Assembly (NCBI GenBank): GCA_903861075.1
Contig: CAIOSY010000145.1
Location: 1-42,148, forward strand
Length of the DNA stretch: 42,148 nt
Direction of reading: 5' to 3'
Source: an uncultured Nitrosomonadales bacterium
GTDB taxonomy: Bacteria > Pseudomonadota > Gammaproteobacteria > Burkholderiales > Gallionellaceae
Below the pieces are notes generated by a model. That model was not told the origin of the DNA and made no database searches. It worked only from the letters and a program-made list of their open reading frames with translations. Positions within the stretch are counted from its first letter, which is position 1. Each line of letters starts with the position of its first letter. This document shows positions 1 through 42,148 of the stretch, piece by piece. Made by a program: the position numbers and the translations under genes.

Positions 1-71
1 CTTCATCCTGGAAGGAGGTTAACTGCTTTTTTTAGGTTGAAAGTAATGACCGTGAAAGCGCCATAAGGCGG

Positions 72-494
72 GTGCACATACTGAAAGCGGTCGCGGCACA
101 GGCTGGCGGCACTCAACTGGCACAACTTTTGCTAGAATATGAGGGAAACTTGAAGGCTGGCGGGAACCTCGATAATGCGTTGTTGAGTGATTTGCAGAAA
201 AAGTATCGGCTACTCGATGCACAGTTGCAGGAATGGATTTCGGCTCAGGACCGCACACCTGCTGTTATTGAGCCCACCACGCTGCCCGCTCCGATTTATC
301 GCAAGCTTGAAATATTGCTATCGGAAAGCAGATTTGGCGCCATTCCCCAATTCAGAATGCTGCAAGGGGCGCTCATTACGGCAGAGGTGGCGGCAGAGCT
401 TTCCCGGATCGCGCCGCTGCTTGACGATTTGAATTTTGAAGAAACATTAAAACATTTACGTCCGATCGCATTCGCGCACGGCTGGAAGGATTAA
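72..494 (+). CDS. HPt (histidine phosphotransfer) domain protein, truncated at its N-terminus
   Basis: This reads as the C-terminal part of a phosphorelay histidine phosphotransfer module. The start of the frame, VHILKAVAAQAGG, fits the HPt active-site pattern (AHTLKGxAxxxGA), so the phospho-accepting histidine would be residue 2 of a GTG-start protein of 140 residues. HPt bundles need a helix ahead of this histidine. The frame does continue upstream with HPt-like residues (ESAIRR) but meets TAG at 33-35, and no ATG is available. The sequence is therefore probably the remnant of a longer hybrid kinase or HPt protein, or is cut by a nonsense codon. The remaining ~80 residues form a helical tail (LEILLSESRFGAIPQFRMLQG). 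It ends 4 bases before the hybrid kinase gene, so the two are probably cotranscribed and once worked in one relay. The family call is moderately sure; the start is not. Confidence 0.6.
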   Translation: MHILKAVAAQAGGTQLAQLLLEYEGNLKAGGNLDNALLSDLQKKYRLLDAQLQEWISAQDRTPAVIEPTTLPAPIYRKLEILLSESRFGAIPQFRMLQGALITAEVAAELSRIAPLLDDLNFEETLKHLRPIAFAHGWKD

Positions 495-498
495 GCTC

Positions 499-2130
499 AT
501 GAACAGGCACCAACCGCGAATCCTGGCTATCGACGATACGCCAAGCAATCTCCTAACGCTGGGCACCGCCCTGCATGGGGAATTCGATATGCAACTCGCA
601 TCCTCTGGCGCCAATGGCTTGAGCATGGCAGCAAAATCCCCGCCAGATCTGATCCTGCTGGATGTGGTAATGCCGGACATGGACGGTTATGAAACGTTGC
701 GTAGACTCAAGGCAGATCCAGCCTTGCGAGCCATTCCGGTGATCTTTCTCACGGCCTTGAGTGACAGCAGTTCGGAAAACACAGGTCTGCAACTGGGTGC
801 CGCAGATTACATCACCAAGCCGATCAAAATCGAGATTACCAGGAATCGAATCCGCAATCTGCTTGAGCGAGAAAATCTACGCCGCGAAGTTGAAGCACAA
901 CGCGATCAGTTGGAGGCACATCGCAATCAACTGGAAGATCAAGTCCGGATTCGCACCATGGCGCTAACTGTCGCACTGGAGATGGCTGAAATCAATAACC
1001 GGGCCAAGAACAGCTTTCTGGGCAAAATGAGCCACGAATTTCGCACGCCCTTGAACGGTATCCTCGGCATGGCTGAGCTTGCACTATACCGTGCGACTGA
1101 TCCCAAGCTTAAGGCTCAACTGGACAAGGTCAGACAATCATCCGAAAACTTGCTTTCGGTCATCAATAACGTGCTGGAACTTACCAGGCTTGAAGCCAAT
1201 ACGCTTACCCTGGTGCCGACCCATTTCAGGTTGGGCACGATCCTTGAGTCCATGACCGGACTGTTCGGCAAGCAAGCAAAGGAAAAGGGGCTGAAATTCA
1301 CGACCGAATCCACTGCATGCGATCGCTTTGTAGAGGCTGATTACAACCATCTGATCCAGATACTGCAGAACATGGTTAGCAATGCCATCAAATTCTCTGA
1401 CACCGGACAAGTCAGCATACTGACCTCACAACTGGAGGAGAGCGAGGCAGATGTACTGGTGCGCTTCGATGTACTCGATACCGGTATCGGCATTAGCCCT
1501 GAGGATCAAAAGCGTATCTTCAATGCGTTTGAGCAGGCGGATAATTCGATCACCCGTAAGTACGACGGTACTGGCGTGGGTTTGGTAATCAGCAAACATT
1601 TGGCAGCCCTGATGGGGGGAGAGATCGGCGTTGAGAGTCTGGAGGGTTGCGGCAGTTTATTCTGGTTCACCGCACGCCTGAAGAAGAGCACTCGTCTTGC
1701 CGAACAGGTGATTCTGGCAAATTCCGCAAGAGAACAAGTGAGAAACAATTATCCGGGCGCGTGCATTCTGCTGTTGGAAGATAACCCGATGTACCAGGAA
1801 ATCATAGCCTTTATGTTAGAGGAAAACGGCTTTGAGGTGGATGTGGCTGGAGATTGTGACACCGCAATCGAGATGGCGAGTAAAGCCAAATACCTGGCGA
1901 TGATAATTAATCAGAAATTGATGGCGTTGAATAACGCACAGGTGGTCGAGATAATCCGTGGTATTCCAGGGCATGAACAGTTGGCCGTACTGGCGATAAC
2001 GGATGATGACACCGACCACTACCTGAAATTTGGGATGAATGACATTTTCAGCATAATGCCGGTAGATCAGGAAAGGCTGTTCACGGCGCTGGAAAAATGC
2101 CTGACATCGAGCCGTAACCAATTAAAATGA
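499..2130 (+). CDS. Hybrid sensor histidine kinase (receiver - HisKA - HATPase - degenerate receiver)
   Basis: A 543-residue cytoplasmic two-component protein with no membrane segment. Residues ~7-122 are a receiver with acidic pair D12/D13, phospho-acceptor D55 in LLDVVMPDMDG, T85 and K107. A coiled coil (~123-165) follows. HisKA carries H179 in SHEFRTPLNG. The ATPase has the N-box (N295 in QNMVSNAIKFS), DTGIGIS, the F-box (IFNAFEQAD) and GTGVGLVIS. From ~420 a second receiver fold begins (ILLLEDNPMYQ), but the phospho-acceptor position reads N (MIINQKLMALNN) and the conserved lysine before proline reads M (SIMPVD), so it cannot be phosphorylated in the usual way. The protein probably takes phosphate or a signal on the N-terminal receiver and autophosphorylates H179; the HPt fragment just upstream is the natural partner. 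The stimulus is unknown. Confidence 0.9.
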   Translation: MNRHQPRILAIDDTPSNLLTLGTALHGEFDMQLASSGANGLSMAAKSPPDLILLDVVMPDMDGYETLRRLKADPALRAIPVIFLTALSDSSSENTGLQLGAADYITKPIKIEITRNRIRNLLERENLRREVEAQRDQLEAHRNQLEDQVRIRTMALTVALEMAEINNRAKNSFLGKMSHEFRTPLNGILGMAELALYRATDPKLKAQLDKVRQSSENLLSVINNVLELTRLEANTLTLVPTHFRLGTILESMTGLFGKQAKEKGLKFTTESTACDRFVEADYNHLIQILQNMVSNAIKFSDTGQVSILTSQLEESEADVLVRFDVLDTGIGISPEDQKRIFNAFEQADNSITRKYDGTGVGLVISKHLAALMGGEIGVESLEGCGSLFWFTARLKKSTRLAEQVILANSAREQVRNNYPGACILLLEDNPMYQEIIAFMLEENGFEVDVAGDCDTAIEMASKAKYLAMIINQKLMALNNAQVVEIIRGIPGHEQLAVLAITDDDTDHYLKFGMNDIFSIMPVDQERLFTALEKCLTSSRNQLK

Positions 2131-2150
2131 TATTTAACATAAGCAGTTAG

Positions 2151-2174
2151 CAAATACGCAAATACGCAAATACG
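2151..2174. repeat. Three tandem copies of an 8-base unit (CAAATACG)
   Basis: Three exact, head-to-tail copies of CAAATACG lie between the hybrid kinase stop and the antitoxin start, about 45 bases upstream of the yefM-like ATG. They could be a slippage microrepeat or repeated binding sites in the antitoxin promoter; the sequence alone does not decide. Confidence 0.7.
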
Positions 2175-2217
2175 GGGTTCTGCGGATTGCGACTGCATAA
2201 TAGCGGCCAGTGAGGTT

Positions 2218-2478
2218 ATGAAAGTTGTTACCTATTCACCTGCGCGTAATTCGCTAAAATCCGTTTTGAATGATGTTGTTCAGGATGCGGATGTGACGAT
2301 AATTAGCCGGCGGGATGCCGAGGGGGATGTTGTGGTCATGTCGCTGGACAGCGACAACAGCATCATGGAAACATTGCACCTGACAAATAACCCGGCAAAT
2401 TCCGCCGTATTGGCTAGGGTAATAGCGCAAGACAACGCAGGCCAGGCACTGAAACGACAATTGCTTGCTGTTGAATAG
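2218..2478 (+). CDS. yefM: YefM/Phd family antitoxin
   Basis: An 86-residue protein of the Phd/YefM antitoxin family. The N-terminal half (VVTYSPARNSLKSVLNDVV, then ADVTIISRRDAEGDVVVMSLDS) is the typical YefM DNA-binding/dimerization fold, and the C-terminal half (SIMETLHLTNNPANSAVL) is the toxin-neutralizing tail. Such antitoxins repress their own operon and sequester a YoeB RNase. A GAGG lies just upstream of the ATG. Here the partner gene that should follow 2 bases later is cut to about 30 codons, so the antitoxin is effectively solitary. It may persist as a DNA-binding regulator or an anti-addiction module, or be on its way to loss. Confidence 0.88.
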   Translation: MKVVTYSPARNSLKSVLNDVVQDADVTIISRRDAEGDVVVMSLDSDNSIMETLHLTNNPANSAVLARVIAQDNAGQALKRQLLAVE

Positions 2479-2480
2479 TT

Positions 2481-2573
2481 ATGCGCGCCATCCGGTTTGT
2501 GCCGGACGCTTGGGGGGCTTACCTGTATTGGCACGCGAAGCTCACGTATTACTTGAACTCGGGTGAGTTTTAA
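2481..2573 (+). pseudogene. yoeB: Truncated YoeB toxin (first ~20 codons)
   Basis: Two bases after the antitoxin stop, an ATG opens a 30-codon frame whose first 20 residues (MRAIRFVPDAWGAYLYWHAK) match the N-terminus of YoeB mRNA interferases, which begin MRLIFSEQAWEDYLYWQ. Full-length YoeB is about 85 residues. Here similarity stops near 2540, and the rest (LTYYLNSGEF) is unrelated. The catalytic residues, which lie in the missing C-terminal half, are absent. The frame ends inside the stop codon of the convergent ABC-auxiliary gene, so the junction is a deletion or rearrangement that removed most of the toxin. Confidence 0.8.
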
Positions 2574-3907
2574 GCGCGACGGTGCTGCCTCCACCAGATA
2601 TATATTCCTGTTAGTGCCAATATGACGGGAAAGATGAATAAAAACAGGATTTTAATTAGGGTAAGTTGCATCCTTGATAGCGTAATATTGCGATCTTTCA
2701 TGGCATGCGCCGGCAAAGTGATGAGTCTATCTTCGTGGGCTAACCAGTTCATCATGTTGATGCCCAGATCAATATTTCCACCGTTGCCCGCAAAACTATT
2801 GGAGAGAAAGGCCGCATTACCCACCACCACAATGCGCTGATCGATGTCATTGAGGTTGCGGTTAAGTGCTAAAGCGATAACGACAGGACCTCGGGTATCA
2901 TGTTGCATATCAAATTTTGCGCCGGGTTTATGACTAACCCAGCCTTGTGCAGCCACTTCTACGAGTGCGTGAGGTTGCCAGGCGGAATTATCATTCCATG
3001 TCAGTGGGCGAGCGCTGGGATAGGTTGTGATCAGGTTGAATTCATTTGTGATGGGGTGAGGTGGATAGTTGATTCCCAGTGACCATGATTCGGGCGCGTT
3101 CATTTCTTTTGCAGCAGGGTCGGTGACCACCCCCGTGGGGAGTTGAATTTCGAGCGCCTCCGCCAGGCGTTCCAGTCCGTGTAAGGGTGTTGCGTCCAGC
3201 AGCCAGAGTAGATTTCCGCCCCGGTCGATGTAGTGCAGCAGTTTGTTTATTTCCGCAGGCATGAGGTCAGATTGGGGTTGAGTAAGCACCAGAAGTTGTG
3301 TGCTGTCAGGGATGTCTTCCACTAAATTTAAATGTTCAATTTTAAATCCATTTTGCTGTAGCTTGGCGCCGAATAATAAGCCTAATTCATGATAGGCTCG
3401 CCCATCGAGGCGACGCTCGCCATGCCCGTCCATGTAACGGATGAGCAGGTTTGGAGTGTGCACCAAACGCATCAGGGCGCTGGTGAAGATTTGTTCATTT
3501 ATTTTCGTAAGATGTTCGTTGCGTCCCGCGTACTCAATGATCATTTCACCATTGAGTTGTATACCGGCAGCGCGGGTTTTTTCAGGCTCTTTTTCAGGGT
3601 CAATAAATATTAACTTTAAATCAGGTTTGTAACGTTGATATAACGTTAAAAATTCGCTGATGATCTTGCGGATGTCGCCTAAATTGCTATCCTGTTGCGT
3701 AGCATAAATGGTGACCGTAACGGGGCCGTTCAGTTTTTTTATTATCGCGATACTGGTGGCTTCAAGGCTGTTACTGGTATTGAATGTAAGGTCGGTTTGT
3801 AATGGGTGTCGATTGTTCAGTGTGTACAAGCCGGCACTGACGATGCTAAGCAATATGAGCCAAAGCAAGTTGCGCATAAGGTGAGCGTTAATAAATTTAT
3901 GCAACAT
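2570..3907 (-). CDS. GldG-like ABC transporter auxiliary protein
   Basis: A 445-residue membrane-anchored protein of the ABC-transporter auxiliary family (GldG type). One membrane segment lies at ~12-29 (NLLWLILLSIVSAGLYTL) and another at ~418-438 near the C-terminus, with a large extracytoplasmic domain between. That domain includes a segment of the IFT/DUF4350 kind (GGNLLWLLDA, RIVVVGNAAFLSNSF). In this family it is encoded with a permease and an ATPase; here it is the third gene, 3 bases after the permease. Despite the Gld name, such operons occur widely in proteobacteria that do not glide, and the substrate is not known. The C-terminal end abuts the broken yoeB. Confidence 0.85.
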   Translation of the reverse strand: MLHKFINAHLMRNLLWLILLSIVSAGLYTLNNRHPLQTDLTFNTSNSLEATSIAIIKKLNGPVTVTIYATQQDSNLGDIRKIISEFLTLYQRYKPDLKLIFIDPEKEPEKTRAAGIQLNGEMIIEYAGRNEHLTKINEQIFTSALMRLVHTPNLLIRYMDGHGERRLDGRAYHELGLLFGAKLQQNGFKIEHLNLVEDIPDSTQLLVLTQPQSDLMPAEINKLLHYIDRGGNLLWLLDATPLHGLERLAEALEIQLPTGVVTDPAAKEMNAPESWSLGINYPPHPITNEFNLITTYPSARPLTWNDNSAWQPHALVEVAAQGWVSHKPGAKFDMQHDTRGPVVIALALNRNLNDIDQRIVVVGNAAFLSNSFAGNGGNIDLGINMMNWLAHEDRLITLPAHAMKDRNITLSRMQLTLIKILFLFIFPVILALTGIYIWWRQHRRA

Positions 3908-3910
3908 GAT

Positions 3911-4648
3911 TTATCCGTATATCCTGTTTAAGCGTTTTATGGTCAATAGTAGAAATGCTGAAATGAAAAGAACGAAGAAGACGACATCCCTGCTATCAAG
4001 CAGGCCTGAGTTGAAATTTTGAAAGTGATAGAGCGGTGAAAGTTGATGCCAGGGTGAGTCTGGAACGTTGGTGCCAATATCGGCTAACCAAAGACCAGCG
4101 AGTATAGAAAATGCGCCGATTGCGGCGATGACTGGGTGTTTGGTCAGTGCAGAGATGTATAAACCCAGTGCAATATAGCTGGCAGTAAGTAGTATGAGTC
4201 CGAGGTAGTTGGCGATCAATAATCCCGAATCAAGCGATGTGCCCAGTGCTAAGCTGCAGGCCATCAAGGGGATACTTGCCGTCATAAGTAGTAAAAATAT
4301 CAGTAAACCGGCGAATTTACCTAGCACAATTTCTTGATTTGACAGAGGGGAGGAGAGTAGCAGTACGAGGGTTTGGTTGCGACGCTCTTCGGCTATCAGG
4401 CGCATTGTGAACATTGGCGCCAGCATCATCAGCAGGAGTGCTGCTGTATTGAATAATGGCGCTGCAACGATAAAGGTTACGCCAGGAGGGTTGGCGAGTT
4501 GGGCGAGTTGTGGTTGGATTTCTAATAGCTCATCCAAGCGACCTAGAAAAAATAATGAGAAAATACATTGGAGTACGGCCAGTACGAACCATGTTGAAGG
4601 TGTGGTAAGCAGGCTGCGCAATTCACGCTGTGCAATTAGAAAAATCAT
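3911..4648 (-). CDS. ABC-2 type transporter permease (GldF-like)
   Basis: A 245-residue polytopic inner-membrane protein with about six hydrophobic spans, the ABC-2 permease layout. It begins MIFLIAQRELRSLLTTPSTWF, the usual amphipathic entry helix before the first span. I place the start at 4648, where the ATG overlaps the ATPase stop as ATGA. A longer reading from 4672 adds eight residues and would overlap the ATPase gene by 28 bases. The motif RLIAEERRNQTLVLLLSSPLSNQEIVLGK is characteristic of the ABC-2/NosY/GldF cytoplasmic coupling region. It should form the channel of the transporter with the adjacent ATPase and GldG-like partner. Confidence 0.88.
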   Translation of the reverse strand: MIFLIAQRELRSLLTTPSTWFVLAVLQCIFSLFFLGRLDELLEIQPQLAQLANPPGVTFIVAAPLFNTAALLLMMLAPMFTMRLIAEERRNQTLVLLLSSPLSNQEIVLGKFAGLLIFLLLMTASIPLMACSLALGTSLDSGLLIANYLGLILLTASYIALGLYISALTKHPVIAAIGAFSILAGLWLADIGTNVPDSPWHQLSPLYHFQNFNSGLLDSRDVVFFVLFISAFLLLTIKRLNRIYG

Positions 4649-5601
4649 TTTTGGGTCTCGCTGGATACGCATTCATCGCCGGTAATTTTGCTAAAAACAT
4701 CTTCTAAAGAATGATGCAACGGGGTGAGTTGTTCCAGTTGCCAGCCTCGTTGCGTCGCTAAATCAAGCAGCATATCGCCGGGATTGTCACCGGGTGCATG
4801 ATATAAGCGAAATTGGGTGGGCGATATTTTTTCGACTGAAGTAATGCCCGCGAGGTTTTCCAGTTCGCAAAGCTCAGGTGGGTGGCGCAGGCTGATAACA
4901 TAGCCGAGTCGTTGATCGTAGTGCTGCATACGCAGGCTGGAGTCGCTATAAATCAGACGTCCTTTTTGCATTATTTCAACGCGATCACACACGCTTTCGA
5001 CTTCGCTAAGCAGGTGAGTCGAAAGTATCACGCTGCTGGTGTTGCCTAATTCGCGGATTAAATCGCGTATGTCGCGGATTTGTACAGGGTCGAGCCCGAC
5101 GGTGGGTTCATCTAATATGATGACATCAGGGCTGTGGATGATTGCCTGTGCGATGCCTACGCGCTGCTGATAGCCCTTTGACAGCGTCGAGATGGTTTTT
5201 TTTCTGACAGATTCCAAACCGCAGCGTTGCAAGGTTGTTTTGAGTGCGGCAGATATTCGGGTGGCATCCATGCGGCGCAATTTTGCCGTAAAACTCAGAT
5301 AAGTTTCGACAGGTAGTTCGCGATATAAAGGCGGTGTTTCCGGTAAATAACCCAGGTGAGTTTTCGCAAGTGCGGGCGTTTTATTTAAATCCAGGCCGCA
5401 TATTTCAATCTGGCCGCTATCAGGTGTCAGGCAGCCGGTCAGCATTTGTAAGGTTGTGGTTTTTCCTGCGCCGTTGTGGCCGAGTAAGCCAAGTACTTCA
5501 CCGCGCTTTAATTCAAGTGACAGGTCGGGGATGATGACGGCTCCGCCAAAGCTTCGTGTCAGGTTGCGGGCAAAAAGAATGGTTTGATAGGCGTTCGGCA
5601 A
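4645..5601 (-). CDS. ABC transporter ATP-binding protein (GldA-like)
   Basis: An ATPase of the ABC-2 exporter class, about 318 residues from the chosen start. It shows Walker A (GLLGHNGAGKTTT), the signature region (LSKGYQQRVGIAQAI), Walker B with catalytic glutamate (VIILDEPTVGLDP) and the H-loop (STHLLSEVE), followed by a ~90-residue C-terminal domain typical of GldA/CcmA exporters. The start is uncertain: the open frame runs to 5664, but no ATG is available. TTG at 5601 gives about 13 residues before the conserved NLTRSFGG, whereas 5664 would overlap the divergent TPR gene's promoter. It is the first gene of a minus-strand ATPase-permease-auxiliary operon. Confidence 0.87.
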   Translation of the reverse strand: MPNAYQTILFARNLTRSFGGAVIIPDLSLELKRGEVLGLLGHNGAGKTTTLQMLTGCLTPDSGQIEICGLDLNKTPALAKTHLGYLPETPPLYRELPVETYLSFTAKLRRMDATRISAALKTTLQRCGLESVRKKTISTLSKGYQQRVGIAQAIIHSPDVIILDEPTVGLDPVQIRDIRDLIRELGNTSSVILSTHLLSEVESVCDRVEIMQKGRLIYSDSSLRMQHYDQRLGYVISLRHPPELCELENLAGITSVEKISPTQFRLYHAPGDNPGDMLLDLATQRGWQLEQLTPLHHSLEDVFSKITGDECVSSETQK

Positions 5602-5619
5602 AGTAAGTAGCGACGGTAG

Positions 5620-5649
5620 TTGTGAATTGGGATCAATATAACCTAATAT
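5620..5649 (+). promoter_or_regulatory. Candidate sigma-70 promoter for the TPR-lolB-ispE operon
   Basis: TTGTGA at 5620-5625 and TAATAT at 5644-5649 are separated by 18 bases. Transcription would begin near 5656. That lies after the first possible ATG (5648) and before the ATG at 5678, which supports 5678 as the true start of the TPR lipoprotein. Confidence 0.5.
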
Positions 5650-5677
5650 GTACACCCGTATCAAAAGCTGTCTTGTT

Positions 5678-7414
5678 ATGAGCCATTTAAATTATTTGAT
5701 TGCTGTCAGTTTACTGCTTGTCGGGTGCGCGCAAACGACTAAGCCAATTGTGCTTGAAAAGCCTACCCCGGTTGTTGCGCCTGTTACGCAAGTCATGCCA
5801 CCCGTTGTGGCGGTAACGTTGCCGGGCATAGAGTTGACGGACGCCATTTTATATCAATATTTATTGACCGAGTTTGCTAATCAGCGCGGGCATAAAGCTT
5901 TGGCTGTTGAGGGGAGTGAGGAGCTTGCGCAGCAAACGCGGGATCCACGTCTGGCTAAACGTGCCGCCCAATTGGCGCTGGAGTCAGGGGATATGAACCG
6001 TGCAGTTGCCGCCTTAAAGCTATGGCAGGAAACAGAACCTTCATCTTCAATGGCAACACGTATGTTGTCACAATTGTTATTGCGGGGCGGGCGTTTGGAT
6101 GAGGCGCTTATTGAATTCATCAAGGTGATCAAGGAAGATGAGTTTAACCGTGGCGCGATTTTTTTGCAGCTCTACCCCATGATGGCGGCCTATCCGGATA
6201 AGCGCGCTATTTTAGGTTTAATGAGTGAGTTGGCGCGCCCCTATCCCGAGGTTGCTGAAGGGCATTGGGTGGTGGCGCAGTTAGCGTTATCCGCAGGGGA
6301 TAGTGTGTTAGCACTTAAAGAAGTGCGAGAGGCTGCACGTTTGCGTCCGGAATGGGACTGGCCGGTGGCTCTGGAGGCGCAGCTATTGAGTCCGGCGTTC
6401 CCCGAGCAAACTTTGCAAGTATTAAGTCTTTTTTTAGCTCGTTATCCCGGGGCGAGCGAAATTCGTTTGCAGTATGCTCGTGCCTTGCTGGCGTTAAAAC
6501 AGTACGCGTTGGCACATGATGAATTTGAGAAATTATCCCTGCTGGCTCCGGATCGCGTTGAGATGGCTTTTGCGGTTGCATTGATCACGATGCAATTAAA
6601 GGATTTGCCGGGTGCTGAGGCAGAGCTTAAGCATGCCTTGGAAAAAGGGGGTAAAGGTCAGGATACAGTGGCGTATTTTCTGGGGCAGTTGAACGAGGCA
6701 AAAGAAAATGATACACAGGCGCTGATTTACTATCGTGAGGTTAAAGCCGGAGAGTATCAGTATCGGGCTCAATTGCGCGTAATAGATTTGCTGCACAAAC
6801 AAGGAAAACTGCTCGAAGCCCGGCAATATTTACAGCAAATTTCGGGAGAAGGGGAAAAAGACAAGTTGCAATTACTAATGATCGATGCGCAGATGTTGCG
6901 AGAAAATCATCAGTCATTGGAGGCTATGCAAATATTACAGGAAGGATTGAAAAAATTTCCTGATAACGAAGCGTTGCTGTATGAGGTTGCAATGTTGGCA
7001 GATAGTTTGGGGCAATTTGATGCGTCCGAAAAAATCCTGCGGCATTTGATCTATCTCAAACCTGATCACGCGCAAGCCTATAATGCGTTAGGTTATAGCC
7101 TGCTTGAGCGTAATGTACGTATCAACGAGGCGCTTGTGTTGGTCGAGCAGGCCTTGCGGCTGGCGCCTAATGATCCGGCTATAATGGATAGTGTGGGCTG
7201 GGGTTATTATCGTAGCGGCAAGCTCAATGAGAGCGTGGCGATGTTGCGCAGCGCTTTTTTAGCGAATCCGGATCCTGAAATTGCAGCCCATTTAGGTGAG
7301 GTGTTGTGGGTGAAAGGCGATAAAGCAGAGGCGATACAGATTTGGCAGGCAAGTTTGAAGGCGAGTCCGGATAGCGCGCCACTGCAAGCGGTGATGAAAC
7401 GGTATTTGCCTTGA
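5678..7414 (+). CDS. Tetratricopeptide-repeat lipoprotein
   Basis: From the ATG at 5678 the protein has 578 residues. It opens with a lipoprotein signal (hydrophobic run, then LLVGC with C17 as the lipidated cysteine) and a proline-rich linker, so it should sit in the outer or inner membrane facing the periplasm. The rest is helical TPR sequence; the clearest repeats are near the C-terminus (ALLYEVAMLADSLGQFDASEKILRHLIYLKPDHAQAYNALGYSLLE, given here only as positions ~450-495, then DPAIMDSVGWGYYRSG). TPR arrays are protein-interaction scaffolds; the partner is unknown. A gene of this kind ahead of lolB and ispE is a common betaproteobacterial arrangement. An upstream ATG at 5648 would add ten residues but lies before the predicted transcription start. 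Confidence 0.85.
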   Translation: MSHLNYLIAVSLLLVGCAQTTKPIVLEKPTPVVAPVTQVMPPVVAVTLPGIELTDAILYQYLLTEFANQRGHKALAVEGSEELAQQTRDPRLAKRAAQLALESGDMNRAVAALKLWQETEPSSSMATRMLSQLLLRGGRLDEALIEFIKVIKEDEFNRGAIFLQLYPMMAAYPDKRAILGLMSELARPYPEVAEGHWVVAQLALSAGDSVLALKEVREAARLRPEWDWPVALEAQLLSPAFPEQTLQVLSLFLARYPGASEIRLQYARALLALKQYALAHDEFEKLSLLAPDRVEMAFAVALITMQLKDLPGAEAELKHALEKGGKGQDTVAYFLGQLNEAKENDTQALIYYREVKAGEYQYRAQLRVIDLLHKQGKLLEARQYLQQISGEGEKDKLQLLMIDAQMLRENHQSLEAMQILQEGLKKFPDNEALLYEVAMLADSLGQFDASEKILRHLIYLKPDHAQAYNALGYSLLERNVRINEALVLVEQALRLAPNDPAIMDSVGWGYYRSGKLNESVAMLRSAFLANPDPEIAAHLGEVLWVKGDKAEAIQIWQASLKASPDSAPLQAVMKRYLP

Positions 7415-7962
7415 TGCGTTGGGTCATGGTGTGTCTATTGTTGCTCGGCTGTGCGCATCAACCCCCCGTCGGGCATCCGGTGCAGGTCGAAGATGTGCCT
7501 TTCGCCTTGAATGGGCGTATTTCAGTCAAGCATAACGGTACGCGTGATTCGGCAGGGTTGCGCTGGGAACATAGGCTTGAGGCTGACGAAATACTGTTGC
7601 TCACGCCATTGGGGCAAAGTGCCGCGCGCATTTATCGGGATAATGCACTCGCTACGTTAGATGTAGGTGCGCGCCACTATCAGGATGCGGATGTCGAATC
7701 GTTGATGATGCAGGTTTTGGGTTGGCGGCTTGAAATGAGTCGTTTGCATCACTGGGTGTTGGGTATGCTGGCAGACGGGGGTGTAGTGCTGGAGCGAGAT
7801 AAGCTGAATCGACTTTCTATTTTAAGAGAAGATGGCTGGGAGGTTCGCTATCTGGCTTATGCGGATGATCAAGTGAATAGCCTGCCTGCGCGTATGCAGT
7901 TGTCTCGTGAGAATTTGCAGTTGATGTTATTGATAGATGAATGGGATTGGAAGATAAAATGA
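7414..7962 (+). CDS. lolB: Outer-membrane lipoprotein insertion protein LolB
   Basis: 182 residues with a short lipoprotein signal (MRWVMVCLLLLGC, C13 lipidated). The family signature regions follow: FALNGRISVKHNGTRDSAGLRWEH, and LLLTPLGQSAARIYRD followed by MMQVLGW and LHHWVLG. LolB is the outer-membrane receptor that takes lipoproteins from the periplasmic carrier LolA and inserts them into the outer-membrane inner leaflet. The ATG at 7414 shares one base with the TPR gene stop (TGATG), which indicates translational coupling; TTG at 7411 is the alternative start. The length is close to the usual ~190-200 residues. Confidence 0.92.
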   Translation: MRWVMVCLLLLGCAHQPPVGHPVQVEDVPFALNGRISVKHNGTRDSAGLRWEHRLEADEILLLTPLGQSAARIYRDNALATLDVGARHYQDADVESLMMQVLGWRLEMSRLHHWVLGMLADGGVVLERDKLNRLSILREDGWEVRYLAYADDQVNSLPARMQLSRENLQLMLLIDEWDWKIK

Positions 7963-8870
7963 AGGCGGTGGAATGCGGGGTTCAGTGTGAAGAATTCAGG
8001 ATGAATGAGGCGGGCGGTGTGCCGGATTCGTCCTGTTATTTATCCTGTCCGGCACCGGCCAAGTTGAATTTATTTTTGCATGTCACAGGGCGGCGGGCGG
8101 ATGGTTATCATTTGTTGCAAACCTTATTTCGCTTCATTGATTTAAACGATACCTTGCATTTTGAATTGCGTACCGATGGTTTGATTCGCCGCCGCAATAC
8201 AATTGAAGGTGTGCAGGAGGATCAGGATCTTTGCATTTGTGCTGCCAGATTGCTGCAAAAAGAAACTGGTTGTACTTTAGGAGTAAACATTGATCTGGAA
8301 AAGAACATTCCGATGGGCGGGGGGCTGGGGGGCGGGAGTTCGGATGCTGCGACGACTCTGATTGTATTGAACCGTTTGTGGTCGCTGGGTTTGAATCGAG
8401 ATTCGCTGATGTCTATCGGGTTGAAATTGGGTGCGGATGTGCCGGTATTTATTTTCGGTGAAAGTGCATACGCTGAAGGGGTGGGAGAGGATTTACAGTC
8501 CTATCCTTTGCCTGATGCGTGGTATATCGTGCTTTTTCCTCCTGTTCATGTGCCGACAGAAAAAATATTTTCACATCAGCGCTTGACAAGAGACTCTGTT
8601 CCGGTAATAATTCGCGCCCTCAAGTTGCAGCAATGCCGAAATGATCTTCAAGCCGTGGTGTGTGAACTTTACCCGGAAGTGGAAAAATATATTTCTGAGT
8701 TAAATCGGTATAGTCGTGCCATGATGACGGGTTCCGGTGCATGTGTTTTTGCCGAGTTCGATAGTCAGTCGCATGCTGAAGCTGTGATGAGGCAACTCGC
8801 GCCAGATATGCGCGGTGTGGTTGTAAAAGGTTTGTCAAAACATCCGTTGCAGGATTGGGTGTTGCGTTAA
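7959..8870 (+). CDS. ispE: 4-diphosphocytidyl-2-C-methyl-D-erythritol kinase
   Basis: A GHMP-family kinase that phosphorylates the 2-hydroxyl of CDP-methylerythritol in the non-mevalonate isoprenoid pathway. Visible motifs are PAPAKLNLFLHVTGRRADGYH near the start, the ATP-binding glycine-rich loop IPMGGGLGGGSSDAA, and the C-terminal MMTGSGACVF loop. The ATG at 7959 overlaps the lolB stop (ATGA) and has GGAAG five bases upstream, giving 303 residues. ATG at 8001 would give 289 residues, closer to the family's typical N-terminus, and cannot be excluded. It is followed directly by tRNA-Gln and prs. Confidence 0.95.
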   Translation: MKAVECGVQCEEFRMNEAGGVPDSSCYLSCPAPAKLNLFLHVTGRRADGYHLLQTLFRFIDLNDTLHFELRTDGLIRRRNTIEGVQEDQDLCICAARLLQKETGCTLGVNIDLEKNIPMGGGLGGGSSDAATTLIVLNRLWSLGLNRDSLMSIGLKLGADVPVFIFGESAYAEGVGEDLQSYPLPDAWYIVLFPPVHVPTEKIFSHQRLTRDSVPVIIRALKLQQCRNDLQAVVCELYPEVEKYISELNRYSRAMMTGSGACVFAEFDSQSHAEAVMRQLAPDMRGVVVKGLSKHPLQDWVLR

Positions 8871-8875
8871 GTTAT

Positions 8876-8950
8876 TGGGGAGTCGCCAAGTGGTAAGGCA
8901 ACGGGTTTTGATCCCGTCATTCGTAGGTTCGATCCCTACCTCCTCAGCCA
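8876..8950 (+). tRNA. tRNA-Gln (anticodon UUG)
   Basis: A 75-base cloverleaf with acceptor arms TGGGGAG and CTCCTCA (T1-A72 as usual for Gln, one G-T pair) and anticodon TTG in the loop GTTTTGATC. The T-arm is TAGG-TTCGATC-CCTA, the discriminator is G73, and an encoded CCA ends the gene. It sits between ispE and prs, as in many betaproteobacteria. Confidence 0.96.
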
Positions 8951-8955
8951 CAATT

Positions 8956-8983
8956 AGGGCACTTATGTGCCCTTTTGCTTTTT
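8956..8983 (+). terminator. Intrinsic terminator after tRNA-Gln
   Basis: Arms AGGGCAC and GTGCCCT (8956-8973) with a four-base loop are followed by a T-rich tract interrupted by GC. It ends the ispE/tRNA-Gln transcript just before prs. Confidence 0.7.
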
Positions 8984-9000
8984 TAATTTAAGGGGTTCAC

Positions 9001-9951
9001 GTGTCCTACGATAGCTTGATGATATTTACTGGTAATGCTAATCCTAAGCTTGCAGAGGCAGTGGCACAGCACCTGAATATCAAGCTGGGAAATGCGACTG
9101 TTGGTCGTTTTTCCGACGGCGAGGTCACCGTTGAACTTCTTGAAAATGTGCGCGGCAAAGATGTTTTTGTACTGCAATCCACTTGCGCGCCGACCAATGA
9201 TAATTTGATGGAAGTGATGGTCATGGTAGATGCGCTGAAACGCGCTTCTGCCGGTCGGATTACTGCCGCGATGCCGTATTTCGGCTACGCCCGTCAGGAT
9301 AGACGTCCGCGTTCTGCGCGCGTCGCCATTACCGCTAAAGTTGTCGCCGACATGCTCACCGGTGCCGGTGTAGACCGTTTGTTGACCATGGACTTACACT
9401 CGGATCAGATTCAGGGGTTCTTTGATATTCCTGTCGATAATATCTATGCGACGCCGATTCTGCTGGCCGATGTATGGCGTCAGAACTACCCGGATTTGAT
9501 GGTTGTATCGCCTGACGTCGGTGGTGTGGTTCGTGCCCGTGCTTTGGCTAAACAACTGGATGCCGATTTGGCGATTATCGACAAGCGTCGTCCACGCGCC
9601 AATGTTTCTAAGGTGATGAATATTATCGGTGAAGTCTCCGGTCGCACCTGTTTGATCATGGACGATCTGGTTGATACCGCTAACACCCTGTGCGAAGCCG
9701 CTAAGGCACTCAAGGAAAAGGGCGCAACCCGTGTATTGGCGTACTGTACGCATCCTGTGTTGTCCGGTTCAGCGATCGAACGCATCGAAAACTCAGCGAT
9801 CGACGAACTGGTGGTAACCGATACAATTCCTTTGTCAGAAGCGGCGCAAAAATGCAGCCGTATTCGTCAATTGAGTACAGCCGAATTGATGGCTGAAACG
9901 ATACGCCGCATCAATAACGAAGAGTCTGTGAGTTCTTTGTTTACAGAATAG
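9001..9951 (+). CDS. prs: Ribose-phosphate pyrophosphokinase
   Basis: The enzyme transfers pyrophosphate from ATP to ribose-5-phosphate to make PRPP, the precursor for purines, pyrimidines, histidine, tryptophan and NAD. The 316-residue length matches class I Prs. Motifs are the ATP/ribose loop region [20 protein letters not shown], the metal-binding [17 protein letters not shown] and the PRPP-binding loop [14 protein letters not shown]. The start is GTG at 9001 with an AAGGGG ribosome site. It is followed by rplY and pth, a standard betaproteobacterial order, but each has its own signals: a terminator lies before prs and another after rplY. Confidence 0.97.
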
Positions 9952-10030
9952 ATTTTATCGGTAGCCATGTTGGTTGCCGGTTGTATGAATTGTCTGGTCG
10001 CGGATAATTCTATTATTGGAGAAGTAAAAA

Positions 10031-10630
10031 ATGACGATTACATTCAACGCAACAACACGTACAGCGCAAGGAACGGGTGCGAGCCGCCGTCTGCGTAAAG
10101 CCGGTTTTTTGCCAGGCGTAATTTATGGCTCAGGCGATGCAGTTATGATCCAAATGGATCATAACGAGATGTATTACAAGTTACGCTCAGAAGCTTTTCA
10201 TGCTTCTATCCTGACGGTGACGCTGGATGGTAAAGAAGAAGCTGTGCAATTGCGCGCCTTTGTGAATCATCCATTCCGTCAGCAAGTTCAGCATCTTGAT
10301 TTTCAACGTGTTGATTTAAACAAGAAATTGCACATTAAAGTACCTTTGCATTTTATTAATGCAGATATCGCTCCAGGCGTTAAAACAGGCGGCGGTAAAA
10401 TCAGTCACGTTATGATTGATGTGGATGTGTCTTGTCTGTCAATAGATTTACCCGGGCATATTGAAGTTGATTTGTCTGGATTAGAGTTGGGCCATTCGAT
10501 TCATTTGTCCGACTTGGTTCTGCCTAAGGGTGTTGAGCTGGCAGCTCATGGTTCTCATACCGCTGAAGCGGTTGTTGCAACCGTACATGTGCCACGTGGT
10601 GCAGTTGAAGCTGCTGCAACGGCAGCTTAA
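10031..10630 (+). CDS. rplY: 50S ribosomal protein L25 (general stress protein CTC form)
   Basis: A 199-residue L25 of the long CTC type that binds 5S rRNA in the large subunit. The N-terminal L25 domain (residues ~5-92) shows GTGASRRLRKAGFLPGVIYG and VNHPFRQQVQHLDFQRV. The C-terminal CTC beta domain (~100-185) follows, ending in an alanine-rich tail. GGAG lies eight bases upstream of the ATG. It is probably cotranscribed with prs across a 79-base gap and is closed by a strong terminator. Confidence 0.96.
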   Translation: MTITFNATTRTAQGTGASRRLRKAGFLPGVIYGSGDAVMIQMDHNEMYYKLRSEAFHASILTVTLDGKEEAVQLRAFVNHPFRQQVQHLDFQRVDLNKKLHIKVPLHFINADIAPGVKTGGGKISHVMIDVDVSCLSIDLPGHIEVDLSGLELGHSIHLSDLVLPKGVELAAHGSHTAEAVVATVHVPRGAVEAAATAA

Positions 10631-10659
10631 TCGAATAGAAATACATTTCGGTTCGGCCT

Positions 10660-10697
10660 AAAAACCCGCCATGCTGATCTCAGCATGGCGGGTTTTT
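10660..10697 (+). terminator. Strong intrinsic terminator after rplY
   Basis: A perfect 17-base inverted repeat (AAAAACCCGCCATGCTG and its complement, loop ATCT) ends in TTTTT. The A-run on the other side makes it able to work in both directions. Confidence 0.92.
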
Positions 10698-10734
10698 GCA
10701 CTGTTAAATTCAATTCGTCGAAAGTGTTTTATTA

Positions 10735-11310
10735 ATGAGTCAAATACGTTTAATTGTCGGTCTGGGTAATCCTGGACGCGAATATGAGGACACGCGCCAT
10801 AATGTAGGTTTTTGGTGGTTGGAAGAATTTGCCCGATCTGAAAATTTGAATTTTAAATCGGAGAGTAAGTTTCACGGTTTGGTAACGCGTGGGCAAGTGT
10901 TTTCTCATGAGATTTTTTTACTCAAGCCGCAAACATTTATGAATCTCTCCGGTCGTGCTGTGTGTGCAATCGCGCAGTTTTATAAGATTTCGCCGGGTGA
11001 AATACTGGTTGTCCATGATGAGTTGGATCTGCAACCTGGTGTGGCGCGTCTGAAGATGGGCGGGGGGCACGGGGGGCATAATGGTCTTAAAGACATTATT
11101 GCGCAGCTTGGAACAAAGGATTTTTGGCGTTTGCGTCTGGGGATAGGTCATCCGGGAGATAGGGCTGAGGTGGTGAATTTCGTGTTGAACAACCCGCGTC
11201 GCGAAGAGCGTGATTTGATTGGGGAGGCAATGCAGCATTCACTTCATATAGTCTCACTTTTAATTGAAGGAAAAATGGAAGCTGCGATGTTAAAATTACA
11301 CACGAAATGA
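10735..11310 (+). CDS. pth: Peptidyl-tRNA hydrolase
   Basis: A 191-residue enzyme that frees tRNA from stalled peptidyl-tRNA. The family motifs are all present: [19 protein letters not shown] with catalytic H22 and N12, [13 protein letters not shown], the HDELDLQPG loop with its catalytic-site aspartate, and [13 protein letters not shown]. It has no obvious Shine-Dalgarno sequence directly ahead of the ATG. The gap from the rplY terminator is only 37 bases, so its promoter must overlap or closely follow that hairpin. Confidence 0.96.
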
Positions 11311-11481
11311 GGTGAGTTCGCCTTGTTATGTGATTGCTGGGTGTGTGGAGTTTTATAATAAATATCGCGTCATCAAGTCCCTGATAATATGTTTGTTATG
11401 CAAATTTAACAAATTGTGAATGATGTCTTTAATAAGTTTTTACTAATTACTCTCGTTTTTTGAGGGGATGAATTGAATAAT

Positions 11482-11509
11482 TTGCAGTAAATGCCTGATG
11501 AGGTATACT
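11482..11509 (+). promoter_or_regulatory. Candidate sigma-70 promoter for the small lysine-rich protein gene
   Basis: TTGCAG (11482-11487) and TATACT (11504-11509) are 16 bases apart in an A+T-rich 262-base gap after pth. The predicted start near 11516 leaves a leader of about 55 bases that is very rich in T and A and carries GGAG before the ATG. Confidence 0.5.
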
Positions 11510-11572
11510 TGCAAAACATAAGATATAAATGTTTATTTTGTTTTTTTAATAACCAAATTTTCGGAGAAATAA

Positions 11573-11827
11573 ATGAAAGTTCGTCGTTCAAAGGAAGAAA
11601 TAATCAAGGAATTGGAAGCAAAGATTCAAAAATTGAAGGAAAAATTCAGTGAGGAAAAAGAAGTTAAACTCACCAAGGCTAGCGCAGGGATTCTTGAAGC
11701 GATTGCCGCAGTAGAAAATGCAGCTGAACTAAATAATATCGCAGTATCAGAAGTTATAAAAGCAATCTCACGCATGAAGCGCACGGGTTTAATTATTGAA
11801 AATTCTCCTCGAAAGTCTAAAGCATAA
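11573..11827 (+). CDS. Small lysine-rich helical protein, unknown function
   Basis: An 84-residue protein I do not recognise. The first ~35 residues have a strong coiled-coil heptad pattern rich in K and E (EEIIKELEAKIQKLKEKF). The middle (ILEAIAAVENAAELNNIAVSEVIKAI) is amphipathic helix, and the end (RMKRTGLIIENSPRKSKA) is basic. Its charge and size suggest a nucleic-acid-binding or ribosome-associated helper, but this is only inference. It is a monocistronic unit with its own promoter, a clear ribosome site (CGGAG, six bases before the ATG) and a hairpin after the stop, which together make it a convincing expressed gene. Composition is more A-rich than in its neighbours. Confidence 0.75.
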   Translation: MKVRRSKEEIIKELEAKIQKLKEKFSEEKEVKLTKASAGILEAIAAVENAAELNNIAVSEVIKAISRMKRTGLIIENSPRKSKA

Positions 11828-11847
11828 TCGACTTGTAGATTATGTAT

Positions 11848-11868
11848 TGCCCGCTATTGTAGCGGGCA
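11848..11868 (+). terminator. Hairpin after the small lysine-rich gene
   Basis: Perfect arms TGCCCGCTA and TAGCGGGCA with a three-base loop lie 20 bases past the stop. There is no T-run after it on the plus strand, so it may be an imperfect terminator or an RNA-end stabilizer. Confidence 0.5.
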
Positions 11869-11942
11869 TATTCGGATTATCAATACGACCCAGTGTAAAA
11901 GTAACAGAGGAAGGGATAACAGGTTCTGTCCGTTCTGAATAT

Positions 11943-12242
11943 CTACTTAATCTGATGTAAAAATCGTTGTTCCATGCAGTCGCTATCCCCGGCCTGATAC
12001 TCGCCGCAAATCATCGGTCTTCGAACATAGATTGTGCATAGCATCGTTTGTCTATCGAGTGCGGCACACCAACCATCCTCTAGTCGTCTCATGATCCAAC
12101 CACCCCATTGATCCTGTTCAGTCAATACAGCCGGGATGTCATCACCGCTCATCAGCATTACTTCCAATCGGCAGCAACAAGCTTTGCAAGTAGTGCAAGA
12201 AATGGCGGGAACTTCATTCATTATGTTAATGTGTTTATTCAT
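11943..12242 (-). CDS. YkgJ-like cysteine-cluster (zinc/iron-chelating) protein
   Basis: A 99-residue protein with the cysteine pattern of the YkgJ/UPF0153 family. It has C16, C19 and a C22-C23-C24 run ([13 protein letters not shown]), then [24 protein letters not shown] and a final cysteine in DSDC. The family is thought to bind a metal or an Fe-S cluster; the biochemical role is not established. The gene is alone on the minus strand, divergent from rlmF with a 71-base gap. The initiator could be M1 or M8; neither has a strong ribosome site. Confidence 0.82.
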
Positions 12243-12313
12243 TTGTTTGGTTTTTTGTATCTTGTGACGATTATACCAAGGGCGACAGGCCGCATGAAAA
12301 GAGAGTAGAGTGC

Positions 12314-13291
12314 ATGAAAAATAAATTAGTTGATTCTGTACCGTTAGATGGCACGCCTGTTGATAAATTGCACCCGCGTAATTTGCATCGTGGTCGCTAT
12401 GATTTTGAAAAGCTGATCAATGCTTATCCAAAACTGGCAATCTTTGTTTCGCGGAATATCTATGGTGATGAATCGATAGATTTTGTCGATGCGGCTGCCG
12501 TGAGAGCGCTCAATTGTGCTTTATTAATTCATTATTACGGTATAAAAGGCTGGGATATTCCTGCTCGGTATCTTTGTCCTCCTATTCCGGGACGAGCGGA
12601 TTATTTGCATTATCTGGCTGATCTGATGGCGCAGGATGGTCAGTTATCACCCATGGTGCGTGTGCTCGATATTGGGACGGGTGCGAATTGTATTTATCCT
12701 CTGATCGGTCATGCTGCATACGGCTGGAAATTTGTGGCGAGTGATATTGATTCCGCAGCGCTTGAAAATGCGCAACGTATTTTGCGTGAAAATCCCCAGC
12801 AAGCCTGTGCTATTGAGTTGCGCTTGCAAACGAACCGGAATTCTTTTTTTAAGGGTATTATTCGGCAGGACGAGAGATACGATATGACCCTTTGCAATCC
12901 CCCTTTTCATCGCTCAATGGCGGCAGCAAATGCCGGTACGACGCGAAAGTGGAAAAATTTGGGAAAAGCTATTTCTCAAAACCCGGGATTAAATTTCGGC
13001 GGGCAGGGAGCCGAGCTTTGGTGTTGTGGAGGCGAAGAGATGTTCGTGTGTCATATGATAGAAGAAAGTATCAAGTTTAAAACGAATTGTCTTTGGTTTA
13101 GTTCACTCATTTCAAAATCAGCGAGTTTGCCCGGTGTGTATCGCGCACTGAGTAAGGCAAATGTGTCAGCATATCGTACGGTGGAAATGGCGCAGGGTCA
13201 AAAGAAGAGTCGATTTGTGGCGTGGACTTTTTTTAATGAGCAGCAACGCACCTCTGCCAGAAATCAGAATGTGATTGCAGTCAGGCAGTAA
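12314..13291 (+). CDS. rlmF: 23S rRNA (adenine-1618-N6)-methyltransferase
   Basis: A 325-residue SAM-dependent methyltransferase of the RlmF/YbiN family, which methylates A1618 of 23S rRNA. The family's N-terminal signature [17 protein letters not shown] is clear. The SAM site is [16 protein letters not shown] and the catalytic motif is CNPPFH, the NPPF form used by N6-adenine methyltransferases; [11 protein letters not shown] follows. The length is slightly above the usual ~308. It is a single gene between the divergent YkgJ-like gene and the ABC-F gene. Confidence 0.95.
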
Positions 13292-13323
13292 ATTGTCGAT
13301 TTTGACTTTCCCCGCGCCTCCTC

Positions 13324-13335
13324 GCTAGCGCTAGC
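13324..13335. promoter_or_regulatory. 12-base perfect palindrome upstream of the ABC-F gene
   Basis: GCTAGCGCTAGC is a perfect palindrome ending about 16 bases upstream of an extended -10 box (13349-13357). It covers the position a -35 element would take, so it could be an operator; no regulator is identified. Confidence 0.3.
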
Positions 13336-13348
13336 TAGTCAGTTCAGT

Positions 13349-13357
13349 TGATATAAT
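13349..13357 (+). promoter_or_regulatory. Extended -10 promoter (TGATATAAT) before the ABC-F gene
   Basis: TG, one base, then TATAAT forms a consensus extended -10 that does not need a -35. It predicts a start near 13364 and a ~40-base leader. A second extended -10 (TGCTATCAT, 13390-13398) lies so close to the ATG that its transcript would be leaderless. Confidence 0.5.
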
Positions 13358-13404
13358 TGGGTCATTGTTGTGGGTAAACCGTACGCCTCTGCTATCATAT
13401 TGTT

Positions 13405-15252
13405 ATGCTCAATATATTAAACATGACTTATCTGCAGGGGGGCGAACCGCTGTTTAGCGGGGCGAATTTACAGGCTTTTGCTAATCAGCGTATCGGATTG
13501 GTGGGCAAAAATGGTTGTGGAAAATCCACTTTGTTTCGTCTGATTCGAGGGGAGTTGCAACCGGAAAGCGGCGAGGTTTCGTTGCAAAGTGGCAAAACCT
13601 TAGCCTGTGTCGAACAAGAAATCAGTCATTCTGATCTAAGTGCCATGGAGTTTGTTCTCGATGGTGATGTTCAGTTGCGACGTTTGGAAAAAATTCTGCA
13701 ACAGGAACAGCATGATGGCGACTGGTTTGAAGCGCAGCAGCACTTTGAGGCGATAGACGGTTACGGTGCACGTGCGCGTGCAGCACAATTATTAAGTGGG
13801 CTGGGATTTGATACTGGCGCGCTGGAACGTCCTGTCTCAAGTTTTTCAGGTGGTTGGCGTATGCGGCTCAATTTGGCGAGAGCACTCATGCATAGAGCAG
13901 ACTTATTGCTTCTTGATGAACCGACCAACCATCTTGATTTGGAAGCCATTCTCTGGCTTGAGCAATATTTGGCGCGTTATCCGGGAAGTATTTTACTCGT
14001 ATCGCATGACAGGGAATTTCTTAATGCGACCGTCAATCGTATTGCCCACGTTCACGAAGGTGTGATTGATAGTTATGCGGGAGATTATGACGATTTCGAG
14101 CGGGCAAGAGCAGAGAGGATTGCTCAGCAAAATCAGGCATTTCAGACTCAGCAGTTAAAAATTGCCCATTTAGAAGATTTTGTACGCCGCTTTAGAGCTC
14201 AGGCCACCAAGGCGAAGCAGGCACAAAGCCGAGTTAAGGCGCTAGAGCGACTTACCCGTATCGCCGCAGTACATATAACGGATGGACATTTTGAACTGGA
14301 AATTGAGGCTCCTGAACGTAGTCCGGATTTGTTGATGCGTTTGGAAAATATGGGTTTTTCTTATGGCGAGAAGATTCTGTTCAAAAATATGAACATGGTG
14401 TTGCGTGCGGGTGCGCGTATTGCCCTGTTGGGGCCAAATGGCGCAGGTAAATCAACGTTGATCAAATTGTTGGTGGGCGAGTTAACGCCGACTACGGGCA
14501 GGTTGGAGGTAACACCAGATATTCGTATCGGTTACTTTGCTCAGCATCAACTGGAAAACCTGGATGGTGATGCAACACCGCTACAACACCTTGAACGTCT
14601 TGCGCCCGGGGAAACAACTTTGGCGCTACGTACTTTTTTAGGGCGTTTTGGTCTGGCAGGGAACAGCGAAGATCGCCCCGTGGCAAGTTTTTCCGGTGGA
14701 GAAAAAAGTCGATTGGCGCTGGCGTTGCTGGCATGGCAAAAACCGCACTTGTTATTGCTTGATGAGCCGACTAATCACCTCGATTTAGATATGAGAGATG
14801 CCTTAACACTGGCGCTGGAGGAATATGCCGGTGCGGTGGTGATCGTTTCTCATGACCGAAGTTTGATACGTGCGGTTGCAGATGAGTTGTGGCTGGTGGC
14901 GGATGGAGATGCCCTGCTCTTTGATGGGGATTTAGAAGATTATAAGCGTTGGATAGAGTCGCGTCGTCCGCGTGAAACAGTACAGGTAAAACCTGAAAGA
15001 GCGACAAAGTCCGTCGCGATAAAACCCAATATGAAAGCGTTGCAATCTAAGCGTAGCAAGTTGGAAATTGAGTTAAACAAGGCGCAGCTTGAGTTAACTC
15101 AAATCAATAATCAGTTAGGAAATCCCGCCACTTATAGCGACTGCACCAGTGAATTTATTATGAACCTGAACACCAGGCGCGAAATTGTGCAGACACGGGT
15201 TGATGAATTAGAAGAAGGTTGGCTGGTGCTTGAAATGGCGATGGAGGCATGA
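13405..15252 (+). CDS. ABC-F family ATPase (YheS-like)
   Basis: A 615-residue soluble protein with two ATP-binding domains and no membrane segment, the ABC-F layout of translation factors. Domain 1 has Walker A GLVGKNGCGKSTL (~32-44), signature SSFSGGWRMRLNLARAL and Walker B LLLLDEPTNHLD. A helical linker follows (~240-300). Domain 2 has LLGPNGAGKSTL, SFSGGEKSRLAL and LLLLDEPTNHLDL. The last ~90 residues are a basic, coiled-coil C-terminal extension. The opening and the linker resemble YheS rather than Uup or EttA. ABC-F proteins bind the ribosomal E site and rescue or regulate stalled ribosomes; the precise role of YheS is only partly known. Confidence 0.9.
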   Translation: MLNILNMTYLQGGEPLFSGANLQAFANQRIGLVGKNGCGKSTLFRLIRGELQPESGEVSLQSGKTLACVEQEISHSDLSAMEFVLDGDVQLRRLEKILQQEQHDGDWFEAQQHFEAIDGYGARARAAQLLSGLGFDTGALERPVSSFSGGWRMRLNLARALMHRADLLLLDEPTNHLDLEAILWLEQYLARYPGSILLVSHDREFLNATVNRIAHVHEGVIDSYAGDYDDFERARAERIAQQNQAFQTQQLKIAHLEDFVRRFRAQATKAKQAQSRVKALERLTRIAAVHITDGHFELEIEAPERSPDLLMRLENMGFSYGEKILFKNMNMVLRAGARIALLGPNGAGKSTLIKLLVGELTPTTGRLEVTPDIRIGYFAQHQLENLDGDATPLQHLERLAPGETTLALRTFLGRFGLAGNSEDRPVASFSGGEKSRLALALLAWQKPHLLLLDEPTNHLDLDMRDALTLALEEYAGAVVIVSHDRSLIRAVADELWLVADGDALLFDGDLEDYKRWIESRRPRETVQVKPERATKSVAIKPNMKALQSKRSKLEIELNKAQLELTQINNQLGNPATYSDCTSEFIMNLNTRREIVQTRVDELEEGWLVLEMAMEA

Positions 15253-15298
15253 AAGCTTCGCTTTAGTCTTTTGCTGTGCCAAGAATTTTTATTCTGCT

Positions 15299-15327
15299 TT
15301 GTCATTGTCTGTTCGATGTGGTTTAAT
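15299..15327 (+). promoter_or_regulatory. Candidate sigma-70 promoter for nadK
   Basis: TTGTCA (15299-15304) and TTTAAT (15322-15327) are exactly 17 bases apart. The expected transcription start is at about 15334-15335, the first base of the nadK ATG, so the transcript would be leaderless. No Shine-Dalgarno sequence is present ahead of the ATG. Confidence 0.5.
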
Positions 15328-15334
15328 CACGCCC

Positions 15335-16207
15335 ATGAAATTTTCATTCAAAAATATTGCGCTCGTTGGTAAGCATAAGTCGCCTGAAGTGGCGATTCCT
15401 TTGTTGTGCCTGGCGAAATTTTTGACTGAGCGTCATTTTCAAGTGACGGTGGATAGTCTGACGGCTGAACAGGTGACGGATATCGCTTATCCTGTCATGA
15501 CACTTGAACAAATGACCCGCGTCGTCGATCTGGTGATTGTGATTGGTGGCGATGGCACTTTATTGAATATCGCCCGTACTTTTTCGCCTCACCATATACC
15601 GTTGATTGGGGTTAATCAGGGACGACTGGGGTTTTTGACTGATCTGACGCTGGATAATATGCTGGGCAGTATTTCGGCAATGCTGGCGGGTGACTATGTT
15701 ACAGAGCGACGCTTACTGTTGTCGGCACGCGTGTTGCGTGAAGGTGCAGAGATTTTTACCGGTCTTGCTTTTAACGAGGTCGTGGTGCATCGCAGCCAGA
15801 TTAGCAGTATGGTTGAATTTGAAGTCCGCATCGATGGAGAGTATCTTTATAACCAGCGCGCCGACGGGTTGATTGTTTCTTCACCTACAGGCTCGACAGC
15901 TTATGCGATGTCAGCGGGTGGGCCGATTTTGCACCCTGGGCTGGATGTATTAGAGTTGGTGCCTGTTTGTCCTCATACCTTGAGTAATCGTCCTATCGTT
16001 GTTAATGGTTCGTCGGTTTTGGAGATTTTGATGCACCGCACCGGAGATATTCGGATACGCTTAGATAGTCATACGAGTTTCGATTTAAAGTTGCACGATA
16101 AAATTATTATTGCTCGTCATTGTGATCATGCACATCTACTGCATCCGGTTGGTCACAGTTACTATCATACGCTGCGGGAAAAATTGCAGTGGAATCAATC
16201 CCTCTAA
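15335..16207 (+). CDS. nadK: NAD kinase
   Basis: Phosphorylates NAD to NADP. The 290-residue length and motifs are typical: GGDGTLLNIAR (71-74 GGDG, catalytic D73), NEVVVHR, and GSTAYAMSAGGPILHPG in the substrate pocket. I start the gene at ATG 15335, because the N-terminus MKFSFKNIALVGKHKS then fits the family. The longer open frame from 15230 overlaps the ABC-F gene and adds 35 unrelated residues. It is followed 20 bases later by recN, a frequent pairing. Confidence 0.95.
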   Translation: MKFSFKNIALVGKHKSPEVAIPLLCLAKFLTERHFQVTVDSLTAEQVTDIAYPVMTLEQMTRVVDLVIVIGGDGTLLNIARTFSPHHIPLIGVNQGRLGFLTDLTLDNMLGSISAMLAGDYVTERRLLLSARVLREGAEIFTGLAFNEVVVHRSQISSMVEFEVRIDGEYLYNQRADGLIVSSPTGSTAYAMSAGGPILHPGLDVLELVPVCPHTLSNRPIVVNGSSVLEILMHRTGDIRIRLDSHTSFDLKLHDKIIIARHCDHAHLLHPVGHSYYHTLREKLQWNQSL

Positions 16208-16227
16208 CGGTCTGAATTTATAACGAT

Positions 16228-17889
16228 ATGCTGAAATTTTTAAGCATCCGGGATTTTGTTATTGTCTCATCGCTGGAATTGGAGTTTAGTGCAGGTTTTA
16301 CCGCGCTGACAGGCGAGACGGGCGCAGGAAAATCCATTTTGATTGATGCTTTGCTCATGACTCTGGGTGAGCGGGGCGATGCAAGCATGGTGCGTGCAGG
16401 ATGCGAACGCGCAGAAATAAGTGCCGAGTTTGATTCGGTTGACTGTGTGCCTCTACAGGATTGGCTGCACAGGCAAGATATGTCGGGTGATGATGGGATG
16501 TGCTTGATGCGGCGTCTGCTCGATAAAGGAGGTCGATCGCGCGGATTTATCAATGGTCGCAGCGCGACGCTGCAACAGATGCGTGAAGTGGGAGAATATG
16601 TACTTAATATTCACGGTCAACATGCACACCAGGCGTTATTGCGTACAGAAGCACAGCGCGAATTGCTTGATGGTTACGCGGGCTTGCAGTTACTCGTTGT
16701 AGCGGTGGCGGGGCATTATCGTGATTGGCAAGCATTGAAAAAGCGTCGTGTACATCTGCTTGAAAATGCTCAGACGTTGGCTGCTGAGCGGGAACTGTTG
16801 CAATTTCAGCGTGGCGAGCTTGAGAGCCTGGCTTTTAATACGCTAGCATGGCAAACCTTGCAAACGGAATATGCTCGATTGGCTCATGCATCAGGTTTGC
16901 TGGAATCTGCCGCATTTGGCATTGAAAGTTTGTCGGATTCAGATACCGCCTGTTTGTCGCAGCTCAATATTTTGATCGCCCGACTGCGTGAAGGGTTGGT
17001 ACATGATACAAATCTGGCTGAGCCATTACAGTTGTTAGAGTCTGCGCAGGCTGATTTACAGGAAGTTGTCTATAGTCTGCGCCATTATCAGCAACGTCTT
17101 GATGCGGATCCTCAGCAGCTTGCTGAAAAAGAACATCGTATTCAGGAGGTTATGGATATTTCTCGTAAATATAGAACTCAGCCTGAGCAATTGCAAGCGG
17201 TATTGGAACAGATTATATTGCAGCTGAAGGACTTAGGGGATGATGCCGATCTTGCTGAACTCGTTACGCAGGAGAAGGTGGCGCATCGTGTTTATCTGGA
17301 GTGTGCCCGGTTATTAACGAGTAAGCGTGTAATGGCTGCGGAAAAATTGTCGCAAGAAATTACCGAGGCCATGCAAAGACTGGCGATGCAGGGCGGATGT
17401 TTTTCTGTGGTTTTGCAGCCTTTGTCGGAAGGTAACGCTTTCGGTTTGGAAACAATTGAGTTTCAGGTGGCGGCGAACCCCGGTACGCCTGCACGTAGTA
17501 TGGCCAAAGTGGCATCGGGCGGTGAGTTGTCACGTATTAGCTTGGCAATCCAGGTTGCAACGAGTCAGACTGCCCGTGTGCCAACACTGATTTTTGACGA
17601 GGTTGATAGTGGTATTGGCGGGCGGGTCGCGGAAATAGTCGGGCTATTGCTCAAGCAACTCGGACGGGAGTATCAGGTGTTGTGTGTGACGCACTTGCCA
17701 CAAGTTGCAGCAATGGCGGATAGTCAATGGCAGGTTAGTAAAACGGTCATGGCAGGCGTAACCTTGAGCCAGATTGAAGTGCTCACCTCAGCGCAGCGCG
17801 TACAAGAAATCGCGCGTATGTTGGGCGGGGTGACAATTACCGATACGACGCGACAGCACGCGGCTGAAATGTTGGATCATGCCGCTTAA
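16228..17889 (+). CDS. recN: DNA repair protein RecN
   Basis: An SMC-like ATPase of 553 residues that acts in double-strand break repair and cohesion of damaged DNA. Walker A is GETGAGKS (29-36). A long coiled-coil middle (~150-350) includes the QLNILIARL and LEQIILQLKDLGD heptads. The C-terminal head has the ASGGELSRISLAIQ signature and FDEVDSGIGG Walker B/D-loop. The N-terminus MLKFLSIRDFVIV matches the family exactly. No clear SOS box was found near the start, and the ribosome site is weak. Confidence 0.96.
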   Translation: MLKFLSIRDFVIVSSLELEFSAGFTALTGETGAGKSILIDALLMTLGERGDASMVRAGCERAEISAEFDSVDCVPLQDWLHRQDMSGDDGMCLMRRLLDKGGRSRGFINGRSATLQQMREVGEYVLNIHGQHAHQALLRTEAQRELLDGYAGLQLLVVAVAGHYRDWQALKKRRVHLLENAQTLAAERELLQFQRGELESLAFNTLAWQTLQTEYARLAHASGLLESAAFGIESLSDSDTACLSQLNILIARLREGLVHDTNLAEPLQLLESAQADLQEVVYSLRHYQQRLDADPQQLAEKEHRIQEVMDISRKYRTQPEQLQAVLEQIILQLKDLGDDADLAELVTQEKVAHRVYLECARLLTSKRVMAAEKLSQEITEAMQRLAMQGGCFSVVLQPLSEGNAFGLETIEFQVAANPGTPARSMAKVASGGELSRISLAIQVATSQTARVPTLIFDEVDSGIGGRVAEIVGLLLKQLGREYQVLCVTHLPQVAAMADSQWQVSKTVMAGVTLSQIEVLTSAQRVQEIARMLGGVTITDTTRQHAAEMLDHAA

Positions 17890-17931
17890 GGTATTATGCG
17901 GCAGAATTTAGAAATTACGAGACTGGATACC

Positions 17932-18282
17932 ATGCGCTTTAAAATAATATTCTGCACCCTGTTGCTAGCTTCCTGCGGGAACTATTCCGTGCCTATGCCA
18001 ACGCCTTACAAAATGGATATAAGGCAGGGTAATTTTGTTACGGCAGAAATGCGCGACAAAATTAAGCTGGGCATGTCACGCGCACAAGTCCGTTATGTCA
18101 TGGGAACGCCTATGATCGTTGACGCATTTCATGAAAATCGTTGGGATTACGTTTATCGCCTGGAACATAAACGTGAACTCGTAGAGCAACAACGCTTAAC
18201 GCTGTATTTTGAAACTGACAAACTGGTTCGTATTGATGATGCGGAGTTGAAGCTAAAGTCTGTGGTTCCTGAGCTAAAATAA
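17932..18282 (+). CDS. bamE: Outer-membrane assembly lipoprotein BamE
   Basis: 116 residues from ATG 17932, with a lipoprotein signal MRFKIIFCTLLLASC (C15 lipidated). The SmpA/OmlA fold follows: PTPYKMDIRQGNFVTAEMRDKIKLGMSRAQVRYVMGTPMI and then ENRWDYVYR (segments listed for recognition). BamE is an accessory subunit of the BAM complex that inserts beta-barrel proteins in the outer membrane. An upstream ATG at 17896 would put 12 extra residues before the signal, which is unlikely. Confidence 0.94.
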   Translation: MRFKIIFCTLLLASCGNYSVPMPTPYKMDIRQGNFVTAEMRDKIKLGMSRAQVRYVMGTPMIVDAFHENRWDYVYRLEHKRELVEQQRLTLYFETDKLVRIDDAELKLKSVVPELK

Positions 18283-19122
<840 letters not shown>

Positions 19123-19136
19123 CCGCCTAATAATCA

Positions 19137-20483
19137 ATGATAAAAAAATTTCTCAAGCGCGTATTTAGAAAATCAGCCAAAGTTAAAAAACAAGGCAATG
19201 CACAAGTGATCCCTTTTGCGTTGCATGGGGTGGCGTGTGAGCAAATTAGCTATGGCGCCAAGCGGGTTACGGATGGTTTGCAAGCGGCTGGATATCAGGC
19301 TTATGTTGTGGGCGGTGCGGTGCGAGATTTGTTGCTGCACAAGATACCCAAAGACTTTGATGTCGCCACAAATGCGACGCCTGAGGAAATCAAGCGCGTA
19401 TTCCGCCGATCACGAATTATTGGTCGCCGCTTTCGTCTTGTTCATGTGATGTTTGGTGAGGAGTTGGTTGAAGTGGCTACTTTTCGCTGCAAGATTGAGG
19501 CGGAAGATGCGCAAACTGATGAGCATGGTCGACTGTTGCGCGATAATGAGTTTGGCGATCAGGAACAAGACGCCGCGAGGCGCGATTTTACCGCTAATGC
19601 CCTATTTTATGATCCGACGACGCAAGAAATCTTTGATTATCATAACGGTTATGCGGATACTTGCAATAATGTGCTACGCATGATCGGTGATCCGCTGGTG
19701 CGTTACCGCGAAGACCCGGTGCGTATGCTGCGCGCAGTGCGTTTATCTGCAAAGTTGGGTATGGATCTGGATGCGGCGACGGCAGCGCCCATTACTCAGA
19801 TGAAATCATTGCTGGATAATGTACCCGAAGCGCGGATGCTGGATGAAATGCTGAAAATGCTGCTATCGGGTCATTCCGTGGAGTGTATACAGCAATTACG
19901 TCAAATGGGTTTGCATCAGGGTTTGTTGCCGCTGCTCGACGTTATCATGGAACAGCCTATGGGTGAAAAGTTCGTCATGCTGGCATTGAAAAATACCGAT
20001 GAACGGCTTAGTCAGGATAAATCTGTCTCCCCCGCTTTTTTGTTTGCCGCTTTGCTATGGCATGAAGTACGTTGTGTCTGGCAGCGTCTGGTGGAGCAAG
20101 GCGAACGCCCTGTTGGTGCGATGCATATTGCAATGGAAGAGGTGTTGGCTAAGCAGAAAAAAAAGCTGGCGATACCACATCGTCACGATGCGATTATGAA
20201 AGAAATCTGGTTGTTGCAACAGCGCTTTGAACAGCGTTCAGGGCAGCGCCCGTATCGACTGCTGGAGCAACCGCGTTTTAGAGCGGCGTTTGATTTCTTG
20301 TTGTTGCGATGTGCCAGCGATGAAGTTGATAACGAGTTGGGTTTGTGGTGGGATGAATTTCAGGATGCATCAGATGCGCGTCGTGAGGAAATGTTACGTC
20401 CTGATGGGGTAGGCGTGATGGTAAAAAAACGTCGTCGTAAGCCACGAAAAAAACCCGGTGTTGTGAGCGAGCAAGCCGAGTGA
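19137..20483 (+). CDS. pcnB: Poly(A) polymerase I
   Basis: Adds 3' poly(A) tails that mark RNA for decay. The protein has 448 residues. The nucleotidyltransferase core carries YVVGGAVRDLLLHKIPKDFDVATNATPEEI (the GG and DxD catalytic motifs, ~60-90), RRFRLVHV, ARRDFTANAL and the RNA-binding segment YREDPVRMLRAVRLSAKLG. These separate it from tRNA CCA-adding enzymes, as does the very basic C-terminal tail (KKRRRKPRKKPG). It overlaps folK by four bases (GTGA), a combination well known in proteobacteria (pcnB-folK). Confidence 0.95.
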   Translation: MIKKFLKRVFRKSAKVKKQGNAQVIPFALHGVACEQISYGAKRVTDGLQAAGYQAYVVGGAVRDLLLHKIPKDFDVATNATPEEIKRVFRRSRIIGRRFRLVHVMFGEELVEVATFRCKIEAEDAQTDEHGRLLRDNEFGDQEQDAARRDFTANALFYDPTTQEIFDYHNGYADTCNNVLRMIGDPLVRYREDPVRMLRAVRLSAKLGMDLDAATAAPITQMKSLLDNVPEARMLDEMLKMLLSGHSVECIQQLRQMGLHQGLLPLLDVIMEQPMGEKFVMLALKNTDERLSQDKSVSPAFLFAALLWHEVRCVWQRLVEQGERPVGAMHIAMEEVLAKQKKKLAIPHRHDAIMKEIWLLQQRFEQRSGQRPYRLLEQPRFRAAFDFLLLRCASDEVDNELGLWWDEFQDASDARREEMLRPDGVGVMVKKRRRKPRKKPGVVSEQAE

Positions 20484-20986
20484 GTCACCATGTTTGTTTC
20501 GTTGCATTGGGAAGTAATCTGGGTGAGTCATGTGAGCAATTAAAGCGTGCTGTGCTTGCATTGGGTGAATTGCAAGATACCGTTATATTGTCGTGTTCTT
20601 CTTTGTATCGGAGTGCGCCAGTGGGCTTTTTGGATCAACCTGATTTTATGAACGCCGTCGTTAAAATTTCAACCCGTTTAATGCCGCAGGCCTTGCTTGC
20701 AGCTTTGTTGCTCGTTGAGAATCAATGGGGTCGTGAACGTACTTTTGTGAACTCGCCACGCACCCTGGATTTGGATATATTGCTCTATGATGATATTCAA
20801 GTACAAGAGCCTAATTTGACGATCCCGCATCCTCGTATGCATCAGCGCGCATTTGTACTGTTACCGTTGCTGGAAATAGCACCCGACTGTTTTATACCTG
20901 AGATTGGATTAGCGTGCCATGCTATGCAAGCTTGCCGGAATCAAGTGCTAACCAGGTTGATCACCCCACAATTAATTTCATTATGA
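20480..20986 (+). CDS. folK: 2-amino-4-hydroxy-6-hydroxymethyldihydropteridine pyrophosphokinase
   Basis: Transfers pyrophosphate from ATP to hydroxymethyl-dihydropterin in folate synthesis. The 168 residues start at GTG 20480, inside the pcnB stop. Motifs are VALGSNLGE near the start, [21 protein letters not shown] and the signature [14 protein letters not shown] with metal-binding aspartates, then [15 protein letters not shown]. It overlaps panB by ATGA, so the folate and pantothenate genes share a transcript. Confidence 0.96.
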
Positions 20987-21774
20987 GAACGACATTAACC
21001 CATTTGAAGTCTTTGCAGGAGCGCGAGGAAAAAATCGCCATGCTCACTTGTTATGACGCAAGTTTTGCTAGTTTGCTTGATGAGGCAGGTGTGGATGTAT
21101 TGTTAGTAGGCGATTCGCTAGGGATGGTGGTGCAAGGGCAGGAAACGACCTTGCCTGTGACGCTGGATGAAATGATTTACCACACAGCTTGCGTGGCGCG
21201 CGGAGCAAAAAATGCTTTTATCGTCAGCGATATGCCTTTTGGTACTTCGCAGATTAGTCCTGAAAAAACCTGTGAGCAGGCTGTAAAGTTGATGGCGTCG
21301 GGTGCGCAGATGGTTAAGCTCGAAGGGGGCGTTGTGATGCGGGATACAGTGCGATTTTTAACTTCGCGCGGCATTCCGGTTTGTGCTCACATCGGTTTGA
21401 CGCCCCAGTCCGTTCATCAGCTTGGCGGATATCGAGTTCAGGGAAAAGAATCGCTAGCGGCGCAGCGTCTGATCGAAGAAGCGGTCGCACTTGAGCAAGC
21501 AGGGGCGGGTATGCTTGTGCTGGAAGCTGTGCCTGCGCTGCTGGCGGCTGAAATTAGCGCGCAACTGACAATCCCGACCATCGGTATTGGTGCCGGAGCC
21601 TCATGTTCAGGGCAAGTATTGGTGTTGTATGATCTGCTGGATGTCTATCCGGGTAAAAAAGCTCGTTTTGTTAAAAACTATATGCTAGGGGCCGACTCTA
21701 TTTCATCCGCGATCCGTTGCTATGTTGCTGAAGTTAAAAATGGGCGTTTTCCAATGCCGGAACACGGATTTTGA
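20983..21774 (+). CDS. panB: 3-methyl-2-oxobutanoate hydroxymethyltransferase
   Basis: First committed enzyme of pantothenate synthesis; it adds a hydroxymethyl group from methylene-THF to ketoisovalerate. 263 residues from the ATG at 20983, which overlaps folK as ATGA. It shows [19 protein letters not shown], the metal-binding [38 protein letters not shown] and [14 protein letters not shown]. The longer frame from 20914 lies inside folK and is not needed. Confidence 0.97.
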
Positions 21775-22604
21775 TGCTGCTTGTTTCTACGATAAGTCAG
21801 TTGAGCAATCGCTTAAGTGCCGAAAATAGAGTGATTTTTGTGCCGACGATGGGTAATTTGCACGAAGGTCATCTGAGTTTAATGCGCCAGGCACGGGAAT
21901 ATGGTGGCTGTGTGGTTGCCAGTATTTTTGTAAATCCCTTGCAGTTTGGTCCAAATGAGGATTTCGATCAATATCCGCGTACTTTAGATGCGGACTGTGC
22001 CAAGCTTCACGACTTGGTGGATGTCGTGTTTTCACCCGCTGTCAGTGAAATGTATCCGGTACAGCAGGCCGTGTTTATTGAGCCTCCGTCGATTGCGAAT
22101 CAATTGTGTGGCGCGGCGCGACCAGGGCATTTTCGAGGTATGGCTACCATAGTATTGAAGTTGCTGAATATTGTGCGTCCGCAGGTGGCTTTGTTTGGCA
22201 AGAAGGATTACCAGCAGTTGCATATTATTCGCCAGATGGCGGGGCAGTTAAATTTAGCTGTGGAAATTGTCGGAGGTGAGACAGTGCGTGCTCCTGACGG
22301 GCTGGCACTTAGTTCACGGAACCAATATTTAGATGAGGCTCAAAGGCGGGAATCGGCATTCTTGTATCGGACATTGCAGCACATACGACGGGAATTGATC
22401 AAAGGGATGTCGTGTTTTGAGGCCTTGGAAGCGCAGGCGGTTGACGACCTAACTGCCAGGGGGTGGGTGGTAGACTACGTGTCAATATGTAATCAGATGG
22501 ATTTGCAACCGGTCACTCATAACACGCAAGAGGGAGTGATTTTGGCTGCGGCTAGATTAGGCGGCACCAGACTGCTGGATAATGTGGAATTTACTTTTAA
22601 TTGA
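21774..22604 (+). CDS. panC: Pantothenate synthetase (pantoate-beta-alanine ligase)
   Basis: Joins pantoate and beta-alanine with ATP. 276 residues with PTMGNLHEGHLSLM (the HxGH adenylation motif at 30-33), FVNPLQFGPNEDFDQYPRT, RPGHFRGMATIVLKL, FGKKDYQQL, and LSSRNQYL as the KMSKS-like loop. The ATG shares a base with the panB stop (TGATG); the start may also be read three bases earlier from TTG. Together with panB and panD it makes a complete route from ketoisovalerate and aspartate to pantothenate except for ketopantoate reductase (panE), which is not in the window. Confidence 0.97.
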   Translation: MLLVSTISQLSNRLSAENRVIFVPTMGNLHEGHLSLMRQAREYGGCVVASIFVNPLQFGPNEDFDQYPRTLDADCAKLHDLVDVVFSPAVSEMYPVQQAVFIEPPSIANQLCGAARPGHFRGMATIVLKLLNIVRPQVALFGKKDYQQLHIIRQMAGQLNLAVEIVGGETVRAPDGLALSSRNQYLDEAQRRESAFLYRTLQHIRRELIKGMSCFEALEAQAVDDLTARGWVVDYVSICNQMDLQPVTHNTQEGVILAAARLGGTRLLDNVEFTFN

Positions 22605-22676
22605 TAAGTTTACGCTCTGGGAGTTTAAAATAATTTAAAATTAGCAATTGTATGGATGTAGGATGCACATCAGATA

Positions 22677-22682
22677 TATAAT
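22677..22682 (+). promoter_or_regulatory. Candidate -10 box (TATAAT) for panD
   Basis: A consensus TATAAT in the 107-base gap between panC and panD. No good -35 lies at 16-18 bases, so the call is tentative; the leader would be about 25 bases. Confidence 0.35.
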
Positions 22683-22711
22683 TCGCTCCCTTTTTTGAGA
22701 GGTAGTTCCTT

Positions 22712-23092
22712 ATGCAAAGAATCATGCTCAAAGCCAAGTTGCACCGTGTGCACGTTACGCACGCCGAGTTGCACTATGAAGGCTCGTGCGCGATAGACGA
22801 TGATTTGTTGGAGGCGGCCGATATTAAGGAGTATCAGCAGATTGATATTTATAATGTGACGAATGGCGAGCGCTTTACAACTTATGCGATACGGGCATTG
22901 CGTGGCTCAGGCATTATATCGGTCAATGGTGCGGCAGCTCACAAGGCAAATCCTGACGATATACTGATTATCGCCACTTATGCTATGTACACGGAATTGG
23001 AGTTGGAAACTTTTCATCCTCAGTTGGTTTATGTGAATGATAGGAATCAAATAATTGCAAAACGTGAAGAAATACCCGTTCAATTAGAATAG
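22712..23092 (+). CDS. panD: Aspartate 1-decarboxylase (self-processing, pyruvoyl)
   Basis: Makes beta-alanine for pantothenate. At 126 residues it is the usual size. The self-cleavage site is G24-S25 (YEGSCAID), which generates the pyruvoyl group on the beta-chain end. The active-site residues K9, R54 and Y58 (ERFTTYAI) and the substrate loop [16 protein letters not shown] are present. It is separated from panC by a gap with its own -10 box, so it can be controlled apart from panBC. Confidence 0.97.
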
Positions 23093-23126
23093 CTAACAAT
23101 TTATTGATGTTTTTTGGAATGTTACA

Positions 23127-23155
23127 TTGACCGTGGGGCTGTTCGCGGGTACGAT
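23127..23155 (+). promoter_or_regulatory. Sigma-70 promoter for tpiA-secG-tRNA-Leu
   Basis: TTGACC (23127-23132) and TACGAT (23150-23155) are separated by exactly 17 bases, with a predicted start near 23162 and a leader of about 29 bases. Confidence 0.6.
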
Positions 23156-23190
23156 TACGAAACTTTAAAAAGCTAACTGGGTTGAACACG

Positions 23191-23943
23191 ATGCGACGTA
23201 AACTAGTTGTGGGAAATTGGAAAATGTACGGTAGGCTGGCAACGAACCAGGCGCTGTTGCAGGGTGTGCTGGATGGTGTGCGAGAATTGAAAAACGCAGA
23301 TTATGCGGTTTGCGTCCCTTATCCTTATCTGGCGCAAGTTCAATCGCTATTGCAAGGTAGTAATGTTGCCTGGGGCGCTCAGAATTTGAGTCCGCAAGAA
23401 GAAGGTGCTTTTACGGGTGCGGTGGCGCCCGGTATGTTGATGGATTTTGCTTGTTCTTATGTGATTATTGGTCATTCCGAGCGGCGCGGTCTGTTTCATG
23501 AAAGTAATGAGATTGCCGCTGCCAAATTTGAAGCGGCTCAAAAAGCGGGTTTGACGCCGATTTTTTGTGTAGGGGAGACGCTGGTAGAACGTGAATCCGG
23601 GATTACTGAGCAGGTTGTGGCAACGCAACTTGATGCAATTCTGGCGCGTTTTGGTGCGCATGCATTGGCTAATTCAGTGATTGCTTACGAGCCAGTCTGG
23701 GCGATCGGTACAGGTAAAACAGCAAGTCCGGATCAGGCGCAAGCCGTTCATGCCTTTATTCGCCGGCGAATATCGGAACAAGATGAGATGGTTGCAAATA
23801 ATCTATGTATTCTTTACGGTGGTAGTGTCAAAGCCGCGAATGCGGTTGAGCTGTTTGGCATGCCGGATATTGACGGTGGTTTGATTGGCGGCGCTTCTTT
23901 AGTAAGCAACGATTTTGTGGCGATTTGTAATGCTGCGCAGTAA
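23191..23943 (+). CDS. tpiA: Triosephosphate isomerase
   Basis: Interconverts dihydroxyacetone phosphate and glyceraldehyde-3-phosphate. 250 residues from ATG 23191, with catalytic K11 (GNWKMYG), H95 (IIGHSERR) and E167 (AYEPVWAIGTGKTA), and the phosphate loop LYGGSVKAANA. A TTG at 23182 is an alternative start. It leads the tpiA-secG-tRNA-Leu unit that precedes nuo in many betaproteobacteria. Confidence 0.97.
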   Translation: MRRKLVVGNWKMYGRLATNQALLQGVLDGVRELKNADYAVCVPYPYLAQVQSLLQGSNVAWGAQNLSPQEEGAFTGAVAPGMLMDFACSYVIIGHSERRGLFHESNEIAAAKFEAAQKAGLTPIFCVGETLVERESGITEQVVATQLDAILARFGAHALANSVIAYEPVWAIGTGKTASPDQAQAVHAFIRRRISEQDEMVANNLCILYGGSVKAANAVELFGMPDIDGGLIGGASLVSNDFVAICNAAQ

Positions 23944-23960
23944 ACAGTTTGGAGTGTTGA

Positions 23961-24293
23961 GTGGAAACAATTGTTTGGGTATTTCATCTGGTAACAGCAA
24001 TAATATTGTGTGGTTTGGTGTTGGTTCAGCACGGCAAGGGCGCTGACATGGGCGCTGCGTTTGGTACGGGTTCCGCAGGAAGTTTGTTTGGCTCGGGGGG
24101 TTCGGCTAACTTTTTGAGCCGCAGTACGGCCATAGCCGCCTCTGTTTTCTTTGTGACCAGTTTAACGTTGACTTACCTTTATTCTCATCCGGCTCAGCAG
24201 CAGGGTGTGATGGATAGAGTTGATGTTACTGCAATAAAGGCAAAAGTTGCTGTTCCTGAGGATACTTCAAAGTCTCGTGAAATTCCGAAATAA
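23961..24293 (+). CDS. secG: Protein-export membrane protein SecG
   Basis: A 110-residue auxiliary subunit of the SecYEG translocon. There are two membrane spans (~1-22 and ~52-72). The conserved loop contains [25 protein letters not shown] and NFLSR. The start is GTG, with GGAG ahead of it, 17 bases after tpiA. The C-terminal tail is hydrophilic and variable, as usual. Confidence 0.95.
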
Positions 24294-24304
24294 GTAGTAG
24301 AAAT

Positions 24305-24391
<87 letters not shown>

Positions 24392-24403
24392 ATGTAGTTA
24401 ATT

Positions 24404-24427
24404 AAGCCCCTGATACTAGGGGCTTTT
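24404..24427 (+). terminator. Intrinsic terminator after tRNA-Leu
   Basis: Arms AAGCCCCT and AGGGGCTT with a six-base loop, followed by a T-run. It separates tRNA-Leu from the nuo operon. Confidence 0.88.
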
Positions 24428-24909
24428 TTACATCGTTAGTATTCTGGAAATAATTGTTATCGTTGCATCTGATCTGAATGAGGCTATTCGGGTAAGTGGA
24501 AAAGCCGTCAGATGGAGGTATAAAAGACAAATGTTAAGCCCGCGTTGCAAATAGAGTTGAAATTTGCGCAGTGTTACTGCTGCGAAGTAATTAAGCATCA
24601 TAACTTGTGCAAAAAATATAGCGCGAAGTACGGCCATGCGATACAATTCGTATCAGTAACGGTGAGGGCAGTGGGGTAACGGGGTGTGAAGTTGCGAGCC
24701 ACATAAAAAACCTAATAAAGATAATAAGTTAAAAATATTTGCCTATACACACGTTTATAAATATTTCCGATTTGGAAATTAAGTAAAAAATATAATAATA
24801 AAAATCAAAGTCGACGCTTGTTGATAGAGCGGACTGAAATCAATTACACAGCGATGCGGGATCAATCTAGCGGATTGTTACGGTGTCGCGTACATAGGGG
24901 GGAAGCTCA
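24428..24909 (+). promoter_or_regulatory. Long upstream region of the nuo operon (no gene seen)
   Basis: About 480 bases without a convincing gene. The segment ~24705-24810 is very A+T-rich, with a TATAAT at 24791-24796 but no -35 at the right distance. A weaker pair, TTGATA-17-TTACAC (24821 to 24849), lies closer to nuoA. A strong GGGGGGAAGC ribosome site precedes the nuoA ATG. The region is the obvious place for regulated expression of complex I, but I cannot name a regulator site. Confidence 0.4.
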
Positions 24910-25266
24910 ATGTTGGAAAATTATTTTCCGGTACTATTGTTTATCTGTGTCGGCTTAGCTTTTGGTGTCGTTCCTATTGTTCTGGGTAAATTAGCCGCCC
25001 CGAATCGTCCTGATAGTAAAAAATTATCACCTTATGAATGTGGCTTTGAGGCCTTTGAAGATGCGCGTATGAAATTTGACGTGCGCTACTACCTTGTTGC
25101 TATTTTATTCATCCTGTTTGATCTTGAAATTGCCTTTCTTTTTCCCTGGGCGATCGTCCTTAAGGAAGTGGGTATGTTCGGTTATGTTTCTATGATGATC
25201 TTTCTGGCCATACTTGTGGTTGGCTTTGTCTATGAATGGATGAAAGGAGCCTTGGAATGGGAATAG
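24910..25266 (+). CDS. nuoA: NADH-quinone oxidoreductase subunit A
   Basis: A 118-residue membrane subunit of complex I with three spans. The loop after span 1 carries the signature [43 protein letters not shown] (cited as residues ~38-80), including the functionally important cysteine and acidic residues near the quinone tunnel. First gene of the nuo operon, with a strong ribosome site; it overlaps nuoB by 10 bases. Confidence 0.97.
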
Positions 25267-25733
25267 AAGGCATATTGGAAAAAGGTGTTGTTACGACGAC
25301 GCTGGACACCATAATCAATTACACGCGTACAGGCTCTCTTTGGCCTATGACATTTGGTTTGGCATGTTGTGCGGTTGAAATGATGCAGGCAGGCGCATCA
25401 CGGTACGATCTGGATCGCTTTGGTATTGTGTTCCGTCCAAGTCCACGGCAGTCAGATGTGATGATAGTGGCTGGCACGCTTTGCAATAAGATGGCGCCAG
25501 CATTGCGTAAGGTTTACGATCAGATGTCCGAGCCGCGTTGGGTTATTTCGATGGGTTCGTGTGCGAATGGGGGTGGCTACTATCATTATTCCTATTCGGT
25601 TGTTCGAGGCTGTGATCGTATTGTTCCTGTTGATATTTATGTGCCGGGATGCCCGCCGACTGCTGAGGCTTTGTTGTTCGGTCTGATTCAATTGCAGAAT
25701 AAAATTAAACGTACCAATACAATCGCGCGCTAG
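25257..25733 (+). CDS. nuoB: NADH-quinone oxidoreductase subunit B (cluster N2)
   Basis: A 158-residue peripheral subunit that holds the terminal [4Fe-4S] cluster N2, which reduces quinone. Ligands C37, C38 (LACCAVEMM), C102 (GSCANGG) and C132 (PGCPPT) are all present. I take ATG 25257 ([10 protein letters not shown]), because it gives a normal N-terminus and AAAGGAG lies close upstream; the frame open from 25236 adds seven residues. Confidence 0.97.
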
Positions 25734-25743
25734 GGTTAAGTTT

Positions 25744-26340
25744 ATGACAACCGATAAAAAATCATTGCGAGAATTGTTGACAGCGCTTTATCCTGATCAG
25801 CTGGTAAGTATTCAAGAGCGTTTGGGTGAAACAACGATAGTTGTTAAAGCATCAATAATGTTGGAAGTTTTGACCGCCTTGAGAGATAACGAGCAATTGT
25901 TATTTTCGCAAATGACGGATTTGGCCGGGATGGATTATTCAGATTACAAGGATGGCGAGTGGCAAGATAAACGTTTTGCGGTTGTTTATCAATTGTTATC
26001 CGTTGTACATAATCGACGTCTGCGGGTCAGAGTATTTGCAGACGAAGATGATTTTCCGGTGCTGGCGTCTGTGGTTGGGGTTTGGCCCGGAGCAAACTGG
26101 TTTGAGCGTGAAGCATTTGATCTGTTCGGAATAATTTTTACAGGTCATCCTGATTTGCGTCGAATTTTAACCGACTATGGTTTTGTCGGTAATCCGTTCC
26201 GCAAGGATTTTCCCCTCTCCGGCCATGTAGAAATGCGCTATGATCCAGAGCAGCAGCGCGTTGTATATCAGCCGGTTACGGTTGAGCCACGTGTTGTAAC
26301 CCCGCGCATCATGCGCGAAGAAAACTACGGTTGTAATTGA
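25744..26340 (+). CDS. nuoC: NADH-quinone oxidoreductase subunit C
   Basis: A 198-residue hydrophilic subunit of the connecting fragment, separate from NuoD here (they are fused in E. coli). The signature is [59 protein letters not shown] (residues ~118-178). It ends at 26340. What follows is not nuoD directly but a 37-codon frame that copies the nuoD beginning. Confidence 0.97.
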
Positions 26341-26350
26341 GGACCTGTTC

Positions 26351-26383
26351 ATGCCCGAAATTAAAAATTACACGATGAATTTT
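26351..26383 (+). repeat. Duplicated nuoD start, copy 1 (copy 2 at 26457-26489)
   Basis: The 33-base block matches the beginning of nuoD at 30 of 33 bases, with starts 106 bases apart. The similarity also includes the GAGG ribosome site before each copy. Past codon 11 the copies diverge abruptly. Confidence 0.85.
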
Positions 26384-26464
26384 AGCTGCGGCCTCCCTGC
26401 GGGTCTTGGTTTCTATAAGTTGTCCTTCGCAGAAATTTATCTCGTGCGAGGTAATCATGCCTGA
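26351..26464 (+). CDS. Leader-like small ORF carrying a duplicate of the nuoD N-terminus
   Basis: A 37-codon frame with a good ribosome site (GAGG, eight bases before the ATG; it overlaps the nuoC stop). Its first 11 residues, [11 protein letters not shown], are identical to the start of NuoD. The 33 bases differ from the real nuoD start at three places, all synonymous third-codon positions. The following 26 residues (from SCGLPAGLG to LVRGNHA) have no relation to NuoD that I can see. The stop TGA at 26462-26464 lies inside the nuoD coding start, so the two frames overlap by eight bases. It could be translated and couple nuoC to nuoD, or be a partial duplication left by recombination. Whether the peptide has a function is unknown. 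Confidence 0.5.
26424..26451 (+). promoter_or_regulatory. Hairpin that can mask the nuoD ribosome-binding site
   Basis: CCTTCGCA (26424-26431) can pair with TGCGAGG (26445-26451), seven base pairs with one bulged T and a 13-base loop. The 3' arm contains the GCGAGG Shine-Dalgarno sequence of nuoD, five bases from its ATG. Ribosomes translating the small ORF across this segment would open the stem. Confidence 0.45.
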
Positions 26465-27710
26465 AATCAAGAATTACACGATGAATTTTGGCCCGCAGCA
26501 TCCTGCTGCACACGGTGTGCTGCGTCTGGTGTTGGAGTTGGATGGCGAAGTTATTGTTCGCGCCGACCCCCATATTGGCTTGTTGCATCGTGGAACCGAA
26601 AAGCTGGCCGAAAACAAAACATTTTTACAGTCTGTTCCTTATATGGATAGGCTGGATTATGTTTCTATGTTGTGCAATGAACATGCTTATGTTCAGGCGA
26701 TAGAAAAGCTCGCCGGTATTGAAGTTCCTCTGCGCGCACAGTATATACGTGTCATGTTTGATGAAATTACCCGTATATTGAATCACTTGATGTGGTTAGG
26801 TGCGCATGGTCTGGACATCGGTGCAATGACGGTGTTTCTATATTGTTTCCGTGAGCGTGAAGATCTGATGGATGCCTATGAGGCGGTATCAGGCGCACGT
26901 ATGCATGCAGCATATTATCGCCCCGGTGGCGTTTACCGGGATTTGCCGGACAGTATGCCTCAGTATGAAGCGTCTAAAATTCATAATGCGGCTGCCGTTA
27001 AGAAAATGAATGAAAATCGTCAGGGTTCCCTGCTCGACTTTCTTGAAGATTTCACGCGTCGTTTTCCTACTTATGTGGATGAATACGAAACCTTATTGAC
27101 GGATAACCGTATCTGGAAACAACGTACCGTCGGTATTGGTATTGTGACCCCTGAACGTGCTCTGGCTTTGGGTTTAAGTGGTCCTATGTTAAGAGGCTCG
27201 GGTGTGGCGTGGGACTTGCGTAAGAAGCAGCCTTATGCGGCGTATGATAAGGTCGATTTTGATATTCCTGTGGGTGTCAATGGTGATTCCTATGATCGCT
27301 ATTTGGTGCGAGTCGAGGAGATGCGTCAATCTAACCGTATTATTAAACAGTGCATCGACTGGTTGCGTGTAAATCCTGGTCCTGTGATGACCAGTAATCA
27401 CAAGTACGCGCCACCCGGAAGAGTATCCATGAAGCAGAACATGGAAGAACTGATTCATCACTTCAAATTATTTACTGAAGGTATGCATGTGCCTGAAGGT
27501 GAGGCCTATGCGGCGGTTGAACATCCTAAAGGTGAATTTGGTATTTACCTCGTCTCTGATGGGGCTAATAAACCTTATCGCCTGAAGATACGTGCGCCAG
27601 GTTTCCCTCATCTGGCGGCATTGGATGAAATGGTGCGTGGTCATATGATTGCTGACGTGGTAACGATCATTGGTACGCAGGATATAGTTTTTGGAGAGAT
27701 AGACCGATAA
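26457..27710 (+). CDS. nuoD: NADH-quinone oxidoreductase subunit D
   Basis: A 417-residue subunit of the quinone-binding cavity, related to the large subunit of [NiFe] hydrogenase. Motifs: [23 protein letters not shown] (~9-31), [55 protein letters not shown] and the C-terminal VFGEIDR. I start at ATG 26457; an upstream in-frame ATG at 26406 would add 17 residues of unrelated sequence. Expression may depend on translation of the small ORF that ends in its start region. Confidence 0.97.
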
Positions 27711-28189
27711 TGTTATCCGTACATATACAAGATCAAATCAATCGTGAATTAAAGAAATATCCGGTTGATCAAAAACAGTCCGCTGTCATGTCAGCTTTGC
27801 GATTTGTGCAAGATGAGAAAGGCTGGATTTCAACAGAAGATATGAGTGACGTCGCGAGTTTTCTGGGTATGCCTCAGATGGCTGTGTATGAAGTGGCGAC
27901 CTTCTATCATATGTATAATTTGAAGCCTATGGGTAAAACGACATTAACAGTTTGTACAAATTTGTCGTGTACCTTGTGTGGTGTAGAGGATACTGTCGCG
28001 TATTTGAAAACAAAGTTGGGTATTGGTTTTGGCGAAGTTACGCCCGACGGTAAGTATGGTATGCGTGAAGGGGAGTGCATGGGGGCTTGTAAGGACGCAC
28101 CGGTGCTCACTATAAATAATAAAAAATTATGCGGTCGATTGACCCACGATAAAATTGACCAAATCTTGGCAGAATTGGATAAATCATGA
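27710..28189 (+). CDS. nuoE: NADH-quinone oxidoreductase subunit E
   Basis: A 159-residue thioredoxin-like subunit of the NADH dehydrogenase module that holds the [2Fe-2S] cluster N1a. Ligand cysteines lie in [10 protein letters not shown] and [14 protein letters not shown] 27710 shares the last base of the nuoD stop (TAATG), so translation is coupled. Confidence 0.97.
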
Positions 28190-29451
28190 GAGGTCCGGTG
28201 ACCCAAGCCACGATGGATTTTGACCAGCCGTGGACATTGGAGAATTATCTTAAAGTCGGTGGATATCAGGCTTTGCGAAAAATCCTGACTGAAAAAACGT
28301 CCCCGGAAGCTATTATAGCCGAAGTGAAATTGTCAGCTTTGCGCGGGCGAGGCGGTGCGGGATTCCCTACAGGTTTGAAATGGAGTTTCATGCCGCGCAA
28401 CTTTGCGGGTGATAAATACATCGTATGTAATTCGGATGAGGGCGAACCCGGTACCTGTAAGGACTGGGATATCATGTTGTATAACCCGCATTTGTTGATT
28501 GAAGGTATGGCCATTGCTGCCTATACCATGAATGTCAAGACGGGGTATAACTACATTCACGGCGAGATCTTTGAAGCATACGAACGTATGGAAGAAGCGT
28601 GTGAATTAGCGCGTGCCGCAGGTTTTCTGGGTGATAAGATACTGGGGACTGAATTTAGTTTCGATTTGCATAATCATCTGGGCTATGGCGCATATATTTG
28701 CGGTGAAGAAACCGCATTGCTCGAGTCCATAGAGGGTAAGAAAGGTCAGCCGCGATTCAAGCCACCCTTTCCTGCCAGTTTTGGTCTGTATGGCAAGCCA
28801 ACGACGATCAATAATACCGAAACTTTCGCTAGTATTCCCTATATTATCAATAATGGCGGGCAGGCGTTCCTTGATTTAGGCAAGCCTAATAACGGTGGGA
28901 CTAAGCTGTTTTCCGTATCCGGGCATGTCAATAATCCGGGTAACTTTGAAGTGCCTATGGGTACACCGTTTGCTAAACTGCTCGAGATGGCGGGGGGAGT
29001 TCGCAACGGGCACACACTTAAAGCTGTCATTCCTGGCGGTTCATCCATGCCTATTTTGCCGGGTCATATCATGATGGATTTGACCATGGATTATGATTCG
29101 ATACAGAAGGCGGGTTCCGGCTTGGGAAGCGGAGCGGTCATCGTCATGGATGAAACTGTTTGTATGGTTCGCGCTTTGGAACGCTTGTCTTATTTCTATC
29201 ATGAAGAATCATGTGGTCAATGCACACCGTGCCGGGAAGGTACTGGATGGTTATATCGCATTGTTCATCGTATTGAGCACGGTCAAGGTCGTCCGGAAGA
29301 TCTGGATTTGTTGTTAAGCATAGGTGACAACATTGCAGGACGTACTATTTGCGCCTTGGGTGAAGCGGCCGTCTGGCCAGTACAGGGCATGCTCAAGAAT
29401 TTCAGAGCAGAATTTGAATATCACATCGAACACAAGCGGTGCTTGGTGTAG
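28186..29451 (+). CDS. nuoF: NADH-quinone oxidoreductase subunit F (FMN and NADH site)
   Basis: A 421-residue catalytic subunit that oxidizes NADH with FMN and passes electrons to cluster N3. The NADH/FMN fold has [19 protein letters not shown] and [16 protein letters not shown]. The N3 ligands are in [14 protein letters not shown] and a later C in [10 protein letters not shown]. It overlaps nuoE by ATGA. The length is a little below the E. coli form (445), typical of proteobacterial and mitochondrial types. Confidence 0.97.
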
Positions 29452-29470
29452 CTGACGGGTTAGGTGCGCA

Positions 29471-31870
29471 ATGATCAACATTGAAATTGATGGCAAATTA
29501 GTCGAAACCGCAAAGGGTTCGACCGTTATGGATGCGGCGCATAAAGCGGGGGTTTACATTCCTCATTTTTGTTACCACAAAAAACTTTCTATCTCAGCGA
29601 ATTGCCGGATGTGTTTGGTGGAGGTTGAAAAAGCACCTAAGCCTTTACCGGCCTGCGCGACTCCCGCTGCAGAGGGGATGAAAGTTCATACGCATTCCGA
29701 AATGGCCGCTAAGGCGCAAAAAGGGGTGATGGAGTTTCTGCTGATCAACCATCCTCTGGATTGCCCTATCTGCGACCAGGGAGGTGAATGTCAGTTGCAG
29801 GATGTTGCGATGGGCTATGGAGGCGGTGCTTCTCGTTACACAGAAGAAAAACGTGTGGTGAGTCCTAAGCAAATCGGTGAATTGATTTCTACGAATGAAA
29901 TGAGTCGGTGCATACAATGCACACGCTGCGTTAGATTTGGTCAGGAAATTGCCGGTGTGATGGAACTGGGCATGGCAAATCGTTCCGAGTTTTCACAGAT
30001 CATGAGTTTTGTGAATAGCTCTGTCGATTCTGAATTATCCGGGAATATGATAGATCTGTGCCCGGTAGGCGCCCTAACGAGTAAGCCATTCCGTTACACG
30101 GCTCGCAGTTGGGAGTTGTCACGGAGAAAATCAGTTAGTCCTCACGATAGTTTGGGTTCAAATTTAGCCGTGCATGTAAAAGATAGCAAAGTTTTACGTG
30201 TGGTGCCGGTTGAAAATGAGCAGGTTAACGAATGTTGGATTTCAGACAAAGATCGCTTTAGCTACGAAGGTCTTAATTCTGCGGAGCGTTTAACACGCCC
30301 GATGATTAAGCAAGATAACAAGTGGATCGAAGTTGACTGGCCGGCAGCGCTAGAATATGTAGCCAATGGATTAAGTCAGATTACTCGTAGCGCAGGAGCG
30401 AATCAAATTGCTGCTTTGGCGACACCGACGAGCACTTTTGAAGAGCTTTATTTGTTGCAAAAACTTATGCGTGCAATCGGTTCTGATAATGTCGATTATC
30501 GTTTACGTCAGTCTGATTTTAGTGCTGATGGTATGAGAGCGGGCTCGCCCTGGCTTGGTATGTCAGTAGCTAGCCTTAATTCGTGTGACCGCTTTCTGGT
30601 CATTGGCAGTTTTTTACGTAAAGACCACCCTTTAATTGCACAACGGATTCGTCAGGCGGTTAAGAGCGGCGCTCAATTTAATTTTGTTCATAGCAGTGAT
30701 GATGAATTGTTAATGGCTGTCGCGAACAAGGAAATTGTCGCGCCGGATCAGTTGGTTAGTGTGCTAGAGCAGATTTTAAAAGCACTCGCGATAGAGAAAA
30801 AGGTAGTTGCTCCTGTTGATGTGGCGAGCACCACTACGGGTAGGGTTGCGATTGATATTGCTAAAAATCTGGCCTCGGGAAAGCAAGTTGGTATCTTCCT
30901 GGGGAATTTTGCACAGCAACATCCACAAGCTGTTCGGCTGGCTTATTTAGCGGAACAAATCGCGATACTCAGCACGGGTAAAGTCGGCTATTTCGGTGAA
31001 GGTGCTAATAGTGTAGGGGCTCATCTTGCCGGTGCAGTACCTTTTTCTGGCAAGCATTCAGGTTTAAATGCCACAGCAATGCTAGAGAGTCCGCGTAAAG
31101 CTTACCTGTTGCTGAATGTTGAGCCTGAGTTGGATATGCATAATCCGCAACTTGCTATGCGTGCGATGAAATCGGCCGATATGGTGGTCTGTTTGAGTGC
31201 TTTTAAACATCAAGGACTCGACTATGCCGATGTAATGTTGCCTATTGCACCCTTTACGGAAACATCAGGCACGTTTATCAATACAGAAGGTCGCGCGCAA
31301 AGCTTTAAAGGCGCTACGAAGCCCCTGGGCGAAGCTAGACCTGCCTGGAAAGTGTTGCGTGTTTTGGCTAACGTGCTGGATTTGCCGGGATTTGAGTTTG
31401 ATTCAAGCGAGTCGGTGCGTGATGAAGGATTAGACTTATCATCTATAGCGGAAAGGTTGGATAATCATTTGCCTTTGATGAAGTTTTCAGCTGTTACGCC
31501 TGTTTTGGGTATGCAACGCGTAGCTGATGTGCCGATTTACGCTACGGATGCTGTCGTCAGACGTGCGACAGCACTGCAAAAGACCAATGATGCGGCCGCT
31601 CCTTTTGTTATGATCACAAGCGTTGATATGCACAAGCTGGGGCTGCAGCCTGGAGATGCAGTTAAGGTTACTCAAGGAAGTGCTTGTGTTGAATTAAGTG
31701 TTCGACAGAGCGAGCAGTTGGCAGCAGGAACTGTTCGCCTTGCAGCGGGTATTGCTGAAACAGCAATGCTAGGTGCGATGTTTGGAACGATAGAATTAAC
31801 AACTGTCCATTCGACTAAGCAGCCCGAACATGCTCGCCAAGTCGCTGGCTCAAACGTGGAGCGTACATGA
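29471..31870 (+). CDS. nuoG: NADH-quinone oxidoreductase subunit G
   Basis: The largest hydrophilic subunit (799 residues), carrying several iron-sulfur clusters. N-terminal [2Fe-2S] ligands are C34, C45, C48 and C62. The His-Cys [4Fe-4S] motif is [18 protein letters not shown] (~94-111), and [16 protein letters not shown] with [16 protein letters not shown] is the next cluster. A molybdopterin-oxidoreductase-like domain without cofactor follows. The extra N7 cluster cysteines found in E. coli are not evident here. Spacing from nuoF is 19 bases. Confidence 0.96.
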
Positions 31871-32895
31871 TGGAATGGCTAGAACCCGTTAAAACCCTGT
31901 TGGGGCCGGCCTGGTTGCCCATCTGGACGATACTTAAAATTGTCTTAATCATTGCGCCTTTGATGGGGGCAGTCGCTTATCTGACACTTGCTGAGCGTAA
32001 AGTTATAGGTTGGATGCAAATTCGCATTGGTCCGAATCGAGTCGGTTACTTCGGTTTGCTGCAACCTCTGGCGGATGGACTTAAGTTGTTCATGAAGGAA
32101 ATTATTATCCCGAGTGGATCCAATAAGTTTCTTTTCGTGGTTGCGCCCGTTTTGACGTTAATGCCGGCACTGGCAGCGTGGGCCGTTGTTCCTTTTAATG
32201 CAGAATTGGTTTTGTCCAATGCCAATGCAGGTCTGCTTTATATTTTGGCGATGACCTCGGTGGGTGTTTATGGTGTCATTATTGCGGGTTGGGCATCTAA
32301 CTCCAAGTATGCATTTTTGGGCTGTCTGCGCTCTGCAGCGCAAATTGTGTCTTATGAAATTGCAATGGGCTTCGCACTGGTCACGGTCTTGATGGCTGCG
32401 CAAAGTCTAAATCTGGGGGAGATCGTTAAGGGTCAGCAAGGTCATTACGGTATGCTTAACTGGTACTTTATTCCCCTATTCCCAATGTTTGTTGTGTACC
32501 TTATTTCAGGTGTTGCTGAAACCAATCGTGCCCCCTTTGACGTGGCTGAAGGTGAATCTGAGATTGTTGCCGGATTCCATGTCGAGTATTCTGGTATGGC
32601 GTTTGCATTATTCTTTCTGGGAGAATATGCCAACATGATTTTGATCGGTTTTCTGACCTCTATCATGTTCCTGGGAGGCTGGTTGTCCCCTGTATCATTC
32701 CTGCCAGACAGCATACTTTGGATGTTTGCAAAGGTCGCATTCGTTTTATTCCTGTTTTTATGGTTTCGCGCCACCTTCCCGCGTTACCGTTATGACCAGT
32801 TAATGCGACTTGGCTGGAAAGTGTTTATCCCGGTATCAATAATCTGGGTCGTGGTAGTGGGTGCATGGATGCAAACCTCCTATTGGTTGTGGTAG
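31867..32895 (+). CDS. nuoH: NADH-quinone oxidoreductase subunit H
   Basis: A 342-residue eight-span membrane subunit that lines the quinone chamber. Conserved loops are [38 protein letters not shown] (~42-80) and [27 protein letters not shown] (~220-245). The ATG overlaps the nuoG stop (ATGATG; a start three bases on is equally possible). Confidence 0.97.
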
Positions 32896-32930
32896 GAACG
32901 TGAATAATCACGCTCACACGAGGATATATA

Positions 32931-33419
32931 ATGGATAAGATTAAAGAATTTTTTAAGACGTTTCTGCTTATTGAGTTACTCAAAGGAATGGCGCTAACCG
33001 GACGTTATATGTTCGCTCGCAAAATTACTGTGCAATTCCCGGAAGAGAAAACGCCTCAGAGCTTTCGTTTTCGGGGTTTGCATGCACAGCGTCGTTATGC
33101 CAATGGCGAAGAGCGGTGTATTGGATGTAAATTGTGTGAAGCGGTATGTCCCGCATTGGCGATTAAAATTGAGGTTGCTGAACGAGATGATGGTACGCGA
33201 CGTACTACTCAATATGACATTGATTTAACAAAGTGTATTTTTTGTGGTTTTTGTGAAGAATCCTGCCCTGTTGATGCCATTGTCGAAACGCGCGTTTTTG
33301 AATATCACGGTGAGAGTCGCGAGGATTTATATTATACAAAACCCATGCTGCTGGCAGTAGGGGCAAAGCATGAGGCGCAAATTGCCAAAGACCGTGCAGC
33401 AGACGCGAAGTACAGATAG
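32931..33419 (+). CDS. nuoI: NADH-quinone oxidoreductase subunit I (clusters N6a and N6b)
   Basis: A 162-residue ferredoxin-like subunit with two [4Fe-4S] binding motifs, [12 protein letters not shown] and [12 protein letters not shown], which carry electrons to N2. The N-terminal ~40 residues form the membrane-contact helices. Starts 35 bases after nuoH; a 77-base gap follows it. Confidence 0.97.
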
Positions 33420-33496
33420 TAGGGAGTAGGGACTGGGCAGTCGGGGTTCTATCTCCGCTATCCACTTGCCGCTAACAGCCATTAGGGAGTGAATTC

Positions 33497-34096
33497 ATGA
33501 GTTTTTTTGATGTGGTTTTTTATCTGTTTGCCGCAATTACCGTTATAGCAAGTACAGGTGTTATTGTGGCTCGTAACCCTGTTCATGCAGCGCTTTGCCT
33601 TGTTTTGGCATTTTGTAGCGGTGCTGGAATATGGATGCTACTGGAAGCCGAGTTCCTGGCGATTGCGCTGGTATTGGTTTATGTGGGTGCAGTCATGGTG
33701 CTGTTCTTGTTTGTGGTCATGATGCTGGATATTAATCTGGTGCAGTTGCGTGAAGGATTTTGGCGGTGGTTTCCTTTTGGCGCCGCTTTAGCCGGTCTCA
33801 TGGTTTTTGAAATGATTTGGGTATTAGGCTCACGACAAACCGCAGATGCAACGATTGCGGTTGTTCATGGCGCTGACTATAGTAATACGAAGGAATTGGG
33901 TCGTCTAATATATACACAATACGTTTATCCTTTTGAAATCGCGGCTGTGATATTGTTGGTCGCCATGGTAGCTGCCATTGCATTGACTTTGCGTCGTCGT
34001 GCAGGTGTTAAATCTCAAAATATTGCCGAACAGGTCAAAGTTAAGAAAGCGGATCGTTTGCGTATTCTGAGTATGAAATCTGAACCAAAACAGTAA
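33497..34096 (+). CDS. nuoJ: NADH-quinone oxidoreductase subunit J
   Basis: A 199-residue membrane subunit with five spans. The family signature NPVHAALCLVLAFCSGAGIWMLLEAEFLAIALVLVYVGAVMVLFLFVVMML lies at ~27-77, including the acidic residue in span 3 tied to proton transfer. The C-terminal ~35 residues are basic. The gaps before and after contain stem-loop sequences rather than tight coupling. Confidence 0.96.
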   Translation: MSFFDVVFYLFAAITVIASTGVIVARNPVHAALCLVLAFCSGAGIWMLLEAEFLAIALVLVYVGAVMVLFLFVVMMLDINLVQLREGFWRWFPFGAALAGLMVFEMIWVLGSRQTADATIAVVHGADYSNTKELGRLIYTQYVYPFEIAAVILLVAMVAAIALTLRRRAGVKSQNIAEQVKVKKADRLRILSMKSEPKQ

Positions 34097-34120
34097 GTCA
34101 TTAGTAGATAGTAGAGAGTC

Positions 34121-34179
34121 GGGGAGTGGAAAGTAGGGGGTGGCCGGTTCCACTTACCACTTGCCGCTTGCCACTCACC
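34121..34179. repeat. Long imperfect stem-loop between nuoJ and nuoK
   Basis: A 23-base G-rich arm (34121-34143) faces a 23-base C-rich arm (34157-34179) across a 13-base loop; 16 of 23 positions pair as Watson-Crick. The CCACTTGCCGCT element in the right arm recurs between nuoI and nuoJ (33461-33472). Confidence 0.6.
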
Positions 34180-34208
34180 AATTAAATCTAGGGAGCGAAA
34201 ATTAGAAT

Positions 34209-34514
34209 ATGGTAACCCTTTCTCATTATCTGGTATTTAGCGCAGTGCTGTTTGCCATCAGCGTAGTTGGTATTTTTCTTAACAGGAAAAATGTCATCAT
34301 TTTGTTGATGTCTATCGAGCTAATGCTGCTGGCGGTGAATACTAACTTTGTCGCTTTTTCTCACTATTCTGGTGATACAGCAGGGCAAATATTTGTATTC
34401 TTTATATTAACCGTGGCAGCTGCCGAAGCTGCAATCGGCCTGGCCATTCTGGTTGTATTATTCCGTAATTTGCGCACCATCAATGTTGATGATCTTGGTA
34501 GCTTGAAAGGCTGA
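34209..34514 (+). CDS. nuoK: NADH-quinone oxidoreductase subunit K
   Basis: A 101-residue three-span membrane subunit related to Mrp[18 protein letters not shown] (~35-51) contains the conserved glutamate in span 2, and [18 protein letters not shown] the second conserved glutamate. Starts 112 bases after nuoJ and ends 4 bases before nuoL. Confidence 0.97.
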
Positions 34515-34518
34515 TGTA

Positions 34519-36570
34519 ATGGATATCCAAACCTATTATCTTTTAGTGCCACTCGCCCCTTTATTTGGTGCGATCATGGCGGGTCTGTTCGGTAAACTGC
34601 TAGGCCGGGCAATGACGCACCGCATTACCATTGCGATGGTTGGTGTGGCTTTGTTCTCATCCGTGCAGATATTTCAGGATGTATTGGCAGGGCACACTTT
34701 TAATGGCCCCGTCTATACCTGGCTTACATCGGGGGATACCAGTTTTCATGTAGGTTTTTTGATCGACCGCTTAACTGTCACGATGATGTTGGTCGTTACC
34801 AGCGTCTCTTTAATGGTGCATATCTATACAATAGGGTATATGTCTGAAGATGCAGGTTACCAACGCTTCTTTAGCTATATTTCGCTGTTTACTTTCTCAA
34901 TGCTAATGTTGGTGATGTCTAACAACTTTATGCAGTTGTTCTTTGGCTGGGAGGCAGTCGGTCTGGTTTCTTATTTGCTAATTGGTTTCTGGTACACACG
35001 ACCAACAGCTATCTATGCCAACTTGAAAGCCTTCTTGGTTAATCGTGTCGGCGATTTTGGCTTTTTGCTCGGTATTGGTCTGGTTCTTATGGTTTTTGGT
35101 ACCTTGGACTACGCAGCCGTTTTTGCCAATGTTCAAAGCCATGCAAATGACATGGCACCGATTGCCGGTATGTCCGTGAATTTGCTGACCGCGATCTGTA
35201 TCCTGCTGTTTGTCGGTGCTATGGGTAAGTCGGCTCAGTTTCCATTACATGTCTGGTTGCCGGATTCGATGGAAGGCCCAACACCAATCTCCGCTTTGAT
35301 TCATGCAGCGACGATGGTAACCGCCGGTATCTTCATGGTGGCGCGTATGTCACCGATGTTTGAATTATCCGATACTGCGCTGTCATTTGTGATGATTATC
35401 GGCTCGATAACCGCCCTGTTTATGGGATTCTTGGGAATTATCCAGAACGACATCAAGCGTGTGATTGCCTACTCTACCTTGTCTCAACTGGGGTATATGA
35501 CCGTCGCGCTGGGCGCATCGGCCTACCCTGTGGCGATCTTCCATCTGATGACCCATGCGTTCTTCAAAGCGCTGTTGTTCTTAGGTGCCGGTAGCGTTAT
35601 TATCGGTATGCACCACGATCAGGACATCCGTAATATGGGCGGTCTGCGTAAATATATGCCGATTACCTGGATCACGTCCTTGATCGGTTCGCTGGCTCTG
35701 ATTGGCACGCCGTTCTTCTCAGGCTTCTATTCGAAAGACAGCATCATCGAAGCGGTAGGGATGTCGCATCTGGCAGGTTCCGGTTTTGCTTATTTTGCAG
35801 TTGTTGCGGGGGTCTTTGTTACTGCTTTCTATTCGTTCCGTATGTATTTCCTGGTGTTTCACGGCAAGGAACGATTTGGACAGGCTCATGCAGAGTCAGC
35901 CCATGTCCCAACGGTTCATACGGATTCCACGCATGACGATCATCACGACGCGCATGATGATGCGGCACATGAACATCATGGCTTAGCACCCGGTCAAAAA
36001 CCTCACGAAACGCCTTGGGTCGTCTGGCTGCCGCTGGTGTTGCTTGCGATACCGTCTGTTATCATTGGTTATATCGCTATCGAACCTATGTTGTTTGGCG
36101 GCTATTTCAAGGATGCCATTTATATTGGTGAAAATCATGAAGTGATGACTGAGTTGCACGAGGAATTTCACGGTGCATTTGCCATGGCCTTGCATTCATT
36201 AACCAGCTTGCCGCTATGGTTGGCGATTGCCGGTGTTGCCAGTTCAGCCTATTTTTACCTCAAGCGTCCGGATATTCCAGCTGCGATACAGAAACGTTTT
36301 CAGTGGATTTATACCTTGCTTGAGAACAAATATTATTTTGATCGATTTAATGACTGGTTTTATGCTGGAGGCGCACGCGGTTTAAGTAGCTTTCTGGGTA
36401 AGTTTGGCGATAAAATCATGATTGATGGCTTAATGGTAAATGGTACAGCGGGTTTGGTGGGTAGGTTGTCAGGTGTAGTGAGGAAATTGCAATCAGGCTA
36501 TATCTATCATTACGCATTTACCATGATTGTAGGTGTGTTTATTTTGTTGACGATACGAAACTGGTTTTAA
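34519..36570 (+). CDS. nuoL: NADH-quinone oxidoreductase subunit L (antiporter-like)
   Basis: A 683-residue membrane subunit related to Mrp antiporters, one of three proton-pumping modules. The core is FLIDRLTVTMMLVVTSVSLMVHIYTIGYM, FFGWEAVGLVSYLLIGFWY (conserved glutamate), and AMGKSAQFPLHVWLPDSMEGPTPISALIHAATMV with the key lysine. A hydrophilic loop at ~456-490 is unusually rich in His and Asp. The long C-terminal segment is the lateral helix that runs along the membrane arm. Confidence 0.97.
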   Translation: MDIQTYYLLVPLAPLFGAIMAGLFGKLLGRAMTHRITIAMVGVALFSSVQIFQDVLAGHTFNGPVYTWLTSGDTSFHVGFLIDRLTVTMMLVVTSVSLMVHIYTIGYMSEDAGYQRFFSYISLFTFSMLMLVMSNNFMQLFFGWEAVGLVSYLLIGFWYTRPTAIYANLKAFLVNRVGDFGFLLGIGLVLMVFGTLDYAAVFANVQSHANDMAPIAGMSVNLLTAICILLFVGAMGKSAQFPLHVWLPDSMEGPTPISALIHAATMVTAGIFMVARMSPMFELSDTALSFVMIIGSITALFMGFLGIIQNDIKRVIAYSTLSQLGYMTVALGASAYPVAIFHLMTHAFFKALLFLGAGSVIIGMHHDQDIRNMGGLRKYMPITWITSLIGSLALIGTPFFSGFYSKDSIIEAVGMSHLAGSGFAYFAVVAGVFVTAFYSFRMYFLVFHGKERFGQAHAESAHVPTVHTDSTHDDHHDAHDDAAHEHHGLAPGQKPHETPWVVWLPLVLLAIPSVIIGYIAIEPMLFGGYFKDAIYIGENHEVMTELHEEFHGAFAMALHSLTSLPLWLAIAGVASSAYFYLKRPDIPAAIQKRFQWIYTLLENKYYFDRFNDWFYAGGARGLSSFLGKFGDKIMIDGLMVNGTAGLVGRLSGVVRKLQSGYIYHYAFTMIVGVFILLTIRNWF

Positions 36571-36578
36571 TCGTAGTG

Positions 36579-36623
36579 AGTGGTAAGTGGTAAGTGCTGA
36601 GTTGTATTCACCACTTTACCACT
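36579..36623. repeat. Stem-loop between nuoL and nuoM
   Basis: The left arm AGTGGTAAGTGGT (within 36579-36596, itself a GTGGTAA direct repeat) pairs with ACCACTTTACCACT (36610-36623) with one bulge. It has a similar G-rich/C-rich design to the nuoJ-nuoK element. Confidence 0.6.
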
Positions 36624-36666
36624 GTCTAATTGCACCTTTCTGCTTCATGATTAAAGGATACACAGC

Positions 36667-38157
36667 ATGATTTTTGGATTACCTGTTATTAGTGTGACGA
36701 TCTGGTTGCCGATTGTTTTCGGTATTCTGGTACTGGCAACTGGCGATGATAAAAATGCGCCTCTGGCGCGTGTTTTAGCTTTGGTTGGTAGTATTTTAGG
36801 CTTCCTTGTAACGGTGCCGCTCTATACCGGTTTTGATGCCAGCACCAGTGCAATGCAGTTTGTTGAGCTTCACGATTGGATTACGCGTTTTAATATCCAC
36901 TATCATTTAGGCGTAGATGGTATTTCAATGCTGTTCATTCTGCTCAATAGCTTTTTCACCGTAATTGTAGTTATGGCGGGTTGGAAAGTCATTGAAAAGC
37001 GCGTTTCTCAGTATATGGCCGCTTTTCTGGTTATGTCTGGCATAGTAAACGGTGTTTTTGCCGCGCTTGATTCCATTTTATTTTACGTTTTTTGGGAAGC
37101 AATGCTAATTCCGATGTTCATTATCATCGGTGTTTGGGGTGGTCCTAATCGTATTTATGCAACGATGAAGTTCTTCTTGTATACCTTGCTCGGTTCCTTG
37201 CTGATGCTGGTGGCCTTGATTTACTTGTACAATTTGACGGGTGGCAGTTTTTCCATTCTGGACTTCCATCAAGTTGCTATTCCGATGACGGCTCAGATAC
37301 TCATCTTCATCGCCTTCTTTTTCGCTTTCGCCGTCAAAGTGCCGATGTTTCCAGTCCACACCTGGTTGCCTGATGCGCACGTTGAGGCCCCGACCGGTGG
37401 TTCAGTTGTGCTGGCAGCCATTATGCTTAAAGTTGGTGCTTATGGCTTCCTGCGTTTTTCTATGCCAATTACCCCGGATGCCAGTCATAAATTAGCGGGA
37501 ATAATGATCGCTCTGTCTTTGATTGCGGTTGTTTATATTGGTTTGGTAGCACTGATGCAGTCCGATATGAAAAAACTGGTAGCCTATTCGTCTATTTCTC
37601 ATATGGGCTTTGTCACCTTGGGTTTATTTATCTTCAATGCCTATGGCATGGAAGGTGCGTTGCTACAAATGCTTTCGCACGGTTTTGTTGCCGGTGCTTT
37701 GTTCTTATGTATCGGGGTTTTGTATGATCGCGTTCATTCTAGGCAAATTGCGGATTACGGTGGCGTAGCAAACAAAATGCCTGTATTTGCCGCCTTCTTT
37801 ATGTTGTTTGCGATGGCTAACAGTGGTCTGCCCGGCACGAGTGCATTTGTTGGTGAGTTTATGGTTGTTATGGGCGCTATCAAGATTAACTTTTGGTATG
37901 CTTTCGCAGCGGCAAGTACGTTGATATTTGGTGCGGCTTATACTTTATGGATGTATAAACGGGTTATTTTTGGAACGGTCACGAATCATCATGTCGCGGA
38001 ATTGACGGATATTAATGCTCGTGAAATTTTGATCATGACTATCCTGGCAGTAGCTGTGTTGGTCATGGGTTTATATCCCCTGCCTCTGGCTGATATCATG
38101 CATGTTTCAGTAAATGATCTGCTGCTTCATGTTGCGCATTCCAAATTGCCGTTGTAA
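36667..38157 (+). CDS. nuoM: NADH-quinone oxidoreductase subunit M (antiporter-like)
   Basis: A 496-residue antiporter-like proton-pumping subunit with about 14 spans. FNIHYHLGVDGISMLFILLNSF, FYVFWEAMLIPMFIIIGVWGG (conserved glutamate), AFAVKVPMFPVHTWLPDAHVEAPTGGSVVLAAIMLKVGAYG (conserved lysines) and SHGFVAGALFLCIGVLYDR identify it. 96 bases separate it from nuoL. Confidence 0.97.
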   Translation: MIFGLPVISVTIWLPIVFGILVLATGDDKNAPLARVLALVGSILGFLVTVPLYTGFDASTSAMQFVELHDWITRFNIHYHLGVDGISMLFILLNSFFTVIVVMAGWKVIEKRVSQYMAAFLVMSGIVNGVFAALDSILFYVFWEAMLIPMFIIIGVWGGPNRIYATMKFFLYTLLGSLLMLVALIYLYNLTGGSFSILDFHQVAIPMTAQILIFIAFFFAFAVKVPMFPVHTWLPDAHVEAPTGGSVVLAAIMLKVGAYGFLRFSMPITPDASHKLAGIMIALSLIAVVYIGLVALMQSDMKKLVAYSSISHMGFVTLGLFIFNAYGMEGALLQMLSHGFVAGALFLCIGVLYDRVHSRQIADYGGVANKMPVFAAFFMLFAMANSGLPGTSAFVGEFMVVMGAIKINFWYAFAAASTLIFGAAYTLWMYKRVIFGTVTNHHVAELTDINAREILIMTILAVAVLVMGLYPLPLADIMHVSVNDLLLHVAHSKLPL

Positions 38158-38252
38158 TGCGACTGCCGATTGTTCCTGCAGTAATGCTACAAGATGCATG
38201 GGTCAAACTTGCAACTAACGACTAACATCTAAAGACTGATTTTGAGGTTAAT

Positions 38253-39704
38253 ATGAATTTGATGGCTAATATAATCCCTGCTGCTGCGGAAATTTTCTTG
38301 CTGGCAATGACCTGTTTGATTTTGATCGTGGACGTCATTCTGGCCAAACACAGCAAATTCATTACTTATGCGTTGGTACAACTTACATTGCTCGGTTGTT
38401 CCATTATTACTGTAGGAACGCATGAGAATAATGTGGTTTATGCCTTCAACAATATGTATGTTGATGATTTAATGTCCGATGTGCTTAAAATAATCAGCTA
38501 TCTCGGTATGTCTATGGTGTTGATTTATTCACGTCAATACTTGAAGTTGCGCGGATTATTCACCGGTGAGTTTATGGTTTTAGCCTTGTTCGCATTGCTG
38601 GGTATGAATGTGATGATTTCAGCTAATCACTTTTTAACCCTCTATTTAGGTTTGGAATTACTATCACTGAGTCTCTATGCGATGGTTGCTTTGCAGCGTG
38701 ATTCTGCCATTGCAACTGAAGCGGCTATGAAATACTTTGTCTTGGGGGCTTTGGCTTCAGGTTTGTTACTGTACGGTATGTCTATGTTGTACGGCGCGAC
38801 GGGTAGTTTAGAGTTGGGTGCTATTTCCAATGCGATTATGCAAGGGGTTCCGAACAAGTCATTGTTAGCTTTTGGTCTTGTGTTTATTCTTGCCGGTCTG
38901 GCTTTTAAACTCGGGGTTGTCCCGTTTCATATGTGGGTACCCGATGTTTATCACGGTGCGCCCACGGCTGTGACGATGCTGATTGGTTCTGTTCCTAAAC
39001 TGGCCGCGTTTGCCTTCACCACTCGTATTCTGGTTGAAGGTTTGCAATCGCTTGAACATGATTGGTCGGGTATGCTGATCGTACTGGCGATTGCATCGAT
39101 GGCTATTGGGAATTTGTCTGCGATTGCGCAAACTAATCTTAAACGCATGCTGGCATACTCAACCATAACGCATATGGGTTTTATGCTGTTAGGATTTATT
39201 AGCGGTGGGATTGAGGGTTACGGTTCAGCAATGTTTTATACCGTTGTTTACATGATGATGTCGCTCGGTGCTTTCGGTATGATTATGCTGCTATCCCGTG
39301 CCGGATTCGAAGCGGATACCTTGAATGACTTCAAGGGGCTGAATCAACGCAGTCCATGGTTAGCATTTATGATGATGTTGCTCATGTTGTCTATGGCAGG
39401 GATTCCACCTACAGTCGGTTTCTATGCTAAGTTTTCTGTGCTTAACTCGATTATTCAAACGGGTCATACCTGGCTGGCGATAGTCGCGGTTATGTTCTCG
39501 TTAATTGGTGCATTTTATTACCTTCGTATTATTAAATTGATGTATTTCGATACGCCAGAAAGCCATACGCCGATTTTGGTTGGTTCTGATACCGGTTTGC
39601 TAATCTCTATCAATGGTTTAGGTGTGCTGTTTCTGGGGCTGATGCCAGGGACATTAATGTCGATTTGCGCCGTTTCTGTTCAGCAGTCCTTGTTACTACA
39701 TTAA
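38253..39704 (+). CDS. nuoN: NADH-quinone oxidoreductase subunit N (antiporter-like)
   Basis: A 483-residue third antiporter-like subunit, also with ~14 spans. [82 protein letters not shown] and [15 protein letters not shown] are the family landmarks. It ends the complex I operon and is followed by a strong terminator. Confidence 0.97.
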
Positions 39705-39725
39705 AATTTATTTGTCGTAATCCAG

Positions 39726-39753
39726 CTCCCGCTTCGTGCGGGAGTATTTTTTT
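39726..39753 (+). terminator. Intrinsic terminator of the nuo operon
   Basis: Stem CTCCCGC/GCGGGAG (39726-39744) with a TTCGT loop is followed by TATTTTTTT. Confidence 0.93.
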
Positions 39754-39765
39754 AGGGGGTGTTAA

Positions 39766-40305
39766 ATGGACTTGCAGGAATGCTGTATGGAGACCGCGTC
39801 TGTCTATGACGGATGCTTGTTACATGTGCGGTGTGACACCGTTCGTTTACCTGATGGTTCTGCCAGTGTTCGTGAGTATATTAACCATCCCGGAGCTGTT
39901 GCGGTACTTGCCTTGCTGGACAATGGTAATTTGATTATGGAGCGACAATATCGCTATGCTCCTCGTCGTGAGTTTTTTGAAATTCCTGCTGGAAAAATAG
40001 ATTGTGGTGAAAATACGTTGATTACCGGTCAGCGTGAATTGCTAGAAGAAACGGGCTACATTGCAAATAATTGGGTGCACTTGACGACGACATGGCCATG
40101 TATTGGTTATGCTGATGAGCGTATTGAATATTATTTCGCCAGCGGGTTGATTAAGCAGGAACAATTATTGGATGCAGGTGAGTTTCTTGAGGTTTTTGAA
40201 CTCTCCCTCGCGGATGCGTTAGATTGGGTGCGTCAAGGTAAAATCAATGATAGTAAAACCATGTTGGGCTTGCTTTATCTCGATAAATATCTCAAAGGCT
40301 GGTAG
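39766..40305 (+). CDS. Nudix hydrolase, ADP-ribose pyrophosphatase type
   Basis: A 179-residue Nudix enzyme. The Nudix box is intact at 76-98: G76, E82, R90-E91-L92, E94-E95, G97. The surroundings (HPGAVAVLALLDNGNLIMERQYRYAPRREFFEIPAGKID, then TTWPCIGYADERIEYYFASGL) are characteristic of NudF-type ADP-ribose pyrophosphatases, which hydrolyse ADP-ribose to AMP and ribose-5-phosphate. It starts 12 bases past the end of the nuo terminator's T-run. The ribosome site is AGGGGG at 39754-39759. Substrate preference is inferred from family resemblance. Confidence 0.9.
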   Translation: MDLQECCMETASVYDGCLLHVRCDTVRLPDGSASVREYINHPGAVAVLALLDNGNLIMERQYRYAPRREFFEIPAGKIDCGENTLITGQRELLEETGYIANNWVHLTTTWPCIGYADERIEYYFASGLIKQEQLLDAGEFLEVFELSLADALDWVRQGKINDSKTMLGLLYLDKYLKGW

Positions 40306-40428
40306 CGTTTCATTTCTGCATATTGATCATTGAAATCCCATACTCTTTGTAGAATCAACCGATTATAAATTGCTATGGATTTTGCGGTTTAAACTCATAT
40401 TTTTTGTAAGCTTTGTTATAGGAATGGT

Positions 40429-41631
40429 ATGGAAAACTTAAAAATAAATAATGATGCACTTTTTATTCTGCTAGGCGCGATCATGGTTTTAGCGATGCAT
40501 GCAGGGTTTGCTTTTCTGGAGTTGGGCACCGTACGTAAAAAGAATCAGGTCAATGCCCTTGTTAAAATATTGACAGATTTTGCAGTGTCAACGCTGGCTT
40601 ATTTTTTTATAGGATATGTTATCGCCTACGGAGTCAATTTTTTTACAGGTGCCGAGCAGCTCGCACAAAAAAGTGGCTATGAATTGGTTAAATTTTTCTT
40701 CTTATTGACCTTTGCGGCCGCCATACCTGCAATCGTCTCCGGCGGCATTGCTGAGCGCGCTAAATTTAATCCGCAAATGGCTGCAACCTTTATGCTCGTT
40801 GGTTTCGTATATCCTTTTTTTGAAGGCATCGTCTGGAATCACCGTTTTGGATTTCAACAATGGTTGCAGGCTACATTTGGTGCTGAATTTCATGATTTTG
40901 CAGGCTCGGTCGTGGTTCATGCGGTTGGTGGCTGGATTGGTTTGGCGGCTGTTTTATTGTTGGGGGCAAGGCGTGGCCGCTATAACAAGGAAGGTCGAAT
41001 TTCTGCTCATCCTCCTTCGAGTATTCCTTTTTTAGCACTGGGTGCCTGGATATTAACCGTGGGTTGGTTCGGTTTTAACGTAATGTCAGCACAAACAATC
41101 TCTAATATCAGCGGCCTGGTCGCTGTGAATTCGTTAATGGCTATGGTGGGAGGTACTTTAACGGCTTTATGGGTAGGTAAGAACGATCCGGGTTTTGTAC
41201 ATAACGGCCCATTGGCAGGCCTGGTCGCTGTCTGTGCGGGATCTGATTTAATGCACCCTATTGGCGCACTTTTGGTAGGTGGCGTGGCGGGTGGTTTATT
41301 TGTGTTTATGTTTACCCTGACACAGAATCGTTGGAAAATTGATGATGTTCTTGGTGTCTGGCCATTACACGGGTTATGTGGTGCCTGGGGCGGAATTGCC
41401 GCGGGTATTTTTGGTCTTAAGCTTTTTGGCGGCATGGGTGGTGTAAGTTTTGTCTCCCAACTTATAGGAACTTTACTCGGTATTGCCATCGCTTTTGCAG
41501 GCGGTTATCTGGTATACGGTGTCATCAAAAAATTGGTGGGTATACGCCTAGATGCTGAGGATGAATTTAATGGCGCGGACTTGAGTATTCATAAAATCAG
41601 TGCTACACCAGAGCGGGAATCAGGTTGGTAG
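40429..41631 (+). CDS. amt: Ammonium transporter (Amt family)
   Basis: A 400-residue polytopic protein with about eleven spans that conducts ammonia/ammonium. Landmarks: GFAFLELGTVRKKNQVNALVKI near the first span, VSGGIAERAKF, the first pore histidine in DFAGSVVVHAVGGWIGLA, FGFNVMSAQTISNISG, and the second pore histidine in VWPLHGLCGAWGGIAAGIFG. No PII gene (glnK) is adjacent, unlike the usual glnK-amtB pair. I see no convincing sigma-54 promoter, so nitrogen control cannot be read from the sequence. Length and N-terminus are normal; no signal peptide is evident. Confidence 0.93.
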   Translation: MENLKINNDALFILLGAIMVLAMHAGFAFLELGTVRKKNQVNALVKILTDFAVSTLAYFFIGYVIAYGVNFFTGAEQLAQKSGYELVKFFFLLTFAAAIPAIVSGGIAERAKFNPQMAATFMLVGFVYPFFEGIVWNHRFGFQQWLQATFGAEFHDFAGSVVVHAVGGWIGLAAVLLLGARRGRYNKEGRISAHPPSSIPFLALGAWILTVGWFGFNVMSAQTISNISGLVAVNSLMAMVGGTLTALWVGKNDPGFVHNGPLAGLVAVCAGSDLMHPIGALLVGGVAGGLFVFMFTLTQNRWKIDDVLGVWPLHGLCGAWGGIAAGIFGLKLFGGMGGVSFVSQLIGTLLGIAIAFAGGYLVYGVIKKLVGIRLDAEDEFNGADLSIHKISATPERESGW

Positions 41632-41650
41632 TTATGTTTGTTGTTTCGTG

Positions 41651-41686
41651 ACAATAAAGTCTTGAACAGAACAATAAAGTCTTGAA
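41651..41686. repeat. Two direct repeats of a 16-base unit
   Basis: ACAATAAAGTCTTGAA occurs exactly at 41651-41666 and 41671-41686, with a 20-base period, just past the ammonium transporter gene stop. Such spaced repeats are seen as protein-binding sites or at ends of some transposons. Confidence 0.75.
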
Positions 41687-41718
41687 TGGCGGTAGTTTTT
41701 GACCGAACTATAAAAAAT

Positions 41719-41757
41719 AAAACGGCGACTGGGCTTTGGAGGCTAGTCGCCGTTTTT
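41719..41757. terminator. Intrinsic terminator, likely bidirectional
   Basis: Arms AAAACGGCGACT (41719-41730) and AGTCGCCGTTTT (41745-41756) with a 14-base loop and flanking A- and T-runs. It would stop transcripts from the ammonium transporter gene and from the minus-strand remnant. Confidence 0.85.
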
Positions 41758-41791
41758 ATCTTCGAACATTTCTGGTTTTCGGCCTAACCGG

Positions 41792-42010
41792 TCAGTCGCG
41801 TTGCCTCGACACAATTGACCATGAGTGACCGTTTTCTGGCATGATTTCGAAGAGGTGCTATAGCAGGTGAGTGCCATCAGCCCCCACAAAGCTTCTTTTT
41901 AGATCTGAAAGATTTGAATAAGGCTGCGTATCCCCCATTAAATCATCAACTTTTACAGGTTCGCCTGTAGTGAAGCGACTTAGAGTTTCAATGCTTTTCT
42001 CGCTGATTGC
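41792..42010 (-). pseudogene. Decayed minus-strand reading frame with an internal amber codon
   Basis: Read on the minus strand, codons from 42010 to the TGA at 41792-41794 look protein-like: ISEKSIETLSRFTTGEPV, DDLMGDTQPYSNLSDLKRSF, then an in-frame TAG (41858-41860), then HLFEIMPENGHSWSIVSRQRD. No start codon is available; an upstream TAG at 42011-42013 closes the frame. One substitution (CAG to TAG) would explain the break. I do not recognise the family. Confidence 0.35.
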
Positions 42011-42020
42011 CTATTCTGTT

Positions 42021-42106
42021 GAACGTGAACAGTGATTCTGCTCGAACGTGAACGCCTGAACGGCGTGTTGTGCTGGTAGTTGGTTTTTAACTCAGGTGTT
42101 CACGTT
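42021..42106. repeat. Short repeats of AACGTGAAC
   Basis: GAACGTGAAC occurs at 42021-42030 and 42044-42053 (period 23), and its complement GTTCACGTT at 42098-42106. The rest of 42011-42148 has no gene I can support. Confidence 0.6.
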
Positions 42107-42148
42107 GGGTCAAGTTTTTTGTTTTTTTCGCATGGAATCTCCGGTTAA

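Follow-up and report, generated by a model that had tools for sequence, protein, structure and literature searches.

A dispersed palindromic repeat at a duplicated nuoD start, and a leader reading frame that probably serves translational coupling

Translationally coupled leader open reading frames (ORFs) stop at or over the start of the gene downstream, and leader and gene each have their own ribosome site. The leader that precedes nuoD in the DNA studied here likewise stops at or near the downstream start, in 47 of the 47 distinct inserts that we compared. Unlike other coupled leader ORFs, it begins with a copy of the gene that it feeds and accompanies the insertion of a repeat, here called element E.

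Several described repeats share traits with E. In the available passages of PMC2229807 and PMC10969869, MITEs, ERIC/RU and YPAL/RU-2 are, like E, short, non-coding and dispersed, with inverted-repeat ends and locations in or near genes, and YPAL/RU-2 is accompanied by target duplications of 3–26 bp near dyad symmetry (passages of PMC2229807). E differs from these elements in having no TA ends and in its flank duplications: these measure ~23–90 bases, run up to the border of E, are accompanied by an inverted copy and restore the ends of genes. Rickettsia palindromic elements (passages of PMC10969869) likewise insert into protein genes without breaking the frame, but they add a peptide to the host protein; an E insertion instead goes with a repeated gene end, and its extra frame lies apart from the host protein. 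REP families tagged with GTAG or CGTC are short palindromic repeats with many copies as well (passages of PMC3733652); in contrast, the consensus and the 14 rows of our alignment A4 of E carry neither GTAG nor CGTC at their ends, and E has two inner hairpins in a three-way junction. The arrangement of E units, direct – inverted – direct with short junctions, is that of small inverted triplications, for which the passages available of PMC13334657 propose fold-back and template switching, report slippage over hairpins in E. coli that leads to precise loss, and describe random events in yeast and cancer genomes averaging 148/160/148 bp. In E units, by contrast, the inverted part is short and the same repeat stands at the junction of many sites. 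The E family is not described in the passages of PMC13334657, PMC10969869, PMC2229807, PMC3733652 and PMC2267715 at hand, and no description was found in Rfam or by a literature search, which misses most subscription journals.

The window is a stretch of 42,148 nucleotides from an uncultured Nitrosomonadales bacterium (contig CAIOSY010000145.1). Its nuoC–nuoD region is laid out as follows.

25744–26340, + strand: nuoC, an ORF of 198 aa, named from homology among these loci and operon order
26338–26340, + strand: TGA stop of nuoC, overlapping the leader's GAGG
26339–26342, + strand: GAGG, ribosome-site-like by sequence, 8 bases 5' of the leader ATG
26351–26383, + strand: L1, displaced upstream copy of nuoD codons 1–11, equal to nuoD at 30 of 33 bases with 3 synonymous differences
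26351–26464, + strand: leader ORF of 37 codons, its stop (26462–26464) within the nuoD start
26380–26435, + strand: E, a decayed copy of the dispersed element (model R2, 22.1 bits, E-value 0.0079; model R1, built partly from this very copy, 63.3 bits)
26433–26446, + strand: L', which repeats the end of the nuoD-start copy imperfectly and in inverted orientation (AAATTTATCTCGTG vs the reverse complement of CACGATGAATTT), read from the sequence
26448–26451, + strand: GAGG, ribosome-site-like by sequence, 5 bases 5' of the nuoD ATG
26457–26489, + strand: L, downstream copy and present nuoD codons 1–11, by sequence comparison
26457–27710, + strand: nuoD, 417 aa (NCBIfam NF004739, 656.3 bits with a cut-off of 360; TIGR01962, 615.1 bits with a cut-off of 459.35)

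This layout agrees with the original prediction that nuoD codons 1–11 are present in two copies at a distance of 106 bases, each behind a GAGG ribosome-like site, and that the upstream copy stays open for 37 codons and overlaps nuoD (start at 26457) by 8 bases. The prediction that the three codon differences between the copies are all synonymous third-position changes also held (CCC/CCT, ATT/ATC and AAA/AAG). The direct repeat as a whole spans 26349–26386 and 26455–26492, with an identity of 34/38, and is the longest in the 2.1 kb examined. We judge the first GAGG to be the ancestral nuoD site by its position after nuoC; unit-free relatives such as L005 have the same site directly before nuoD. 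The 231-base stretch at this locus had no other match at an E-value ≤ 0.001 in its own genome (96.3% complete).

We propose, with a probability of about 0.7, that the locus as a whole reflects insertion of E with a duplicated nuoD start and that its leader ORF is kept for termination–reinitiation coupling. E would have been placed after codon 11 of nuoD. Upstream of it would lie the old start (L1) and the old ribosome site, downstream the second start (L), equipped with a new site; E and the short inverted flank copy would join L1 to L. The old start would then open a short ORF running through E, and inserts would persist solely where this leader stays open and ends at the new nuoD start. There, the terminating ribosome would most likely restart on nuoD, linking nuoD translation to that of nuoC. 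Coupling of the leader to nuoD, which the original prediction had offered as one possibility, fits the stop positions given below and appears well supported by sequence comparison. Ribosomes are probably handed on to nuoD rather than blocked, and we infer that the coupling raises nuoD translation. The repeat would then sit harmlessly in the start of a central-operon gene: a further copy of that start follows it, and the one left over opens an in-frame ORF that ends at the new start.

Leaders of this kind recur in relatives. Among 41 genomes searched, 40 had nuoD; in the oriented nuoC–nuoD gap, the same build was seen in several congeners and in L027, from another family, while others had ~10 bases, the usual gap. 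In the genus set, nuoD matched in 72 of 76 genomes and its start was readable in 70, comprising 26 with a leader (gap 89–232), 39 with a gap of −8 to 21, and 5 with a larger gap and no recognised leader. Same-build leaders in 26 of 70 genus genomes make the repeat before nuoD more than chance. Altogether, 48 leaders were read from 44 genomes, some in tandem, under 12 family codes (f1, f2, f6, f10, f15, f23, f24, f29, f35, f39, f47 and f48); searches over 40 genomes had stricter filters, so their counts are lower bounds. Most of the sample consists of many-contig, probably metagenome-assembled genomes, in which mis-assembly of tandem units is possible; the single-contig genome G338 has a nuoD leader, and the single-contig genome G055 holds many E copies. 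The arrangement is neither unique to the window nor specific to nuoD.

In all of the 47 distinct inserts (start-to-start distance 79–160 bases), which are related by descent and do not amount to 47 independent events, the leader frame has its stop between −15 and +14 relative to the next ATG; the next two frames do so in only 6/47 and 3/47, and stop earlier in 36 and 35. Three leaders outside the 47 also stop close to nuoD: L250, with E almost gone (+8); L246, with a different palindromic insert (−9); and L285, with a degenerate start (−2). At 109 other sites, the leader phase of E is open through E plus 30 bases in just 28. The open frame is therefore not a property of E but is kept at the nuoD site. 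The original prediction had named two findings in close relatives that would speak against it, lack of the copy and frameshifts; 44 of 70 congeners have no recognised copy, but every copy counted keeps its frame intact. The 47 distinct inserts under 12 family codes represent a natural experiment on translational coupling in the complex I operon.

These stop positions bear directly on the view that the insert has no function, E being selfish, the second start sufficient, and the open frame a passive remnant of recent insertion. Rapid turnover would suit that view: on a 101-row nuoD tree, a quick method gave at least 25 changes of unit presence, 15 of them forced by well-supported branches. It is also consistent with the window's new start having its own GAGG. 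Nonetheless, we consider it unlikely, given that all 47 inserts end at the next start while other frames rarely do, that E is so seldom open in this phase elsewhere, and that the leader tails have diverged while remaining open.

Comparison of the E copies themselves speaks to how the nuoD units came about. Many genus nuoD copies of E are at least 0.9 alike, and no other E exceeds 0.85 against them; the f15 and f47 genomes have nuoD copies that form close sets of their own. The copies of L019, L226, L227, L232 and L260 are less alike. For four units from other families (L279, L280, the first of L281, and L286), the best match among nuoD copies is hardly better than the best match among the other E copies. 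On sequence likeness, we read shared descent or exchange within clades, together with what were probably several separate arrivals at the same nuoD base.

Selection on the leader was examined in leaders of equal length, paired between genomes whose nuoD is ≥ 86% identical (18 pairs, overlapping). In these pairs, pN/pS was 0.82 for the leader tail, 0.03 for leader codons 2–11, and 0.00 for nuoD's own first codons. The tail thus appears to evolve near-neutrally, its one requirement being an open frame. The scarcity of non-synonymous change in codons 2–11 is a puzzle that we cannot fully explain; coupling does not require such conservation. Compared with its own nuoD, the leader showed 112 synonymous and 22 non-synonymous codon differences over the 48 leaders (108:8 without L019, L295 and L226), and 39 of the 48 have no non-synonymous difference at all.

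Such figures could favor a functional peptide, in which the amino acids of a NuoD-like N-terminus are selected as a complex I decoy, a docking signal or an assembly-timing signal; the f15 leaders (L027, L274, L276, L277 and L278), which look inherited and have only synonymous changes in these codons, would agree with this. We regard a peptide as improbable on several grounds. The same bias is found in displaced 3'-end copies of unrelated genes, with 203 synonymous to 57 non-synonymous differences over 39 sites, a tally that includes some copies probably in the wrong frame and some clearly decayed. It persists even in copies that lie behind a stop inside E, where reading on from the gene is barred (argF of L048, 15:2; argF of L111, 7:0; metK of L107, 10:0). 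Moreover, the tail is near-neutral, the leaders of L019 and L285 are decayed at their start yet still end at nuoD, and the 44 congeners mentioned above do without a leader. The decoy N-terminus suggested by the original prediction is therefore not supported, and the synonymous-only pattern is not special to the leader.

Since displaced 3'-end copies share the bias even behind stops, a general cause is more likely than peptide function, namely that genomes exchange units and gene ends, or lose units precisely. We infer that the synonymous-only divergence of the two starts stems mainly from exchange with unit-free or foreign alleles. Consistent with exchange, L247 looks recombinant: its nuoC end matches L017 and the first 60 bases of its nuoD match L255. 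By eye, the two copies showed no steady asymmetry against the nearest unit-free relatives in 44 genomes, and the idea that one copy is foreign as a rule was rejected. Gene conversion from nuoD was also rejected. Between related genomes, the mean number of synonymous codon differences is 1.6 for leaders and 1.8 for nuoD starts (29 and 33, respectively, over 18 pairs). Leader and own nuoD are no closer, at 2.3 (112/48), which makes frequent conversion unlikely.

The insert belongs to a dispersed repeat family that accompanies such duplications at many genes, which was not visible from one window. E is a palindrome of ~60 bp that can be folded as a three-way junction, and it occurs scattered among iron-oxidising bacteria and related lineages. 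R1, modelled on the stretch that follows the repeated start, had further matches at other places within the same genomes. Like MITE-like repeats, E is short, dispersed and multicopy: R2 matched 30 of 41 genus genomes at an E-value ≤ 0.01, with up to 18 matches per genome. At ≤ 1e-5, its matches across the order took in 86 of 300 genomes, spread over 43 of 134 genera. The window's copy is weak under R2 and is not among the order-wide matches. At an E-value ≤ 1, its own genome gave three matches, on contig C95 (1.6e-6), in the window (0.0079) and on contig C55 (0.088). A search of named genomes with an exact pattern from E gave 30 contigs, of which six have broad titles, one being Gammaproteobacteria bacterium; the other 24 are named for what we take to be betaproteobacterial lineages (Gallionella, Sideroxydans, Ferrigenium, Sulfuriferula, Methylophilaceae, Azonexus and others). 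Arrays of E recur, with a spacing of ~100–150 bases.

One E copy had no match in a plasmid or a phage collection, and a location of E on such replicons was rejected on this basis; the nuoC–nuoD region had no near match among plasmids either. E as the end of a larger integrative element was likewise rejected, as a 146-base left flank had no second copy in 20 downstream stretches of 18 kb, the longest short match being 20 bases. In L091, from the single-contig genome G055, an E copy adjoins an apparent tmRNA gene 3' end, a common integration site. A sub-type of E that begins with CTGTAGC and shows no clear flank duplication lies beside a similar CGCTCACTTCTGGTCGTGCTG-like stretch in three genomes (L050, L150 and L158); it is perhaps another composite repeat.

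The fold of E was drawn by hand from 14 copies chosen from 21 and comprises an outer stem and two inner hairpins, with 23 pairs. As it was derived from the very sequences tested, there is a bias in its favor in the finding that 96.2% of cells pair and that 9 pairs change on both sides (shuffles, 3.4 ± 1.1). Its covariation score was reached by 0 of 500 shuffles, and sliding the partners destroys the covariation. The outer stem (7 pairs, 93.9% of cells paired) forms a terminal inverted repeat, and one of its pairs changes from G-C to A-U in 6 of the 14 sequences.

Units with E have the order L1, E, L', s, L, R, where R is the gene body and L its end, so that the gene is whole behind the insert. 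Of 111 E copies, 58 had a left-flank direct repeat scoring ≥ 28; the swapped controls, among them the same gene from other genomes, gave 49 in 1110. In 31 of the 58 the repeat ends at E+3 to E+5, and the other 53 copies stayed below this score. Behind E comes an inverted copy of the flank, matching at ≥ 12 of 14 bases for 41 of the 111 copies (mean 10.8 vs 8.4 in swapped controls). The direct copy (58/111) and the inverted copy (41/111) together give the direct–inverted–direct order of small inverted triplications. At most sites listed, the duplication measures ~23–90 bases and varies in size, in contrast to the fixed short target duplication of MITE-like elements.

Genes at unit sites include ftsW, argF (ornithine carbamoyltransferase), smpB, nrdB and rfbB (dTDP-glucose 4,6-dehydratase), all above NCBI cut-offs, and glmS, metK, proB and acetate-CoA ligase, which fell below them because just the last ~120 residues were given. 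Pfam added a ribonucleotide reductase large chain, a DnaJ C-terminal, a VWA protein and an ABC protein, and nrdA is also named among the gene ends duplicated at E. The insert is at the 5' end of the gene for nuoD and rfbB. The rfbB locus of L049 (genome G019, contig C92) has two tandem leader units 125 bases apart, in each of which the first 15 codons are repeated and which each end 4 bases into the next start. The first of these leaders has two non-synonymous differences.

Displaced 3'-end copies can be read as translated tails at some sites. After ftsW lies a gene that we take to be murG, and there the linker frame is open through E with its TGA over the murG ATG in 7/7; argF of L146 and L086 is also readable in this way. 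As a general account this was rejected, since a stop inside E breaks the frame at argF of L048 and L111 and at metK of L107. The ftsW/murG element was seen in seven genomes (L044–L047, L060, L062 and L099), and each linker ORF runs from a murG start copy to the real start. Together with the tandem rfbB leaders of L049, these linkers repeat the hand-over proposed at nuoD and speak for coupling. The second clear R2 unit of the window's own genome stands at the argF 3' end (L086, contig C95); its displaced copy differs only synonymously (6:0), and an ORF there could start over the argF stop.

How such units form may be outlined tentatively. The flank anatomy suggests that the insert arises by fold-back template switching in replication and not by a transposase. 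It is possible, though less likely than not, that E is a DNA-only selfish hairpin without transposase, that copying by a 3' end writes the gene-end duplication, and that selection keeps the ORFs that hand ribosomes over. A stalled 3' end would copy E, the folded-back E would prime copying of the flank, and the end would then return upstream; each insertion would thus make its own gene-end duplication and spare the gene. The gene-end preference and the direct–inverted–direct flanks offer a testable case for mobility by template switching. If the proposal is true, the E family would keep supplying the genomes of this order with new coupled leader ORFs, tandem units and exchanged gene ends.

Whether the folded element acts as RNA is a separate matter. 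The window's E copy alone folds no better than shuffles (z +1.25), and neither does the L004 insert; structure is therefore argued from the family and not from the window's copy, and a stable hairpin in the window insert was rejected. Rfam 15 gave nothing at a gathering score, only weak matches, mostly to microRNA hairpin models, and the leader was thus rejected as a known structured RNA. That E and its inverted copy act together as an RNA switch, or allow ribosomes to skip ahead from the first start copy to the second, is highly improbable: the L010 insert is structured (z −2.71) and L' could pair with either start copy, but, besides these folding and Rfam results, the same element lies behind unrelated genes and skipping would not require a tail kept open up to nuoD.

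Palindromic repeats of other kinds (GTGAAACGTGAAA-like and CAAGGTTCAAGG-like) occupy the nuoC–nuoD gap in L013, L240, L241 and L246, from genomes without E; this gap seems to attract inserts.
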